Assembly: GCF_018343775.1 (NCBI RefSeq)
Contig: NZ_CP074349.1
Span: 2,408,001-2,472,000 of the forward strand
Direction: 5' to 3'
Source of the DNA: Pseudomonas cichorii
GTDB lineage: Bacteria > Pseudomonadota > Gammaproteobacteria > Pseudomonadales > Pseudomonadaceae
Length of the DNA: 64,000 nt
The notes under the pieces are model-generated. The model was not told the DNA's origin. It worked only from the letters and a program-made list of their open reading frames with translations, and searched no databases. The translations under genes and the position numbers were made by a program. Position 1 is the first letter of the stretch. The number at the start of each line of letters is the position of its first letter. Positions 1 through 64,000 of the stretch are shown here, one piece after another.

Positions 1-186
1 CACCACGGTGAAAAACACCAGTGGTGCAACGGCGGTCTTGATCAGCTTGAGGAAGATATCGCCGAGGATCTTGAACTTGGCCGCCAGCTCCGGAGCCATG
101 AAGCCGAAGGCGATACCCAGCACCATCGCAGCGATGACCTGAAAGGTCAGGTCCTTGTAGAACGGTTTCTTGGTGGTCGTGGACAT
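1..186 (-). CDS. Dicarboxylate/amino acid:cation symporter, N-terminal part
   Basis: The window edge cuts this gene, and only the first 62 codons are present. The start MSTTTKKPFYKDLTFQ, followed by a membrane helix (VIAAMVLGIAFGF) and the stretch ILGDIFLKLIKTAVAPLVFF, is characteristic of the DAACS family (GltP/DctA type). These inner-membrane proteins take up C4-dicarboxylates or acidic amino acids with H+ or Na+. It lies upstream-edge of and on the same strand as the fumarase/aspartase-superfamily lyase, separated by 69 bases, so uptake of a dicarboxylate-like substrate followed by elimination is a reasonable inference. The substrate cannot be told from this fragment. Confidence 0.85.
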   Translation of the reverse strand, partial: MSTTTKKPFYKDLTFQVIAAMVLGIAFGFMAPELAAKFKILGDIFLKLIKTAVAPLVFFTVV

Positions 187-255
187 GATTGCAATCTCAT
201 TGTTTTTATTGGCAAGCAAAGGCAATGACCCGGCCTTGACCGGGCCTTCGGAGGA

Positions 256-1611
256 TCAGCGTTTGACGGAGCCCTCTCGGGCCAGGGCGATATCGACCAT
301 CTGCGGGGCCAGGCCCAGATAGTTGGCCGGATCGGTCAGGCGCTTGAGTTCCTCGATGTCCAGTTGCGCGGTGGCTTCACCTTGGGCGAGAAGGGCGTCG
401 AGCAGGCTGATGCCCTGATCGTTGGCCATGCGGCAGGCGGTATACACCACGTCATGGGCGACCTGGCGACCCAATGCCGGAGCCAGCCCCATCATCACGG
501 CTTCGGCCACGATCAGGCCTTGGGTCATGTCCAGGTTCTTGCGCATGCGCTCGGGACGTACTTCAAGCCCGGCGAGCATGAAGGTCGCCTGGCCCAGGGA
601 CGCGGCGCTCAAGGCGAAGGCTTCGGGAATGGCGATCCATTCGGCCTGCCATGGGCCGGTGGAGCGCTCGAAATCCTGAATCATGGCGTCGAGCATCAGG
701 CCTGCTTGCTGGCGCACACCCTTGGCGGCGGCATACATCAGCTCGCAGGAAATCGGGTTGCGTTTTTGCGGCATGGTGCTGCTGGCACCACGTCCCTTGA
801 CGAAGGGCTCGTACGCTTCGCCCAGTTCGCTGGTCATCATCATCATGATGTCCAGCGCGATCTTGCCCAGAGAGCCGGTGACCAGCCCAAGGAAGTTCAA
901 GGTTTCGGCCAGCCCGTCACGAGCGACATGCCAGGTCGCCTGAGGGACGCCAAGGCCCAGCTCGGCCATCAAGGCTTCCTGTACTTCCAGGCCCTTGTCG
1001 CCCAGCGAGGCCAGGGTGCCTGCGGCCCCTGCGAACTGCCCGACTTCCACCCGCGGGCGCAGTTCCACCAGACGCTCGGCGTGGCGGTCGAACATGCTCA
1101 GCCAGACGGCGCATTTGTAGCCGAAGGTGATCGGCAGGGCATGCTGCAAATGAGTCCGGCCAGCCATCGGGGTATCGCGATAACGCTGGGCCAGACCGGC
1201 CAGCAGGTTGCGCACGCTCTGGATATCACGTTCGACGATGGCCAGGGCTGCGCGTACCTGCAACACCACAGCGGTGTCCATGATGTCCTGGGTGGTCGCG
1301 CCCCAATGCACATAGCGTCCGGCTTCGCCGCAGGTTTTGGACAGTTGTTCGACCAGAGGCAGGATCGGGTAACCGACGATTTCGGTTTCGTGCTGCATGA
1401 GCGCCAGATCCAGCGACGAGTAAGTGGCCAGTTCGGCGATCTGCTCGGCCGCCTTGGCGGGGATCACGCCACATCGGGCTTCTGCACGAGCGAGGGCTAC
1501 CTCGACTTCGATATAGCGTTCGATCAGGGCTTTGTCGGAAAACACGGCGCGCATCTCGGCGGTGCCGAACATATCGCGAAAGAGGGCGGAGTCGAAAACG
1601 GTGCTGGACAT
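256..1611 (-). CDS. Fumarase/aspartase-superfamily lyase (adenylosuccinate lyase/carboxymuconate cycloisomerase-like)
   Basis: This 451-residue protein belongs to the class II fumarase/aspartase superfamily, whose homotetramers eliminate fumarate from a C-N or C-O substrate or run related cyclisations. The family signature SSTMPQKRNP (roughly residues 275-285) carries the mobile-loop serine and lysine, and AGRTHLQHALP is the upstream conserved region with the substrate-binding histidine. Length fits PcaB- and PurB-type members. Its neighbours, a DAACS dicarboxylate symporter and a divergent UTRA GntR regulator, point to catabolism rather than purine synthesis. Release of fumarate from an N-substituted succinate is one guess. 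The real substrate is unknown, and a muconate-type role has no supporting pca genes here. Confidence 0.85.
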   Translation of the reverse strand: MSSTVFDSALFRDMFGTAEMRAVFSDKALIERYIEVEVALARAEARCGVIPAKAAEQIAELATYSSLDLALMQHETEIVGYPILPLVEQLSKTCGEAGRYVHWGATTQDIMDTAVVLQVRAALAIVERDIQSVRNLLAGLAQRYRDTPMAGRTHLQHALPITFGYKCAVWLSMFDRHAERLVELRPRVEVGQFAGAAGTLASLGDKGLEVQEALMAELGLGVPQATWHVARDGLAETLNFLGLVTGSLGKIALDIMMMMTSELGEAYEPFVKGRGASSTMPQKRNPISCELMYAAAKGVRQQAGLMLDAMIQDFERSTGPWQAEWIAIPEAFALSAASLGQATFMLAGLEVRPERMRKNLDMTQGLIVAEAVMMGLAPALGRQVAHDVVYTACRMANDQGISLLDALLAQGEATAQLDIEELKRLTDPANYLGLAPQMVDIALAREGSVKR

Positions 1612-1654
1612 GAAGAGGTACCTGATATGTTGTTATTGGTCGGACATATTTAAA

Positions 1655-1666
1655 ATGTACGTACAT
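1655..1666. promoter_or_regulatory. Perfect 12-bp palindrome, likely GntR operator
   Basis: ATGTACGTACAT is a perfect inverted repeat in the intergenic region between the minus-strand lyase and the plus-strand GntR regulator. HutC/UTRA-subfamily GntR proteins typically bind short AT-flanked palindromes with a GT...AC core, which this matches. It lies 44 bases upstream of the lyase start and 53 bases upstream of the regulator start, so it could control both divergent promoters. No binding data are available here. Confidence 0.55.
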
Positions 1667-1718
1667 AATTCTTGCCCGCTCGCTGATACACTGTCAACTC
1701 GCAGAAAGACCGGGACTG

Positions 1719-2471
1719 ATGAAAGGTATGAACCAGACGCGCTATGCGGTTGTTGCAAAGGACCTGTTGGAGGGCATTGCCAGCGGCCGCTACCCGGTGG
1801 GGAGCCTGTTACCCACCGAGTTCGAGTTATGTGAGCTTTATGACGTGAGCCGCCATACCGTGCGTGCGGCCATCACCCAGTTGCAGAATCAGGGCCTGGT
1901 ATCACGACGCAAGCGGGTGGGGACGCGGGTCGAAGCCAGCTCGCCGAGAGGCGGCTACTCGCATTCATTGGCATCGGTGTCGGATCTGGTTCATCTGGCC
2001 GAGACGCAGGTGCGCAGCATCCAGAACGTTCGTCATTTCGTTGCGGATATCGCCGAAGCCCGGCGTCTGGGGCTTGAGCCGGGGGAACACTACTTTTGCG
2101 TGTCGAGCATTCGGGTCGACCAGCAGAACATCAATGCGCCTTTGTGCTGGACGGATGTCTACGCGCAGGATGGCTACTCGGCCGTGATCGAACTGGCCGA
2201 GCAGCACCCCGACGAACTGATCGCGGCACTGATCGAGCAGCATTTCGGTCGCCATATCGACGTGGTGGACCAGCAGGTGCGAGCGGTGCTCCTGACCCCG
2301 GAAATCGCCAGGACCCTCAATGCCGAGACGGGCTCGCCCGGCCTGAAGATCATTCGCCAGTATCGAGACGATTCAGGGGCCTTGATGGTGGTGTCCGAAA
2401 CCATTCACCCGGATGACCGCTTCACACTGGTGGTGCAGATGAAACGCGAGAAGAGTACTGGCGCCGGCTAG
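1719..2471 (+). CDS. GntR family regulator, HutC/UTRA subfamily
   Basis: The 250-residue protein has an N-terminal winged helix (about residues 5-75; GSLLPTEFELCELYDVSRHTVRAAI is the helix-turn-helix region, and the RR/KRVGTRV wing follows). A C-terminal UTRA ligand-binding domain (about 90-245) ends with typical LKIIRQYRDDSGALMVVSE strands. UTRA regulators sense small catabolites and usually repress the adjacent operon. The gene is divergent from the lyase and overlaps the convergent TIM-barrel gene by 50 bases at its 3' end. ATG codons at 1719 and 1728 are both possible starts. The obvious target is the lyase/symporter pair. Confidence 0.9.
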   Translation: MKGMNQTRYAVVAKDLLEGIASGRYPVGSLLPTEFELCELYDVSRHTVRAAITQLQNQGLVSRRKRVGTRVEASSPRGGYSHSLASVSDLVHLAETQVRSIQNVRHFVADIAEARRLGLEPGEHYFCVSSIRVDQQNINAPLCWTDVYAQDGYSAVIELAEQHPDELIAALIEQHFGRHIDVVDQQVRAVLLTPEIARTLNAETGSPGLKIIRQYRDDSGALMVVSETIHPDDRFTLVVQMKREKSTGAG

Positions 2472-3300
2472 CCTGACATTCTTTCCAGACCTCGCCGATC
2501 AGTTGTTTGAGCAACAGCGCCTCGGCCCAGCGGTCGGTGATATCACGTCCGTCCGGGCCGGTGATTGCATAGGGCGGCGGGCCGAGTTCGCAGGTAAATG
2601 ACAGGCTGCCGGTTTCGCCGAGCGGGCGGTTCAGCCAGTCCTCGATGCCGTAGCGCCAGAGCTTGAGAAAGTAGTCCAGCCAGGGCCGATGCTGGGCAAA
2701 GGTGATGGGTATTTGCACCTGTTCACTGTTGGCGACCCGGCCATGGAAACCCCAGCTATGGCGCAGAATGGTCTGCAAATGCTCTTCGTCTTGCGAGGCC
2801 GCAGGCAAGGGCAGTTCCCGGCCCACGACGTAATGGGACAGATCGGCCAGAAGCTTGAGGTCCGGCATCTCGGCGAGGATATCCAGGGTGAACAACAAGT
2901 CGCTGGTGATGCGATAGCGATGGGTTTCCAGCAGGATCGGAAACGCTGCCTGCTCGGCCAGTCGCTGCCAGCCCTCGATCAGGTCGATGGCCTGGCGCAC
3001 TGTTCGTGGTTGCGCATCCGCTTGCAGGGTGAGGTGGTGGCAACCGTAAGGTGAAATCACATCGATGGCTCTGGCCAGATCGTCCACGGTGCGGGGAAAC
3101 AACTGGCCTTCGATCTGCAAGCCCTGAGCGTTGGCAGCAGAGGCTAGCCGCTTCACATGTCCCGGGACCCAGAAGTGATCGGTGATCCCATCAAACCCGG
3201 CTGCCGCGATTTTCTCCAGTTGCGCCTCAAGAGAGAGGTCGCACTGCCCCTGATGATCGAGCATTGCCCAGAGTGACTGGAAGATCAGGAATTCACGCAT
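2422..3300 (-). CDS. Sugar phosphate isomerase/epimerase-like TIM-barrel protein (MocC-like context)
   Basis: This 292-residue protein looks like the xylose-isomerase-like TIM-barrel family (AP_endonuc_2 fold). It has a repeated strand-acid pattern, for example the metal-binding-like LLETHRYR (about residue 140), LKLLADLSHY (about 175) and a late FTCELGPPPY (about 235). Members isomerise or epimerise sugars and inositol intermediates. It is the last gene of the oxygenase operon: the reductase stop codon lies one base before this ATG, and a GAGGAG ribosome-binding site overlaps that stop. Rhizobial rhizopine clusters also contain an isomerase-like MocC, so a role in processing the demethylated or hydroxylated product is plausible. 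The last 50 bases overlap the GntR gene on the other strand. Confidence 0.8.
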   Translation of the reverse strand: MREFLIFQSLWAMLDHQGQCDLSLEAQLEKIAAAGFDGITDHFWVPGHVKRLASAANAQGLQIEGQLFPRTVDDLARAIDVISPYGCHHLTLQADAQPRTVRQAIDLIEGWQRLAEQAAFPILLETHRYRITSDLLFTLDILAEMPDLKLLADLSHYVVGRELPLPAASQDEEHLQTILRHSWGFHGRVANSEQVQIPITFAQHRPWLDYFLKLWRYGIEDWLNRPLGETGSLSFTCELGPPPYAITGPDGRDITDRWAEALLLKQLIGEVWKECQASRRQYSSRVSSAPPV

Positions 3301-3301
3301 G

Positions 3302-4543
3302 TCAGCTCCTCAACAGTTGCTTGAGTGGCCTGTCGGGGTTGGCCAGTTGCCCCGCATCCAGGCGGATCTGACTGCCGATCAGCCGTTCGCAGAGCTTGAT
3401 GTCCTTGGCGACGCTGTTACCCGGTCCCCAGCCGCAGGCGCCGATCAGGCGGTGCTGCGGGTCGAGGTAAAACAGCACGAAGCCGTCCGCCGAGGTGACA
3501 CGTGTGGCATCAGGCTCGCTATTTGAAACCTGCCCTACGGTTTGCAGCCCCCAATCGTACTGATCGCTCCAGAAGCCGGGTACCTCGTTGAATGGCTGCC
3601 TGGCACCCAGCATATTCAAGGCTGCATGTCGCCCCTGGGCTTCGGCATTGCGCCAGGTTTCCTGACGTTGAAAGTCATCCTCGGGGTGCAGGCGAAACTC
3701 GCAGACATCCCCGGCGGCAAAGATATCCGGGGCGCTGGTACGCAATTGCTCATCGACACGAATGCCTTGGCCGACCTCAAGACCTGCCTCTCTGGCCAGT
3801 TCGATATTGGGTTGCATGCCAATACCTGCGACCACCAGGTCACAGGCAAACAGCTCGCCGTTGACCAGTTGCACGGATTCGACACGGGGCGCGCCCTGCA
3901 AGGTTTCAATGGCTGCATTCAGGCGCACGTTCACGCCGTTGCGTACATGCAGTGCCAGCAGGGCGGCGGACACAGGACCTGGCAGGACTCGACCCGCCAG
4001 ACGCGGCCCGGCCTCCAGCAAGGTCACCTGGCAATCCAGGGCTCGTGCAGTGGCCGCGACCTCCAGGCCGATGAAACCGCCACCGATCACCACCAGGCGA
4101 GTGCCCGGCTTGAGCGACGTTCGCAAGGCAATGGCTTCGTCATGGGTCCGAAGGTAAAGCAGGTTGGCGGGCCGATGTGCAGCGATGGGCAACTGCCGAG
4201 CCCGGCCACCGGTGGCAATCAGCAGGCGGGCATAATCCAGCCAGTTTCCGTCTGCCAGTTGCAGGCGATGGCGGGACGGGTCCAGAGCTGTCACCGGGTT
4301 GCCCGACAAATGCTCGATATTCAGTTCGGCCAGTCGGGCCTCATCGCAGAGGCTGCATGCAGCAAGGTCCATCGTGCCCTTGAGCAATTCCTTGGACAGT
4401 GGCGGACGTTCGTAGGGCAGGTGCCTTTCATCACCGATCAGCACCAGACGACCGCTGTAACCCTCGGCCCGCAGAGTCAGGGCCGCACGGCCACCGGCAT
4501 GCCCGGCGCCGATGATCACCAGTGGAGCGTCATGAGCAGGCAT
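3302..4543 (-). CDS. mocF: FAD-dependent ferredoxin reductase (MocF-like)
   Basis: The 413-residue flavoprotein transfers electrons from NAD(P)H to the adjacent Rieske ferredoxin. An N-terminal FAD-binding Rossmann motif (VIIGAGHAGGRAAL, about residues 8-21), a second dinucleotide motif for NAD(P)H (LVVIGGGFIGLEVA, about 150-163) and the late FAD motif IFAAGDVCEF (about 275) are in the order of oxygenase-coupled reductases such as BphA4 and putidaredoxin reductase. I chose the ATG at 4543 because GGGGGA precedes it at good spacing. Longer upstream frames run into the ferredoxin gene. It sits between the ferredoxin and the TIM-barrel gene in one operon. The moc symbol rests on family and synteny. 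Confidence 0.85.
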   Translation of the reverse strand: MPAHDAPLVIIGAGHAGGRAALTLRAEGYSGRLVLIGDERHLPYERPPLSKELLKGTMDLAACSLCDEARLAELNIEHLSGNPVTALDPSRHRLQLADGNWLDYARLLIATGGRARQLPIAAHRPANLLYLRTHDEAIALRTSLKPGTRLVVIGGGFIGLEVAATARALDCQVTLLEAGPRLAGRVLPGPVSAALLALHVRNGVNVRLNAAIETLQGAPRVESVQLVNGELFACDLVVAGIGMQPNIELAREAGLEVGQGIRVDEQLRTSAPDIFAAGDVCEFRLHPEDDFQRQETWRNAEAQGRHAALNMLGARQPFNEVPGFWSDQYDWGLQTVGQVSNSEPDATRVTSADGFVLFYLDPQHRLIGACGWGPGNSVAKDIKLCERLIGSQIRLDAGQLANPDRPLKQLLRS

Positions 4544-4557
4544 GGCGATTCCCCCTT

Positions 4558-4878
4558 TCATGAGGTGAGGCCGAGCAGGACACGTCCCGCTTCGACCCGG
4601 ACCCGGTAGGTCTTGAGATTGACGCAGACCGGAGCCCCCAAGGCCTGGCCGGAGCGGTAATCGAAGCGTCCATTGTGTTTGGGGCACTCGATCACATGCG
4701 CCATCACCAGCCCGTCGGCCAGGTGAATGGCCTCATGGGAGCACAGGCCGTCGGTGGCGAAAAACTCACTGTCGGCAGAGCGGTAAACCGCATAGGTGCG
4801 CTGGGCATGGTCGAAACGAATGACGTCTTCTTCGTCTATGTCGTCCACAGCGCATACGTCGATCCATTGGTCGGTCAT
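4558..4878 (-). CDS. mocE: MocE-type Rieske [2Fe-2S] ferredoxin
   Basis: This 106-residue soluble ferredoxin has a Rieske cluster site: the first ligand pair is in CSHEAIHL and the second in CPKHNGRFDY, giving the Cys-x-His and Cys-x2-His ligands. The opening (DQWIDVCAVDDIDEEDVIRF) and closing (APVCVNLKTY) segments match my memory of the MocE family of rhizopine catabolism ferredoxins. It would carry electrons from the FAD reductase encoded 14 bases downstream to the membrane oxygenase encoded 45 bases upstream. Generic naphthalene- or biphenyl-dioxygenase ferredoxins are the alternative, but there is no Rieske dioxygenase alpha subunit nearby. Confidence 0.88.
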   Translation of the reverse strand: MTDQWIDVCAVDDIDEEDVIRFDHAQRTYAVYRSADSEFFATDGLCSHEAIHLADGLVMAHVIECPKHNGRFDYRSGQALGAPVCVNLKTYRVRVEAGRVLLGLTS

Positions 4879-4923
4879 GGCAATCTCTCTTGTTGTTTTT
4901 CGTGGGATCCAGCGAGGGGCCGT

Positions 4924-6012
4924 TCAGGACTCGGCAAGTGCCTGTTCACTGCTTTCCCGTAACGGGCGGCGAACGAAGTAGGTCGGGTCCTTGCGCTGTT
5001 TCCAGACCGTTGGAAAAATTTCTCTGAAAGCCTCGAACAGGCTGCGATAAGGCGGCGGGCAATCGTCGATTATTTCCGCGTGAAGTTGCGGCAGGGCGTG
5101 ATAAGGCACCATGGGAAACATATGATGTTCCAGGTGATAGTTCATGTTCATGTAGAGGAACCGAAGCACAGGGTTCATATAAATGGTTCGGCAGTTAGTG
5201 CGGTGGTCCAATGTATCTTCGGCCAGCCCTACATGTTGTGTAATACCGAAAAGATAGGAAAGCCAGCCGCCATAAAGTGCCGGTAGACCGATAAACATCA
5301 AAGGCAGCCAACTGTGCAGATAGAGTGCGGTCATGAGGGTCAGGGCATAAATCACCAGCCAGATCCGCGCCGCACGAAAGACCTTGGGCAGCTCGGATTC
5401 AGGGATGAAATCCCGTTCTTCATCACTCGCATGGCCCTGGGCATGGCGCAGGACACCGCGAAAGGTGTCCAGTGCGCGGGGCAGGCTGCACAGGTTCAGA
5501 AACATCTTCAACAGACTGGGTGGACGCGGTTCGACGATCTCCGGGTCCCGACCGACAATGATGGTATCGGTGTGGTGCCTGGCATGACTCCAGCGCCAGA
5601 CATGGGGTTCAAACAGGCACATGAAGCTGGCGACATGATAAACGGCATCGTTCATCCAGCGGGTCTTGAAGGCCGTGCCATGCCCGGTTTCATGCCAGCG
5701 GGCATTGGAGGCGCTGCCATAGAGCACGCCATAGACAATGAAGAACGGCACGCAGGCCCAGCTTCCCCAGAACCAGTAGCCACCCCAACCGGACAGCCCC
5801 AGCGTCAGAAACCACAGCGCGGTATCACGCAGGGCCGGACCATCGCGGCGTTGCATCAACTCTTTCATGCGCTTGCGAGAGACAGGGCATTGATACCAGG
5901 TTGCCGATACCAGACCTTTTTGCGCGGCACGTGCTGCCTCTGGGCCGGTCAGTCGATAATCCCGACGCGTGTATTGAATACCCTGTTCAAAGGCTGAATC
6001 GTGTTCAGGCAT
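4924..6012 (-). CDS. mocD: Membrane fatty-acid-desaturase-fold di-iron oxygenase (MocD-like)
   Basis: This integral membrane protein of about 362 residues has the three histidine boxes of the desaturase/hydroxylase superfamily: HETGH (about residue 105), HARHH (about 141) and HLEHH (about 295). Hydrophobic hairpins lie between them. Such enzymes use a di-iron centre and O2 to desaturate or hydroxylate. Here the dedicated Rieske ferredoxin and reductase make a complete electron chain, as proposed for MocDEF demethylation of rhizopine. The start at 6012 has GCGGAG nine bases upstream; an in-frame upstream extension reads through the operator region and lacks this. An ordinary lipid desaturase is the alternative, but that would not usually travel with an isomerase and a LacI regulator. 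Confidence 0.82.
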   Translation of the reverse strand: MPEHDSAFEQGIQYTRRDYRLTGPEAARAAQKGLVSATWYQCPVSRKRMKELMQRRDGPALRDTALWFLTLGLSGWGGYWFWGSWACVPFFIVYGVLYGSASNARWHETGHGTAFKTRWMNDAVYHVASFMCLFEPHVWRWSHARHHTDTIIVGRDPEIVEPRPPSLLKMFLNLCSLPRALDTFRGVLRHAQGHASDEERDFIPESELPKVFRAARIWLVIYALTLMTALYLHSWLPLMFIGLPALYGGWLSYLFGITQHVGLAEDTLDHRTNCRTIYMNPVLRFLYMNMNYHLEHHMFPMVPYHALPQLHAEIIDDCPPPYRSLFEAFREIFPTVWKQRKDPTYFVRRPLRESSEQALAES

Positions 6013-6130
6013 TTTATTATTCTCCGCAAGCATGTTTATTGTTGGAACTTGCCGCGATGTTTGTTTGATTGCATCGCTGGAGAAAAGAGTAGGCAGTTGC
6101 AATAAATCGCTCAATCCCTTGAATACATTC

Positions 6131-6181
6131 TCTATCAAGCTATCATCCAGAGCCTGAGTGGCATGATAGTTTTCTATCAAG
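6131..6181. promoter_or_regulatory. Repeat cluster in the divergent promoter, likely LacI operator
   Basis: The 178-base region between the oxygenase operon and the LacI gene holds an inverted repeat, CTATCAT (6140-6146) and ATGATAG (6163-6169). It also holds a direct repeat, TCTATCAAG, at 6131-6139 and 6173-6181, 42 bases apart, close to four helical turns. The position just upstream of the LacI start and about 120 bases upstream of the oxygenase start suits autoregulation and operon control. The exact operator boundaries are inferred. Confidence 0.45.
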
Positions 6182-6190
6182 GGATCAACT

Positions 6191-7249
6191 ATGAATAACA
6201 AGAAACGTCCTACGATTGCCACGGTGGCCGAACGCGCCGGCTTGAGTGTGGCCACCGTGGACCGGGTGCTCAACGACAGGGCTCCGGTCAGCCCGCAAAC
6301 CGCCGAACAGGTGTTGCAGGCCGCCGAAGCGGTCGGTTATTTCGCCGCCCGCCTGATCGGCCAGCGACTGCGCGAGCGTCGCCCTCACTATCGTTTCGGC
6401 ATTCTGCTGCTGGGCACTGCGCAGGAGTTCTACGCCAACCTTGCAGCGGCCATCAACGAAGCCGCCCGAGCCTGGACCGATGCCAATCTCAGCTGCCACT
6501 TCGAGTACATCACCGACCGTACCCCGGCCGTGATTGCCGGACAGATCGAACAACTGGCGGTGAAATATGACGGGCTGGGTGTCGTCAGTTTCGCTCATCC
6601 GCTGATCAACCAGACCATCCTGCAGATACGCGCCGCCGGGGTGCCGATAGTGGCCTTGCTGTCGGACTTCCACGAGACCCCGCAAGGGCCTTATGTCGGC
6701 CAGGACAACCATGCATTCGGGCGCACCATGGGCTGGCTGGTCGCCCATATCTCGGGTGCCCGCGAAGGATGCGTCGGGGTGCTGATGGGCGGCCATCGCT
6801 TTCTCGGGCATCAGGCCCGCGTCGACGGCCTGCGCAGCTACCTCACGCAACACGCACCGCACCTGCGCCTGCTGGAGCCGCTGGTGAACATGGATAACGA
6901 CGACATCACCGAAGAAGCCACCCTCGACCTGCTGGCCCGCCATGACGACCTGCGCGGACTGTGCGTAGTAGGTGGGGGTGGCGACGGCATTATCAAAGCA
7001 CTGGCCCAGTTACCCGAGCGGCCGTCGATCTGCAGCATCCTGCTGGAATCGACGTCCAGCTCGCATCAGGCGCTTGAGCAGGGCGTAGTCAGTCTGGTGA
7101 TCGATTCGCAGCCACTGCTGATCGGCACTTCCCTGATCCGGCTGCTGGTCGAGTTGCAGGCAGCGCCAGTCTTTGATCCAAAGCGGCATTGTGTGCATGT
7201 GCCTTTGCAGATTGTGACGAGTGAGAATAGTGGGGCTTTGGGCTGTTGA
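6191..7249 (+). CDS. LacI family transcriptional regulator
   Basis: The 352-residue regulator has a LacI helix-turn-helix at the N terminus (PTIATVAERAGLSVATVDRVLN, residues about 6-27) and hinge residues QVLQAAEAVGY. A periplasmic-binding-protein-like sensor domain (about 65-340) follows. These regulators sense sugars, polyols or inositols and repress neighbouring catabolic genes. It is divergently transcribed from the MocD-E-F-like operon across a repeat-rich intergenic region, so that operon is the likely target. The GC-rich style of this gene ends abruptly at 7249, where the AT-rich accessory island begins. Confidence 0.92.
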   Translation: MNNKKRPTIATVAERAGLSVATVDRVLNDRAPVSPQTAEQVLQAAEAVGYFAARLIGQRLRERRPHYRFGILLLGTAQEFYANLAAAINEAARAWTDANLSCHFEYITDRTPAVIAGQIEQLAVKYDGLGVVSFAHPLINQTILQIRAAGVPIVALLSDFHETPQGPYVGQDNHAFGRTMGWLVAHISGAREGCVGVLMGGHRFLGHQARVDGLRSYLTQHAPHLRLLEPLVNMDNDDITEEATLDLLARHDDLRGLCVVGGGGDGIIKALAQLPERPSICSILLESTSSSHQALEQGVVSLVIDSQPLLIGTSLIRLLVELQAAPVFDPKRHCVHVPLQIVTSENSGALGC

Positions 7250-7513
7250 GGTATGGCCGATGCTTTTGGCTTTTGGAGTGGCATCCCTGCGCCTTGCTGA
7301 ATTTCATTACTACTTTCCCTGTGCTTGTAGCCGTGCAATAGCCCTGGATTCTTCAGATGTTTAGGGTAGGCAGTTTTAGGGCGGTGGGTTTCCTGTGTCA
7401 ATGTTTGCTGAATATTGTTGTTGGCCAAGGGTGGCTTTGGGGTGGGTGCTGTGAGTTGCGATTGGCAGAAATCGGCCACCAGCAGTCTCTCGAACGCATC
7501 CAGCTAGAAGGAT

Positions 7514-8257
7514 TCAATGCTTCAAGTATCCATCGCCTACGTAACCAGGAGATACAAAATTTATTGGCGTCTTATCTATGGTAATTATGGTTGCAATAGG
7601 GTGGCTTTCGGGCTCTCGTGGAAAATAAACAACCAATGCTTTATCTTCAAAAACTGTTAGAACTGACCATTTCTTTTTGCTGATATCCACTAAAGGAAGA
7701 TTTTCTCCATAGTTCCGCATCACCTCAATTGCTCTAGCCTCACCCTTTAAGGAAGATGCTGAGTAAAAAATCATGACTGTAGAAGCGACTATTATCACCC
7801 CCCAAAACCTATTACTTAGAAAATCTTTGTATCTAACCACGATAACTGCGACACCCAGTCCGATCACGTAGGTCGACGGGGCTAAAATCATGTTTAATAA
7901 ATACATTGCTTCAGATGCTAGCTGATAGATTTTTGTACGCATAACATATGTAGTCATGATTATAAGCGCTAGATATGTTAATATTATAAAGCTCACCACC
8001 TTGTCAAACAAAGAAGACGAAATGATTTTTATCGAGATTCCGAAGGCTAGACTCATAAGCATGATGCCGCTCATTGTCGCTGCTGAGTGCATAGAAAAAT
8101 AGCTGGTTGGTAAAAATGGTGTATACCATTTCAACCCGAACGCTGTGTAATAAGTTTGTATTTCAAGAAAGCCATAAACGAAGGATGCCAAATAAACTAA
8201 TGCTGCTGCTCCGCCTAGTTCAGCCACTTTACCTAATATATTTGCTTCGGCGCTCAT
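7514..8257 (-). CDS. Multi-pass membrane protein of unknown function
   Basis: I do not recognise this 247-residue protein. It has about five hydrophobic segments (near residues 14-32, 55-75, 85-107, 120-142 and 152-170). A C-terminal soluble part of about 75 residues follows (KKKWSVLTVFEDKALVVYFP...). Codon use is AT-rich, unlike the flanking core genes. It is the last of three minus-strand genes behind the retron reverse transcriptase, with 273 bases to the HEPN-like gene, so co-transcription is possible but not shown. Membrane proteins are common effectors in defence modules, which is the only functional hint. Confidence 0.75.
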   Translation of the reverse strand: MSAEANILGKVAELGGAAALVYLASFVYGFLEIQTYYTAFGLKWYTPFLPTSYFSMHSAATMSGIMLMSLAFGISIKIISSSLFDKVVSFIILTYLALIIMTTYVMRTKIYQLASEAMYLLNMILAPSTYVIGLGVAVIVVRYKDFLSNRFWGVIIVASTVMIFYSASSLKGEARAIEVMRNYGENLPLVDISKKKWSVLTVFEDKALVVYFPREPESHPIATIITIDKTPINFVSPGYVGDGYLKH

Positions 8258-8530
8258 GCTACTTAGACCTTATCGTTTGAGATGCGCACACTAAAATGTG
8301 CTTTTTGATTTTCGCGAAAATCTTAAGTCAATTTTTTATGCGCTTAAAATGACTGGCTCAGCGTAGAAAAGCTATACGGCATTAACGATCCTCTCAATTC
8401 GCCTAGTTAATTCAAAAACTTCAACCGATAGGAGATTATACTCATCTGTAACAGGTCTGCGTTTTGGCAAGAGAATATATGGCTTCGAGCTGAATTAGTC
8501 GCGCCTGTAAATGGGGTCAAGGCTCTGGCA

Positions 8531-9454
8531 TTAGAAACTCCAGTCGCTAAGTTTGATCCTGTAGTTTTCCTCAAGAAAAGCTGGTAGGTCTTTATGCTCA
8601 AGTGTCTGGAAAATTTGATGATTATCAATATCAAAAACAGAGAACTTCAAATTAATTTCTGTTCGATCAAATTTTTTGCCAATCGCAGAGTACAAAACTT
8701 CAAAAAGAACGAAAGGCCAGCCTTGAGTACTGAATACATGCTTTGAATCACCTTCCTGACTGCTCCCATAATAAACTTTTCCGTCACTTACCCAAACAGT
8801 CCAAGAAGCGCCTTGAGACCGAGATTGGCCATCACCTGTTGAATTAATAAAGCATGACATTCCTGGGTTCGAGGAAGTATGCTTTTGCGATAGCTTATGA
8901 GTGAAAGCGTTTCTCTGGGAATAAAGAAATTTAAGCTTTAGCTTATATAGCTTTTCTTCGCTAGTTACTGGCATGGTCGGATATATCGTGTTTTTATTTT
9001 CAGGCTTCAGAGATTCTGGGTCGCGTTTGGAAACGCTGACTGACGCGAGCAGATGAGCTAATGCGCTAGGAGGGAGATTTTCAACTCCAGCATGAAATGC
9101 TCTAGTTACCCCATAAATCTTATTATAATGCTCATGAAGTGCTTTTGCGCTTTCTACAAACGCATCAGATTCAAAGGCTAGGCTTTCAATCGCATCCCTA
9201 TGCTCTGAGAGAATTTCGGTTTTTTTGCTGGAAAGCCACTCATAAAATGTGATGAATTCTCGTGACTGCCCTAGTAAGTCGAAGCAAGTAAGCAGAAGAT
9301 AAACGACAAGTGCTTCACGCTCGTGTCGTGAGTGATGAACGAAGTTTTCGGCTTGATCCACGGAATAACCTTCAGCACCAGGGAGTGCGTCAGACTCCTC
9401 CAAGATTTCTTGTGCTAAATTTAATCTGGCGAGGATCAATTTATCTTTGTCCAT
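8531..9454 (-). CDS. HEPN-like protein of unknown function
   Basis: This 307-residue protein has no family I can name with certainty. Its mid region contains YSQRNAFTHK, a good match to the HEPN ribonuclease signature Rx4-6H (Arg181 and His186, with Asn after the Arg), inside a helical stretch. An earlier helix, YLLLTCFDLLGQ, resembles the first helices of HEPN-like domains. A beta-rich C terminus follows. AAGG precedes the start by about 8 bases. It is AT-rich and lies 253 bases downstream of the retron RT-protease gene on the same strand. I infer an RNase toxin or effector candidate; the fold is not proven. Confidence 0.7.
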   Translation of the reverse strand: MDKDKLILARLNLAQEILEESDALPGAEGYSVDQAENFVHHSRHEREALVVYLLLTCFDLLGQSREFITFYEWLSSKKTEILSEHRDAIESLAFESDAFVESAKALHEHYNKIYGVTRAFHAGVENLPPSALAHLLASVSVSKRDPESLKPENKNTIYPTMPVTSEEKLYKLKLKFLYSQRNAFTHKLSQKHTSSNPGMSCFINSTGDGQSRSQGASWTVWVSDGKVYYGSSQEGDSKHVFSTQGWPFVLFEVLYSAIGKKFDRTEINLKFSVFDIDNHQIFQTLEHKDLPAFLEENYRIKLSDWSF

Positions 9455-9707
9455 ATTTTAGCCTTTTAGTGGGTGACCAATACAAATTAGCAATGTGGTT
9501 TTATAGATTTAATTAGTGCTCTTTCTCTAATGTCAATCGCGTGGTTTTAGCTCCGGTTCTTTACTAGAATATTATCTGAGCGGAGCGAGTAAATTGTATC
9601 AAATTCTAGCAAAAACAGCATCCTAAGTACCCATCCCTCATTAGCTGTTCCATGTAGGTAGAAAACGATATGCCAGCCCTCTCGATCTGACAGTCTTTGC
9701 CTGACCT

Positions 9708-11507
9708 CTAGCTACGTCCGTTAAGGGTAGTGACAGGCTGCTTCTGAAGCCTTGTTTGATAGGTGCTGCTAAAAACCCCTTTGCCGGGAATTTCTGGTAA
9801 GAGGTTTAGCGTTCCGTCCCCCATATAGTCGTACAACCTTTTTAGGAGCAAAAAGTCGGCTCTTTTTGTAAAGTTATTCAAGCTCTCTAATGGTATAAAC
9901 CCATAAAGCGCTGCGTCGATATTGTTTTTAGCACCTCTAGCTGTGACGCCGATTACTTCCATTGAGTCGTTGAACATAGGGCCTCCACTGTTTCCCTCCA
10001 TTAGCGTAAAATCTACCAGCCAAAGGTCTAGGTCAACCTGTCGTCGCCGTTGGGTAGTATTACCTTTCGCAATGTAGTGTGCTGTACCGTCTCGATGTTT
10101 AGGAAAGCCGATAGATAGAACTGGATCGGTGGGGCGAATAATAGTCTTTTCGCATTTTTGCAGGGCAGGTATGTTTTTAAAATCCACATTGGGATGAAAA
10201 ATAGCCAAGTCTGCTTTCTTGTCCGAAAGTATAAGCTCTGCGGAGTATTCTTTCGGGTCACCGGCACGGTGGAATGAAATGGAGTGACGGGCGATAGTTT
10301 TGGATATCCCGGTCACGACGTGTTCGTTGGTCACTATGCCGACCCCCTCCAGAAGGAAGGCTGTTCCTTGGCTTTCATCAATGATATTGTTCACGACAAA
10401 AATTGAGTTTCCTAAAATTTCTTCTGGTGATTTTTTGAACTCAGTATTTTCTTTGCCTATTGCTACTGTAAACTCGTAAGCCAATCGACGATATATGTTG
10501 TCACCTCGCCCTCGAACCATCTGGATGTAGTTCAGTCGTCCTCTGACCACCTTGATATAAAAATCGCCAACATTGTCCTTTGTCCGCAGAATTTGTCGAG
10601 GCTGCAGTGACTGATTTTCGCCCTTGAGGATCTCCAGATATCTGGCTTCTGCCAGCTCAGGCCCGTAGCGCTTGAGGGCATTGATCATTGAGCTCGTTAA
10701 ACGGATAAACTCTCTCGTGACGTTCGGCATATCGTTAACGACAAGCCCGGTTACCATTTGTCGCTGCGTTCGGTGCTGAAGACGCGTTTTTTCAGGATTT
10801 ATGATAAATCCATTGGATTTGATGATTTCTTCCAGCTCGCGCCCAAGTATCGCTCTGCCGTCATCGGAAATCTCGACAATATCCTTAGGCAGATGTTTTG
10901 CGGTGCTGGTAAACGAAAATGTGATGTCGTCAGCATACCTGGTGAAGTGACATTTGCCTGACTTTGCTAACGCCTGCAGTTGTGAGTCAAGCTTGCGGCA
11001 TATCATGTTAGATATCAGCGGTGACGTAGGGGCGCCCTGAGCTAATTTCCCATCGCTGCAACAGATTTGTGCCATGACCGTCGCAACATTATGGGGTGCA
11101 TTAAATGGATGAGCCATGAATAGGTTTCTGATTCGTCCGAAGTGAATGCTTTCAAAAAAATCTTTCAGATCAATATTGAATACATATCTCTTTCTGGCGT
11201 GGATCTGAGCATTTGTCTTAATGTTTCTGCCCTTGACGAAGCCGTGGCTGGAAGATTTTGGAGAATAATATTTTTCCAGATGCGGCAATAGTGCATGCTG
11301 AATTGTTTTCATCACCCGTTTTGGGGCTTTGATGGTGCGATGAGTTTTGTTTTTCTTTAAAATGGAAAAGCTTACGTAATGGCTGCCTTTCCTTTTGTAA
11401 AGAAAACTCAGTAGTTTGTTCTGATCAACCTTTAGTAACTGGCAAAATCCATCAAGGCTGTTGAAACCGGGGCCAAACAAATTCTTGAAAATTTCGTCGA
11501 TATCCAT
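9708..11507 (-). CDS. Retron reverse transcriptase fused to a trypsin-like serine protease
   Basis: The 599-residue protein has two parts. Residues about 25-310 are a retron-type reverse transcriptase. They carry the region-X NAxxH motif (NAQIH, 99-103), the DLKDFFESI palm motif, QGAPTSPLISN, the catalytic YADD (191-194) and the region-Y VTG (252-254). NAxxH and VTG together separate retrons from group II intron and other RTs. Residues about 365-570 form a trypsin-like peptidase with His396 (TNEHVV), Asp433 (KADLAIF) and Ser507 (GNSGGP) as the triad. Fusions of this kind have been described among retron classes, as I recall, but few are characterised. The RT should make an RNA-linked msDNA, and the protease is the probable effector. 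The candidate RNA lies directly upstream. Confidence 0.92.
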   Translation of the reverse strand: MDIDEIFKNLFGPGFNSLDGFCQLLKVDQNKLLSFLYKRKGSHYVSFSILKKNKTHRTIKAPKRVMKTIQHALLPHLEKYYSPKSSSHGFVKGRNIKTNAQIHARKRYVFNIDLKDFFESIHFGRIRNLFMAHPFNAPHNVATVMAQICCSDGKLAQGAPTSPLISNMICRKLDSQLQALAKSGKCHFTRYADDITFSFTSTAKHLPKDIVEISDDGRAILGRELEEIIKSNGFIINPEKTRLQHRTQRQMVTGLVVNDMPNVTREFIRLTSSMINALKRYGPELAEARYLEILKGENQSLQPRQILRTKDNVGDFYIKVVRGRLNYIQMVRGRGDNIYRRLAYEFTVAIGKENTEFKKSPEEILGNSIFVVNNIIDESQGTAFLLEGVGIVTNEHVVTGISKTIARHSISFHRAGDPKEYSAELILSDKKADLAIFHPNVDFKNIPALQKCEKTIIRPTDPVLSIGFPKHRDGTAHYIAKGNTTQRRRQVDLDLWLVDFTLMEGNSGGPMFNDSMEVIGVTARGAKNNIDAALYGFIPLESLNNFTKRADFLLLKRLYDYMGDGTLNLLPEIPGKGVFSSTYQTRLQKQPVTTLNGRS

Positions 11508-11517
11508 TCGTAGTACC

Positions 11518-11646
11518 GGGTCTCGGGGCTATTTTCTCTTCTACCAGCGCCATCGATAACGTCAACGTATAGCGCGAACAGGCAAAGCTACCCTTGCAGT
11601 GGCCACCGCATATAGTCAGTGGAAAGTTAAATCGCGCCCCGAGCCC
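11518..11646 (-). ncRNA. Candidate retron msr-msd RNA
   Basis: On the minus strand this segment ends 10 bases before the RT start codon. Its ends form an inverted repeat suited to the a1/a2 stem: GGGCTCGGGGC (11646-11636) with GCCCCGAGACCC (11529-11518), 11 pairs with one bulge. Inside are three hairpins: 11603-11622 (six pairs), 11582-11597 (five pairs with a bulge) and 11547-11575 (GCGC arms enclosing a longer imperfect stem). Size, position and architecture match a small retron RNA. The branching guanosine and the msr/msd boundary cannot be fixed by eye. A second, overlapping inverted repeat (11658-11670 with 11547-11559) gives an alternative end. Confidence 0.45.
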
Positions 11647-11710
11647 GATGGTAAATTGATATCATGGCGCGCATTGCTGGTCAACGTGCACTGGGAGAAT
11701 CATCAGGCCG

Positions 11711-12064
11711 GTGTCAGACAATCATGCTAAAAGCGACATTTTTTGGCCGCTAGCTGCCCTCTGCCGAGGGCGGTATCCACTCGAAACGGTTCAACCAACT
11801 CCCAGCGGATACCGTGCGGTGTTTCTATATAACAAACTTCAGGCATGCGAACCCGGTCTTGATTTGCAGTTGTTGAATGGGTTCGATGTTTTCCTGGTCG
11901 CCGACTTTCTTGATGACGCCTAGGCCACAGAAATGTTGCTCGCGGTTGAAGATCGGAAGAATGCTTGCCTGGGGCTTGCTCCAGAAGCCTTGAGTCAAGG
12001 TATAGGTGGCGCCATTGCCAGCCTTGAGGCGAGTCGTTGCAGAGGGGGCTTCGCTCCTAATCAC
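11711..12064 (-). other. Gene-poor flank with possible decayed coding remnant
   Basis: Between the retron gene and the small gene at 12211 there are about 700 bases with no convincing intact gene. On the minus strand an open stretch starts near 12064 and ends at a TAG near 11832. A frame change at about 11835 would continue with protein-like text (IETPHGIRWELVEP) to about 11724. This may be a frameshifted remnant of an older gene broken when the island arrived. I cannot assign a family, and codon bias is weak. Confidence 0.25.
11770..11813. repeat. Inverted repeat in the island flank
   Basis: CGGTATCC (11770-11777) pairs with GGATACCG (11806-11813), and the loop contains a smaller GGTT/AACC hairpin. 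It lies about 260 bases upstream of the retron gene. It could be a terminator-like or protein-binding structure, or part of a longer retron RNA. There is no T-run beside it. Confidence 0.35.
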
Positions 12065-12157
12065 ATTTTCAGTCTTTGCTCTCTTACCCCAGCCTTGCCA
12101 GGCATTGGTTCGGTGTCTTTAAGATTTGCTGTACGGACCGGAAACATTTTCGTCGTC

Positions 12158-12192
12158 GGACCGGATAAGCAGCGCATTACCTAATCCGGTCC
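12158..12192 (-). terminator. Inverted repeat downstream of the small gene
   Basis: GGACCGGAT (12158-12166) and ATCCGGTCC (12184-12192) form a nine-pair stem just past the stop codon of the minus-strand small gene. No clear T-run follows, so it is a weak terminator candidate or simply an RNA 3' end structure. Confidence 0.35.
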
Positions 12193-12210
12193 CACACTTT
12201 CACTACAGCT

Positions 12211-12423
12211 TCAACGCAGCTCCACCCGCTCCAACGATCGATCCAGTTCAGTCCTGGCCATGCCGATCAGATGCACGACTGAAAAAGCCAGATCACGTTT
12301 CGGTCCATTGAGGCTGTCGCCGGATTCGTAGGCGGTGGCGGCTGCGCAGCGCAGCAGTTCGGAGATATGCAGCAGGGATTCTTCGAGGGAAGGAACAGGT
12401 GGGTCGGGGGTTACTTTTTTCAC
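12211..12423 (-). CDS. Small Pseudomonas protein, DUF3077/DUF6124-like
   Basis: This 70-residue protein opens MKKVTPDPPVPSLEESLLHISELLRCAA and continues as a single amphipathic helical region. That is the pattern of a small protein family (DUF3077/DUF6124-like in my memory) present in many copies in Pseudomonas genomes. The start is GTG at 12423 with AGGTAA upstream. Function is unknown. It is preceded by a long, strongly structured leader (12492-12605), also typical of this family. Confidence 0.75.
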   Translation of the reverse strand: MKKVTPDPPVPSLEESLLHISELLRCAAATAYESGDSLNGPKRDLAFSVVHLIGMARTELDRSLERVELR

Positions 12424-12491
12424 GGTCGAGTTACCTATATCGGGCCACCTTTCACTCGCTGCTAAACGATAGAGGGGTGGCGACTTTGACG

Positions 12492-12605
12492 CGGGTTAGC
12501 AGACCGGTAACTCAACCAAAACCGGCGCACCCGAAGGTGCCCCACGCAAAGCCGCCATATAGGCGTGACTCTTGCGTGGTTGAGCTATGCAGGCTGCTAA
12601 ACCCG
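12492..12605 (-). promoter_or_regulatory. Highly structured leader of the small DUF gene
   Basis: An outer stem joins CGGGTTAGCAG (12492-12502) with CTGCTAAACCCG (12594-12605, one bulge). A second layer pairs CTCAACCA (12511-12518) with TGGTTGAG (12577-12584), and a third option pairs CACGCAA (12543-12549) with TTGCGTG (12572-12578). Two apical hairpins sit inside: GCACC/GGTGC near 12526-12540 and CGCC/GGCG near 12553-12565. On the minus strand it ends about 68 bases before the GTG start. The layered helices look like a conserved cis-RNA or multi-way junction rather than a plain terminator. Confidence 0.55.
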
Positions 12606-12713
12606 ATCACTGATGAGCAGTGACCGGCACAGCCTAGAGAGCCAAAAACACCCACGCAAGGGGATGGGATTTTCTAGGAAACTTCGTGCGGATGATAGGG
12701 ACGGGTCCGTAAG

Positions 12714-12740
12714 AAATGCCCTGCAAGCAGGGCATTTTCG
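12714..12740. terminator. Bidirectional rho-independent terminator
   Basis: AAATGCCCTGC (12714-12724) and GCAGGGCATTT (12727-12737) make an 11-pair stem with a two-base loop and T/A runs on both sides. It lies 50 bases beyond the stop of the secreted protein gene at 12790, which it probably terminates. Confidence 0.8.
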
Positions 12741-12789
12741 TTAGTTTAAGTAACACCGAGGCCGGTCTTGAATGCCATATTCAACCCCA

Positions 12790-13164
12790 TCACGGAATCT
12801 TGAACCGCGCACTGACCTTGGTCTTGCCATCCGCCAGAGTCAGCAGGGCGCTGACCCGCGAGCCTGACTGGTAACTCACGCCCTTGCTTTGCAGTTGATT
12901 GCCGCTGAGCGCGACGATGTCGGTTTTAACCCGTTTATGGCGGGTGGTAATGGTCAGCACGCCGGTGACGTTGTCGGCACTGACCGGCTGATCGTGATCG
13001 GTCAGGTACAGGTCCACGGTATCGCCGTTGGCGACCATTTCGATGGCTACCAGCCCGGCATCTTCGATCAGGCCGCCATGCTGCGGCTGAGGAACGCCAT
13101 GGGCATTGGCCTGGTTCATGAACAGGGCACAGGCAACTAGCAGGCAATGGAAAACAGCTTTCAT
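12790..13164 (-). CDS. Small secreted protein with His-rich mature N terminus
   Basis: The 124-residue product begins with a signal peptide (MKAVFHCLLVACALFMNQANA). The mature part starts HGVPQPQHGG, a possible metal-binding segment, followed by an all-beta region of about 90 residues. I know no function. It lies 17 bases after the DUF4198 gene on the same strand, so the pair is probably one operon encoding periplasmic proteins. Its histidines and the DUF4198 partner suggest a metal-related role by analogy only. Confidence 0.8.
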   Translation of the reverse strand: MKAVFHCLLVACALFMNQANAHGVPQPQHGGLIEDAGLVAIEMVANGDTVDLYLTDHDQPVSADNVTGVLTITTRHKRVKTDIVALSGNQLQSKGVSYQSGSRVSALLTLADGKTKVSARFKIP

Positions 13165-13181
13165 TGACAGGTTCCCCTCAA

Positions 13182-13961
13182 TTACTTCTTGTTCAGACGA
13201 GCGATTTCCGACGCTGGCAGCGTTGATTCTGCGCGGGGCAGAGGTGCCAGACCGCTCGCCTTGTGGAACGAGAGCGACGAGCTGTAGGCCAGGATGTCGT
13301 ATTTTTCCTTGTTGCCATCAAGGCCGACACGTTCTCCACCCGCCGAGCGGTCGCGGTATTCGATACCCAGCACATAGGTGCCTTTCCAGGGCAGCTTGAA
13401 GCTGACCTTGCCTTCGCCATCGGTATTGGCAAGCCGCACCCAGCCGGAGCCCGAAGACAGGGTCACGGGAACATTGCCCAACGGGTCTTGCAGGTGAAAG
13501 ACCTGGAACTCCACTTCATCGCCCTTTACGACGCCTGTCGGTACGATATCCAGGTCCAGCTCTGGCTCGCGGGCACGAAAGTCGCTGACCCAGCGGGTGG
13601 CTGGCGTCCAGTAGGCGCTGACGGTCTTGCCTTCGTCCTTGACCTGAAAGATCGGGTACTGCTTGTCGAAGGCCAGCCATGAATCATTCTTGCCGGGCTT
13701 CTGAGCAACCGAAAAGTGGTCGCGCTCGAGTTTCATTTTCAGCGGAGTCGTTCCTGATGCGCTTGTCCACTGAGCTTCCAGGGCCTTGAAGCGATCCATG
13801 CCGCCAGGAGTGACCTCCAGCATATTGTTGTCATATTCGCCGTAGTAGAACGTCATGCTGCGGTCCGGGGCTTGCTCGAACCAGATCTGGTGAGCCTGTA
13901 CTGAGGGGGCTGCAAGCAGGATTGCCGAAGCGGTAAGCAAGGTGCTCAGGGTTTTCTTCAT
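13182..13961 (-). CDS. DUF4198 domain periplasmic protein
   Basis: The 259-residue protein has a signal peptide (MKKTLSTLLTASAILLAAPSVQA). The mature start, HQIWFEQ, leads into a beta-sandwich with WKGTYVLGIEY near residue 195. It matches the DUF4198 family, periplasmic proteins often linked to nickel or cobalt uptake or to TonB systems. The mature N-terminal His right after the signal peptidase site is a recurring feature in metal-binding families such as NikM-like domains. It is the first gene of a two-gene operon with the small secreted protein. The ligand is not known. Confidence 0.82.
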   Translation of the reverse strand: MKKTLSTLLTASAILLAAPSVQAHQIWFEQAPDRSMTFYYGEYDNNMLEVTPGGMDRFKALEAQWTSASGTTPLKMKLERDHFSVAQKPGKNDSWLAFDKQYPIFQVKDEGKTVSAYWTPATRWVSDFRAREPELDLDIVPTGVVKGDEVEFQVFHLQDPLGNVPVTLSSGSGWVRLANTDGEGKVSFKLPWKGTYVLGIEYRDRSAGGERVGLDGNKEKYDILAYSSSLSFHKASGLAPLPRAESTLPASEIARLNKK

Positions 13962-14209
13962 GACGGTTTCATATCCATTGGGCCAAGCCGGCCAGAATAC
14001 CCAGCGAAAGCTTCTGTGTCAGGCTTGTGCGAGCTTCTTCAGAGCTAAGGTCATGATCTGGCCGTTAATTTTTTTCGTATGAGCCCCAAAGCTTTTTCCG
14101 TTCAGGGCCGGAACACGTCTACTGTTTCAATACGGAATATGGACAAGGGAAGCGAGCAAATCTTGGAAATGATGGCAAAAGAATGGTACAGGGTTGGTGC
14201 ACATCATGA

Positions 14210-15832
14210 GTGCGCAGGTTCAATGATGAATCCGTGTACGTCGAACATGTTTTCAACCTGCCTTGGAGGCTGCCTTTGAAGAGTGATCTTCGTCTTGCCT
14301 CATTGCTGATTTTTGTTGTGTGCCTGTGCGTCGTGTTACTGACGGTATGGCAGATAGTGACGGTGCGCCAGAATACGCTGGTGAGTATCGAAACCAATAC
14401 CGTCAACCTCACCAGTGCCCTGAGCAACTACACCGAGGGCATGTTCAGGCAGAGTGAGCTGATGCTGGTCGGCCTTATCGAAAGGGTCGAGAAAGAGGGC
14501 GTGGGTGAAAAGCAGATCGAACGCCTGAGGTCGGTGGTTGCCCTGGAAATGGCTACACTGAAACCCTTGAACAGCGTGGTGCTGTATGACGCGGACGGCA
14601 GTGGGGTATTCCTGAGTAACCGGCATATTCCGAGGATGGGGGGGGAAGATCGAGAGTTCTTCATGTACCACAAGGAAAATCGCGACCGTGGAGTGTTCAT
14701 CGGGCCTGCCTTTCGCAGCCGAGTCACCAATGCCTGGCTGGTTTCGATCAGTCGGCGGATCGATAATCCTGACTCGAGCTTTGGCGGGGTCATGCTGATC
14801 ACCATCAGCATCGATCATTTGCTCAACTTCTATTCCAATATCGATGTCGGGCATACCGGGGTCATCAGCCTGAGTTCGTCTCAGGGACGGTTGCTGGTCA
14901 GGTATCCCTTCCGCGAGGCGGATATCAACCGCGACCTTTCCTCGGCACCGATTTTTGCCATTACCCGTAAAAATTTGTCCGGTACGGCCGAGTTCATTTC
15001 CAATGTGGACGGGGTTGATCGTCTCTACGCTTTCAAGAGAAGCGAGCATTACCCGTTGGTGACCACAGTTGCGGTTGGCCGGGAAGAGGCCATGCAAATC
15101 TGGTGGAACCAGGCCCGCCAGTCGATAGTGGTGGTGCTGGTGCTATTGGGGTTGCTGGTTGGATTGGGGATTCGCCTGATTGGCCATATCCACCGCCGCA
15201 TACGGGCCGAAAGCGAGCTGCTGGTTTCCCAGGCCGCACTGATCGAACTGAACCAGAGCCTGGAACTTCTGGCTTCTCAGGACAAACTGACGGGCCTGGC
15301 CAACCGCAGGCGCTTCGATCAGTTTCTGGATATCGAATTCAAGCGGGCCAAGCGCGAGCGACGGGCCTTGTCGCTCATCCTTATCGATGTGGATTATTTC
15401 AAGCTCTATAACGACCATTACGGTCATCTGGCGGGTGACGAGTGCCTGAAGACCATCAGCCGGATCATCGAGCAATGCATCAGACGCCCCGGAGACATGG
15501 CGGCCCGCTATGGCGGTGAGGAGTTTGCGGTGGTCATTCCCGATACTGACGAGGCGGGTGCCCGCGCGGTCGCCGAGGCGATTCTGGAGCGCATCCGCAC
15601 TCAATGCATCGAGCATATATCCAGCCCCTTCAACATCGTGACCATCAGCCTGGGTGTTGCAACGCTTGCGCAGCGCAATGAGCCGGTGAATCAGGAAGGG
15701 TTGATCGAACTGGCTGACCGGGCACTCTATTCGGCCAAGTCACAGGGCAAGAATCAGGTGAGCATGGCGTCGAAGTTCCTCCTCGACGCCAGCCCGGCCT
15801 GGTCACAGATCACGGCAAAAAATAATCCGTAG
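14210..15832 (+). CDS. Membrane diguanylate cyclase with Cache-type sensor
   Basis: The 540-residue protein makes cyclic di-GMP. One transmembrane helix near residues 25-47 and a second near 300-322 enclose a periplasmic dCache-like sensor domain. A short linker leads to a GGDEF domain (about 360-525). The active site is intact as GGEEF, and RPGD five residues before it is the product-inhibition I-site, so feedback control is expected. Catalytic metal-site motifs LIDVDYFKLYND and LTGLANRRRFD are present. The start is GTG at 14210; TTG or a later start would shorten only the cytoplasmic N tail. The gene is convergent with the RND permease, with a REP palindrome at the junction. Confidence 0.92.
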   Translation: MRRFNDESVYVEHVFNLPWRLPLKSDLRLASLLIFVVCLCVVLLTVWQIVTVRQNTLVSIETNTVNLTSALSNYTEGMFRQSELMLVGLIERVEKEGVGEKQIERLRSVVALEMATLKPLNSVVLYDADGSGVFLSNRHIPRMGGEDREFFMYHKENRDRGVFIGPAFRSRVTNAWLVSISRRIDNPDSSFGGVMLITISIDHLLNFYSNIDVGHTGVISLSSSQGRLLVRYPFREADINRDLSSAPIFAITRKNLSGTAEFISNVDGVDRLYAFKRSEHYPLVTTVAVGREEAMQIWWNQARQSIVVVLVLLGLLVGLGIRLIGHIHRRIRAESELLVSQAALIELNQSLELLASQDKLTGLANRRRFDQFLDIEFKRAKRERRALSLILIDVDYFKLYNDHYGHLAGDECLKTISRIIEQCIRRPGDMAARYGGEEFAVVIPDTDEAGARAVAEAILERIRTQCIEHISSPFNIVTISLGVATLAQRNEPVNQEGLIELADRALYSAKSQGKNQVSMASKFLLDASPAWSQITAKNNP

Positions 15833-15858
15833 CGAATTCATTCGCGAATGAATTCGCT
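15831..15858. repeat. REP palindrome, perfect 28 bp
   Basis: A perfect 28-base palindrome with half-site AGCGAATTCATTCG begins inside the stop codon of the diguanylate cyclase gene and lies between two convergent genes. The same element recurs in variants at 20936, 56607 and 62420. It is of the short extragenic palindrome (REP) class common in P. syringae and probably acts as an mRNA 3' end structure. Confidence 0.85.
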
Positions 15859-15882
15859 CCAGTACAGATTGCTGAGCTCTGC

Positions 15883-18800
15883 CTACTCCTGTTCGACTGG
15901 ATGGGGCTTGCGACGCAATACCGACAGCACCCATACGAAGAAGATCGGTACCAGAATCACCCCCAGCAGTGTCGCGCTGAGCATGCCGCCGATCACGCCT
16001 GTACCGATGGCACGCTGGCTGGCAGCGCCAGCACCGGTGGCGATGGTCAACGGGACGACACCCAGGATAAAGGCCAGCGAGGTCATGACGATCGGGCGGA
16101 AGCGCAGGCGTGCTGCCTGGAGAGCCGAATCGCGCAGGGAATGCCCCTGTTCCCACAGTTCCTTGGCAAACTCGACGATCAGAATCGCGTTTTTCGCCGC
16201 CAGACCGATAATCGTGATCAGGCCAACCTTGAAGTACACATCGTTGGGCATGTCGACCGCGGTTACAGCCAGCACGGCTCCCAGGGCTCCGACCGGCACG
16301 ATCAGCATGACCACCAGCGGAATCGCCCAGCTCTCATAAAGCGCAACCAGCAACAGGAACACGACCACCAGCGCCAGTGCGAACAACACCGTCGCCTGAC
16401 CACTGGCCACTTTCTCCTGATAGGAGAGGCCGGTCCACTCGTAACCAATGCCCGGTGGCAGCTCGGAAACAATCCGCTCGATCTCGGCCATCGCCTCGCC
16501 GGTACTGACACCCGGTGGTGCATCGCCCGAAATCTTGAACGCCGGGTAGCCGTTGTAGCGGGCGATCTGCACCGGGCCTTCTTCCCAGTGAGTGGTGACG
16601 AACGCACCCAGCGGAACCAGTGTGCCGCTGCTGTTGGGAACATGGAGTTTCAGAACGCTTTCCGGTGTCATCCGCGAGTCCTGATCGGCCTGAACCACGA
16701 CTCGTTGCTGTCTACCGGCGTTGGCAAAGTCACTGATGACCGAGGAACCAAATGCCGTGGACAGGGCATTGTTGATCGACTCGAAACTCACCCCCAGTGC
16801 GCGGGCTTTTTCCCGGTCGATACTCAGACGCAGTTGTGGCGCTTCGGCCAGGCCTTCCATCATGGCGTAGAGGATTTTCGGGTTGCCATTGGCCTTGCCC
16901 AGCAATTCATTACGTGCTGCCAGCAGTGCTTCGCGACCCAGACCGGCTCGGTCCTGCAAGCGCAATGCGAAGCCGCCCGAAGTGCCGAGGCCTTCGATAG
17001 GCGGTGGCGTGACCGCCATGACCGTACCGTCGCTCAGGCCGGCGAAATGCTGGTTGAACGCTGCCGCTTCGTCGGCGGCCGATTGCCCTTTGCCGCGCTC
17101 GGACCAGTCCTTCAGGGTCGGGAAAGCCAGACCGGCGTTTTCGCCCATGCCGGAGAAACTGAAACCCAGCAGCATCGTCACCGAGTCGGTGCTCTCGCGG
17201 GACATCAGGTACTTTTCCAGTAACTGTGCCGTTTCATCGGTCCGCGCACGGGTCGCACCGGGCGGCAGTTGCACGTCGACGATCAGGTAGCCCTGGTCTT
17301 CGACCGGCACGAAGGATTCCGGCAGGCGCAGATAAAAGAAGCCCAGCAGGCCGACGATGCCGACATACACCAGCATGTAGCGGCCCGCACGTTGCAGCAT
17401 GCTCGAACTCAGTCGCTCGTAGCGGTGTGTCAGCTTTTCGAACAGGCGGTTGAAGCCGCCGAAGAAACCGCGTTTTTCGTGATGCCCGGCCGGAATAGGC
17501 TTGAGCAGGGTGGCGCACAGCGCGGGTGTGAACGTCAGGGCCAGGAAGCCCGAGAACAGGATCGACACCGCCAGCGACAGCGAGAACTGCTGGTAGATCA
17601 CGCCGACCGAACCGCCCATGAAGGCCAGCGGCAGGAACACGGCAGCCAGCACCAGAGTGATGCCCAGAATCGCACCCGACACCTGACCCATCGCCTTGAC
17701 CGTCGCGGCCGCCGGGGACAAGCCTTCTTCGGCCATGATCCGCTCGACGTTCTCCACCACCACAATGGCGTCGTCTACCAGGATACCGATGGCCAGGACC
17801 ATGCCGAACATGGTCATCATGTTCACCGAGAAGCCCAGCAGGTACATGATCGCCAGCGTACCCGCCAGACAGACCGGCACCACGATGGTCGGGATCAGGG
17901 TATAGCGGATGTTCTGCAGGAACAGGAACATCACCAGAAACACCAGCACCATGGCTTCGATCAGGGTGTAGATCACCTTGTCGATGGCCACATCCACAAA
18001 GCGCGAGGTGTCATAGGGTACGGAGAACTCGACGTCGTCCGGGAAATTGACCGACAGCTCGGTCAGGCGTTGCTTGACGGCCTTTACCGTCTCGATGGCG
18101 TTGGCGCCCGGCGAGAGCTGGATGGCGGCTGCCACGGCACGCTTGCCGTTCAGGCGCGACTCGAAGTTGTAATCCTGGCTGCCCACGGCAAGGCGTGCGA
18201 CATCGGCCAGATGCACGGTGGAGCCATCCTGATTGGCGCGCAGCACGATGCGCCCGAACTCTTCGGGATTATCCAGCGTGCCCTTGACCGCCAGGGTTGC
18301 GGTCAGCTCTTGCAGTGATGAGCCAGGCGTACTGCCGAAGCTGCCGGCAGGCACCTGAACGTTCTGGCCACGAATCGCCGTATTCACGTCATCGATGGAC
18401 AGGCCGAAACCCACCAGTTTCTGTGGGTCGATCCACACGCGCATGGCCGCTTCTGCGGCAAAGAACTGCAGCTTGCCGACGCCGTTCACACGGCTGATTT
18501 CATTGTTGACGTTACGCGCCGCATAGTCGGCCAGGGCAACGGTGTCCTTGTTGGTCGAATCGCCCTTGTAGCTCAGGGCGAAAATCATCAGGAACCCGGA
18601 GCTGGCCTGTTCCACCTGCAAACCCTGGCTCAGCACCGGCTGCGGCAGGCGCGCTTCGGCTTTCTTGATGCGGTTCTGCACTTCGACCTGAGCCATGTCC
18701 GGGTTGGTCCCCGGATTGAAGGTCACGTTGATTTCGGCAGAACCGGTGGAGTTGCTGGTCGACTCGTAATACAGCATCCCCTTGGCGCCGTTGAGTTCGT

Positions 18801-18999
18801 CCTCGATGACGCTGGTGACCGAGTCCACCAGCACCTTGGCGGAAGCGCCGGGGTAGGTGGCGGTGATGGTGATCTGCGGCGGCGCCACGACCGGGTATTG
18901 CGCCACCGGCAGCGACGGCAGCGCCATCAGGCCCGCCAGCAGGATGAACAAGGCAACGACCCACGCGAAGTTGGGGCGCTTGATAAAGAACAGTGACAT
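15883..18999 (-). CDS. RND multidrug efflux permease (HAE1 family)
   Basis: The 1038-residue inner-membrane pump is of the AcrB/MexB type, with 12 helices and two large periplasmic loops. The start MSLFFIKRPNFAWVVALFI and the motif GFSVNMMTMFGMVLAIGILVDD, with the proton-relay aspartates in helix 4, are typical. The two repeats give the expected full length. It exports hydrophobic drugs by proton antiport with a periplasmic adaptor and an outer membrane channel. The adaptor is encoded 33 bases upstream; no outer membrane factor is encoded here, so it must use one from elsewhere. The TetR gene beyond the adaptor probably represses both. Confidence 0.95.
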   Translation of the reverse strand: MSLFFIKRPNFAWVVALFILLAGLMALPSLPVAQYPVVAPPQITITATYPGASAKVLVDSVTSVIEDELNGAKGMLYYESTSNSTGSAEINVTFNPGTNPDMAQVEVQNRIKKAEARLPQPVLSQGLQVEQASSGFLMIFALSYKGDSTNKDTVALADYAARNVNNEISRVNGVGKLQFFAAEAAMRVWIDPQKLVGFGLSIDDVNTAIRGQNVQVPAGSFGSTPGSSLQELTATLAVKGTLDNPEEFGRIVLRANQDGSTVHLADVARLAVGSQDYNFESRLNGKRAVAAAIQLSPGANAIETVKAVKQRLTELSVNFPDDVEFSVPYDTSRFVDVAIDKVIYTLIEAMVLVFLVMFLFLQNIRYTLIPTIVVPVCLAGTLAIMYLLGFSVNMMTMFGMVLAIGILVDDAIVVVENVERIMAEEGLSPAAATVKAMGQVSGAILGITLVLAAVFLPLAFMGGSVGVIYQQFSLSLAVSILFSGFLALTFTPALCATLLKPIPAGHHEKRGFFGGFNRLFEKLTHRYERLSSSMLQRAGRYMLVYVGIVGLLGFFYLRLPESFVPVEDQGYLIVDVQLPPGATRARTDETAQLLEKYLMSRESTDSVTMLLGFSFSGMGENAGLAFPTLKDWSERGKGQSAADEAAAFNQHFAGLSDGTVMAVTPPPIEGLGTSGGFALRLQDRAGLGREALLAARNELLGKANGNPKILYAMMEGLAEAPQLRLSIDREKARALGVSFESINNALSTAFGSSVISDFANAGRQQRVVVQADQDSRMTPESVLKLHVPNSSGTLVPLGAFVTTHWEEGPVQIARYNGYPAFKISGDAPPGVSTGEAMAEIERIVSELPPGIGYEWTGLSYQEKVASGQATVLFALALVVVFLLLVALYESWAIPLVVMLIVPVGALGAVLAVTAVDMPNDVYFKVGLITIIGLAAKNAILIVEFAKELWEQGHSLRDSALQAARLRFRPIVMTSLAFILGVVPLTIATGAGAASQRAIGTGVIGGMLSATLLGVILVPIFFVWVLSVLRRKPHPVEQE

Positions 19000-19032
19000 A
19001 GAAAGTTATCCTTGATCGCGCTGAAGTCGGCC

Positions 19033-20193
19033 TTACTGAGCCTTGGCCTGCTGTTGAGCGGGTTGCGATTTGGGGACGACCTTGTCACCAGGATTGAGGC
19101 CGGTCATGTTGCCGACGATGATCTGCTCGCCTGCGCTCAACCCTTCGGTGATCTGCCAGCGCGAGTCCTGCATCGCTCCGGTTTTCACCGGTCTGGCTTC
19201 CACCGTTCCATCCTTGCCGATGACCAGCACCTGGGCTGCGCCGTCGCTGGAACGCTTGATGGCACGCTGAGGAATCAGGATCGCGTTATCGCTTGTGCTC
19301 TGTGGCGTGCGAACCCGCACATACATGCCGGGCAACAAGATGCCTTCGGGGTTGGCGAAGCGGGCGCGCAGGGAAACCTGACTGGTGGTGCGGTCTACCT
19401 CGATGTCGGTGAACAGCAGGGTGCCACGGCTCTGGTAGTCGGTCCCCTCGACGCTCAGGGAAAGGGCATCTTCACCACCTTTGGGCAGGCTGCCGTTCTG
19501 GATGGCGGTACGCATGCGCAAGGCATCGGCCACCGGCTGGGTGAAGTCGGCATACACCGGGTCCAGTTGCTGGATGGTTGCCATCAGCGTGGTTTCGCCC
19601 TGGCCGACCAGCGCACCTTCGGTGACGGTGGCTCGGCCGATACGACCGGAGATGGGCGCCTTGACCGTGGCATAACCCAGATCCAGCCGAGCCGTTTCGA
19701 CGTCGGCCTGGGCCGAGCGCCTGGCAGCGCTGGCGTTCTGCAGTGCGGCTTTGGCGGTGTCGTAATCCTGCTGGCTGACCGCTTCGATTTTCACCAGGGG
19801 TTCATAGCGTTTGACGGTGGCCTGGGTTTCGTAAAGCGTTGCTTCGGTGCGCGCCAGCTCACCCTGGGCTTTGGAAAGGGCGGCCTTGAAAGGGGCAGGG
19901 TCGATCTGGAACAAGATATCGCCAGCCTTTACATCGGCGCCTTCCACGAAGTTGCGACTGAGTACGATACCCGCGACCCGGGCGCGTACCTGGGCGACCC
20001 TGACCGGCTCGATACGGCCGGGCAGCTCGTTGATCAGGGTGAAAGCCTCGGTCTTGACGGCAACAGAGTCGACCTCCCGTGGTGCGCCTGACGCTCCCCA
20101 GCCTTGTTGGGCTTTTTGATCACAACCTGCCAGGCCCAATGCGGCCAGCAGCGTCACAACCGGAATAACACGCCATTCGCGCAACGTACTCAT
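19033..20193 (-). CDS. RND efflux periplasmic adaptor lipoprotein
   Basis: This 386-residue membrane fusion protein bridges the RND permease and an outer membrane channel. A lipobox (ALGLAGC, about residues 18-24) anchors it to the inner membrane. The barrel-sandwich halves (RVAGIVLSRNFVEGADVKAGDILFQID and VKAPISGRIGRATVTEGALV), a coiled-coil hairpin between them and the following beta-barrel and membrane-proximal regions follow the MexA/AcrA layout. It is the first gene of the two-gene efflux operon and is divergent from the TetR regulator, with a perfect palindrome in the shared promoter region. Confidence 0.94.
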   Translation of the reverse strand: MSTLREWRVIPVVTLLAALGLAGCDQKAQQGWGASGAPREVDSVAVKTEAFTLINELPGRIEPVRVAQVRARVAGIVLSRNFVEGADVKAGDILFQIDPAPFKAALSKAQGELARTEATLYETQATVKRYEPLVKIEAVSQQDYDTAKAALQNASAARRSAQADVETARLDLGYATVKAPISGRIGRATVTEGALVGQGETTLMATIQQLDPVYADFTQPVADALRMRTAIQNGSLPKGGEDALSLSVEGTDYQSRGTLLFTDIEVDRTTSQVSLRARFANPEGILLPGMYVRVRTPQSTSDNAILIPQRAIKRSSDGAAQVLVIGKDGTVEARPVKTGAMQDSRWQITEGLSAGEQIIVGNMTGLNPGDKVVPKSQPAQQQAKAQ

Positions 20194-20255
20194 GCTTTCA
20201 CCCGGGCAACGCCCATTAATCGCTAAAGTTGCGAATGATCTGTTTTGTACTAAGG

Positions 20256-20273
20256 TGAGTCAATATTGACTCA
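20256..20273. promoter_or_regulatory. Perfect 18-bp palindrome, likely TetR operator
   Basis: TGAGTCAATATTGACTCA is a perfect inverted repeat in the 163-base region between the efflux adaptor gene and the TetR gene. Size, symmetry and position fit a TetR-family operator controlling both promoters. Confidence 0.7.
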
Positions 20274-20356
20274 TATGAATCTTTTGTGAGCAATTGTTAA
20301 TGTTCTTTGAGGAAATGGGCTTTTTCTGCACAATGCCCGCCATGCCATTTTGACGA

Positions 20357-20929
20357 GTGAAAGACCACCCAATGGATTTACCCGCTGCTGATGAAAAACT
20401 CCTGAAAGCTCTGGCTATCGCGCTTGTCGAACATCCGGCAGGCACGTTCAAGGACATCGCCGAGGCTGCCGGCGTGAGCAAGGCTACCCTCAATCGCTTT
20501 TGCGGGACCCGCAGCAATCTCATCGAAATGTTGCTCAACCATGGCTCGTCGCTGATGAACCAGGTCATTGAAGCCTCGGACCTGGAGCATGCTGCACCGC
20601 TGGATGCATTGAGCCGTCTGATCGAAGGGCACCTGACCCATCGTGAAGTGTTGGTGTTCCTGTGCTTTCAATGGCGCCCGGATTCCATGGACGAACGCTG
20701 TGGCGGCACCCGCTGGATGCCGTATTCGGATGCCCTGGATGCCTTCTTCCTGCGTGGTCAGCGTGAAGGTGTTTTCCGGATCGACATCGGCGCACCGGTA
20801 CTGACGGAAATCTTCGCTTCCCAGCTGTTCGGGCTGGTGGATGCAGAACGGCGCGGCCGGGTGGCGCGTTCGGGTATGGCAGCATTGTTGATGCAGTTCT
20901 TTTTGCAGGGCGCGGCAGTGGTGAAGTAA
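20357..20929 (+). CDS. TetR family regulator of the efflux operon
   Basis: The 190-residue regulator has an N-terminal helix-turn-helix (GTFKDIAEAAGVSKATLNRFCGTRSNLIE, about residues 28-56) and an all-helical ligand-binding C-terminal part. TetR proteins divergent from RND pumps usually repress the pump and release DNA on binding its substrates. The annotated start is GTG at 20357; an ATG 15 bases later (MDLPAADEK) is equally likely, because neither has a clear ribosome-binding site. The gene converges on pchA with a REP pair at the junction. Confidence 0.9.
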   Translation: MKDHPMDLPAADEKLLKALAIALVEHPAGTFKDIAEAAGVSKATLNRFCGTRSNLIEMLLNHGSSLMNQVIEASDLEHAAPLDALSRLIEGHLTHREVLVFLCFQWRPDSMDERCGGTRWMPYSDALDAFFLRGQREGVFRIDIGAPVLTEIFASQLFGLVDAERRGRVARSGMAALLMQFFLQGAAVVK

Positions 20930-20935
20930 CCATTC

Positions 20936-20993
20936 GTAGCGGATTTATCCGCGAAGGGGCTGATGTGGCCGCCTTCGCGAATGAATTCGCTAC
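20936..20993. repeat. REP inverted pair between TetR gene and pchA
   Basis: Two 22-base REP units in opposite orientation (20936-20957 and 20972-20993) pair at 19 of 22 positions. The right arm overlaps the stop codon of pchA (20990-20992). The element lies where the efflux regulator gene and the 25-kb siderophore operon converge, so it may define both 3' ends. Confidence 0.8.
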
Positions 20994-22360
20994 CCTTGCA
21001 AAGCCTCGCGCATGGTCTGCATCTTCAGATCACTCTCCCGATACTCGCTCTCCGGCTCAGACTCACTGACCAGCCCGCACCCTGCAAACAGGGTCGCTCT
21101 GTTGCCGTCCAGCAAGGCAGAGCGCAGGGCGACGGCAAATTCGCCGCTGCCGCGATCATCCAGCCAGCCTACCGGCCCGGCGTACCAGCCACGATCCAGA
21201 TGCTCGTGATTGCGTATGTAGTCCAGTGCCTGATTACGAGGCAAACCGCCTACCGCCGGAGTCGGGTGCAGGCTTTCGACCATTGCCAGCAAGCGGGCGT
21301 CTGGCGCGAGTGTGCCCTGGACCGGCGTCAGCAGGTGCTGGATATGCGGCAGTTTGTGCAGCCGTGGCTGGCAAGCGATATCCAGTTCCAGGCAGTGCCG
21401 GCTCAGGCACTCCTTGAGGCTGGCGACCACCATCGCATGCTCGGCGTTATCCTTGCGGCTGGCGAGCAATTGCTCTCCCAACCGCGCATCGTCAGCGCTG
21501 TTCTGGCCGCGTGGTGCTGTGCCCGCCAGGGCCATGGTCCGAAACGCCTTGCCTTGTACGGTCAGCAGGCATTCAGGTGACGCGCCGATAAAGCAACTGT
21601 CCTGCCGAGCGAATGCAAACAGATAGGCATTGGGTTGTTTGTGCAGCAGACGTTGCATGACCTGATGCAAGGGCTGCGCAGCCGGTACGTTTTGCGAACG
21701 GGCCAGCACGACCTTTTCCAGGTCGCTGCGCTGGATCCAGCTCACAGCATTACTTACATCCTGCTTCCACAAGTGCGCCATGGACAGGCGCACATAGTTG
21801 TCGACGGGCGCAGCCTTGACGGGTACCGGTCTGGCGAGAACGGTCGCCCACTCGTTGACAAGGCTGTCGGCCAGTTGCTCACAGACGGTGCCTTGCGCCA
21901 CCAGCACATTGACGATCAGGCGTGTCTGGCCCTCGTTCTCATGCAGCTCGAAGCGCGGCAGGGTCAGCGCAGCATCGGGAAAATCACGCCATAACCGGGT
22001 TCTGTGATGGTGCCTGTCGAAGGCGAAACCACCGAACAGCGCCGGACGATGCGGGCCATGGACGACGGCGTCGGCTGCCAGGCTTTGCCAGCGATCTTCA
22101 AGCAGTTGCCAACTGTCGGTGCTGCGGGCATTGAACTCATGAGCAAGGCCCAGCCCCAGGCGATATTGCGCCTGAGCCTTGACGTGCCACAGGCTGGCCG
22201 GTTGCAGATGTTCCCGGTTGGCGCTGAACAGCGTCAGTGGCTCGACCTCCGGCGATGGCGTCGAGAATGACGCCAGCACAAAAGGCCGCTTCGGGCTGAC
22301 CCGCTGCCGGGCTTCGTCCAGGCATTTCAGAAGCCCGTCGAACGATGGGAGTGGGTTCAT
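20990..22360 (-). CDS. pchA: Isochorismate synthase (salicylate branch)
   Basis: The 456-residue enzyme converts chorismate to isochorismate, the first step to the salicylate starter of the siderophore. The C-terminal chorismate-binding fold shows MALAGTAPRGQ, the HPTPAVGGLPRN motif, and a late GCGLVSESEPESEYRESDLKM-type region with the Mg-binding glutamates. The start overlaps the pchB stop codon by four bases (ATGA), so translation is coupled. In Yersinia a single YbtS makes salicylate directly; here the task is split between PchA and PchB, as in the pyochelin pathway. It is the last gene of the long yersiniabactin-type operon. Confidence 0.93.
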   Translation of the reverse strand: MNPLPSFDGLLKCLDEARQRVSPKRPFVLASFSTPSPEVEPLTLFSANREHLQPASLWHVKAQAQYRLGLGLAHEFNARSTDSWQLLEDRWQSLAADAVVHGPHRPALFGGFAFDRHHHRTRLWRDFPDAALTLPRFELHENEGQTRLIVNVLVAQGTVCEQLADSLVNEWATVLARPVPVKAAPVDNYVRLSMAHLWKQDVSNAVSWIQRSDLEKVVLARSQNVPAAQPLHQVMQRLLHKQPNAYLFAFARQDSCFIGASPECLLTVQGKAFRTMALAGTAPRGQNSADDARLGEQLLASRKDNAEHAMVVASLKECLSRHCLELDIACQPRLHKLPHIQHLLTPVQGTLAPDARLLAMVESLHPTPAVGGLPRNQALDYIRNHEHLDRGWYAGPVGWLDDRGSGEFAVALRSALLDGNRATLFAGCGLVSESEPESEYRESDLKMQTMREALQG

Positions 22361-22680
22361 TGTTCACAAGCCTCCGGATGCAGGGTGCGCCAGTGATTGA
22401 TCTGCTGATTGATGAACCAGTGAATCAGGTCCTTGAAGAAATCCTCGGTCTGATCCACAGGCAGCCCCGCCTCGGCGGCCCATTGGCGCCGTTCTTCGAG
22501 CATGGCCACGACCCGCTCCGGGGCGGGAATGCTGTGTTCGTTGGCCTTGAAACGGGTAGCGGCCTTTACATAGGTCAAGCGTCGGGCAAGCAGACTGACG
22601 ATCTGCTGATCAATGCTGTCGATGCCTTGGCGTATGTCGCCCAGGTTCTGGCAGTCAGGCGCGGACTTGATGGCACTCAT
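22357..22680 (-). CDS. pchB: Isochorismate pyruvate lyase
   Basis: The 107-residue AroQ-type helical enzyme splits isochorismate into salicylate and pyruvate. The helix IRQGIDSIDQQIVSLLARR and the downstream YVKAATRFK and PERVVAMLEER segments carry the basic residues of the PchB/chorismate mutase active site. A longer upstream frame overlaps the ligase gene. The ATG at 22680 gives the normal family length, so I chose it. It sits between the salicyl-AMP ligase (14 bases upstream) and pchA (4-base overlap). Confidence 0.93.
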   Translation of the reverse strand: MSAIKSAPDCQNLGDIRQGIDSIDQQIVSLLARRLTYVKAATRFKANEHSIPAPERVVAMLEERRQWAAEAGLPVDQTEDFFKDLIHWFINQQINHWRTLHPEACEQ

Positions 22681-22694
22681 GGAAAACTCCGGAT

Positions 22695-24266
22695 TCACTG
22701 AGCCATGACGGCGAGTTGGCGTTTGTCTATCTTGCCCACGGCGGTCAATGGCCAGGCCGCGACCCACTCGAACTGATCGGGCAGCTTGTCTTCGCCCAAC
22801 CCGCATTCGCGCAACTGGTCACGCACCTGTTGGGCTGCGCCCGCAGGTTGTTCCCCGAGAATGAAGGCGCAGATGCGCTCGCCCAGCAGGCTGTCCGGCA
22901 CGGCAACCACAACGGCCGCCTCGACTTCAGGCAGGGTATTGAGGTGGGATTCGATCAATGCGGCCGAAATCTTTTCACCGCTGCGCTGGATCTGTTCCTT
23001 GATCCGGCCTTCGACGATCAGGTTACCGTCCGGCGTCCAGCGTGCCAGATCGCCGCTGCGGTAAAAGCCATCCGGGGTGAAGCTGACCGCGTTATGGGCT
23101 TCGGCCCGGTAATAACCGGCGATGGTGTAGGGGCCACGGGTCAGAAGTTCGCCCGTCTCGCCCGGCGCGACGTCCTGCAAGTCAGCGTCCACCAGCCGTA
23201 CTTCATCGAAGGGCGATAGCGGCCTGCCTTGGGTGTTGAGCACGGTATCCAGAGCGTCGGACGGCCGGGTGTAGCACAGCAGGCCTTCGGCCATGCCGAA
23301 TACCTGTTGCAGGCGACAGCCCAGGGCGTCCAGCAGTTGTTGCGCCAGAACCGGGTCGAGTCGCGAGCCGCCCACTTGCAATAACTTCAGGCTCGACAGG
23401 TCGCTGTCTTCCCATTCCCGGCCTTGCGCCCAGAGCTGCGCCAAGGGTGGAACCAGCGCCACATGGGTGACACGTTCGCGCTCAATCAACGGCATCGCCT
23501 GATCGCAGCTTGCGCTTTCGCCCAGAATGACCGTCGCCCCCGCCGCCAGGCTGCCCAGTATGCCGGGGCAGGCCAGGGTGAAGTTATGGGCGGTCGGCAG
23601 CACGGCGAGGTACACGCTGCTGCTGTCGATTTCGCACAGTTTGGCCGAGAGAGAAAAGTTATAGGCGTAGGCCGCGTGGCTGCGCGGAATCAGTTTGGGT
23701 GTTCCGGTGGTACCGCCAGAAAGTAGCAGCAATGCCGTATCGAGTGGATTGATGACTGGCCATGCCGGGCAGGGTGCATCCAGGGATGACAGTGCCGTGA
23801 AGGCTCCTGGTTCGCCATCGACAATCACATGGCGCAACGAGTGCTGGCGTTCGACGATGCCTGCTGCCATTTCCCGGTAGTCGAAGTCGCGGATACGGTC
23901 GGGAATCAGGTAGGCCACCGGTTCGGCCAGTTGGCACAGCGCTTCGATATCCTGGGCGCGTTGTGTGGGCATGGTCAGGACCGGCAGTGCGCCGATGCGC
24001 ATCACGGCGAAAAAGGCGCTGACAAAGGCCATGCTGTTGGGCAGTTGCAGCATTACCCGGTCACCGGCCACGATGCCCAGCGCCGCCAGCCCGCCTGCGA
24101 GGCGTTCGACCCGTTGCTGGAGTTGCGTGTAGCTCATGCGCAGTTCGCCCGAAACCAGAGCGGTGCGCGAACCCTTGGCCTGAGCCCAGTGTTGCAGGCG
24201 CTGGGGCAGCGTCAGGTCGAGGTAAGGTTGCAGCGGGTCATTGGGCAAGGTGTGTTGTGTGTTCAT
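22695..24266 (-). CDS. ybtE: Salicyl-AMP ligase (YbtE/PchD-like)
   Basis: The 523-residue stand-alone adenylation enzyme activates salicylate with ATP and loads it onto the aryl carrier domain of Irp2. Motifs of the ANL family are in order: LLSGGTTGTPKLIPRSH (A3 phosphate-binding loop), QVFGMAEGLLCYTR (A5), YRSGDLARWTPDGNLIVEGR (A7/A8) and TAVGKIDKRQL (A10 lysine). The VPPLAQLW segment is in the region that forms the aryl-acid pocket in the DhbE/YbtE group. It lies 12 bases after the thioesterase gene and just before pchB. Confidence 0.93.
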   Translation of the reverse strand: MNTQHTLPNDPLQPYLDLTLPQRLQHWAQAKGSRTALVSGELRMSYTQLQQRVERLAGGLAALGIVAGDRVMLQLPNSMAFVSAFFAVMRIGALPVLTMPTQRAQDIEALCQLAEPVAYLIPDRIRDFDYREMAAGIVERQHSLRHVIVDGEPGAFTALSSLDAPCPAWPVINPLDTALLLLSGGTTGTPKLIPRSHAAYAYNFSLSAKLCEIDSSSVYLAVLPTAHNFTLACPGILGSLAAGATVILGESASCDQAMPLIERERVTHVALVPPLAQLWAQGREWEDSDLSSLKLLQVGGSRLDPVLAQQLLDALGCRLQQVFGMAEGLLCYTRPSDALDTVLNTQGRPLSPFDEVRLVDADLQDVAPGETGELLTRGPYTIAGYYRAEAHNAVSFTPDGFYRSGDLARWTPDGNLIVEGRIKEQIQRSGEKISAALIESHLNTLPEVEAAVVVAVPDSLLGERICAFILGEQPAGAAQQVRDQLRECGLGEDKLPDQFEWVAAWPLTAVGKIDKRQLAVMAQ

Positions 24267-24278
24267 GTCCGGCTCCCG

Positions 24279-25043
24279 TTAATGATGGAAAGGGCTGATG
24301 CTGTTCTCGATGAAACCGAGAACACGGGCCGCAAAGGCCCTGGGACGCTGAGTCAGATAAAAGTGATCGCCTGCCATGGCGTGTTGCTGGTGATCGCCAC
24401 ACAGCCACTGGCTCCAGGCCGCCACTTCCTCGGCATCGGCCTCGGGGTCGTGACTGCCGTGCAGCAGGAGGGTCGGGGTGTGCAGTTGCTGGCGCTGGGG
24501 ATCAAGCAGGCGGTGGTAGCTTTCGGTGGCCTGGAAGTCCGCGCGCAGCAAGGGCATGAACAGCATCAGCAGGTCGCGGTCTGCCAACAGCGCCTCGCTG
24601 CAACCGCCAATGGCGACCAGTTGCTCGATAAAACGCTGGTCATCCAGATGGCTGAGCAGGCGTCTGCCACTCAGGTGCGGCGCATGGCAGGCAGACAACA
24701 CCAGCCCGGCGGGCGGTTTACCGGCCTGTTCCAGCAGCAGGCAGGTCTCGAAAGCCACCTGAGCGCCCATGCTGTGCCCGGCCAGGATCAGCTTCTGGCG
24801 CTGTGGGTTGGTCAGCGCCTGAATTTCAGCGGCAAGGCTTTCGGCCAGTGGCTGGACCTGACGCACGCAAGGTTCGTGCATGCGCTGGTCGCGTCCCGGA
24901 TAGATTGCCAGCGAAAGGTCCAGCCCCAGCTCGTCCAGGCCGCGCCAGCTCTGGAATGCACCGCCGCTGGCTCCGGCGAACGGGCAGAGCAGCACATGGG
25001 TGTCGCAGTGGTCGGCCTGGAGATAAGGTCGCAGCATGCCCAT
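24279..25043 (-). CDS. ybtT: Type II editing thioesterase (YbtT)
   Basis: The 254-residue alpha/beta hydrolase removes wrong acyl groups from the carrier domains of the siderophore synthetases. The serine nucleophile is in AGHSMGAQVAF (about residue 92), LLCPFAGASGGAF supplies the oxyanion region near the N terminus, and a late GDHFYL gives the catalytic His. I placed the start at 25043 because GGAGG lies nine bases upstream. Longer frames run into the reductase gene, which ends five bases before. The gene order reductase-thioesterase-ligase matches irp3-irp4-irp5 of Yersinia. Confidence 0.92.
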   Translation of the reverse strand: MGMLRPYLQADHCDTHVLLCPFAGASGGAFQSWRGLDELGLDLSLAIYPGRDQRMHEPCVRQVQPLAESLAAEIQALTNPQRQKLILAGHSMGAQVAFETCLLLEQAGKPPAGLVLSACHAPHLSGRRLLSHLDDQRFIEQLVAIGGCSEALLADRDLLMLFMPLLRADFQATESYHRLLDPQRQQLHTPTLLLHGSHDPEADAEEVAAWSQWLCGDHQQHAMAGDHFYLTQRPRAFAARVLGFIENSISPFHH

Positions 25044-25047
25044 GGAC

Positions 25048-26130
25048 TCAGACCTCCGCTCGCAGTTGGTCGGCATCGATGATGCGCGGCGGCGTGGCCG
25101 AACGCTGCTCGGCAGGGCCGGCACAGCGCAGGGTTTCCTGCCAGAGCCGGGCCAGGGCGAGTTGGTAGTCGCTGCTCAGGCTTGCAGCGACAGGTTCGCC
25201 CTGAATGCAGGCTTTCAGGTGTTGCAATAGCCAGGTGACGCCCGCAGGACCTTCGATTTCATGGGCGCTGCGCCAGTGGCTGGCTGCCGGGTGCAGGGGC
25301 AATGCCGTGGCTCGCTCAAGATAGTGGGCGGTGCTGGCGTAGAGCGTCTGCCGATCGTCGTTGTGGGTATCGGCATGCAGCGCGGGCGTCCAGTTGACCG
25401 GGCCATAACTGGCGTCCAGCGACAGGTATCCGCTGCTCCAGGCCAGGTTCAACTGATGCATGACCAGGCTGTGCAGGTCGGGATCGTCGGGGTCCATCCA
25501 GCTTTGCAGGCGCAGCAGCACACGGCTGCCCGGCAGAGTGAGCGACAGGGTGTGAAAGTCCGTGTCGCGATCCACCAGGCTCACGCTGGCCTGTGCCGCC
25601 AGCTCGCAGCCCAAGGCTTGCAGCAGCAGGTCCAGGCTCGAATAGAGCAACTGGCGGCTGGTGGTCAGTTGCGCCAGTTGCGGCTTCTGACCGTCCAGCA
25701 ACTGGCTGACACGTTGCGCTGCACCGGTCCAGCAACGACCGGCTTCGGTATGCGGGTAGAAACTGTTGACGATGTAATGCAACCCCGACTGTGCGGCCAG
25801 TGATTGATGACGGGCGATTTCATCCGGGTGAACCGGGTGCTCCTGAATGACGTGCAGGCCACGGCGCAGCAGCTTTTCCGTGAGCTGCCCGCCGACACCG
25901 CCAACGATGGCCGATCGCACCACGACACAGGCAATGTCCAGGTCGCCGGGCACTTGCTCGATGTCGGTGTAGAGCGGGATGCCGAAGGCATTGGCCAGCG
26001 CTCTGGAGCGCGGGCTGCCAGTGGCCAGCAGGCCAGCCAGTTGCAGGCCGGGTTGCTCGTCCAGAAAACTGTTGAGGTACAGCTCGCCGAATTTGGCCCC
26101 GACGATCAGGACTTTCAAAGGCGTACTCAT
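25048..26130 (-). CDS. ybtU: Thiazolinyl imide reductase (YbtU/PchG-like)
   Basis: The 360-residue oxidoreductase reduces the middle thiazoline ring to thiazolidine on the assembly line with NADPH. The N-terminal Rossmann motif is VLIVGAKFGELYLNSF. HPVHPDE near residue 95 and the following substrate domain match the Gfo/Idh-like fold of Irp3/PchG. Its start overlaps the irp1 stop by four bases, indicating translational coupling with the synthetase it serves. Confidence 0.92.
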   Translation of the reverse strand: MSTPLKVLIVGAKFGELYLNSFLDEQPGLQLAGLLATGSPRSRALANAFGIPLYTDIEQVPGDLDIACVVVRSAIVGGVGGQLTEKLLRRGLHVIQEHPVHPDEIARHQSLAAQSGLHYIVNSFYPHTEAGRCWTGAAQRVSQLLDGQKPQLAQLTTSRQLLYSSLDLLLQALGCELAAQASVSLVDRDTDFHTLSLTLPGSRVLLRLQSWMDPDDPDLHSLVMHQLNLAWSSGYLSLDASYGPVNWTPALHADTHNDDRQTLYASTAHYLERATALPLHPAASHWRSAHEIEGPAGVTWLLQHLKACIQGEPVAASLSSDYQLALARLWQETLRCAGPAEQRSATPPRIIDADQLRAEV

Positions 26131-29100
26131 TGTTGATGCTCCTTGTCAGTGGCGGCCAGCCAGTCATTGATGACGGCAGCGGTACGTTCGACCTGTTGCG
26201 GATCGAGCAACAATTGCCAGTGATCGCAGGCCATGGATTGGCGCCTGGCCTGTGCAGCCCAGTCCTGCCAGTCCTGTTCGGCGGGTTGCCAGTGCTGCGG
26301 GCGACCTTCGGCGGTCAGCCACAGGCACGGCAGGTCCAGGTGGTGCGGGCGTGAGTGGCGGGTCAGCAGCTTCATCAAGTGCTCGATGCGTTCCAGCCAC
26401 TGTCGGGCCTGCTCCGGTTCCGGCGGGTTTTTCAGGACGCCGGCACGGGTGGCATTGCCCATGAACACTTCCAGTTGCCGGGATGCGGAAAGTTGTTCCA
26501 GATCGTCGGGCAACTCGACGGTCTTCGCGCCCTGGGCCATCAGGCGCAACAGGCCCGAACGGTTCTCGACGTGGAAGTCTTCACGGCAGACCGGGTCGAG
26601 CAGGATCAGACGCACCTGCTGACCATCGCGCTGCAACAGATGAGCAGCCGCTTCGGCCACGAATGTCCCGTAGGACCAGCCCAGCAGCACATACGGCCCG
26701 CTGGCCTGTTGGCGGCGAATGGCGCGAACGTAATGCGCTGCCAGCTCTTGCAAAGACTGAATACCCGGCGCATCGGCGGCCTGCAGGCCGAAGACCTGCA
26801 GATCCAGCGCCTGAGCCAGCGGCAGGTAAGAGCCTATTTCGCCATCGGATGCATGGAACACAAACATTGGCAGCGTGTTGCGGCCACGGGCCAGCGCCAG
26901 CGGGTTGTCGTCGGCGCGGGCCTCGGTGGTCTGCAATGTGGCGCAGAAGTCGCCCAGACGCGGGTTGTCGAACAGATTGCGCAGGCTGCTGCCGGGGTAA
27001 CCCATGCGGTTGAGGCGCGCGATCATGCGGGTCGCTATCAGGCTGTCACCGCCACTCTGGAAGAAGTCGCTCTCGGCATCCAGGCTTTGCCCGAGCAATT
27101 CCTGCCATAGCCGGGCGACGGCATCCAGTGTTGCCGGGTTCACGACTGCTGCGGGACGCGACTCGGTGCTGGCTGCTTCGGCACGCTGGGTTTCAGTCGC
27201 GCTCAACAAGTGTTCGACCTGACGCAATGCCAGTGGCCAGTGTGTCTGCTGTTCAATCTCAGCCTGCACAGCCGCCAGATCCAGATGCGTGTGGCCTTCG
27301 GCGCGGGCCAGCATGAAGTGCTGACGCATGCTGTCCTGAGCCTGTTGCGGCCAGTTCATCACCCAACTGAAGCCCGAAGCCTGCACGGCAGTGCGCCAGC
27401 GCGGCAGGTCCAGCATGGCCTTGTCGTCTTCGCTGCGCTCGTCTTCAAAGTTGCTCAGGCCTTCGATGAACCCGATGCTCGCCAGTTGCAGCGCGCTGTC
27501 GCGTTCGGTGGCCTCCAGCAACAGCAAATGCCCGCCGCTGCGTAACAGACGATGCAAGCGTTTGAGTGAACGGGTCACATGGGACGCATCGTGCATCACG
27601 TTGACCGCCACGATCAGGTCGTAGCCTTGTGCCGGATGCTGGCTGAAGTCCACGGGCTGGTTCAGGTCCAGAATCGAGCTGGTCAGTTGCGGCCAGGCTG
27701 CGAAGCGTTCCTGGGCCTGCTTGAGGAACAGGCTGGAAACATCGGTAAAGCGGTATTCACTCAGATGGCTTTCCAGCATCGGCAGCAAATGGTTGGTGGT
27801 GGCACCGGTACCGGCGCCCACTTCCAGCACCCGCAGGTCACGACGTTTTCCGGCCAGCGCCTTGGCGGTCTGTGCGAGTGCGCTGTTCAGGCAATGCAGG
27901 ACCGGGTTGTTGCTGTACAGGGCTTTCACGACTTCGTCGCTGTTACCGAACAGCAGGCTCAGCGGCGAGCGATCACCTCGCAGCAACTCTCCATGCAACT
28001 CGATGCAGGCATCCAGATAGGTGGAAAGTGTCTGGCTCCAGTCGGCATCGGGCAGTGTCTGCGCTGTCGCCGGGGCACCTTCTGGCGCCAGGGTCAGGTA
28101 GCGTTGCCCGTCCTGTTGTACCCAGCCTTGCTGGCAGAGCATGGCCAGCCATTGGCGCAGCAGGCCGCCAAATTGCGGCAATGCTCCCAGACGGGTCATC
28201 ACCTGAGCCAGGTCATGGCTCTGACCGGCTTCAGTGAACAGCCCGTGCTTTTGCAGCGTGGCGAGGATGCCCTGGCGGGCACGGCTTTCGAGCGCTTGCC
28301 AGGTCAGGTCCACTTCCTGACGCTGGGCATCGCTCAGGTCCGGCAACTCGTTCAGTGCCAGTGGCAGCGGAGCGAGAAGGGTGTCATCAAGGGCTGCCGG
28401 TTCTCTGGCGACCAGTTCACCCAGCAAGGTACGGCCATCGGTATCGACGCTGATTCTTGCCGCCTGAACGCCTTGCGCACGGCGCAACTGTGCCTCAAGG
28501 GCTTGCGGATCGAAGCGCTCGCCGTCCAGATTGACTGACCAGTCGTGGCGTGGCAGATCCGGCAGGCCATCGAAGCCTTGAGGATGGCTTGCCAGTTTCT
28601 GCAACAATTCGCCATAGGCCTGGAACAGGCTGTCGATCAAACCGTCGGCCAGCACGTCCTCCATGCAGTACCAACTGAACACCAGCTCCCCGTCGATCTC
28701 CATGACCTGATGATCGAGCCAGACCTGCGGCGTCTGGGTGAAGACATGCACCGGGTCGCCGAGGGTCGAGGTCATGGCCTGATCGATGGCTTTACCGTCC
28801 AGCGACATGCCCAGCATGCTGGTGAACACCACCGGCATGGTTGGTTGACGGCTCTGGCCCTGACGACGCCCGAGTTCGCGCATCAGTTCCACGCCATTGA
28901 CGTTGGTGTGGGTGAGGCGTTGCCAGAGACGTGCCTGGGTACTTTCCATGACCTGACGCAGGCTGTCGCCGCGTCCCAGTTGGAAGTCGATCAACAGCAC
29001 CGAAGTGAAGTCGCCGATCAACTGCTGGACCTGCGGATGCAGTGGGCGGCGGTTGAAGTAAGTCAGGTTGAGGGTGAAGTCCGGCGTGCGGCTGACGCTT

Positions 29101-32100
29101 TCCAGCGTCTGGGCAAACAGCGCCAGCAAGGCCGCAGAGGCGGTGACGCCAGACTGTTGGCATTGCGTCTTGAAGCTGCTCCAGTGCTCGGCACCCAGCG
29201 TGGCCTGCAAAGTGCGGAAACGTGGCTGGCCCTGTTGCGGCACGGCGGCCATCGGCAACTGCGGTGCGGCCGGCAGGTGCGCCAGTGTTTCCTGCCAGTA
29301 GCGCCAGGATTGGCGCCATTGCAGGCTGTCGCGCTGGGCCAGATCGGTCAGTACATAGTCGCGGAAGGTCAATTGCAGAGGCGCGAGGTCCTGACCGGCA
29401 TAGGCCGTGGCCAGATCGTCCATCATCACCTTGAAACTCTGCACATCGAACAGCAGCAGATCGAGGTTCATGTGCAGGCGGCAATGTCCGGCATCCAGTT
29501 CGCTGACCGTGACCTCGAACAGAGGCCAGCGGTCGGCGGGCAGGACCCGATACGACATTTCTTCGCGAATGCCCAGCAAGCGCTGTTGTTGCTGTTCCTC
29601 AGGCAAGTCGCGCAGGTCATCGCGTGGCAGCTTGTACCAGGGCGTCTGTTCAAGGATGCGTTGCCGACCGTCGCTGTCCACCACCATGCGCAGCATGTCA
29701 TGGCGTGCGATCAGCGCATTCCAGGCCCGCTCGAAACGGCTCAGGTCAAAATCGGCATAGGCCTTGTCCCACTCGAACAACACATGACAGGCCACACCGC
29801 CGTATTCGATCAGGTCGGTGCGTCCCAGCCAGTAGGCGTGCTGAATCGGTGTCAACGGGAACGGCTCGAAGCGCGCCTTTGGATCAGGCACGATCTGCTG
29901 ATCGTTCGCGGCCACCGGCGTTTTCCCGGCATCGGCCAGCAACAGGGCGCTCAGGCCGCGGATGCTCAGGTCGCGATAGGCCTGTTCGGCGTCCAGACGG
30001 ATGCCCAGTTGGCGCTGGATATCGCTGCTCAGTTCCAGGAACAGCAGGGAATCCAGGCCCAGTTGCATCAGGTCCTGATTTTCCGCAGGCGCAGAATCGG
30101 AGCCCAGGCGCAATTGTCGGCAGATCGATGCGCTCAGCCAGTGGCTCAGGGCCTGACGATCAGCCTTTGCTTCGCCGGTCAGCACCGGTGCCGTGATAGC
30201 ATCGGTCTGCCGAGTGTTCTTGGCCTGAGGTCGGGCGGCAGGTTGTTCGGCCTGTTGTGCGAACAGGCGACGACGCGGGTCGATACGCTCATGATCCACG
30301 CGCATTGCCAGGTGCCATGGCGCACCGCGCATGACGGCTTGCTCCAGATGCCAGAGACCTTCGCCTGTTTGCAGCGTGCCCATTCCGCCCTGAGCCAGTC
30401 TGGCATGCAGGTTGTCTTCGGCAGCCCGGCCGATCTCACCCCAGGCGCCCCAGGCAATGCTGATGGTGCGTAGGCTGGCGCGAGGATTGGCTTCGGCCAG
30501 ACCGTCCAGATAGGCACTGGCCAGCGCATGGGCACCCTGGCCCGATGCGCCGAGGCTGGCAGCGGCCGAAGAGTAGAGCAGCAGATAGCGGCCCTGACCG
30601 GCCAGTGCGGTCTGAAGCTGGCTGGCCGCCGAGCATTTGACCTGCAACAGCGGTTGCATGCGTTCAGTGTCGAGGTTGGCCAGCGGCGTATCGTCCAGCA
30701 GCCCGGCGCTATGAACCGCACCCATCAGGCCGCCATCCAGTTGCAAGTCTTCCAGGCACATGCCCAGCGCAGCCGGGTCGCTGACATCGCAGTCGAACCA
30801 GCGCAATTCGCAGCCGTGTTCCTGTTGCAGGCGGGCGAACCACTGCCCGACGTCTTCAGGGCCGCGAGGGGCGAGCAGGGCAATACGACGGGCACCTTGA
30901 TGAGCCAGCCACTCGACGCTCAAACGACCCAGCCCGCCAAAGGCGCCGGTTACCACATGCCAGCCGTTGCCGGTAAAGCTGTGCGCGGGCAGGTTGGCGG
31001 TGCTGTGGGGTTGGGCAGCCAGTGCCTGGATCTGTACCTGACCATTGCGTACCGCGATCCAGCGTTCGCCGCTTTGTGCGGCGCTCAAACCCGGCAACAT
31101 CTGTTGCCATTCGTCACTGCCATTCAGGTCGATAGCCGCCAGCGCCCGCTCTGGTTGCTCGGCACTGGCAACCTTTAGCAAGCCCCAGATTGCACGTTGT
31201 TCCGGGTTTACGGCGGTATCGCCAGCCGGTGCCCAGGCATTGCGGGTGACCACCAGTAAAGGTTGATCCGTGTTGCGGGTCAGGGCATTGAGCACGTCGT
31301 GGGTGATGGCTTGCAGCTCGCCGTTTTCCACGACCAGCAGGCAGGCCTTGGCGTCAGGGTCATGAGCAATGCCCACTTCGGCCAGTGCGGATCGTGCGCT
31401 GGCCGGCTCAATGCGCAATGCGGGGACCGCGGCGTCCTGCACGTTCAGTGCCTGCCACTGCCAGGCGTAATGAGTGCCAGGCGCTGCCTTCAGTGCGGGC
31501 AGAGAAGCGTTGGCCACTGGCTGGTTATCGGCGCTGCCGAGCAATAGCCATTGCCCTTGGTCATTGCGCTGCTTGAGTGTCACACGGGCGACGCCGAACG
31601 GGCTGGCACACCATTCCAGCGACAAACCGTCCAGCCGTTCGGGCAACGCGACAGGCTGCGTGAATACCGGCACCTGACGTGTGTCGCCATGCCGTGATGC
31701 CAATTCGTTGCATGCCTGTTGAAGACGCGCCTGCCAGCGTTGCGCCTGGCCGGAGCAGTCTCGCCAGTCGGGTTGATAGAGGCTTTCGCCCAGTTGTCGA
31801 CCCAGAACGGCACTGCCACTGTCGTGACCGGCACTGGCAGGGTTGGCGGTGACGTTCGACGCCTGGGTGCGGGCCAGCAGAATATGCTCGCTGATGTTTG
31901 CGGTCACGCTGCCATCGTCCGGCAACCAGTCCAGGCGCTCGAAACCGCTTTCCCGGCATTGCTGCTGCCAGTGTTCGGTGGACAGGAACAACTCGCCGCC
32001 ACGGGCCTGTTCATCATGCAGCGGCAGTACCAGCGGGCCGAACACGAAGTCGAAAAGACGCATCGGGCGAGTGATTTCGCGCATCAACAGGCCACCACCG

Positions 32101-35100
32101 GGCTTGAGCAACGGACGCAGGTTTTGCAGCGTCTGGCCCACATGCTGGGTGGCGTGGATCACGTTGGCGGCGACGATCAGGTCATATTGCCCGGCCAGGA
32201 AGCCTTGCTCGCCGGCCGGTTTCTGCAGGTCGAACTGGGCGTAATCGACAAAGTCGTATTCGCTGAATTTTTCTTCGGCACGGCGGCTGAACAGGGCGGA
32301 AATATCGGTAAAGCAATAACGCACATCCGCCACGTCCTTGAGCTCGGGCAACAGCCAGGCGGTGGTGCCGCCTGTACCGCCACCGACTTCCAGAATGCGC
32401 AGCGGGCTACCACCGTTCTGCCGGTTCTGGTTGACCAGCCCGGATATCACGCCTGCGGCAATCTGGTTGAAGTAACGACCGAAACTGAATTGCTGATACA
32501 GCACTTCCACGCCGCTCGACGCGCTTTCCGGGAAGATCACCGCCACGGGCTCCACGGAGCCGTTCATCATGGCGAAAAGCTGCTCGCCAGCGCGTTCGAC
32601 CGTTTCGGCGATCACGTCCAGGCCTTCGCAGCAGTCGCGCAGTTCCTTGAGCAGGGCTGCGCGCTGCTCGTAAGGCACCGGAATCGCGGTGCGATAGATA
32701 CCGTGTTCCTGCGCGTAGTAGCCATCCTCGACACAGGCATTGAGCAGGCGCACCAGCAATTGCCGGTGACGCGGCAGCAGACGCCCGCCACGCAGGATGT
32801 CCAGCGCCGGAGCACCGGTATCGATGCGCTCGCCCACGCACTGGCGAACCATCTGGTCGACATAGATTGCATGCAGCTTGGTCACGCACACATAGAGGCG
32901 TTCCAGACGCGGCAGATCCAGGCTTGCGCCTTCTTGAATGACGGCCTGGCGACCGGCTTCCAGCAACGGATCCTGCTGAGTCACCGCGAGCGTTTGACGT
33001 GGCGTATCGCACCAGTAGCGTTGTTCATCAAAGGCATAAAGTGGCGCCTGGATGCGTTGCCCGCTGCTGGGCAGCAACTCGCGCCATGGCAGGTTGGCGC
33101 CCGCGGCGAACAGGCGCAGCAGGCTGTCTTGCAATACAACTTGCGCGGGCTTTTGACGTCGGGCGCTGGCAATCCAGTGCACGCCCGGTTGTTGCAGGCG
33201 AGTGCCAATGCCGGTCAGCGGCGCATCGGGACCCAGTTCCAGGCTGATGCCGACGCTGGTTTGCAGGGCTTGTTGCAAGGCCTGATGGAAGCGTACTGGC
33301 TCGCGCATGTGTCGGCGCCAGTAATCACCGCTTTCCAGCTCGGCCTGAGTCAGCGGCTGGCCGGTCAGGGTCGAGATCAGCGGGATTTTCCCGGGGTTGG
33401 CATGCAGGCGGGCGCAGGCTTGCTGAAACTCGTCGAGGATTGGGTCGAGCAGACGAGAATGCGCTGCACCGGCCACGCTCAGGCGGTTATGGCGGATCTG
33501 CCGGTCTTGCAGTGTTTGCACCAGCGCCTCGATGCCGTCACGGCTGCCCGAAGCCACCAGATGCTGTTCGGCGTTATGCACGGCAATCTCGACGCCATGC
33601 TGGCGGGCCAGAGGCTCAAGGGTTGCGGCGTTGCAGAACACCGCGAGCATCGTGCCTTCGGCGGCGCTCTGGTTCATCAGGCGACCACGGGTAATGACCA
33701 GTGGCAGCACGTCTTCCAGGCGGTAGATCCCGGCGATCACCACGGCCGCGAACTCACCGACCGAATGACCGATCAGCAGGTCCGGCGTCAGGCCTTGTTC
33801 GCGCCAGTGGGCGGCCATGGCCACGGCAAAGGCCACGATGGCCGGTTGCGCATAATCCATGCGGTCGATCAGCGCGTCATGCTCGCCGAACATCACCGAT
33901 TGCAGGGACGGCTGAAGGTGGGCAGCGCAGGCGGCGAAGCTGCGGTCCAGGCTTTCGGTAAATGCCTTGGCTTGGCCGTAGAGATTTTTGCCCATGCCTG
34001 CCCACTGGCTGCCCTGGCCGCTGCACAACCAGAGCTGCGCGGCCTGTTGTGCATGGCCGTCATGCAGCAGTGCATCGCTGTTGCCCTGGGCAAAGGCTTC
34101 AAGTGCCGGTGCCGTTTCTTCATGCAGTGGCACCGCCAGGCGATAAGGCAGGTCGAGTTGTCGACCGTGTAACGCGGTATGTGCCAGGTTGGCCGCAGCG
34201 TTGCTGTTCTTGAGTTGCAGGGCGTAGCGACCGGCCAGTTGTTGCAGCGATGCCTGGCTTGCGGCACTGAGCAACAGAGCGCTGGACTCAGGTTTGGGGC
34301 TGGTGCTGCGCAAGGTATCGGGTAGGGCTTCGACGATTACATGGCAGTTGGTGCCGCCGATTCCGAAGGAGGAAACGCCCGCGCGGCGCGGCCCGGCTGG
34401 CCAGTCACGTGGCTGGGTCGGGACCCTGAACGGGCTGTTTTCCAGTTGCAGCGCGGGATTGGCCTGCTCGAAGTTGATACTTGGCGGAATCCGCCCATGG
34501 CTGACGGCAAGCACCGTTTTGATCAGGCTGGCGATGCCGGCTGCGGTATCCAGATGCCCCAGGTTGCCCTTGACCGAGCCCAGCGCACAGCCGCCGATGT
34601 CGCTGCGCTGGGCGAAGACATCGCGCAGCGCCTGCACTTCGATGGGGTCGCCCAGTGGCGTGCCGGTGCCATGAGCCTCGATCATGCCGATGCTGGAGCA
34701 TTCGATATCGGCCAGCAGCAGGGCATCGCTGATGACCTCACGCTGACCGACCACCGATGGCGCGGTATAGCCGACCTTGTGATGACCGTCGTTATTGATC
34801 GCACTGCCGCGCAGTACGGCAAGAATCGGATCGCCATCGCGCAAGGCATCTTCAAGGCGACGCAAGGTCACGGCACCGACGCCGTTGCCGGCAAAGGTGC
34901 CCTGGGCACTGGCGTCGAACGGGCGGCAGCGTCCGTCCGGCGAGAAAATCATGCCCGGCTGATAGAGGTAACCCGCCTGTTGCGGAAACGACACCGCAAC
35001 GCCACCCGCCACGGCCATGGAGCATTCGCCGCTGCGCAGGCTTTCACAGGCCATGTGCACGGCGACCAGCGAACTGGAACAGGCCGTCTGCACCGTCATG

Positions 35101-35627
35101 GCCGGGCCGCGAAGGTTGAGCTTGTAAGCGGCGCGGCTGGCCAGGTAATCCTTGTCGTTGCCCATCAAGGCTTGCAGTCCCTTGACCTGAGCCACTTCGG
35201 TAACGCGGATGTTGTCGCGGCCCGGATAGGTGCTCATGCGTCCGGAGGCGAATACACCGGTCTTGTGAACAACGTCGCGTGGCGCAAAACCCGCATGCTC
35301 CAGAGCGTGCCAGACGGTTTGCAGGAACAGTCGTTGTTGCGGATCGATGGACTCGGCTTCCTGACGCGAATAGCCGAACAGCGCGGCATCGAACCGGTCA
35401 GGGTTATCGATGGTCGAGGCCACATTGACGAAATCGGGGTTGTCGATCAGCGCCGGGTCCAACCCGGCGGCCAGCAGTTCTTCACGGCTGAAACGGCGGC
35501 TGCATTCGCGGCCATTCAGTAAATTCTGCCAGTACTCGTTACTGTCGCTGGCGCCGGGGAAGCGGCAAGCCAGACCAATGACGGCGATGGGTTCACTGGT
35601 GCCGTAGAACTCTTCAAAGGTGTGCAT
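26127..35627 (-). CDS. irp1: Yersiniabactin polyketide/nonribosomal peptide synthetase HMWP1
   Basis: The 3166-residue synthetase (HMWP1 of Yersinia is about 3160) adds a malonyl unit and the last cysteine-derived ring, then releases the product. Domains in order: ketosynthase (about 10-430; Cys in TACSSS, His in EAHGTGTP), acyltransferase (about 520-840; GHSVGE), methyltransferase 1 (LEVGGGTGG near 1075), ketoreductase (VTGAFGGLG near 1557), carrier (LGLDSLLF near 1855), cyclisation (from 1920; LDLLLFDVQS), methyltransferase 2 (LEVGAGTGA near 2600), carrier (GGDSLIA near 2855) and thioesterase (GWSYG near 2980). The start at 35627 begins MHTFEEFYG; a longer frame overlaps the transporter gene. 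The start overlaps that gene's end by 14 bases. Confidence 0.96.
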   Translation of the reverse strand: MHTFEEFYGTSEPIAVIGLACRFPGASDSNEYWQNLLNGRECSRRFSREELLAAGLDPALIDNPDFVNVASTIDNPDRFDAALFGYSRQEAESIDPQQRLFLQTVWHALEHAGFAPRDVVHKTGVFASGRMSTYPGRDNIRVTEVAQVKGLQALMGNDKDYLASRAAYKLNLRGPAMTVQTACSSSLVAVHMACESLRSGECSMAVAGGVAVSFPQQAGYLYQPGMIFSPDGRCRPFDASAQGTFAGNGVGAVTLRRLEDALRDGDPILAVLRGSAINNDGHHKVGYTAPSVVGQREVISDALLLADIECSSIGMIEAHGTGTPLGDPIEVQALRDVFAQRSDIGGCALGSVKGNLGHLDTAAGIASLIKTVLAVSHGRIPPSINFEQANPALQLENSPFRVPTQPRDWPAGPRRAGVSSFGIGGTNCHVIVEALPDTLRSTSPKPESSALLLSAASQASLQQLAGRYALQLKNSNAAANLAHTALHGRQLDLPYRLAVPLHEETAPALEAFAQGNSDALLHDGHAQQAAQLWLCSGQGSQWAGMGKNLYGQAKAFTESLDRSFAACAAHLQPSLQSVMFGEHDALIDRMDYAQPAIVAFAVAMAAHWREQGLTPDLLIGHSVGEFAAVVIAGIYRLEDVLPLVITRGRLMNQSAAEGTMLAVFCNAATLEPLARQHGVEIAVHNAEQHLVASGSRDGIEALVQTLQDRQIRHNRLSVAGAAHSRLLDPILDEFQQACARLHANPGKIPLISTLTGQPLTQAELESGDYWRRHMREPVRFHQALQQALQTSVGISLELGPDAPLTGIGTRLQQPGVHWIASARRQKPAQVVLQDSLLRLFAAGANLPWRELLPSSGQRIQAPLYAFDEQRYWCDTPRQTLAVTQQDPLLEAGRQAVIQEGASLDLPRLERLYVCVTKLHAIYVDQMVRQCVGERIDTGAPALDILRGGRLLPRHRQLLVRLLNACVEDGYYAQEHGIYRTAIPVPYEQRAALLKELRDCCEGLDVIAETVERAGEQLFAMMNGSVEPVAVIFPESASSGVEVLYQQFSFGRYFNQIAAGVISGLVNQNRQNGGSPLRILEVGGGTGGTTAWLLPELKDVADVRYCFTDISALFSRRAEEKFSEYDFVDYAQFDLQKPAGEQGFLAGQYDLIVAANVIHATQHVGQTLQNLRPLLKPGGGLLMREITRPMRLFDFVFGPLVLPLHDEQARGGELFLSTEHWQQQCRESGFERLDWLPDDGSVTANISEHILLARTQASNVTANPASAGHDSGSAVLGRQLGESLYQPDWRDCSGQAQRWQARLQQACNELASRHGDTRQVPVFTQPVALPERLDGLSLEWCASPFGVARVTLKQRNDQGQWLLLGSADNQPVANASLPALKAAPGTHYAWQWQALNVQDAAVPALRIEPASARSALAEVGIAHDPDAKACLLVVENGELQAITHDVLNALTRNTDQPLLVVTRNAWAPAGDTAVNPEQRAIWGLLKVASAEQPERALAAIDLNGSDEWQQMLPGLSAAQSGERWIAVRNGQVQIQALAAQPHSTANLPAHSFTGNGWHVVTGAFGGLGRLSVEWLAHQGARRIALLAPRGPEDVGQWFARLQQEHGCELRWFDCDVSDPAALGMCLEDLQLDGGLMGAVHSAGLLDDTPLANLDTERMQPLLQVKCSAASQLQTALAGQGRYLLLYSSAAASLGASGQGAHALASAYLDGLAEANPRASLRTISIAWGAWGEIGRAAEDNLHARLAQGGMGTLQTGEGLWHLEQAVMRGAPWHLAMRVDHERIDPRRRLFAQQAEQPAARPQAKNTRQTDAITAPVLTGEAKADRQALSHWLSASICRQLRLGSDSAPAENQDLMQLGLDSLLFLELSSDIQRQLGIRLDAEQAYRDLSIRGLSALLLADAGKTPVAANDQQIVPDPKARFEPFPLTPIQHAYWLGRTDLIEYGGVACHVLFEWDKAYADFDLSRFERAWNALIARHDMLRMVVDSDGRQRILEQTPWYKLPRDDLRDLPEEQQQQRLLGIREEMSYRVLPADRWPLFEVTVSELDAGHCRLHMNLDLLLFDVQSFKVMMDDLATAYAGQDLAPLQLTFRDYVLTDLAQRDSLQWRQSWRYWQETLAHLPAAPQLPMAAVPQQGQPRFRTLQATLGAEHWSSFKTQCQQSGVTASAALLALFAQTLESVSRTPDFTLNLTYFNRRPLHPQVQQLIGDFTSVLLIDFQLGRGDSLRQVMESTQARLWQRLTHTNVNGVELMRELGRRQGQSRQPTMPVVFTSMLGMSLDGKAIDQAMTSTLGDPVHVFTQTPQVWLDHQVMEIDGELVFSWYCMEDVLADGLIDSLFQAYGELLQKLASHPQGFDGLPDLPRHDWSVNLDGERFDPQALEAQLRRAQGVQAARISVDTDGRTLLGELVAREPAALDDTLLAPLPLALNELPDLSDAQRQEVDLTWQALESRARQGILATLQKHGLFTEAGQSHDLAQVMTRLGALPQFGGLLRQWLAMLCQQGWVQQDGQRYLTLAPEGAPATAQTLPDADWSQTLSTYLDACIELHGELLRGDRSPLSLLFGNSDEVVKALYSNNPVLHCLNSALAQTAKALAGKRRDLRVLEVGAGTGATTNHLLPMLESHLSEYRFTDVSSLFLKQAQERFAAWPQLTSSILDLNQPVDFSQHPAQGYDLIVAVNVMHDASHVTRSLKRLHRLLRSGGHLLLLEATERDSALQLASIGFIEGLSNFEDERSEDDKAMLDLPRWRTAVQASGFSWVMNWPQQAQDSMRQHFMLARAEGHTHLDLAAVQAEIEQQTHWPLALRQVEHLLSATETQRAEAASTESRPAAVVNPATLDAVARLWQELLGQSLDAESDFFQSGGDSLIATRMIARLNRMGYPGSSLRNLFDNPRLGDFCATLQTTEARADDNPLALARGRNTLPMFVFHASDGEIGSYLPLAQALDLQVFGLQAADAPGIQSLQELAAHYVRAIRRQQASGPYVLLGWSYGTFVAEAAAHLLQRDGQQVRLILLDPVCREDFHVENRSGLLRLMAQGAKTVELPDDLEQLSASRQLEVFMGNATRAGVLKNPPEPEQARQWLERIEHLMKLLTRHSRPHHLDLPCLWLTAEGRPQHWQPAEQDWQDWAAQARRQSMACDHWQLLLDPQQVERTAAVINDWLAATDKEHQQ

Positions 35628-36837
35628 GAATGACCTCTTGGGCAGGAGCGTTAGACGAAGTGGATGAAGCGCGTTCAAGGCGGCGACGCAGCCGCAACGC
35701 AGGCCATAGAGAAAGGCAGGCAATGGCCGCCAGAATGGCCAGCAACGCTGGATAGCCCAGGTGATGGGCGACTTGCAGGGCGGCCATGGAACCGAGCATG
35801 GCAATGGCAGCATCCACCGATTGCAGCAGGGCATAGTCCGAGGCCGGTTGGTGCGCTCGTACGACGCCCATCAACAGGTTGTAGAGCGTGACAAAGCTGA
35901 TGGCCGCCGCGACATTGACCAGCGCGAACAGCGCCAGCCAGGCCGTGAGGCTGTAGAGCGTGGCGCCCAGCGCCGCCGCCACGGCAATCGCGGCGTGGAT
36001 GGCCATGGCGGGCAGCAGGCAACGCCAGGCGCCGAAACGCTTGGCCAGCCAGCCGCCGAGGAATACGCCAAGAGCGCTGGCGAGGGTGCCGTACAACGTT
36101 GTTACAAAACCCAGGTCCGCGAGACTCAAGCCTTGATCCAGCAAGAGCACGGTTTGTACGGTCATCAGGCCGCGCATTGCCAGGTAGTAGATGGCGGTCA
36201 GGCAGAGCGCAGGCCACAGGGCCGTGAAGCTGCTGAGGTCCAGCCTTGGAGGTCGCGTTGGTTCAGTGCTGACCGTGCTGGCCGGTAGCAGGCTCACCGG
36301 CAATAACAGCAACAGTGAAACCGCCGCCATCCCGGTAAAGCCCGCACGCCAGCCCCAGTGCTCGGCCAGGTACAGAAACACGAACGAGCCGAACACCACG
36401 CCCAGATAACTGCCGCCCACTTGCGCGGTATTGGCGAACGGACGACTGGCTGCATCGCAAGTGGTAATGGTGATGCCGTCGGCATAGATGTCATGACTGG
36501 CCGAGAGCAACGCCAGCAACATCAGGCCGGCCATGATCGGGTAGATCGAATGCTCCGGTGCCAGAAAGCCGAGCGTCAGCAGGGTCACCGCCATGCACAG
36601 TTGCAGGATCACCAGGCTGCCCAGGTAGCGATTGCCGCGCAGGGGGATGCTGTGGCGTTCGCACCAGGGTGCCCAGAGAAACTTGCCGACCCAGGGCAGG
36701 AACGTCAGCGACAGCAAACTGAGGCTGGCAAGGTCCAGCCCCTTATGACGGAAGTAGCCGACCACCCCTTGCAGCATCAAGGCCGTGAGCATGCCTTGAT
36801 GCAGGTAGTAACACCAATAAGGCAGATAGCGGCTCAT
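35614..36837 (-). CDS. ybtX: MFS siderophore transporter (YbtX/RhtX/FptX-like)
   Basis: The 407-residue protein has about 12 hydrophobic helices and the MFS loop between helices 2 and 3 (WAPWCERHS). The N terminus YWCYYLHQGMLTALMLQGVVGYF resembles AmpG-like transporters of the RhtX/FptX family, which move ferric-siderophores across the inner membrane. Yersinia ybtX is at the other end of its cluster; here the gene lies between irp2 and irp1 with overlaps on both sides (4 and 14 bases). It could import ferric siderophore or export the product. I favour import by family. Confidence 0.85.
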   Translation of the reverse strand: MSRYLPYWCYYLHQGMLTALMLQGVVGYFRHKGLDLASLSLLSLTFLPWVGKFLWAPWCERHSIPLRGNRYLGSLVILQLCMAVTLLTLGFLAPEHSIYPIMAGLMLLALLSASHDIYADGITITTCDAASRPFANTAQVGGSYLGVVFGSFVFLYLAEHWGWRAGFTGMAAVSLLLLLPVSLLPASTVSTEPTRPPRLDLSSFTALWPALCLTAIYYLAMRGLMTVQTVLLLDQGLSLADLGFVTTLYGTLASALGVFLGGWLAKRFGAWRCLLPAMAIHAAIAVAAALGATLYSLTAWLALFALVNVAAAISFVTLYNLLMGVVRAHQPASDYALLQSVDAAIAMLGSMAALQVAHHLGYPALLAILAAIACLSLWPALRLRRRLERASSTSSNAPAQEVIHAHL

Positions 36838-39800
36838 GAAGCACTCCCGATGCGACGTAAGCGCCTGGCATTGCGCTGGGTCAACTGGGTACGACGCGCC
36901 TGTTCCAGGTCTTCGCTGACTGGCGCTGTCTGGCTCAGGTGCAAGGCCAGCGCATGGGCATTGGGGTAGCCGAACAGATCCGTGACTTGCAGTTGCGGAT
37001 AGCCCGATTGAGTCAGACGGATATGCAACTGCACCAGCTTCAGGGAGCTGGCGCCCGCATCGAAGAAGTTCTGCCGGGCGTCGTGCAGTTTCAGCCCCAT
37101 CACTTCACTGAAGCTCTGGCGGATCTGCTCGACGATCTGCTCATCGACCTGGCTGCCGGTGTCCACCGGCGTCGGTACTGGCAGTGCGCGGGGCAGGGTG
37201 GCGATTGAGGCCCCTGCCTGTTTGCGCGCCACCAGTTGCTCCAGCGGCAAGGCCCATGCCTGCGGTTGTTCGGCCAACTGATGCAACAGGGCAACATACT
37301 GGGTGAACATGGCGCGCAGCATGGCGGGCTCGAACAGCGCTTCGACCGCATCCCAGTTCAGGCACAGGTCGCCCTCCGACTCGTAGACCTGATGATCCAG
37401 CCAGATCTGTGGCGTCTGGGAAATGCCCCAGACCGGTTTGAGCCAGGACGACTCGGCCATGAAGCGGCCTTTGTCGAAGCCCAGCGCGCTGGTGAACACC
37501 ACCGGCATCTGCGCGGCAGCCATACCGTTGCGCCTGGCCAGCTCACGCATCACCCGGATGGCCGAGTGATCCCGCTGGGCCAGGTCGCGCCAGAGCCGCT
37601 GTTGCAGGCGTTGAGCGCTGCCGAGCCACTGGCCGGTCGGTTGCCAGGCCAGCAACAGCAATGACGTGAAGTCGCCCAGTACCCGGTCGATGTGCGGGTG
37701 CAACGGCTGACGGTCGAACAGCGTCAGGGTCAGTTCACGCTCGCTGCTCCAGGCCGAAAGCACGGCGGCGAATGCACTGAGCAGCAGGCCTGAAGGCGTC
37801 AACTGGTGCTGGTGTGCCTGGGCTTTCAGGCGTTCCCAGGTGTCTGCCGGAATCCGTTCGGCCAGACGCACGAAGCGTGGCGTGCCGACTTCGCTCGGGT
37901 CCTGGCGCAATGGCAGGCGCGGCGCGGACGGCAGACTGTCCAGACGGCGCTGCCAGTAGGCCTGGGCGTTGACGGCCTCGCGTTGCTCGGCACGCAGGCA
38001 CTGGTAATCCCTGAAGCCGATATCGATAGGCTCCAGTTCGCGGTCGGGTTGCTGATACAGCACTTCCAGTTCGGCCAGCAGAATCTGCATGCTCATACCG
38101 TCGAGCAACAGGTTGTCCAGGCTGATGAACACGCTGCTGTGCGTGCCGCCATCCTCGGCGATTTGCACATCGAACAATGGCCATTGTTCCGGGTTCAGCA
38201 CTTGATGCGACAGGCGATCACGCAGCGCCAGGGTTTCCGGGGCCTGCAGCGAGCTGACGCGGTGACGTTGCGGCACAAAGGCGGGAACCTGCTCCAGCAC
38301 TTGCATGCGCCCGTCACGCACCACTGCGCGCAGTGTGTCGTGGCGGTCGATCAACTGCTGCCAGACCGACTCGAAGCGCTGGATATCCAGTTGCTCGACG
38401 TTGAACTCGACAAAGAAATGCGCACCTACGCCGCCCAGTACGAAACCGGGCTGGCGACCCACCAGGTAGGCTTCCTGCACATCGCTCAAGGCAAAAGGTT
38501 GATAGCGGCCAGCGGGATCATGTTGCAGGGTTGTCGCAGGCGCGCTGTTGTCGGCGACCAGAGTGGCCGCGAACGCTTGCAGACCCGGGAAGTTGAACAG
38601 GTCATCGAGCCGGGCGCGATAGCCATGCTTGCCCAGTTCGCCGATCAGTCGGGTGGCCAGCAGAGAGTCGCCGCCCAGCTGGAAGAACTGGCTTTGGCAA
38701 TGGACCGGACCGGTCTGCAACAGCTCTTCCCAGAGACGGGCCAGCAATTGCTCGCGGTCGGTGCTCGGGGCCTGAGTGTCGTCGAGGATTTCGACGGCAG
38801 GCTTGCAGAGCTGGGCTAGAGTCTTGTGGTCGATCTTGCCATTGGCTGTCAGGGGCAGGGCGTCGAGAAAGTACAGGCGCTGGGGGATCATATAGCCGGG
38901 CAGTTCGCCGGCCAGTGCCTTGGCCAGTCGTGCCGCGTCCGGTTTTTGCAGAGTGTCGCTGGCGCGCAGCACCAGACGTTGCACATCGCCCAGGCGATCG
39001 GCATGACCGCTGCTCAATCCGGCCTGAGCCAGCAGGGTTTGCCAGTGGGCCGTATCGTGCAGTTGTTGCGCGGCGCTCTGACCTTCGCTGAGCAGGTCGG
39101 CACTGACCAGGGCCAGCGGGGAAGCCTGCGCCAGTTCCAGCACACAGACAGCGGCGCCCGGCGCACAGAGTTTCAGCCAGCGTTGGAGTGCCAGCTCCGG
39201 CTGGTCGATGCGGTGCAACTGGTTATTGATCAACAAGACATCGGCGCTGTGGCGCAGGGTCTGGAGTTCGGCATCGGTGTCGCGACAGGCTTTGCCATGG
39301 GCAAAGCGGGCCAGACGTTCCCGGGCTTTGAGGACCAGCGCCTGGGACTCATCGATAGCCGTGTATTGCACCTGGGTGGCGCTCAGACGCTCCAGCAGAT
39401 GAACGGCGGCCACGGCGCTGCGGGCACCGGCTTCGATCAGTCGCACGGGGCGTTGCAGACGCTGGCTCAGGCGGGCAATGGAGGTCGCCAGTTGTTCGAG
39501 GGCGGCGCTGCTGCCAGCGCTTTGCATCAACAGATGTTCGGGGGACCAGTAAGGGTGATCGAGCAAGGTCCGGGCATTGCGTTGGCCGCGCAGGATATCG
39601 CTGAGTGCGTCGTGGTGAGCGTTCAACGCTTCCTTGAGGGCGTAAGTCGAATCGTTGTCGGCGTTGCTGACCGATTCGGCGCTGTGTGTGCGCTGCCATT
39701 GTCCATCGGCATTGCAGTGCAGGCGGCCCTGGGTGCTCAACTCGTCCAGCCAGCGGCCCAACAGCGCCCGCCATTGTTCCTGAGCGCCATAGGTTTGCAG

Positions 39801-42800
39801 GGCCGCGTCGAGGCTGACCGGCGTGCTGAAGTCCAGGCCGTTGAGGGCCAGGTGCTGGATCAGAAAGTCAGCCAGCAGAGCATCTTGCGAGGTCGATAGC
39901 TCAGCAAGGCAAGGAGACGTCAGCCAGTCGCAATAGTCGGTCGGTGTGTGCGGGTCGGCTTCGACCGGGCTGCACAGGCTTGAACCCTGCGGCACGACAA
40001 AGGCCACCAGACTTTTTTCCCGTTCGCCCAGTGCCATGCTGATGGCACTCTTGACGCCTTCCAGACGGTTGAACGCTGCGTCGATCTCGCCCAGTTCGAT
40101 GCGATAGCCGCCGACCTTGACCTGCTTGTCGCGACGGCCGAGGAATTCCAGGGTACCGTCGGGCCAGTAGCAGCCCATGTCGCCGGTGCGATACCAGCGT
40201 GCGCCGTCCACTTCGACGAATTGACGGGCGCTGCGCTCGATGTCGTTGAAGTAGCCTTGTGCGACGCCGATACCGCCGATCCACAGCTCCCCCGCAACCC
40301 AGTCGGGGCAGTCGCGGCCCAGCTCATCCACCACGCGATAGCTCTGGTTGGCCAGCGGCTGGCCGTAGGGAATCGAGCGCCAATTCGGCTCGACACGCGC
40401 CACGGTGCAGGTGTTGGACCAGATCGCCGCTTCCGTCGCACCGCCCATGGCCACGAACTCGCCGTCGGCGCGGTACTGGTGATAGCGCTCGGGCAGGTCC
40501 AGGCCGATCCAGTCGCCGGACAGCATGACCACCCGCAGATGCGCCGGGCTGTTCAGCTCGAAGCCTTCGCTGTAGGTCAGCAGCATGTCGAACAGGGCAG
40601 GTACGCTGTTCCATAGCGTGATGCCGTGTTTCACGATCAGGTCGCACCACAGCGCAGGATCACGGCGCTGCTGCTCGTTGACCAACACCACCGAAGCGCC
40701 TGAACCGAGCACGCCGAAGATGTCGTAGACCGACAGGTCGAAATGCAGCGCCGAGAGGGCCAGTACCCGGTCGTTTTCGTCGACTTGATGGCGCTGGCTG
40801 ATATCCACGCAGGTGTTCAGGGCGCTCTGATGGCTGATGACCACGCCTTTGGGTTCGCCGGTGGAACCTGAGGTGTAGATGATGTAGGCCGGTTGTTGCA
40901 CATCCACGGCCACTTGCTGAAACAGCGGTTCACCGAGGATTGCCTGCTGCCAGTCGAGACGGTTGTCGATTTCGTTTTCGCGAGGTTCGTCCGCGCTGGT
41001 CAGCACGCACTTGACCCCGGCACCTTTATAGATTCCCAGACGTCGCGCCAGCGGTTGATCAGGCGGCACGGGAACGTAAATGGCTCCGGCCTTGAGAATG
41101 CCCAGTACGGCAATGATCTGGCCGATATCCTTGAACATGCTGACCGCGACCGTATCGCCTGCGCTCACGCCTCGGGCTTGCAGGCTGCCGGCAAGGCGAC
41201 TGGCCTGATCGATCAACTGGGCAAAACTCAACTGACGCTCGCCCTGAATCAGCGCGATGGCATCTGGACGGTGTACGGCCTGGGCGAAAACAGCGTCGTG
41301 CAGCAGGCCGGCAGGCACAGGACGCGCCGTGGCGTTCGCCAGCTCGCGGACCACGCGCTGGGTGGCAGGCATCAGTTCCGGCAGCGGACGTGACCAGCCG
41401 CTCGGGTCAGCAATCAAGGCCAGCACCTGCTCGAAATAGACCTCGAACAGCGTGTCGGTCAGCCCTTTGGGGAACAGGTCGTTGTTGCTGTCCCATTGCA
41501 GCATGATCTGGCCACGGTGCTCGAACGCCAGGTGGTCGATCCACACCTGCGGGGTCTGGGAAATGCCCCAGCCCGGTTCGCCGATGGAGCTTGCTTCGGC
41601 TTCGCCATACAGCGGGCGTCCCAGATTGCTGGTGAACACCAACGGCGCACCGTGGGGGTGGCGCTGGTGTTTCTTGAGTTCGCGCAGCACCTCGACGCCG
41701 GACCAGGCGCTGTGCTCATGGACCTCGGCAAACGTCCGCTGGTTGGCCAGTGCCAGTTCGGCAAAGGTCTGCCCGTCACATTCCACCGGTAACGGCAGGA
41801 TATTGGTGAAGTCGGCAATCATGCCGGACACAGCCGGATGCAGTGGCTGACGGTCGAACAGGGTCAGGTTCAGCAGCAGTTTCTGTTGCCCGCTCCAGCG
41901 GCCCAGCACCGCGCTGAACAATGTGGCCAGCGCCATGGTCGGGGTTACGCCGTGGTTGCCGGCGTGCTCCTTGAAAACCTGCCATTGCCCGGCGTCCAGT
42001 TGTCCGCGGCGGCGGCTGATACGGACCTGTTCGATACGCTCGGGTTCTTGCGCCAAGGGCAGGATCGGGGCCAGCGGCAAATCGTCCAGACGTGCCATCC
42101 ACCAGGCTTTGGCCTGTTCGATACGTGCCTGATCGTTGCGCTCGACCTGTGTCAGGTAACTGCAAAAGTCGTAATCGGTGGGCGAGGGTGGCAGCGGCTG
42201 GTCCGCTATCAGGGCAATCAGTTCCTCGAACAGCTGGTTGAAGCTGGCGGCATCGCAGACCAGCAGGTCGATATTGACCAGCAGCCGGTGTTTGCCTTCA
42301 GGCAGCAGGCACAACTGGAAGTCGAAGGTTTCACCGATCTCGACCTGCAGGCGACGATGGCCCAGTTGCTCACGCAATTGCAGGAGGGTTTGCTGGCGCG
42401 AAGCCTGGTCGTGCTGACGCAGGTCATGAACCTTCAGGCCCGGCCATGAGGCGTGTGGTTGCCATTGCTGGCGACCGTTGGCCAGAAAGCGGGTCTTGAG
42501 CATCGGATGGCGTTCGATCAGTTGATAGATCGCAGGCTCCAGCACCTGTGCTGTCAGCCCATGGCCATCGAATTCCTGATACAGATGGCAACCCACGCCG
42601 CCCAGTGGCTGCTCGCTGGAGCGGCCGACCAGATAAGCGTGCTGCACGGCGGTCAGCGGGAATGGCTGGCCATCGCTCATGCGCGGTAGCGGCTCTGTCG
42701 TTTGTGGTACAGCGGCACCCGGAGCTTTGGCGCGGGCATTGGTCAGCAGGTTTTGCCAGCCTTCCAGCGTCGGGTGGTCATAAAGCTCGCTCAAGGTCAC

Positions 42801-43004
42801 CTTGAAGCCCAGGCGACGAAAGCGATTGAGCCAGGCCATCAGGTGCATTGAATCAAGGCCCAGCCGTAGAAGGTTGGCATCGCCTGGTAGCTGTTCGACG
42901 GGCAAGCGAAGTTGCTTGGCGATTTCATCAACCAGTGTTGCAGGGTCGAAGTCTTCAAGCGTTGTGCCGCGCGTAGTCGAGGCTTTTCTGGTCGATGTGT
43001 ACAT
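36834..43004 (-). CDS. irp2: Yersiniabactin nonribosomal peptide synthetase HMWP2
   Basis: The 2056-residue synthetase (Yersinia about 2035) joins salicylate to two cysteines and cyclises both. Domains in order: aryl carrier (Ser in LGLDSMH, about 49), cyclisation 1 (about 115-530; IDLLVCDAAS fits DxxxxDxxS), cysteine adenylation (YTSGSTGEPKG near 705, YRTGDMG, GGYRIELGEID), and an insert of about 300 residues with a degenerate methyltransferase fold (LIEAGARSAV). Then come the adenylation tail (LTANGKIDH), carrier (LGGDSLLA near 1446), cyclisation 2 (from 1508; LDNLLLDGMS) and carrier (GASSLKL near 1986). The insert matches the epimerase-like domain known in HMWP2/PchE. GGAG precedes the ATG at 43004. 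It overlaps the MFS gene by four bases. Confidence 0.96.
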   Translation of the reverse strand: MYTSTRKASTTRGTTLEDFDPATLVDEIAKQLRLPVEQLPGDANLLRLGLDSMHLMAWLNRFRRLGFKVTLSELYDHPTLEGWQNLLTNARAKAPGAAVPQTTEPLPRMSDGQPFPLTAVQHAYLVGRSSEQPLGGVGCHLYQEFDGHGLTAQVLEPAIYQLIERHPMLKTRFLANGRQQWQPHASWPGLKVHDLRQHDQASRQQTLLQLREQLGHRRLQVEIGETFDFQLCLLPEGKHRLLVNIDLLVCDAASFNQLFEELIALIADQPLPPSPTDYDFCSYLTQVERNDQARIEQAKAWWMARLDDLPLAPILPLAQEPERIEQVRISRRRGQLDAGQWQVFKEHAGNHGVTPTMALATLFSAVLGRWSGQQKLLLNLTLFDRQPLHPAVSGMIADFTNILPLPVECDGQTFAELALANQRTFAEVHEHSAWSGVEVLRELKKHQRHPHGAPLVFTSNLGRPLYGEAEASSIGEPGWGISQTPQVWIDHLAFEHRGQIMLQWDSNNDLFPKGLTDTLFEVYFEQVLALIADPSGWSRPLPELMPATQRVVRELANATARPVPAGLLHDAVFAQAVHRPDAIALIQGERQLSFAQLIDQASRLAGSLQARGVSAGDTVAVSMFKDIGQIIAVLGILKAGAIYVPVPPDQPLARRLGIYKGAGVKCVLTSADEPRENEIDNRLDWQQAILGEPLFQQVAVDVQQPAYIIYTSGSTGEPKGVVISHQSALNTCVDISQRHQVDENDRVLALSALHFDLSVYDIFGVLGSGASVVLVNEQQRRDPALWCDLIVKHGITLWNSVPALFDMLLTYSEGFELNSPAHLRVVMLSGDWIGLDLPERYHQYRADGEFVAMGGATEAAIWSNTCTVARVEPNWRSIPYGQPLANQSYRVVDELGRDCPDWVAGELWIGGIGVAQGYFNDIERSARQFVEVDGARWYRTGDMGCYWPDGTLEFLGRRDKQVKVGGYRIELGEIDAAFNRLEGVKSAISMALGEREKSLVAFVVPQGSSLCSPVEADPHTPTDYCDWLTSPCLAELSTSQDALLADFLIQHLALNGLDFSTPVSLDAALQTYGAQEQWRALLGRWLDELSTQGRLHCNADGQWQRTHSAESVSNADNDSTYALKEALNAHHDALSDILRGQRNARTLLDHPYWSPEHLLMQSAGSSAALEQLATSIARLSQRLQRPVRLIEAGARSAVAAVHLLERLSATQVQYTAIDESQALVLKARERLARFAHGKACRDTDAELQTLRHSADVLLINNQLHRIDQPELALQRWLKLCAPGAAVCVLELAQASPLALVSADLLSEGQSAAQQLHDTAHWQTLLAQAGLSSGHADRLGDVQRLVLRASDTLQKPDAARLAKALAGELPGYMIPQRLYFLDALPLTANGKIDHKTLAQLCKPAVEILDDTQAPSTDREQLLARLWEELLQTGPVHCQSQFFQLGGDSLLATRLIGELGKHGYRARLDDLFNFPGLQAFAATLVADNSAPATTLQHDPAGRYQPFALSDVQEAYLVGRQPGFVLGGVGAHFFVEFNVEQLDIQRFESVWQQLIDRHDTLRAVVRDGRMQVLEQVPAFVPQRHRVSSLQAPETLALRDRLSHQVLNPEQWPLFDVQIAEDGGTHSSVFISLDNLLLDGMSMQILLAELEVLYQQPDRELEPIDIGFRDYQCLRAEQREAVNAQAYWQRRLDSLPSAPRLPLRQDPSEVGTPRFVRLAERIPADTWERLKAQAHQHQLTPSGLLLSAFAAVLSAWSSERELTLTLFDRQPLHPHIDRVLGDFTSLLLLAWQPTGQWLGSAQRLQQRLWRDLAQRDHSAIRVMRELARRNGMAAAQMPVVFTSALGFDKGRFMAESSWLKPVWGISQTPQIWLDHQVYESEGDLCLNWDAVEALFEPAMLRAMFTQYVALLHQLAEQPQAWALPLEQLVARKQAGASIATLPRALPVPTPVDTGSQVDEQIVEQIRQSFSEVMGLKLHDARQNFFDAGASSLKLVQLHIRLTQSGYPQLQVTDLFGYPNAHALALHLSQTAPVSEDLEQARRTQLTQRNARRLRRIGSAS

Positions 43005-43063
43005 GGTAAGACTCCATCCAGACAAGTACTCGTGCCGCGCAGGATTTGCGCGGCGCGTAGGGT

Positions 43064-44809
43064 TCAGGTGTTCAGGTTCCAGTGCCGTGCCCGGCTCTGC
43101 TGATTCCATAAATGTGCGTAAAGACCGTTCAGCTCCAGAAGCTCGTCGTGACGGCCCTGTTCGACGATGCGCCCGCGATCCATGACCAGAATCTGGTCGG
43201 CGTGCTGAATGTTGTGCAGACGGTGAGCGATGACCAGCACGGTGCGGTCACGCACCAGCGCATCCAGTCCCAGTTGAATAGCGGCTTCCGAGGACGGATC
43301 GACGCTGGAAGTGGCTTCATCGAGTAACAGGATCGGGCTGTTCTTGAGCAGGGCGCGGGCAATCGAAAGGCGCTGGCGTTCACCCCCTGAAAGCCTGCCG
43401 CCGTTTTCGCCGATTCGTGTGGCGTAACCGTCTGGCAGGGCTTCGATAAAATCGTGGGCCTGGGCAAGGCGTGCGGCGTGGATGACTTCCTGCTCGCTTG
43501 CGTCGGGCTTGCCGACCAGCAGGTTGTCGAGCACGGTGCCGGAGAACAGCGTGACGTCCTGGAAGACCATGGCGATGTGTTCTTGCAGGCAATGGCTGCC
43601 AATCTCACGGGCCTCGATGCCGCCAATCTGCAATTGGCCGCTGTCGATGTCCCAGAGCCTTGCGACCAGATGCGCCAGGGTGCTTTTGCCTGCTCCGCTC
43701 GGGCCGACCAGTGCGGTCAGGGTGCCCGCTGGCAGGTGGCAGGAAATACCGTCGATCACCGTCGATTCACGCTCGGCGTAGCTGAAGCGCACATTCTTGA
43801 GTTCGATGTCGAAGTGCCGGGGTTTGCGTGGCGTGGACGGCTCCGGCATCGGCGCCTGTTCCAGCAACTGCTCGGTGCGGGTCAGCGCCAGATGGCCGAA
43901 GCGCAGCAGCAGGGTGGAGAAACCCAGGTCGATGGCCTGGCGATACAGCGGCAGGGACAGCACGGTAAAGATGAGCAGGTTTTCGATACTCAACTGCCCT
44001 TTGAGCAGCAGGTTGCAGCCCAGCAGCACCATCAGGATGAAACCGGCTTCGATCACCAGCCCGAACAGCCCGACCCAGGGTGCCGGTTTCAGTTCGATGC
44101 TGACCATTGCCTGATGTTGCGCATCCATCACTTTGTTCAAGCGTTGCAGGGCGCTGCCGAACCGGCCGAAGCTGCGGATCACCGCAATGCCTTGAATGTA
44201 TTCCTGCAACGCTGCCTGGGTGCGGTTGTTATTGGTGAGCATGCGGTCGGCATGCACCAGGGTCTTGCGGATCGCCACATAGATGGCCAGGCAGGCCAAT
44301 GGCAGCATGGCCAGTACGGCGCAGGCCAGCACGGGTTCCAGCCAGAACAGGAAGATCAGGAGAAAGGCCAGCTTCGCAAGCGACAGGGCGAAGACGCCGA
44401 GAAAGTGTGACCAGAGATGCTCTACCAGTGCCAGGTCACCGGTGACCCGAGCGCTGATTTCGCCGCTGTGGGTCTTGCCGAACCAGCCAAGAGGCAGCTT
44501 TTGCAGATGGTCCACAAGGCGAATGCGGGCGTTGGCCATCATGGCGTAGGCACCCGTGAAGATCAGCGGGGTGCCGATTGCACCGGTGACGATTCGGGCA
44601 ATCAGGCAGGCGAGCATCGCCAGTGCCAGCCCGATCACGCTCAAGGTGGTGGCCGTGCCTTTGAGCAGGCTGTCGAGCAACCCGTACAACAAAGGGTAAG
44701 GCGCAGCGCTCAGCAGGCCTTCCAGCACTGCAAGGCGCAGGCCCTGATTCAGATGAGGGTCACGCTGGCCGGCCAGGCGTTCACCGGCTCGCATCAGATT
44801 GGCGATCAT
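43064..44809 (-). CDS. ybtQ: ABC transporter half-subunit YbtQ
   Basis: The 581-residue protein has an N-terminal six-helix membrane domain (about 30-320) and a C-terminal ATPase. The ATPase has Walker A GPSGAGKST, signature LSGGERQR and Walker B ILLLDEATS. YbtP and YbtQ have exporter-type folds but in Yersinia import ferric yersiniabactin through the inner membrane. The ATG at 44809 overlaps the ybtP stop (ATGA) and has AGGAG eight bases upstream, so I prefer it to an in-frame ATG ten codons earlier. It is separated from irp2 by 59 bases in the same operon. Confidence 0.93.
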   Translation of the reverse strand: MIANLMRAGERLAGQRDPHLNQGLRLAVLEGLLSAAPYPLLYGLLDSLLKGTATTLSVIGLALAMLACLIARIVTGAIGTPLIFTGAYAMMANARIRLVDHLQKLPLGWFGKTHSGEISARVTGDLALVEHLWSHFLGVFALSLAKLAFLLIFLFWLEPVLACAVLAMLPLACLAIYVAIRKTLVHADRMLTNNNRTQAALQEYIQGIAVIRSFGRFGSALQRLNKVMDAQHQAMVSIELKPAPWVGLFGLVIEAGFILMVLLGCNLLLKGQLSIENLLIFTVLSLPLYRQAIDLGFSTLLLRFGHLALTRTEQLLEQAPMPEPSTPRKPRHFDIELKNVRFSYAERESTVIDGISCHLPAGTLTALVGPSGAGKSTLAHLVARLWDIDSGQLQIGGIEAREIGSHCLQEHIAMVFQDVTLFSGTVLDNLLVGKPDASEQEVIHAARLAQAHDFIEALPDGYATRIGENGGRLSGGERQRLSIARALLKNSPILLLDEATSSVDPSSEAAIQLGLDALVRDRTVLVIAHRLHNIQHADQILVMDRGRIVEQGRHDELLELNGLYAHLWNQQSRARHWNLNT

Positions 44810-46590
44810 GCCGATACTCCTGTACTGCTCAGTTGCCATTGGCGAATACGTGTGTGGTCTTGCCAGAGCTGTCGATACAACGCGCAGTTTTCAAGCAGCT
44901 CTTCATGACGACCGGCGCCGCGCACTTGCCCTTGATCCAGCACGACGATGCGCTGGGCGGCAATCACGGTATGCAGGCGGTGGGCGATCATCAGCACCGT
45001 GCGGCCTCGACACAGATTGGCCAGTGCTTCCTGGATCAGCGCTTCGTTTTCGCTGTCGGCATAGGCGGTGGCTTCATCAAGAATCAGCACCGGAGCGTTC
45101 TTGAGCAGGGCGCGTGCGATGGACAGCCGCTGGCGTTCGCCACCGGACAGTTGCGCGCCGCCTTCGCCGATCCGGGTCTGATAGCCCTGTGGCAGACGCT
45201 GAATGAAATCGTGAGCGCAGGCGGCGCGGGTTGCGGCCTCGACGCTGGCCTGATCGGCATCGGGCCTGGCCAGCAGCAGGTTGTCGAGCACTGTGCCGTC
45301 GAACAGGTGAACCTGCTGGAATACCGACGCGACCCGTTCGAGCAAGGCTTCCAGCGGCCAGTCACGCAGGTCCGTTCCGCCCAGAGTGATACTGCCGCTG
45401 TCGGCATCGAACAGGCGGCAAACCAGTTGCGCTATGGTGCTCTTGCCGGAGCCGCTGGGGCCGACCAGCGCTGTCAACTGGCCCGCCTGGGCGCTGAAGC
45501 TGACCTGGTTCAGGGCTTTTCTTTCGCCATAGGCGTGGGAGACGTTTTCCAGACGCAGGTCCAGTGGCGCATCGGGGATGCGGGCGTCCGGGTTTTCGCT
45601 CATCGCCGGGCTGAGCAACACCGCGTTGATACGGGCCAGTGCCGCATTGCGCTGTACCTGATCGCCGAGCATGTAGGTCAGGCGCAGCAGTGGCATCAGT
45701 ACGGCGGGAGCGAGAAGCAGAAACAACAGCAATGTTTCCAGGGTGATCTTGCCTGCCAGCAGCAGCCAGGCACCCAGCGGCGCCACGATGATCAGGTTGG
45801 CGCTGAGCAGGCCCGAGAACACCACCCAGAACAGCGAACTCTTGCGGGCAAACCCGGCCACCCACTCAGCGGCACCGCGAATGTCCTTGCTCAGTGTGCC
45901 GAAGCGCAGGCTGGTCAGGCCGAAGCTTTTCACGACCTGGATACCTTGCAGGTACTCGCTGAAGCTCTGGGAAATCTGCTGTTGCAGGCTTTGCCATTTG
46001 GCCATGCGTTCGGCCGAGCCCTTGACCATCAGCATCTGCGCCATAAAGGCCAGGGGCAGCGGGGCAATACAGGCCAGTGCCAGTCGCCAGTCGATGCAAA
46101 GCAGCACGATCAGGGTCAGCGGCGGCATTACGGCGGCGGCTATGGAGTCGGGGAGTGAGTGAGCAAAAAAGCCTTCAAGAGAGCCGACGTCGTCGTTGAT
46201 GGTGCGACGCAGGTCCGTGCTGCTGTTCTTGTTGAAGAAGCTCAAGGGGACTTCGCCCAGATGCCGGGCGATACGGCTGCGCAACTGGCGTAATAGCTCG
46301 AAGGCCGCCAGGTGGGCGGTTACATGGCTGACGGTCATGATCAGCCAGCGCAGCAGAACGGCAAAAAGCGCTGCCAGCCCCCAGCCCAGGGCGGCTTCGG
46401 CATTGGGGGCGGTATTGAGCAGCATCTGCGCAATCTTGTAGATACACCACAGCGGCACCAGGCTGAGCAGGGTCGAGGCCACGGCGCAACCGATGGCGAT
46501 GGCAAACAGTGTGGGTGCCAGTTTCAGTAGCCCGGTATGGCTCAAGGGCTCGGTTGTGGTCGTGCCGACAGTGTCGTGTTGTGGGCTCAT
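44806..46590 (-). CDS. ybtP: ABC transporter half-subunit YbtP
   Basis: The 594-residue partner of YbtQ has the same layout: membrane domain (about 30-330), Walker A GPSGSGKST, signature LSGGERQR and Walker B VLILDEATA. Together they form a heterodimeric inner-membrane transporter for the ferric siderophore. It is the first gene of the ten-gene biosynthesis and transport operon; AGGAG lies eight bases before the ATG. The 146-base region upstream separates it from fyuA and includes a terminator-like hairpin, so ybtP may have its own promoter. Confidence 0.93.
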   Translation of the reverse strand: MSPQHDTVGTTTTEPLSHTGLLKLAPTLFAIAIGCAVASTLLSLVPLWCIYKIAQMLLNTAPNAEAALGWGLAALFAVLLRWLIMTVSHVTAHLAAFELLRQLRSRIARHLGEVPLSFFNKNSSTDLRRTINDDVGSLEGFFAHSLPDSIAAAVMPPLTLIVLLCIDWRLALACIAPLPLAFMAQMLMVKGSAERMAKWQSLQQQISQSFSEYLQGIQVVKSFGLTSLRFGTLSKDIRGAAEWVAGFARKSSLFWVVFSGLLSANLIIVAPLGAWLLLAGKITLETLLLFLLLAPAVLMPLLRLTYMLGDQVQRNAALARINAVLLSPAMSENPDARIPDAPLDLRLENVSHAYGERKALNQVSFSAQAGQLTALVGPSGSGKSTIAQLVCRLFDADSGSITLGGTDLRDWPLEALLERVASVFQQVHLFDGTVLDNLLLARPDADQASVEAATRAACAHDFIQRLPQGYQTRIGEGGAQLSGGERQRLSIARALLKNAPVLILDEATAYADSENEALIQEALANLCRGRTVLMIAHRLHTVIAAQRIVVLDQGQVRGAGRHEELLENCALYRQLWQDHTRIRQWQLSSTGVSA

Positions 46591-46683
46591 TCAGAACTCC
46601 TGTGGGTTTCTGTGCTTTTCAGGAGGGTGCACGGGGCCAGGCTGACGGCTGAAGGGCCGTGGCCACGGGTTATTCCGTTGAAA

Positions 46684-46709
46684 GAGCGAAGCGCTTGTCG
46701 GCTTCGCTC
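46684..46709 (-). terminator. Hairpin between fyuA and ybtP
   Basis: GAGCGAAGC (46684-46692) and GCTTCGCTC (46701-46709) form a nine-pair stem with an eight-base loop, followed on the minus strand by TTT. It lies 28 bases past the fyuA stop. It could attenuate read-through from fyuA into the ybtP operon, but the T-run is short. Confidence 0.5.
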
Positions 46710-46736
46710 GTTACACCTTTCCCGACGTGTCTCGCG

Positions 46737-48740
46737 TCAGAAGGTTATTTTGGTGCTCACGCCCAGTTCGCGGCCTTGGCCGGGTTGACTGAACTGGGCG
46801 CCGGAGGTGATGTAGGAGTAGGTGCGATAGTCCTTGTCCCCCAGGTTGTTGCCGTACAGCGCCAGTTCCAGGTCCGGTTTGGGCAGCCAGGAAAGGCGGG
46901 CGTCCACCAGGCTGTAACCGCCTTGCGAGACTTCGTTGTCCACATCGAAGTAGTGCTGGCCGGTGTAGCTGATGCCGACACTCGGGCGCAGCTCGCCCAG
47001 CAGGTTATCGAAGTAGAAACTGCGTTCTGCCGAGGCACGCAAGGTGCGTCCGGGCGTGTAGGTCAGGCTGTTGCCCTGACGGTCGGAGTCCAGCAGGCGG
47101 TTACGGTTGACGGTGCCGGCCAGACGAATCAGGGTGGCTTCGTCGGCGCGCCAGTCCAGAGACATTTCCGCGCCTTCGCTGCGGGCCTTGCCGATGTTGC
47201 TCAAGGCCTGGGTACCGGTGCCTGCGGCGCCGATGAACTGCTGCACATCGTCGATATCGATGCGGTACAGCGCCGCATTCAGCCAGAGACGCTTGTCCAG
47301 CAGGCTGGATTTGACGCCGACTTCCATGTTCAGCGATTTTTCCGGCGAGTACGCCACCGAGTCGGAAGTGATCGAGCCAATGCGGTTGTAGCCACCGGCC
47401 TTGAAGCCTTTGCTGACCGATGCGTACAGGCGGGTATCGGGCGTTACCTGGAAGCCCAGCGCCACTTTGGGCGTGGTGCTGGTGAAGGTGTCGTTGCCTT
47501 TATAGACGAAGCCCGGTGTGAACAGCGCGTCCACCTGGTTGTAGGTGGTTTCGGCCTTTTCCTCGCTGTGACGGGCGCCCAGGGTCAGGTCCCAGCGCGG
47601 CGCCAGGTGCCAGATGAACTCGCCGAACACGGCTTTTTCGGTGTTCTCGATGCGGCTGTCGGCTGCGCCATACACGCCGAACAGCGGGGCGCCAGCGTCT
47701 GGAGTCCGTTCTGAATGGCTGCGGCTCTTCTGCCAGTACAGGCCGCCGACCGCATCCCAGGCACGGTCTTCACCCTGTGTGGAAAGGCGCAGTTCCTGGC
47801 TGACGGTGCGCTGAGCTTCCGGCCAGAGAAAACCCATGTCGCCGAACAGACGCTCGTGACGGTAATTCTGCAGGGACGTGATGGACGTCAATTTCAGCGA
47901 GTCGCTGAGGTTCCAGTCAATGCTTGCGCTGCTGGTTTCCACCCGGCGCACGTAGACCGATTCCATCAACGGCACGCTGGCCCGGCGCTTCTCATAGGTT
48001 TCGTCGGCCAGATATTGCTCGTTGTAGGACGTTAGCCGGTCACGGGCATAGGCCAGTTTCAGACTGAAGTCTTCGTTGGGCCTGAAGGTCAGTGCGACAT
48101 TGCCGCCACCGTTGTCGCTGTCGCCATGATGTTCGCTGCGGGTCAGCTCGCCATCGGTATCATCGTGGTAGACCGTGCCCTGGATGAACAGCTTGTCCGC
48201 AACCAGTGGTGCCGAGCCGCTGACGGCGACTTGTTGGTGCAGGTTGCTGAAGCGGCTTTGTATCGTCGCCGTCGGTGTGTTGTCCGGCTGGCGGGTAATG
48301 ATGTTTAGCGCACCGGCATGGGCGTTGCGTCCGTACAGGGTGCCTTGCGGCCCTTTGAGCAGTTCGATGTGTTCGACGTCGAGTAGTTGCTGATTGAAGG
48401 TGCCCAGGTATTGCGGGACGCCATCGACGTAGATTGCCACTGGCGCGTTGTAAGGGTCCGAAGACGAAATGCCGCGCATGCTCAGGCTCGGGAACACGCC
48501 GGCACCGGTATTACGCACCAGCAGTTCGGGGAATACTCTTTCCAGCTCGCCGCTGTTATAGACGTTGGCACGCTCAAGGTCAGTCTCACTGGCAACCGAA
48601 AGCGCCAGATCGGTCTGATCCTGGGCCTGGGTTCGCTTGCTGGCAGTCACTTGCATTTCCGGCAAGTTCAGAACATCGTCCGCCAGAACCTGGCCGGATA
48701 GGGCGAGCGTGATCGCCAGACTGAGGGTAGAGCGCTGCAT
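46737..48740 (-). CDS. fyuA: Yersiniabactin TonB-dependent outer membrane receptor
   Basis: The 667-residue outer membrane protein takes up ferric yersiniabactin using TonB energy. A signal peptide (MQRSTLSLAITLALSGQVLA) precedes a TonB-box-like stretch and the plug domain (ERVFPELLVRNTGAGVFPSLSMRG, DGVPQYLGTFNQQLLDVEHIELLKGPQGTLYGRNA). A 22-strand barrel follows, ending in Phe (STKITF). The receptor is in the same direction as and 146 bases upstream of ybtP, and divergent from the AraC regulator. In Yersinia fyuA is at the far end of the cluster, so this position differs. Confidence 0.93.
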   Translation of the reverse strand: MQRSTLSLAITLALSGQVLADDVLNLPEMQVTASKRTQAQDQTDLALSVASETDLERANVYNSGELERVFPELLVRNTGAGVFPSLSMRGISSSDPYNAPVAIYVDGVPQYLGTFNQQLLDVEHIELLKGPQGTLYGRNAHAGALNIITRQPDNTPTATIQSRFSNLHQQVAVSGSAPLVADKLFIQGTVYHDDTDGELTRSEHHGDSDNGGGNVALTFRPNEDFSLKLAYARDRLTSYNEQYLADETYEKRRASVPLMESVYVRRVETSSASIDWNLSDSLKLTSITSLQNYRHERLFGDMGFLWPEAQRTVSQELRLSTQGEDRAWDAVGGLYWQKSRSHSERTPDAGAPLFGVYGAADSRIENTEKAVFGEFIWHLAPRWDLTLGARHSEEKAETTYNQVDALFTPGFVYKGNDTFTSTTPKVALGFQVTPDTRLYASVSKGFKAGGYNRIGSITSDSVAYSPEKSLNMEVGVKSSLLDKRLWLNAALYRIDIDDVQQFIGAAGTGTQALSNIGKARSEGAEMSLDWRADEATLIRLAGTVNRNRLLDSDRQGNSLTYTPGRTLRASAERSFYFDNLLGELRPSVGISYTGQHYFDVDNEVSQGGYSLVDARLSWLPKPDLELALYGNNLGDKDYRTYSYITSGAQFSQPGQGRELGVSTKITF

Positions 48741-48841
48741 GGGAAGACTCGGCTGGTAAGTGGAAGCCGCTATCTTCTGGTTATGGTTATGTTGTTGCGC
48801 GTGCGATCGGGGTATAAATGCGCGCAATCGGCACTATAGTT

Positions 48842-48860
48842 GATAAGTGTTATCATTTGA
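48842..48860. promoter_or_regulatory. Fur-box-like site in the fyuA/ybtA promoter region
   Basis: The 147-base gap between fyuA and the AraC regulator gene contains TGATAA-GTG-TTATCA, a perfect 6-base-arm palindrome at 48841-48855. The 19 bases from 48842 match the classical Fur consensus at 12 positions by my count. Iron repression of both divergent genes is expected from yersiniabactin biology. Confidence 0.55.
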
Positions 48861-48887
48861 GTCTGATTCCCAAAAGAGTGTGTGCCC

Positions 48888-49832
48888 ATGAGCCTTAATC
48901 ATTACCGCGCTGATTATGAATTGCCCAAGGTGCTCACCGAGGAGGTGGGGGACGAACTCGACATCCGCCTGATCGAATGGCAGGTCGATGAAGACCGGCA
49001 TCTGGATGCCTCTTGCGAGGCATCGCTGACAGTGTCTTATCACGCCAATTGCGCGGGCTGGCGAAGTTTTGCCGATACCTCACCCTTGAGTTGGCGCGAG
49101 GATCACTGTTGTCTGTTTCACTCTACGGTGCCGCTGCAGGGCGTGGGCTTTGTTCCGGCGGGGACGCGCTGGCGCGGGGTGAATATCAGCTTCGCCGCTC
49201 ACCGGCTGGGCATGCTGGACCTGGCCACGCAACTGTTCGAGTACGACGGCCCATGGGAGAAAACCCGCACGGTGGACAGCGCAGCACGCCTGGCACAGTT
49301 TCCGGCACCTCACGTCGTCAGGCGTATCGGCCAGGAAATGCTGGGCTGTCGGCTGGAGGGCGTTGCCAGGGACTTGCTGTTGCGGGGCAAGGCCTATGAA
49401 ATGCTCGGGCAACTGACTGCACATATCCAGGACCTTGCGCGGTTCACCGGGCTCAGTGCCGGTGGCCGTGATCTGGCCCGTGTGGAGCGTGCGCGCAAGC
49501 TGCTTGAGGCTCATCCGGAACAGGACTGGACCATCGAGTCACTGGCTCAGTGTGTGGAACTCAATACCAAGAAACTCAAGCAGGGCTTTCGTGACGTCTA
49601 TGACAGCGGCGTGTACGGCTATCTGCAGAAAGTCCGTATCGAGCGGGCCGCGCAATTGCTCAAGCAGCGGGGATCGGTCAGCGAAGTGGCGGCGGCAGTC
49701 GGGTATTCCAACGCCAGCCACTTCGCCAAGGTTTTTCGCCGCTACTACGGCATCAACCCGCTGCACTTCAGCACGCTGGCTGCCAATGGCATTGATGAGG
49801 TGGCGATCCGGGCCGGTGTCGATCCATTCTGA
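48888..49832 (+). CDS. ybtA: AraC family regulator of the siderophore locus (YbtA/PchR-like)
   Basis: The 314-residue protein has an N-terminal sensing domain and a C-terminal AraC DNA-binding domain with two helix-turn-helix units (about 215-310; ELNTKKLKQGFRDVYDSGVYGYL and SEVAAAVGYSNASHFAKVFRRYYG). YbtA and PchR activate siderophore synthesis and receptor genes when the ferric siderophore is bound. I used ATG 48888; GTG 48882 is possible. It is divergent from fyuA, with a Fur-like palindrome between, and converges with the next TonB receptor gene 15 bases away. Confidence 0.92.
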   Translation: MSLNHYRADYELPKVLTEEVGDELDIRLIEWQVDEDRHLDASCEASLTVSYHANCAGWRSFADTSPLSWREDHCCLFHSTVPLQGVGFVPAGTRWRGVNISFAAHRLGMLDLATQLFEYDGPWEKTRTVDSAARLAQFPAPHVVRRIGQEMLGCRLEGVARDLLLRGKAYEMLGQLTAHIQDLARFTGLSAGGRDLARVERARKLLEAHPEQDWTIESLAQCVELNTKKLKQGFRDVYDSGVYGYLQKVRIERAAQLLKQRGSVSEVAAAVGYSNASHFAKVFRRYYGINPLHFSTLAANGIDEVAIRAGVDPF

Positions 49833-49847
49833 TCCGCAAGACGTGCT

Positions 49848-52343
49848 TCAGAAGTCATAAGCGATCTTGCTGTACCAGAACCCGCCACCCGGATAGAACG
49901 GCGGGTTGCTGTAGAGGTTCAGACCATTGGCCGAAGGGATTGCGTTCTTGTCCGGGCGCACATTGAAAATGTTCGTGCCGCCCAGGCTGACCGTGATGTT
50001 TTCCTGGAGGGTATAGGACAGGTCCAGATCGGTAATCCATTTGGCGCCGAAGCTGCGGTCGCCACTCTCCAGTTGCTGCAGCGTCTTGACCTTGCCGTAA
50101 CGGGTGGTCTGCAGGTTCACGCCCAGGTCGCCGAGGGTCCAGTTGGCACCCAGCACCCATTTGGTTTTTGGTTGCGCGTCGGTCAGATCGCCTTCCCGGG
50201 CACGGCCGACCCAGGTCAGGCTGCCGCCGGTGTTGTCGCCCAGGCCCTGTAAGGCTGAGGGCTCGCTCTTGACGTCGGTGATGATGGTCTTGTTGTAGTT
50301 GAATCCTGCGCTCCAGCGCACATCACCCAAGGCACCATAACGGCTGGAATGATCGAGCACGATATCCAGGCCGCGGGTGCGGGTGTCGAAAGCGTTGGCG
50401 TAATACGAGGTCCAGGTGCTGGTGTCGACGTTCTGGGCGGTGAGAATCGGCGCCAGTGCCGGGCCATACAGGCTTTCGGTGCGTGCGATGCGGTCGGCAA
50501 TCTCGATCCAGTACGCATCGACCGTCAGGCTGGTGCGCGGCGCCGGTTGCCAGGTCACGCCCAGGCCCAGGTTGCGGGACTTTTCCGGGTCCAGAGGTGT
50601 GGCGCCCAGCGCCTGGGCCAGGGACGAATTGACCGGCGCGATGCGGGTCACGGCGGGCACGACGGTACCGTCAGGGGCTGTACCCACCCGGTTATCGGAG
50701 ATGCTGTAGCCGATCTGGGTCAGGGAGGGAGCCCGAAAGCCTGTGCCGATTGTGCCGCGCACCGCAAAAGTGTCGGTGAATTCGTAGCGGGAGTTGAGCT
50801 TGGCACTGAGGGTGTTGCCCGAGTCGTCATCGAAGTGCTCTGCGCGCAGGGCCAGGTCAATGAACAGTGGCTCGATGGGCGTGATGCCGAAGTCCACATA
50901 GGCTGCATAGTTGTTGCGTTTGATGCTGGTTGCATCCTGAGGCGAGATGACCGCCGCAGCCTGTGCGGCAATCGACGCCAACTGGCCTGCCAGCGGATTG
51001 GGCTGGCCATTGGGCAGCGAGGCCGGGAAACGATAGCCACCCACTTGATAGGCCTGTGCATCACCGGCGAAGGTCCGGAAGCGCTCCCAGCGATGTTCGA
51101 GCCCTGCGGAAACCTGCAACGGCACACCGAACACGCCGTCAAAGGCGCGGGTGATATCCAGGTTGTTGACCCACTGCTCGAAGCGATAGGTCGCCAGGTC
51201 ATCGAACGAAGTCGGTGAAGCCGGACCCAGTGACGGGTTGATGGTCAGGTCACTGTATTGATGATTGTTGTTGCGTCCGTAGGTGGTGCTCAGGTCCCAG
51301 TTCCAGCCCAGGGATTCGCCTTTGGCACCGATCAGGTACTGGTAGTCGGTGTCGTCCAGATTGTTCAGCGGGTAGTAGCCGTCGGGGAACAGTTCCGGGA
51401 TGTTGGCGTTGCCATTGGGGTAGCGGAAGTAGTTATTGATGATGGCGTCGCGTTGGCCATAGGTGCCGTAGGAATACAGCTTTGTCTGATCATCCAGTGG
51501 CAGTTCGGCGTTGTAGGCCAGGTTGAAGGCCTTGATCTGCGGGTCGCCGTTCTTGACGCCTACCCGGTCCCAGGTCGCTTCCCGAGGGTCGCCGGGGAAA
51601 TAGGCAGTATTGGTAGCCTTTTCATTCCAGCTGGCATCGCCGCGTTTGCGCGCATCGGCGGACAGGTGCAGGAAACCTCCATCCCCCAGCTTAAAGCCCT
51701 TGTCGCCCTCAAACTTGGTCACTTCGCCTTCGCCACTGTAGAGCTTTCCGTAGGTCACGCCCAGGTGGCCGCCCTGGGCGCTGGACTTGAGGATCACGTT
51801 GATCACGCCCGCAATGGCATCGGAGCCATATTGAGCGGCGGCGCTGTCCTTGAGGACTTCGATGCGCTCCACCGCGCTGACGGGGATCATGTCAATGTCC
51901 ACCGAGTTGGCGCCGCTGCTGTCGGTGGAACCGTTGGCGGGCAGGGCGCTGTTATGGCGTCGCTTGCCGTTCACCAGCACCAATGTATAAGCCGGTGCCA
52001 GGCTGCGGTTGGACAAGGGGCGGATAGTGGAGTTGTAGCCGGCGACGTTGGTGCCGTAGTTGAACGAAGGCAGCAGCTTGGCGATGGCTTCGGTCAGATC
52101 GGCGCGGCCGGTCTTGAGCAGTTGTTCGCTGGTAACGATATCGATGGGCGCCGGGCTGTTGGTCACCGTGCGTTCGGTGCCGCGAATCCCGGTGGAGATG
52201 ACCGTGACCTTGTCCAGGCGTGTGTCATTGCCGGTTTCTTCTGCTGCTTGCACGGGCGTTATCAAGCCCAGGCCGGCAAAGGCGATGCCTTTCAACAGAT
52301 GAGGGGGCAGGGGCTTTCTGGCTGCGCGAGCAGTGGAGGCCAT
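49848..52343 (-). CDS. TonB-dependent receptor, substrate unknown
   Basis: The 831-residue outer membrane receptor has an N-terminal signal region, a plug domain (PAPIDIVTSEQLLKTGRADL through AAAQYGSDAIAGVINVI) and a beta barrel with the C-terminal Phe (YSKIAYDF). The NRSLAPAYTLVLVNGKRRH segment is typical of large TonB receptors of the Caulobacter/Pseudomonas type that carry varied substrates. AAGGAT precedes the ATG. It is divergent from a DUF2946-Sco-PCuAC copper cluster and lies near tonB-exbB-exbD, so a copper complex is one possible substrate. A siderophore substrate cannot be excluded. Confidence 0.9.
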   Translation of the reverse strand: MASTARAARKPLPPHLLKGIAFAGLGLITPVQAAEETGNDTRLDKVTVISTGIRGTERTVTNSPAPIDIVTSEQLLKTGRADLTEAIAKLLPSFNYGTNVAGYNSTIRPLSNRSLAPAYTLVLVNGKRRHNSALPANGSTDSSGANSVDIDMIPVSAVERIEVLKDSAAAQYGSDAIAGVINVILKSSAQGGHLGVTYGKLYSGEGEVTKFEGDKGFKLGDGGFLHLSADARKRGDASWNEKATNTAYFPGDPREATWDRVGVKNGDPQIKAFNLAYNAELPLDDQTKLYSYGTYGQRDAIINNYFRYPNGNANIPELFPDGYYPLNNLDDTDYQYLIGAKGESLGWNWDLSTTYGRNNNHQYSDLTINPSLGPASPTSFDDLATYRFEQWVNNLDITRAFDGVFGVPLQVSAGLEHRWERFRTFAGDAQAYQVGGYRFPASLPNGQPNPLAGQLASIAAQAAAVISPQDATSIKRNNYAAYVDFGITPIEPLFIDLALRAEHFDDDSGNTLSAKLNSRYEFTDTFAVRGTIGTGFRAPSLTQIGYSISDNRVGTAPDGTVVPAVTRIAPVNSSLAQALGATPLDPEKSRNLGLGVTWQPAPRTSLTVDAYWIEIADRIARTESLYGPALAPILTAQNVDTSTWTSYYANAFDTRTRGLDIVLDHSSRYGALGDVRWSAGFNYNKTIITDVKSEPSALQGLGDNTGGSLTWVGRAREGDLTDAQPKTKWVLGANWTLGDLGVNLQTTRYGKVKTLQQLESGDRSFGAKWITDLDLSYTLQENITVSLGGTNIFNVRPDKNAIPSANGLNLYSNPPFYPGGGFWYSKIAYDF

Positions 52344-52690
52344 GGGGAGTGATCCTTGTCAGTTTCGAGAAGTTTTTCTGAGCCTCCACGGGTAAGGGTC
52401 GGTCTGTAAGCGGGAATATATGGTTATGAAACAGTCCTGTGAAAGTTCTTTTCGGTATAAGCTAATTATGAATTATTTGAATTTAAATATTGTTTATAGA
52501 TAAATAAATTGCATTTTGTTCGAGGGGAATGAACCGTTCTCGAGCGGTCCTGGCATCCCTGTTGTGCTGCCTGCGCCACTTTGTCGCACCTCGGGTTGTG
52601 GCCCGTAACCGCACGCTTCATGCCTTTGCCTGCATGCCGTCCGTGGATTCGCGGTGTTCGACAGAGCGTGAGAGTGGTAGATTCGCCGCC
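52344..52690. other. AT-rich divergent promoter region
   Basis: This 347-base gap between the TonB receptor and the DUF2946 gene contains a strongly AT-rich core (about 52440-52510) with several A/T tracts suited to promoters in both directions. An in-frame plus-strand extension of DUF2946 into this region reads Arg/Cys-rich text unlike a signal peptide, so I treat it as noncoding. I see no clear Fur box or riboswitch. Confidence 0.5.
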
Positions 52691-53068
52691 ATGAAATTCG
52701 TCCGAACTCACCGCTCGCTCATTGCCTGGATGCTGTATGGCTTCATCCTGTTCAATGGGTTCATGTGCAGCATCAGCCATGGGCAGATGCTGGGGACGTT
52801 TTCCTCTGTAGCAGCCGCCGATATCTGTGGCGATAACCCGGACACTTCCATGTCGATGGAAGGCCCGGACGAGGCCAGGCATTCACTGGTCATGCAACTG
52901 GCCATGCTGGACTGCACTTTTGCCGGCAAGCTGACCGGTTTCGTGGTGTTCTTCATCGGACTGGGCTGGCTGCTGCGCTCGCGCAATGTCAGGCTGCGTA
53001 TCCCGCCGGGCCTGATGCGCGAGTCCTCCCGTCACACTTCGCCGGGGCTGGTGCCGCAGGCGCCCTGA
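52691..53068 (+). CDS. DUF2946 family membrane protein
   Basis: The 125-residue protein has an N-terminal helix (LIAWMLYGFILFNGFMCSISHG) ending in a Cys/His pair and a second helix near residues 78-100 (TGFVVFFIGLGWLL). It fits the DUF2946 family, often found beside copper receptors and chaperones in Pseudomonas. I chose ATG 52691 over an upstream frame because the family begins with this charged-hydrophobic start. Function is unknown; copper handling is inferred from neighbours. Confidence 0.82.
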   Translation: MKFVRTHRSLIAWMLYGFILFNGFMCSISHGQMLGTFSSVAAADICGDNPDTSMSMEGPDEARHSLVMQLAMLDCTFAGKLTGFVVFFIGLGWLLRSRNVRLRIPPGLMRESSRHTSPGLVPQAP

Positions 53069-53160
53069 AACCCCGTCTTGCGTTCACTGGTTGTCTGCAG
53101 CGCATCCGTTATGTGACGTGCTGCATGCCTTGCCTGTTTTCCTTCAAAGGACCGTAATGC

Positions 53161-53766
53161 ATGACTCAATACCTGACCCGTCGCGAAGTGGTCGCGGGCC
53201 TCTCCTTGCTGAGCCTTGGCGTTCTGACCGGTTGCAATAACTCCAATGCCTTGCCGTTCAAGTACGGCAAGGATCTGAGCAACAAGATCATCGGGCGCAA
53301 CTTCAGGCTGCGCAACACTCATGGCGACGTGCTGACCCTGTCGAATTTCCGGGGTTACATGCCGATGGTGTTCTTCGGCTTCACCCAATGTCCGGCGGTC
53401 TGCCCGACTGCGCTGGCCCGTGCCGCGCAGATCAAGAAGCTGATGGGCGCCGATGCCGATACCTTCCAGGTGGTGTTCATCACCCTGGACCCGGAGCGTG
53501 ACACGCCGCAAGTCATCGAATCCTATGTAAAGGCTTTCGATCCAAGCTTTGTGGCACTGTCCGGCACCCTGGAAGAAACCGCGGCCACGGCCAAGGAATT
53601 CGGCGTGTTCTACGAGAAGGTGCCGCTGGGCGACACTTATACGATTTCCCACACCTCCACCAGCTATGTGTTCGATACCCGTGGCGTGTTGCGCCTTGGC
53701 CTGTCTCACTCGCTGTCCGCGCAGCAATGCGCAGAAGATTTGCTCACTTTGATGGAAGTATGCTGA
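53161..53766 (+). CDS. Sco family copper chaperone lipoprotein
   Basis: The 201-residue Sco1/SenC protein has a thioredoxin fold. A lipobox (LGVLTGC, about residues 19-25) anchors it in the membrane. The copper/thiol motif CPAVCP (C-x3-C, about 78-82) and a downstream His (SHTSTSYVF) are the three metal ligands. Sco proteins help assemble the CuA site of cytochrome oxidase with PCuAC. Its stop codon shares one base with the start of the PCuAC gene, so the two are translated together. Confidence 0.92.
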   Translation: MTQYLTRREVVAGLSLLSLGVLTGCNNSNALPFKYGKDLSNKIIGRNFRLRNTHGDVLTLSNFRGYMPMVFFGFTQCPAVCPTALARAAQIKKLMGADADTFQVVFITLDPERDTPQVIESYVKAFDPSFVALSGTLEETAATAKEFGVFYEKVPLGDTYTISHTSTSYVFDTRGVLRLGLSHSLSAQQCAEDLLTLMEVC

Positions 53767-54269
53767 TGACTACTCTGATCCGTAATGCCCTGATCGCTAC
53801 CCCGTGCAAAAGCCTGCTGCTGGCTCTGTCCATGCTGGGTGTCAGCCTTCAGGCCCATGCGCAGACCACCGTGGACGATGCCTGGGTGCGTGCCACGGTT
53901 GCCGGGCAGCCAGCGACCGGCGCTTTCATGAACATCACGTCGAGCACGGGCGGCAAGCTGGTTGAGGTCAGTTCGCCTGCTGCGAAAGACGTGCAGATCC
54001 ATCAGATGAGCATGAAGAACGATGTGATGAACATGCAGCAGGTCAAATCCATCGACCTGCCGGCTGGCAAGACGGTTGTGCTGGACTCCAACGGCTATCA
54101 CGTGATGCTCATGGGCCTGGTGGCTCAGGTGAAGGAGGGTGATCAGGTGCCGCTGACCCTGACCGTCGAGGACGAAAAGGGCGTCAAGGAGTCGATCAAG
54201 GTCAGCGCGCCTGTCAGGGCCCTGACGGCTCAGGGGCATTCCGGCCATGGCGATCATAGCGGTCATTGA
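53766..54269 (+). CDS. PCuAC copper chaperone
   Basis: The 167-residue periplasmic protein has a signal peptide ending SLQAHAQ and the copper-binding pattern of PCuAC: HQMSM, then NMQQV, then the distant HVMLM, giving the His/Met ligands. A C-terminal His-rich tail (GHSGHGDHSGH) adds possible metal sites. It delivers Cu(I) to the CuA site or to Sco. I chose ATG 53766, which overlaps the Sco stop by one base and has GGAAG seven bases upstream. The tail makes it slightly longer than the minimal family. Confidence 0.93.
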   Translation: MTTLIRNALIATPCKSLLLALSMLGVSLQAHAQTTVDDAWVRATVAGQPATGAFMNITSSTGGKLVEVSSPAAKDVQIHQMSMKNDVMNMQQVKSIDLPAGKTVVLDSNGYHVMLMGLVAQVKEGDQVPLTLTVEDEKGVKESIKVSAPVRALTAQGHSGHGDHSGH

Positions 54270-54295
54270 TTGAGGTTTACCCCAGTCTGCTCCAG

Positions 54296-54328
54296 GCCCC
54301 GCCATGTTCGTGCATGCCGGGGCTTTTT
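54296..54328 (+). terminator. Rho-independent terminator after PCuAC
   Basis: GCCCCG (54296-54301) and CGGGGC (54318-54323), with additional inner pairing, are followed by TTTTT. The site is 27 bases beyond the PCuAC stop and ends the copper operon before tonB. Confidence 0.75.
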
Positions 54329-54490
54329 GATGGGTGAGGTTTTATATTCAATTTATGAATAACAGGAGAACTAAATATTCTTTTCAGGAACAAGCGCGAT
54401 CATGGATGATTGCCCGGCGCTACCAAATTGGAAAGGTGACTGATACCAACAGAACCTGGATTTTTACTGAAAAAATGCAGGAGTGTATCA

Positions 54491-55303
54491 ATGGGCAATG
54501 TCCAGACCGCAGCCAGTGCACATGAAGTGCCTTGGCGCCAAACGCCGAGCGGCGAATTGGTCGATCTGGGGCGTCCTTTTCGGGGACCCTTGGCGCAATC
54601 GCGGTTGCAGCGCACGCCCAAGCCTGTTCTGGGACGTCGGGAAGGCATTCTGCTGGGTGCATTTGCCTTGGTGCTGCATGGTGCAGTGATTTACTGGCTG
54701 AGCCAGACTCCAACCCCTGTTCTGCCGATCGTCCCGCCGGAAATTCCGCCGATGACCATCGAATTTTCCCAGCCCGCGCCGCCCGTGGTTGAAACGCCGC
54801 CACCGCCGCCCGAGCCAATCGTTCAACCTGTGGTCGAGCCGCCGCCTCCCGTTGAGGATGAGCTGGCCGTCAAGCCACCGCCCAAGCCAAAACCCAAGCC
54901 GGTCGTCAAACCGCCGACTCCAAAGCCTGTTGCCAAGCCCGTTGAGCAGCCGCCCGCACCACCTGCACCGCCACAACCGATTGCAGCGCCTGCGCCACCG
55001 GCACCGCCTGCGCCAGCACCCGTGACGCCGGCTTCGGCCAGCGCCGGTTACCTGCGCAATCCGGCTCCGGAATATCCATCGCTGGCCATGCGCCGCGGTT
55101 GGGAAGGGACGGTCCTGTTGCGAGTGCATGTACTGGCCAGCGGCAAACCGGGCGAGATTCAGATTCAGAAAAGCAGTGGTCGTGATTCGCTCGACGAAGC
55201 CGCAGTAACGGCAGTCAAGCGCTGGAGCTTCGTTCCCGCCAAGCAGGGCGATGTCGCCCAGGATGGCTGGGTCAGCGTGCCCATCGACTTCAAGATCAAA
55301 TAA
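54491..55303 (+). CDS. tonB: TonB energy-transducing protein
   Basis: The 270-residue protein spans the inner membrane once (about 48-70, ILLGAFALVLHGAVIYWLS) after a cytoplasmic N tail of about 48 residues. A long Pro-Glu/Pro-Lys spacer (about 78-180) crosses the periplasm. The C-terminal TonB domain has RNPAPEYPSLAMRRGWEGTVLL and a late WSFVPAK motif. It transfers proton-motive energy from ExbB-ExbD to outer membrane receptors. Start at 54491 has AGGAG nine bases upstream. It could power FyuA and the neighbouring receptor. A short palindrome (TATTCA/TGAATA, 54345-54361) lies in the promoter region. Confidence 0.94.
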   Translation: MGNVQTAASAHEVPWRQTPSGELVDLGRPFRGPLAQSRLQRTPKPVLGRREGILLGAFALVLHGAVIYWLSQTPTPVLPIVPPEIPPMTIEFSQPAPPVVETPPPPPEPIVQPVVEPPPPVEDELAVKPPPKPKPKPVVKPPTPKPVAKPVEQPPAPPAPPQPIAAPAPPAPPAPAPVTPASASAGYLRNPAPEYPSLAMRRGWEGTVLLRVHVLASGKPGEIQIQKSSGRDSLDEAAVTAVKRWSFVPAKQGDVAQDGWVSVPIDFKIK

Positions 55304-55397
55304 ATAACGGTTTCAACGCTTCAATGCGAGCCACCTGACAAAAGGAGCATCGCAACACCAGAACCTGACGTATCAGCACAGCACGAGAGTACAGATC

Positions 55398-56120
55398 ATG
55401 AATCTACTGGCATCCCCTTTTGAATCCATCGAACACGCCGTCATCTGGCTGCTGGTGGTCTTTTCCGTCGCGACCTGGGGCCTGGCCTTGCTCAAGGGCG
55501 TACAGTTTTCACGTCTGAAATCCCAGGATCGCAAGTTCCACAAGCAGTTCTGGGCGGCCTCCAGCCTGGATTCGGCCGCTGAACTGGCTCAGCAACAGCC
55601 TGGTGCTGCCGCTCGTGTTGCCCAGGCCGGTTATGCCGCCATCCAGGTTCATGAAGGCGGTCAGCAGACCGACCTGAGCCAGTCGATCAATCATCAGGAT
55701 CGCCTGGAGCGCGCCTTGCGCCAGCAGATCGTGCGTGAACGTCGCTCGCTGGAAACCGGCCTGGCTGTTCTGGCCAGTATCGGCAGCACCTCGCCCTTCA
55801 TCGGCCTGTTCGGTACGGTGTGGGGCATCATGACTGCACTTCAGGGCATCAGCGCAGCGGGTTCCGCCAGCCTGGAAACGGTGGCCGGTCCTATCGGTGC
55901 TGCACTGGTCGCTACCGGTGTCGGTATCGCGGTCGCGGTACCTGCGGTACTGGTTTACAACTACTTCCTGCGTCGCCTGAAACTGACTGCCGCCGACCTG
56001 GACGACTTTGCCCATGACTTCTACAGCCTGGCGCAGAAAAACTCTTTCCGTGTCCTGCTGCACCCGGTTCTGACCAAGAATGGCGCCGGTGCCAGCCAGA
56101 AAGTGAAGGAGGCGTCCTGA
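55398..56120 (+). CDS. exbB: ExbB, TonB-system proton channel subunit
   Basis: The 240-residue MotA/TolQ/ExbB protein has three transmembrane helices (about 12-32, 120-145 and 165-190). The conserved segment LASIGSTSPFIGLFGTVWGIM and the following GPIGAALVATGVGIAVAVPAVL form the channel. It makes a pentamer around ExbD and drives TonB. It lies 94 bases after tonB and one base before exbD. Confidence 0.94.
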   Translation: MNLLASPFESIEHAVIWLLVVFSVATWGLALLKGVQFSRLKSQDRKFHKQFWAASSLDSAAELAQQQPGAAARVAQAGYAAIQVHEGGQQTDLSQSINHQDRLERALRQQIVRERRSLETGLAVLASIGSTSPFIGLFGTVWGIMTALQGISAAGSASLETVAGPIGAALVATGVGIAVAVPAVLVYNYFLRRLKLTAADLDDFAHDFYSLAQKNSFRVLLHPVLTKNGAGASQKVKEAS

Positions 56121-56121
56121 T

Positions 56122-56523
56122 ATGGCCTTCTCCACTCAAGACAATGATGAAGTGCTCAGCGAAATCAACGTAACGCCTCTGGTGGACGTGATGCTGGTAC
56201 TGCTGGTGGTGTTCATCGTGACCGCGCCGCTGCTGACCAACTCGATCCCGATCAACCTGCCCAAGACCGAAGCGGTCGCTCCGGCAGAGCAGAAGGACCC
56301 GCTGGTAGTGAGCATTGACGGACAAGGCAAGGTGTTCATCAACAAGGACGAGATTCAGGCAGACCTGCTGGAAACCAACCTTCAGGCCGCCAAGGCCAAG
56401 GATGCGCAGGTTCGTGTGCAACTTCAGGCAGACAACGGCGTGAACTACGGCGAAGTAGCCCGCGCCATGGCCTCGATCGAACGTGCAGGCATCACCAAGT
56501 TGTCGGTGATTACTGCCAAATAG
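56122..56523 (+). CDS. exbD: ExbD, TonB-system proton channel subunit
   Basis: The 133-residue protein has a single N-terminal helix with the essential aspartate (INVTPLVDVMLVLLVVFIV, Asp near residue 17) and a periplasmic domain (about 40-133). It completes the ExbB-ExbD-TonB motor. It is followed by a strong terminator and a REP pair, so the operon ends here. Confidence 0.95.
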   Translation: MAFSTQDNDEVLSEINVTPLVDVMLVLLVVFIVTAPLLTNSIPINLPKTEAVAPAEQKDPLVVSIDGQGKVFINKDEIQADLLETNLQAAKAKDAQVRVQLQADNGVNYGEVARAMASIERAGITKLSVITAK

Positions 56524-56553
56524 AGCAATACCCTTCAAGACAGTGAAGCCTTT

Positions 56554-56590
56554 AAGGTCGTACCCTCAGGTAGGTACGGCCTTTTTTTTG
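56554..56590 (+). terminator. Rho-independent terminator of tonB-exbB-exbD
   Basis: AAGGTCGTACC (56554-56564) pairs with GGTACGGCCTT (56573-56583), 11 pairs with one wobble, followed by a run of eight Ts counted across the stem end. It is 30 bases after the exbD stop. Confidence 0.88.
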
Positions 56591-56606
56591 TGTGGTATTC
56601 AATGGT

Positions 56607-56655
56607 CTTTCGCGAATGAATTCGCTCCCGCACGGCGCGAATTCATTCGCGAAAG
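56607..56655. repeat. REP inverted pair with 19-bp perfect arms
   Basis: CTTTCGCGAATGAATTCGC (56607-56625) and its exact reverse complement (56637-56655) flank an 11-base loop. The element lies between the convergent exbD and ABC ATPase genes and is the same family as the REPs at 15831, 20936 and 62420. Confidence 0.85.
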
Positions 56656-56664
56656 GGGTAGGAC

Positions 56665-57819
56665 TCAATGAGCCCCAGCCGCCTTGTTCAGGTCGCTTTC
56701 TGCCCATTGGGTGTAGATACAGGCATCGGCTGTGGCCCAGCGGACGCGGACGGTATCACCGGCTTTCAGTTGCAAGCCGGTGGCTGAAAGCGCCTTGACG
56801 GTCATGGCGGTACCGCCTGAAGTGACGACCGCACAGGTCTGGCTTTCGCCCAGGAACAAGACTTCCGTCACCTTTGCCGTGACTTCGTTCCAGCCATGCT
56901 CCAGTGGGGTGGCTTCGGCCTGTTGAGTGCTCAGGGCCTGAGCTTTCTCCGGACGTATCATCAGCAACACGTCCTGATCGGTTTTCAGGCCTGAAGTCAG
57001 ACGGATCGACAGGGGATTGCCTTCAAACGTCGCCACCGCATTGCCCTGTGCCTTGAGCTTCAGGAAGTTCGAGTTGCCCAGGAACGAGGCGACAAAGGCA
57101 TTGGGCGGGTTCTGATAAAGGTCATAGCCGGTGCCCAGGCCGACGATCTTGCCATGGCTGAAGATCGCGATGCGCTGAGACAGGCGCATGGCTTCTTCCT
57201 GGTCGTGGGTCACGTAGACAATGGTGATGCCCAGGCGACGATGCAGTTGCCGCAGTTCATCCTGCAGGTCTTCACGCAGTTTCTTGTCCAGAGCGCCCAG
57301 AGGTTCGTCCATCAGCAGAATGCGTGGTTCGTAAACCAGCGCCCGGGCAATGGCCACACGTTGCTGCTGGCCGCCGGACAGTTGCGAAGGGCGGCGATGG
57401 GCGAATTGTTCCAGTTGCACCAGCTTGAGCATGGCGTCCACACGCTTGTCGCGCTCGGCCGCCGGCAGTTTGCGGATGGCCAGCGGGAAGGCGATGTTGT
57501 CGCGTACCGACAGGTGCGGAAACAGCGAATAGCGCTGGAACACCATGCCGATATCCCGCTTGTGGGGCGGCACGTTCACCAGGGATTTGCCACCTACCAG
57601 GATTTCTCCCGAGCTGGGTGTTTCAAACCCTGCCAGCATCGACAGTGTGGTGCTCTTGCCCGAGCCGCTGGAGCCCAGGAAGGTCAGGAACTCGCCGTCC
57701 TGGATATCCAGGTCGATATTGTCCACTGCAGCGAAATCGCCGTAATGCTTGTTCAGGTTGCACAGGCTGACCAGGGTTTTCGGGTCGTGTTGTGCGCTGT
57801 CTTTGATCACTGCACTCAT
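56665..57819 (-). CDS. ABC transporter ATPase, spermidine/putrescine (PotA) type
   Basis: The 384-residue ATPase energises the two permeases upstream. It has Walker A GSSGSGKST, the Q-loop region MVFQRYSLFPHLSV, signature LSGGQQQR, Walker B ILLMDEPLGAL and the switch His in THDQEEA. A C-terminal TOBE-like regulatory domain (about 270-384) follows. The start overlaps the stop of the second permease gene by four bases (ATGA). Family PotA/FbpC members carry polyamines, iron or other small solutes; which one here cannot be read from the ATPase. Confidence 0.92.
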   Translation of the reverse strand: MSAVIKDSAQHDPKTLVSLCNLNKHYGDFAAVDNIDLDIQDGEFLTFLGSSGSGKSTTLSMLAGFETPSSGEILVGGKSLVNVPPHKRDIGMVFQRYSLFPHLSVRDNIAFPLAIRKLPAAERDKRVDAMLKLVQLEQFAHRRPSQLSGGQQQRVAIARALVYEPRILLMDEPLGALDKKLREDLQDELRQLHRRLGITIVYVTHDQEEAMRLSQRIAIFSHGKIVGLGTGYDLYQNPPNAFVASFLGNSNFLKLKAQGNAVATFEGNPLSIRLTSGLKTDQDVLLMIRPEKAQALSTQQAEATPLEHGWNEVTAKVTEVLFLGESQTCAVVTSGGTAMTVKALSATGLQLKAGDTVRVRWATADACIYTQWAESDLNKAAGAH

Positions 57820-58631
57820 GAGGTACTCCTGGCTTCGTTGCGGCGACGCAGGGTCGCGGCGATGAACATGACCAGCACCGACAGGGCGATCAGCAGCGTC
57901 GAAGCGACTGCAATGACCGGGGTCAGATCCTGACGCAAAGTGGTCCACATTTTGACGGGTAGGGTTTGCAGGGTCGGGCTGGCCATCATCACGCTCAGGA
58001 CCACCTCGTCCCACGACACCAGGAACGCGAACAACGCGCCGGCGATCATGCCGGGACGAATGGCCGGAAAGGTGACCTTGATCACTGCCTGGATTCGCGA
58101 TGCGCCGCAGATCACGGCGGCATCCTCGATGGACTGGTCAAACAGTTTCAGCGAGTTGATGATCGAGATGATGGTAAATGGCAGCGCCACGATCACATGG
58201 CTGACCACGAAGGAAAACAGCGTGCCGGTGTAGCCAAGCTTGAGAAACAGCGCATACACGGCCACGGCAATGATCACCAGCGGCACGATCATCGGCAGGG
58301 TAAAGATGCCGTACAGCATGTCACGGCCCGGAAAACGTCCACGCACCAGCGCAAAGGCTGTGGGCAGGCCCAGAGCGACGGCGCTGATGGTGGTCAGTAC
58401 GGCGACCTTGAAGCTTGACATCGCCGCCTGCATCCATTCCGGATTGGAGAAGAACTGCTGATACCACTTCAGGGTCCAGCCCGGTGGCGGGAAGACCAGC
58501 CACTGGGATGAGCCGAACGAAAGCAGCACGATGAACAGGATCGGCAGCAACAGAAACAGCGCGATCACCCCGGTGGTCAGGTACAGACCGACCCGCAGGC
58601 GCGTGCTCATGGCATTGGGAGTCAGGAGCAT
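57816..58631 (-). CDS. ABC transporter permease, PotC type
   Basis: This 271-residue inner-membrane protein has about six helices and the EAA-type loop (EDAAVICGASRIQAVIKVTFPAIRPGM) that contacts the ATPase. It pairs with the second permease to form the channel. It lies three bases after that gene and overlaps the ATPase start. The next operon member order (binding protein, permease, permease, ATPase) is standard for this family. Confidence 0.92.
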   Translation of the reverse strand: MLLTPNAMSTRLRVGLYLTTGVIALFLLLPILFIVLLSFGSSQWLVFPPPGWTLKWYQQFFSNPEWMQAAMSSFKVAVLTTISAVALGLPTAFALVRGRFPGRDMLYGIFTLPMIVPLVIIAVAVYALFLKLGYTGTLFSFVVSHVIVALPFTIISIINSLKLFDQSIEDAAVICGASRIQAVIKVTFPAIRPGMIAGALFAFLVSWDEVVLSVMMASPTLQTLPVKMWTTLRQDLTPVIAVASTLLIALSVLVMFIAATLRRRNEARSTS

Positions 58632-58634
58632 GGC

Positions 58635-59573
58635 TTACCTCGCATTGCTGGCGCCGACCGGGGATTCCGGCTGGAGCTTGAGATAGAAGTAGAACAGCAC
58701 CAGAGTAATCAGGATCAGCAGTGCGGCTGCGGCACTGGCCAGTCCCCAGTTCAGGAAGGACTGCACCTGCTGGACGATGAACTCGGGCAGCATCATGTTC
58801 TGTGCGCCACCCAGCAGAGCGGGGGTGACGTAGTAACCCAGGGACATCACAAACACCATCAGACCACCGGAAAACAGCCCCGAGCGGCACAGTGGCAGGA
58901 ACACCCTGAAGAAGTTGGTCCACGGGCTTGCACCGCAGATGGAGCCGGCCTGCAACACCATCGGGTCAATGGCCTGCATGGTCGCCTGCAACGGCAGCAC
59001 GATGAACGGAATCATGATGTAGCTCATGCCGATCACCACGCCTGTGAGGTTATGCACCATCTCCAGCGGCTGATCGATGATGCCCATGGCCATCAGTGTC
59101 TTGTTGATGACCCCTGAAGCCTGGAGCAATACCAGCCAGGAGTAGGTGCGGGCCAGCAGGCTGGTCCACATCGACAGCAGCACGATATTGAGAATCCAGC
59201 GGCCCCAGCCGCGTGGCACAAGGGTGATCGCCCAGGCCAGCGGGAAACCCAGCAGCACACTGAACAGGGTGACCAGACCCGCCACCGAGAACGTGTTGAA
59301 CAACACCCTGGCGTAGGCGGAGTTGGCGAACAGTTGTTCGTAGTTGCCCAGGCCCGGAGTGGGTTCCAGCACACCGCGAAGCAACAGGCCTATCAGTGGT
59401 GCGAAGAAAAAAAGCCCCAGAAAGAGCAGTGCCGGGAGCAGGTTGCGACTGCCGCGCCAGCGTTGTGACAAAGACGTTTTTGGCTGCATCTTCACTGCCT
59501 TGGTGCAAGCCGCGCCAGCGGTGCTTGACGCACCACCGGCCGGGTTGGGTTGACGGGAAGCAATAGCCGTCAT
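58635..59573 (-). CDS. ABC transporter permease, PotB type
   Basis: The 312-residue permease has an N-terminal cytoplasmic segment of about 40 residues, six helices and the EAA-type loop (QAGSICGASPWTNFFRVFLPLCRSG). I placed the start at 59573 (MTAIASRQPN), two bases after the binding-protein stop. No strong ribosome-binding site is seen, and MQPKTSLSQ further in could also start. It forms the transmembrane channel with the PotC-type subunit. Confidence 0.88.
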   Translation of the reverse strand: MTAIASRQPNPAGGASSTAGAACTKAVKMQPKTSLSQRWRGSRNLLPALLFLGLFFFAPLIGLLLRGVLEPTPGLGNYEQLFANSAYARVLFNTFSVAGLVTLFSVLLGFPLAWAITLVPRGWGRWILNIVLLSMWTSLLARTYSWLVLLQASGVINKTLMAMGIIDQPLEMVHNLTGVVIGMSYIMIPFIVLPLQATMQAIDPMVLQAGSICGASPWTNFFRVFLPLCRSGLFSGGLMVFVMSLGYYVTPALLGGAQNMMLPEFIVQQVQSFLNWGLASAAAALLILITLVLFYFYLKLQPESPVGASNAR

Positions 59574-59575
59574 TT

Positions 59576-60601
59576 TTACTTGACCAGCCATTCGTTCCAC
59601 CGTGTCGCAATGTCAGAGCCGTTCTTGGCCCAGTATGCGAAGTCGAGAGTGATCTGGTCTGATGCATAGGCGGTCGGCAGGTTCGGCGCCAGCGTCGAAT
59701 CCAGGCGCGGTATGCTGTCCAGGTTGACCGGTGCATAGGCGCTCAGGTTCGAGAAGTCGGCCTGGCCTTTGGGGCTGGTCGCTTCGGCGATGAACTTCAT
59801 GGCAGCTTCCTTGTTCTTGGCGCCTTTGGGGACGACCAGGAAATCAGCCATGACCAGGTTCTGCTTCCAGCTCACACCCACTGGAGCGCCATCCTGTTGC
59901 AGGGCGTAGACGCGACCGTTCCACATCTGGCCCATGGACGCTTCACCCGAAGCCAGCAGTTGCTGGGATTGAGCGCCGCCGCCCCACCAGACGATGTCTT
60001 TCTTGATGGTGTCGAGTTTCTTGAAGGCGCGGTCCAGATCCAGCGGGTAGAGCTTGTCAGGGGCTACGCCATCGGCCAGCAGTGCCAGCTCAAGTACGCC
60101 GGGGCTCGGCCATTTGTACAGGGCGCGTTTGCCGGGGTAGGTCTTGGTGTCGAACATGGCAGACCAGTCTTGCGGGGTTTTGGCGCCTACCTTGCTTTCG
60201 TTGTAGCCCAGTACGAAGGAGAAGAAGAACGAGCCGGCGCCGTGGTCAGACACAAAGCGAGGGTCGATCCGGTCACGCTTGATGGTGGTGAAATCGAGGG
60301 GTTCAAGCAGGCCTTCGCTGGCGGCACGCAGGGCGAAGTCGGCTTCCACATCCACGACATCCCATTGCACGTTGCCGCTTTCAACCATGGCCTTCAGTTT
60401 GCCGTAGTCGGTAGGGCCATCCAGCACAACGTTGATACCGCTGGCTTTGGTGAAAGGCGTTGCCCAGGCCTGCTTCTGTGCGTCCTGGGTAGAACCACCC
60501 CAACTGACGAAGTTGACGCTTTCAGCGGCCATGGCTGTGAGACTCGAGATAGCCAAAATGCCGGCAGCAAGAGCTGCAGTTGCTCGTTTGTTCAACACCA
60601 T
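59576..60601 (-). CDS. ABC transporter periplasmic substrate-binding protein
   Basis: The 341-residue protein has a signal peptide (to AMA near residue 26). The mature part is a type II binding fold of the extracellular solute-binding family that includes PotD/PotF (SVNFVSWGGSTQDAQKQAW at its start). WSAMFDTKTYPGKRALY and the AQSQQLLASGEASMG region are typical hinge segments. Ligand is unknown; polyamine is the family default. ATG 60601 is preferred because GAGGG lies seven bases upstream; GTG 60607 overlaps that site. It is the first gene of the operon and has a TGGTATTCCA site about 170 bases upstream. Confidence 0.9.
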   Translation of the reverse strand: MVLNKRATAALAAGILAISSLTAMAAESVNFVSWGGSTQDAQKQAWATPFTKASGINVVLDGPTDYGKLKAMVESGNVQWDVVDVEADFALRAASEGLLEPLDFTTIKRDRIDPRFVSDHGAGSFFFSFVLGYNESKVGAKTPQDWSAMFDTKTYPGKRALYKWPSPGVLELALLADGVAPDKLYPLDLDRAFKKLDTIKKDIVWWGGGAQSQQLLASGEASMGQMWNGRVYALQQDGAPVGVSWKQNLVMADFLVVPKGAKNKEAAMKFIAEATSPKGQADFSNLSAYAPVNLDSIPRLDSTLAPNLPTAYASDQITLDFAYWAKNGSDIATRWNEWLVK

Positions 60602-60770
60602 TTTCACGCCCTCATTTGTTGTGTTTTGAGCGGGCTTTTTTTGCCCGCGTATTCGGGAGCAGTAGGTCCAGAGGACCGGAGAAACTGGCGACCGTGTCGG
60701 GCACTGTTGTTAGCCTTATCCCTTGGCGGGGGCACCTGACAAAACCTTCGGTCTACGGAATGTCATATTA

Positions 60771-60780
60771 TGGTATTCCA
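60771..60780. promoter_or_regulatory. TGGTATTCCA operator-like site upstream of the ABC operon
   Basis: The site reads TGGTATTCCA, a near-palindrome matching the perfect TGGTATACCA at 62052. On the minus strand it lies in the spacer between a TTGCAC (-35-like) and a TAATAT (-10-like) element, 16 bases apart, a classical repressor position. The rest of the 301-base gap between the binding-protein gene and ribBX holds nothing else I can support. Confidence 0.45.
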
Positions 60781-60908
60781 AACTTTGTGCAAGTATTTTG
60801 CCCTGTCGGAACCTGTTCATTTTGCTTTTTTTACCGGTGAAAACCTTGTTTTACGGGGGTGAACGTCTCTTCTTCAGCGTTGTTGCCTGCCTCCTTTCAG
60901 CACTGAAA

Positions 60909-62018
60909 TCAGCCAGTAAAGGGAATACTTTCAACCACTTCCAGATCGTATCCGGTCAGTCCTGCGTATTTGAGAGGAGGGCCCAGATGGCGTAGTTTGC
61001 CCACGCCAAGGTCTTGCAGAATCTGTGCGCCAGTGCCGACTTCAGAATAAATGCGCGACTGGGAACGGGTGTACTGACGCGGCGGCTGGGTAAGTTGCGG
61101 GATACGCTCCAGCAGTGCCTGGGAGGACTCGTGATTGGCCAGTACCACGACCACGCCGCGACCTTCTTCGGCGACTTTCTGCAGGGCGGCCCACAGGGTC
61201 CAGTTCGCTGGGCCCGTGTACTCGGCACCTACCAGGTCGCGCAGTGGATCAACCACGTGTACTCGCACCAAGGTCGGGTAATCGCGCTGGATGTCGCCCA
61301 TGACCATGGCCATGTGTACACCACCTTCGATCCGGTCCTCGTAGCTGAACAGGCGGAAGGTTCCATGAACCGTGGGCAACTCGCGTTCGCCGATGCGTAC
61401 CACAGTGTGTTCGGTGCTCAGGCGGTAATGGATCAGGTCGGCAATGGTGCCGATGCGGATACCATGTTTTTCGGCGAACAGTTCCAGATCGGGGCGGCGG
61501 GCCATGGTGCCGTCATCGTTCATGACTTCCACGATCACTGACGCAGGCGTCAGGCCTGCCAGACGGGCCAGGTCACAGCCGGCTTCGGTGTGACCGGCGC
61601 GGGTCAGCACGCCGCCTTCGCGGGCGCGCAGCGGGAAAATATGGCCGGGCTGTACCAGGTCGTCGGCACAGGCTTCTGGGTTGACGGCAGCCTGGACGGT
61701 GCGGGCTCGGTCGGCGGCAGAAATACCGGTGCTGACGCCTGTTGCGGCTTCGATGGAAACCGTGAACGCCGTGGCGAATACGCTGCCATTGCTGGGCACC
61801 ATCTGCTCCAGCCCCAGGCGCTGACAATGTTCGTCGGTCAGGGTAAGGCAGATCAGGCCGCGTGCTTCGCGGGCCATGAAGCTGATGGCCTGAGGTGTGC
61901 AGAGGTCGGCAGCAAGCAGCAGGTCACCTTCGTTTTCCCGGTCTTCGTCGTCCACCAGCAGGACCATCTTGCCCTGACGGTAGTCTTCAATGATGTCTTC
62001 GATGCGATCGAACGCCAT
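60909..62018 (-). CDS. ribB: RibBX-like protein: DHBP synthase with degenerate GTP cyclohydrolase II domain
   Basis: The 369-residue protein has an intact 3,4-dihydroxy-2-butanone-4-phosphate synthase domain (about 1-200). [16 protein letters not shown] carries the acidic metal site and [16 protein letters not shown] the substrate loop. It makes the four-carbon riboflavin precursor from ribulose-5-phosphate. The C-terminal half aligns with GTP cyclohydrolase II ([17 protein letters not shown]) but lacks the three zinc cysteines: the usual CLTGDVFGSLRCDC region reads [15 protein letters not shown]. It therefore should not open GTP, as in proteins called RibBX. No FMN riboswitch is visible in the short upstream region, so it is not the standard rib operon copy. 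Confidence 0.9.
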
Positions 62019-62051
62019 ACTCAGGATCTCGGTGTTATGGATGAAAAATCG

Positions 62052-62061
62052 TGGTATACCA
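62052..62061. promoter_or_regulatory. Perfect palindrome TGGTATACCA in the ribBX/DUF1330 promoter region
   Basis: TGGTATACCA lies in the 93-base gap between the divergent ribBX-like and DUF1330 genes. FCD-type GntR regulators often bind TGGT...ACCA palindromes, and an FCD GntR gene lies 1 kb away. The similar site at 60771 suggests a small shared regulon. Confidence 0.5.
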
Positions 62062-62111
62062 TAAGACAGAATATTTCACAGATTCCCTATCATTGAAACA
62101 GTGAGATCGCG

Positions 62112-62399
62112 ATGAAGGCTTATTGGATTGCAAACGTGGACGTAACCGACCCTAAGCAGTACAGCGAATATACCCAGCGAGCGCCAGCGGCATTTGAATT
62201 ATTTGGTGGCAAATTCATGGCTCGTGGTGGGCGTTCCGAAGCCGTCGAAGGCCGCGACACGCCGCAACGCACGGTTGTGATTGAGTTTGAATCGTATGAG
62301 CAGGCTTTGGCCTGTTATCGCTCGGCCGAGTATCAGGAAGCGATGAGGCATCGCCTGGGTGTGGCGAAGGCCGAGATCGTGATTGTCGAAGGGGTTTGA
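62112..62399 (+). CDS. DUF1330 family protein
   Basis: The 95-residue protein matches the DUF1330 family: AYWIANVDVTDPKQYSEYTQRAP at the start and RTVVIEFESYEQALACYRSAEYQEA later. This is a small dimeric ferredoxin-like alpha/beta fold related to antibiotic-biosynthesis monooxygenases. No reaction is established for most members. It is divergent from the ribBX-like gene across the TGGTATACCA site, so both may answer the same regulator. A REP pair follows its stop. Confidence 0.9.
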   Translation: MKAYWIANVDVTDPKQYSEYTQRAPAAFELFGGKFMARGGRSEAVEGRDTPQRTVVIEFESYEQALACYRSAEYQEAMRHRLGVAKAEIVIVEGV

Positions 62400-62419
62400 T
62401 GTTGTGACTTGTGTGGGGG

Positions 62420-62460
62420 GCGAATTTATTCGCAAAGAGCCGTTTCGCGAATAAATTCGC
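62420..62460. repeat. REP inverted pair after DUF1330
   Basis: GCGAATTTATTCGCAAA (62420-62436) and TTTCGCGAATAAATTCGC (62443-62460) pair with one base missing in the left arm. It lies between convergent DUF1330 and NUDIX genes and is an AATTTATT variant of the other three REPs. Confidence 0.8.
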
Positions 62461-62475
62461 TCACTCAGAGGCAAT

Positions 62476-63039
62476 TCACCGAATGAAATGCACCTTGCCG
62501 GTGTCGTCATTGCCCATGTACAGGCCATACACCCCGGCCTGACACTCGGCGATATAACGTTCGAGGATTTGCCGGATGGCAGGGTAGTAGATGCTGTCCC
62601 ACGGGATGTCTTCGGGGGCGAAGAATTTGTAATCCAGGGTCTCCGGCCCGAACTGGCCGGTGATTTCCAGGGCTATGGCGCGGAAGACGATATACACCTC
62701 GCTGATCTTCGGCACGCTGAAGATGGAGTAGGGCGAGATGATTTCTGCGCGTACGCCGCTTTCTTCCCAGACTTCCCGCAGGGCGGCCTGTTCGGTGGTT
62801 TCGCCACTCTCCATGAAACCGGCCGGTAGCGTCCAGGTGCCGGGGCGTGGCGCGATTGCCCGCTGGCACAGCAGGTATTTGCCTTCCTGCTCGATGATGC
62901 AGCCGGCAATGATCTTCGGATTGACGTAATGAATGTAATTGCAACTGCCGCACATCAGCCGCGCATGGGTATCGCCCGGTGGGATGCGCTGATCGAGATC
63001 GGCACTGCCACATTGCGGACAAAAGCGCGGTGCGGGCAT
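62476..63039 (-). CDS. NUDIX hydrolase with N-terminal zinc ribbon (NUDX23-like)
   Basis: The 187-residue protein has a zinc ribbon (CPQC near residues 7-10, CGSC near 31-34) and a complete NUDIX box (GFMESGETTEQAALREVWEESGV fits Gx5Ex7REUxEExGU). The ribbon, NPKIIAGCIIEQEGKYLLC and the WTLPAGFME region resemble plant NUDX23, a FAD pyrophosphohydrolase, as I recall it. FAD or another dinucleotide is thus a likely substrate. The start is one base after the GntR stop (TGACATG), so the two are translated together. Confidence 0.9.
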   Translation of the reverse strand: MPAPRFCPQCGSADLDQRIPPGDTHARLMCGSCNYIHYVNPKIIAGCIIEQEGKYLLCQRAIAPRPGTWTLPAGFMESGETTEQAALREVWEESGVRAEIISPYSIFSVPKISEVYIVFRAIALEITGQFGPETLDYKFFAPEDIPWDSIYYPAIRQILERYIAECQAGVYGLYMGNDDTGKVHFIR

Positions 63040-63040
63040 G

Positions 63041-63793
63041 TCAGCGTCCTATTCGGGGTTCTTTGATGGCAATCGGAGCAATGATGTCGCGGACCTTGGC
63101 GTCATCGTCCTGCTTGGATTTCAGGTATTCCAGCGCCACAGCGGCAGCGTTGCGCACGTGATCGACGGAAGCCTTGTGGGCCGCCAGCGGGTCGCCGCTC
63201 TTGATGGCTTCGACGATGTGTTCCATTTCCTTGCTGCTGGCACCGCGGCGGTTGATCTGTGACACCGAGGTGGCCCGCAGGTAGCTGATGCGAGCCTGCA
63301 ACTGACGCAACTGGGTGGCGGCGATGTGATTGCCAGACCCTTCGAGCAGTACATCGTAGAAACTTTGTACCGAATCGATGACCTGTTGCAACTCGCCATC
63401 GTCGAGGGCCTTGCGGTTCTCTTCGAGGGCCTTTTCCAGGGCACGGATATCTTTCGCCTTGGCTCGCAGGGTGAAAAGCTGCACGATCAGCCCTTCGAGC
63501 ACGCAACGCAGCTCATAGATATCGCAGGCATCTTCCAGCGTGATGATCGCGACCCGCGGCCCCTTGGCGTCGGCGAACTCCACCAGACCTTCGGACTCCA
63601 GATGGCGCAAGGCTTCACGCACCGAGGTCCGGCTGACCCCGAGACGATCACACAGATCTCGCTCGACCAGACGATCACCCGGCAGAAGCTGGAAGTTCAT
63701 GATTGCGCTGCGCAGTTTGTCCAGCACGATTTCGCGCAGGGTAACGGGATTGCGATTGACCTTGAAGTTGTCGTCGAGTGGCAGGCGTTTCAT
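63041..63793 (-). CDS. GntR family regulator, FCD (FadR) subfamily
   Basis: The 250-residue protein has an N-terminal winged helix (about 18-85; ERDLCDRLGVSRTSVREALRHLESEGLVEF) and an all-helical FCD ligand domain (about 100-230) with the metal-binding pattern of acids and histidines (DACDIYELR, late HKASVDHVRNAA). FCD regulators sense small carboxylates or metabolites. It is upstream of and coupled to the NUDIX gene. Related regulators occur beside purine-catabolism genes in other bacteria, so that is an alternative context beyond the window edge. The 207 bases from here to the window end contain no gene I can support. Confidence 0.9.
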   Translation of the reverse strand: MKRLPLDDNFKVNRNPVTLREIVLDKLRSAIMNFQLLPGDRLVERDLCDRLGVSRTSVREALRHLESEGLVEFADAKGPRVAIITLEDACDIYELRCVLEGLIVQLFTLRAKAKDIRALEKALEENRKALDDGELQQVIDSVQSFYDVLLEGSGNHIAATQLRQLQARISYLRATSVSQINRRGASSKEMEHIVEAIKSGDPLAAHKASVDHVRNAAAVALEYLKSKQDDDAKVRDIIAPIAIKEPRIGR

Positions 63794-64000
63794 CGGGTGT
63801 GCTCGGAGTGGGGCTGTCTATGTGAAAAACACGGCCAGAACAAGGCGGTCGCGTTCATGGCGTCAGCCTGAAAACCGGCCTGGCTGACGCATGACCGGGC
63901 CTGCATCGCCCGGATAGACGCCGAGTTTATCACGCCGTTGCTCTTGACTACCAAGAACCCCGTCTCATGCAAAAGGTGGCAGAGCCCCCAGTTTGCCGCG

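Follow-up and report, generated by a model that had tools for sequence, protein, structure and literature searches.

The original survey of retrons is said to be that of Mestre in 2020, and their experimental census is reportedly that of Khan. In published retron models, the msDNA serves as a switch (PMC12948488, PMC12405507), and the RT-Toprim retron Eco2 forms a trimer with its msDNA (PMC12405507). The latter source also names a protease among the domains fused to retron reverse transcriptases (RTs), and PADLOC holds a model for such proteins, RT-Protease_XI (PDLC02959/02960); a sequence-only reading of the locus described here had taken RT-protease fusions to be a known class, and both sources bear it out. 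In the open-licence PMC literature, no study was recognised that deals with what the type XI protease cuts or how it is controlled, and a mention of 'Retron_XI' in PMC11811056 actually concerns Retron_XII.

The locus lies in a 64,000-nucleotide window of the Pseudomonas cichorii genome (the window being the whole stretch of DNA analysed) and consists of one gene, in which an RT is fused to a trypsin-like protease, and a predicted RNA upstream of it (Table 1; numbers prefixed L denote collected loci and G genomes). The protein matches RT-Protease_XI with an E value of 2.1e-185 over residues 15-548, corresponding to profile positions 8-509 of 510, and the next PADLOC matches, through the RT, are to type XII (RT-TIR, E 7.5e-119) and type I-C (RT-Toprim, E 8.3e-105). 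By these matches the protein is of an already catalogued kind, retron type XI, and its sequence carries no distinguishing feature. Described here in addition is the predicted structured RNA with retron-type a1/a2 arms, which the survey or the census may already show; the other additions to the class are that no partner gene is evident, that gene and RNA are shared as one unit, and that the type is of mixed ancestry. The locus is probably a defence retron, in which an HtrA-like protease is restrained by an RT-msDNA complex and, upon a trigger, cuts an unlinked protein of the host or of the phage. The computed basis for this reading consists of the fusion, its intact active sites, purifying selection, an RNA with covarying arms, the lack of a convincing linked partner, and the sharing of the RT gene together with its RNA.

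Table 1. Features of the RT-protease locus, in window coordinates
Feature	Position	Strand	Basis or remark
RT-protease fusion gene, 599 aa	9708..11507	minus	ATG at 11507, stop codon included in span
Retron-type reverse transcriptase domain, residues 15-345	10473..11465	minus	
RT motif NAQIH, residues 99-103	11199..11213	minus	
RT motif YADD, residues 191-194	10926..10937	minus	
RT motif VTG, residues 252-254	10746..10754	minus	
HtrA-like trypsin domain, residues 365-545	9873..10415	minus	
Triad codon His396	10320..10322	minus	
Triad codon Asp433	10209..10211	minus	
Triad codon Ser507	9987..9989	minus	
Predicted retron ncRNA (msr-msd), a1 to a2, 131 nt	11517..11647	minus	alignment, RNAalifold, covariation, RNA model
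Predicted a1 arm of a1/a2 helix	11636..11647	minus	covariation
Predicted a2 arm, ending shortly before ATG at 11507	11517..11529	minus	covariation
Predicted msr hairpin, near-invariant in 7 relatives	11603..11622	minus	alignment and RNAalifold
AAGAGAAAATA block just ahead of a2	11530..11540	minus	alignment
Promoter-like TTGACC-17 nt-TATCAA, directly before ncRNA	11656..11684	minus	alignment read by eye
Segment absent from sister genome G018; retron and two other ORFs	7286..11739		

The open reading frame with NAQIH, YADD and VTG that had been proposed from the letters alone was confirmed at 9708-11507, on the minus strand, as was the intact trypsin-like triad at exactly His396, Asp433 and Ser507. 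In Pfam, residues 49-254 match RVT_1 (E 5.6e-24) and residues 381-521 match Trypsin_2 (E 8.2e-16), both over the cut-off, and the GNSGGP active site together with the His/Asp/Ser triad marks the second domain as a trypsin-like serine protease; no PDZ domain was found after the protease in a Pfam search of the 599-aa protein up to E 0.1. The closest solved RT by sequence is that of retron Eco2/Ec67 (PDB 9lm3/9i2f/9s1f, E 2.9e-49), and the nearest proteases are of HtrA type. An AlphaFold2 model of the fusion (mean pLDDT 84), for which 29 sequences were aligned, gives a consistent picture in fold comparison, with Eco2 at ranks 1-5, other retron RTs next and Deg/HtrA proteases from rank 15. The model is only moderately confident about how the two domains sit relative to each other (pTM 0.66). 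Among the 56 sequence matches and the 50 listed fold matches to structures there is no solved RT-protease fusion.

What the protease acts upon is the point on which the strongest competing explanation turns. In Hachiman, AVAST, Lamassu and DRT systems, pro-nucleases are switched on by trypsin-like proteases (PMC12799240), and the present protease might likewise activate an unlinked pro-enzyme rather than cut the final target. We regard this as unlikely, since in those systems the nuclease gene lies immediately upstream of the protease fusion (PMC12799240), whereas here no ORF of more than 83 aa is found on either strand at 11508-12789, Pfam matches nothing in the ORF examined next (12790-13164), and among the neighbours of the 45 distinct RT-protease fusions collected no family recurs convincingly. 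The last statement comes from an all-against-all comparison of 1624 ORFs (at least 70 codons) within 4.5 kb of the fusions, a search that is not exhaustive because most flanks reach 4 kb or less and some less than 1.5 kb (L013, L041, L037, L042). Of the 25 largest ORF groups in it, all but one span two loci, and the one three-locus group (L073, L076, L078), made up of a Pro/Arg/Ser-rich ORF 3.6-3.8 kb upstream, was judged a composition artefact. Because no family recurs convincingly, a linked substrate or pro-enzyme is not evident, and the 'built-in effector' of the sequence-only reading would fit this lack of a convincing recurrent neighbour.

A second alternative is that the protease is directed chiefly at its own chain or at the RT complex, setting the RT free or destroying it, and so serves as a regulatory or maturation domain. 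The 45 fusions were obtained from 54 ORFs by removing seven second copies of the same loci and two identical proteins, and in their alignment H396, D433, S507 and both catalytic RT aspartates are present in all 45. The G of VTG is kept in 44 (L112 reads VTN), YADD is replaced by YCDD in L043, L049 and L073 and by YVDD in L052, and L006 has RFVDD in place of RYADD with the catalytic aspartates retained. Invariance of the triad across such divergent fusions argues against a merely self-directed protease, which we hold to be improbable, for all that RT and protease share one chain here and are encoded by separate overlapping ORFs in L085. The preferred reading, of a restrained effector protease, also draws on the substitution pattern: dN/dS against L034, L004 and L023 is 0.03-0.13 for the RT and protease domains and 0.32-0.54 for the short C-terminal tail, these ratios coming from three of six comparisons because dS was saturated against L005, L006 and L035. 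Both domains are thus under purifying selection, and the low values in both indicate that the fusion is neither a chance product nor a pseudogene.

The sister genome G018 is collinear with the window on both flanks and has 1.4 kb in place of 7286-11739. This replacement encodes a TIR protein matching ThsB (L116:3038-3739, PADLOC E 2.4e-118), and the site may be a small spot at which defence-type genes are exchanged. Similarity to L034, L027 and L023 is limited to 9741-11744 or 9741-11686, corresponding to gene, RNA and promoter region, which indicates that the RT gene and the RNA are shared without their neighbours; within 7286-11739, only 9741-11744 is common to the nearest RT-protease relative. 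The two other ORFs of the segment, neither of which occurs in the shared DNA of the six near relatives compared, were set aside as parts of the system: for ORF 8531-9454 (minus strand, 307 aa), searches of Pfam, PADLOC, NCBIfam and PHROG gave no match at the thresholds applied, and ORF 7514-8257 has matches far below the cut-offs to DUF1422 (E 0.072) and a YijD-like family (E 3.7e-4). In the genus sample of 398 genomes, 4, the own genome included, have matches of nearly full length with at least 70% identity. L023 comes from a P. luteola plasmid record in which neighbouring genes are annotated as phage-like, and on a Haematobacter plasmid a Gabija GajA gene (L026:5639-7930, PADLOC E 4e-268) lies directly downstream of the RT-protease. 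Such defence-type surroundings, GajA in L026 and, in G018, a TIR gene resembling ThsB at this very site, count for a defence retron; taken with the patchy presence in the genus, they make a defence-neutral, housekeeping or selfish element very improbable, the point in its favour being that no phenotype is known. As a separate observation, Rfam identifies a phage-type regulatory pair on the minus strand, a little past the edge of the variable segment and in DNA that G018 also has, consisting of a C4 antisense RNA (12473-12562, 75.7 bits) and its a1/b1 target (12586-12637, 53.9 bits).

The upstream RNA was examined in an alignment of seven sequences (the window, L004, L005, L006, L023, L034 and L035), for which RNAalifold predicts a long closing a1/a2 helix, a near-invariant hairpin and an msd-like stem, with 93% of cells pairing. 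Pairs with changes on both sides number 11 as against 5.5 in shuffles, and the covariation score is 0.293 as against 0.180, neither value being reached in any of 500 shuffles; further pair types, a weak measure and one of five, stand at 25 against 22.4, with 35 of 500 shuffles as high. Sliding the partner by one to three columns lowers pairing to 36-49% and both-side-change pairs to 0-3, a control that favours the structure because the structure was derived from the same alignment, so the argument is carried by the a1/a2 helix, where 5 of 14 pairs have changed on both sides with pairing kept. As a single sequence the window's a1/a2 helix, which is split by a bulge, is not significant (3 of 40 mononucleotide shuffles are as good), and the single-sequence repeat likewise fails the shuffle test in the aligned relatives L004, L023, L034 and L035 and in L036 of the same clade. 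Support for the window's predicted helix comes from covariation, and it is through covariation in seven sequences that the locus shows the retron arrangement of an ncRNA adjoining the RT with complementary a1/a2 ends.

Three more distant relatives were compared over the block of about 150 nt directly upstream of the gene. In two of them it is better preserved than the coding DNA, with 78.7% identity in L028 and 80.0% in L029 as against 70-73%, and the third, L035, gave no separate RNA match. The AAGAGAAAATA block, of which near-copies occur in L024, L036 and L037, is likely the point at which the RT would start copying. The TTGAC of the promoter-like element is kept in 7/7 aligned relatives, and a consensus promoter scan did not list the proposed TTGACC/TATCAA element.

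Rfam 15 gave no retron RNA match at 7000-13200 of the window, nor any retron RNA in the five other loci searched (L007, L026, L042, L043, L034). An RNA model was built from the seven aligned loci; searched against the window together with 69 of the 113 collected loci, it returned 18 matches up to E 10, seven of them training loci. Beyond the training set, matches at E 1e-4 or better were obtained in L037 (8e-12), L024 (5e-7), L036 (9e-5) and L039 (1e-4), weaker copies from other genera that each lie shortly ahead of an RT-protease. A further match in L037 is weak (E 0.026) and lies away from the RT start. Elements weakly resembling the model were also seen upstream of cyanobacterial RTs without a fused effector (L047, L048, L055, L056) and, their matches being weak (E 0.001 to 0.55), were set aside as proof of an RNA. 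In another observation on stand-alone cyanobacterial retron RTs, a protein family lies directly downstream of them (L055:5001-5840, L057:5025-5891, L060:5004-5879), and its L055 copy, which has no Pfam or PADLOC match, is a candidate new effector. The RNA is present in a single copy in its own genome, and a search of 293 related genomes matched only that genome (G000) and G060, a figure of 2/293 that is a lower bound because the RNA-bearing G262 and G356 (L005, L006) are not among the matches, being either outside the 293-genome sample or lost to stricter filters.

The usual priming site of a retron is a G beside a1, which in Eco2 is rG15 (PMC12405507). Read by eye, the seven-sequence alignment shows no G on the stretch from a1 to the msr hairpin that is both invariant and unpaired, and the customary 2'-5' branch G was therefore not located; the invariant G at 11638 sits inside the a1 helix. 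That the canonical G was not located, and the fact that the three nearest retron NCBIfam models (RT-TIR 1.2e-102, Ec67 1.3e-98, St85 5.8e-60) all fall below their curated cut-offs for this RT, could be taken to suggest an enzyme of the DRT/UG kind, or one derived from group II, that uses its template differently, an idea that scarcely deserves credence when those retron models lead so widely over the non-retron ones (group II 8.6e-16, Drt3a 1.5e-7, Drt2 3.9e-7), the NAxxH and VTG motifs are present and an a1/a2 RNA lies upstream. The check for clustering with non-retron families, which the sequence-only reading had proposed, found the best matches among retron families and the best solved structure in Eco2/Ec67, and a retron-class RT fused to a trypsin-like protease stands on PADLOC, NCBIfam, motifs and fold alike.

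Upstream RNAs appear not to be confined to the window's clade. An inverted repeat near the RT start that is better than all 40 mononucleotide shuffles was found in 32 of the 45 fusions, the window's not among them (the L073 repeat lies at least 95 nt before the RT start), and 13 fusions, including the window's, have no repeat beating every shuffle. The arms of these repeats differ between clades and pair within each clade. In clade A6 (the L007-L010 type; 7 of 8 loci aligned) 11 of 22 predicted pairs have both-side changes as a raw count, and in the alphaproteobacterial clade A7 (again 7 of 8 loci) 7 of 35, so that by their compensatory changes two further RT-protease clades appear to possess a1/a2 RNAs of their own. 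In 7 of 8 loci of the L007 clade (L007, L041, L044, L009, L010, L013, L051), the first base of a2 coincides with the second base of the RT start codon, and the RNA end therefore overlaps the coding start; the a1/a2 helix would cover the translation start, a layout that could couple RNA folding to translation.

In a tree of 101 RT domains, 45 of them from RT-proteases, the rows were chosen by similarity to the window's RT, so the 10 changes needed to account for the RT-proteases, at least three of which are forced by well-supported branches, hold for this sample; L059 and L025 are long branches in it, and L085 and L086, scored as non-fusions, can add changes. The 45 RT-proteases form one group in 0 of 200 bootstrap trees, and a single RT-protease clade is rejected (AU p 3.9e-12), from which it follows that the fused trypsin domain was gained, lost or exchanged more than once in this sample. 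Type XI thus appears not to be one monophyletic RT lineage, which concerns the type and not the protein's match to it. The protease tree is silent on one versus several gains because the HtrA-type outgroups sit on one long branch. Two loci show the domains as separate reading frames: in L085 (3941-5570; Parcubacteria) the RT ORF overlaps that of the protease and is read in another frame, and in L086 (3815-5356) the two lie in the same frame with a stop codon between.

How the parts of the defence retron would work together can be sketched from retrons that have been studied, from which we infer msDNA synthesis, restraint, trigger, cleavage and defence; the abortive infection proposed in the sequence-only reading, with proteolysis as the step that kills the cell, is likewise inferred. 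The RNA (11647-11517) would pair its ends through a1/a2, be bound by the RT through the msr hairpin and be partly copied into msDNA. The resulting RT-msDNA complex would keep the attached HtrA-like protease in check, perhaps within an oligomer comparable to that of the RT-Toprim retron Eco2, until phage damage to, or modification of, the msDNA or the complex frees the protease, which would then cleave a host or phage protein and stop phage growth. HtrA proteases work as trimers and are allosterically switched, and a trimeric scaffold common to HtrA and Eco2 would be an attractive link. More tentatively, and with rather more doubt than confidence, the wider group may represent trypsin effectors that have joined or left retron RTs several times, each clade with its own a1/a2 RNA, to give a partnerless, one-gene, msDNA-gated protease that cleaves a phage protein or an essential one of the host and would be the bacterial equivalent of a death switch driven by proteolysis.

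If the defence-retron reading is true, proteolysis joins the ways in which a retron stops phage, and an msDNA-controlled protease could become a tool. The locus is a compact test piece of about 2 kb, comprising a promoter-like element, an RNA with covariation-supported arms and one gene, with no evident partner. Set against known systems, its protease is nearest in sequence and fold to HtrA, DegS and DegP, with which it shares GNSGGP; in the HtrA family a PDZ domain follows the protease, whereas here the protease is fused to an RT and no Pfam PDZ is found. The nuclease-protease pairs of Hachiman, AVAST, Lamassu and DRT likewise fuse a trypsin-like domain to a defence enzyme, but there the protease is N-terminal and a pro-nuclease gene adjoins (PMC12799240), whereas here it is C-terminal, no partner is seen, and the window's locus has no MBL-fold pro-nuclease gene immediately upstream. 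Retron types XII (RT-TIR) and I-C (RT-Toprim) have a similar RT and a different C-terminal effector. Eco2 (Ec67), whose RT is the closest by sequence and fold, is likewise a single fused polypeptide with an ncRNA, and differs in that its effector is a Toprim RNase (PMC12405507) and that of the window a serine protease. Retron type XI itself, to which the match is near full-length, is the same in plan: one gene, in which an RT is fused to a trypsin-like protease.
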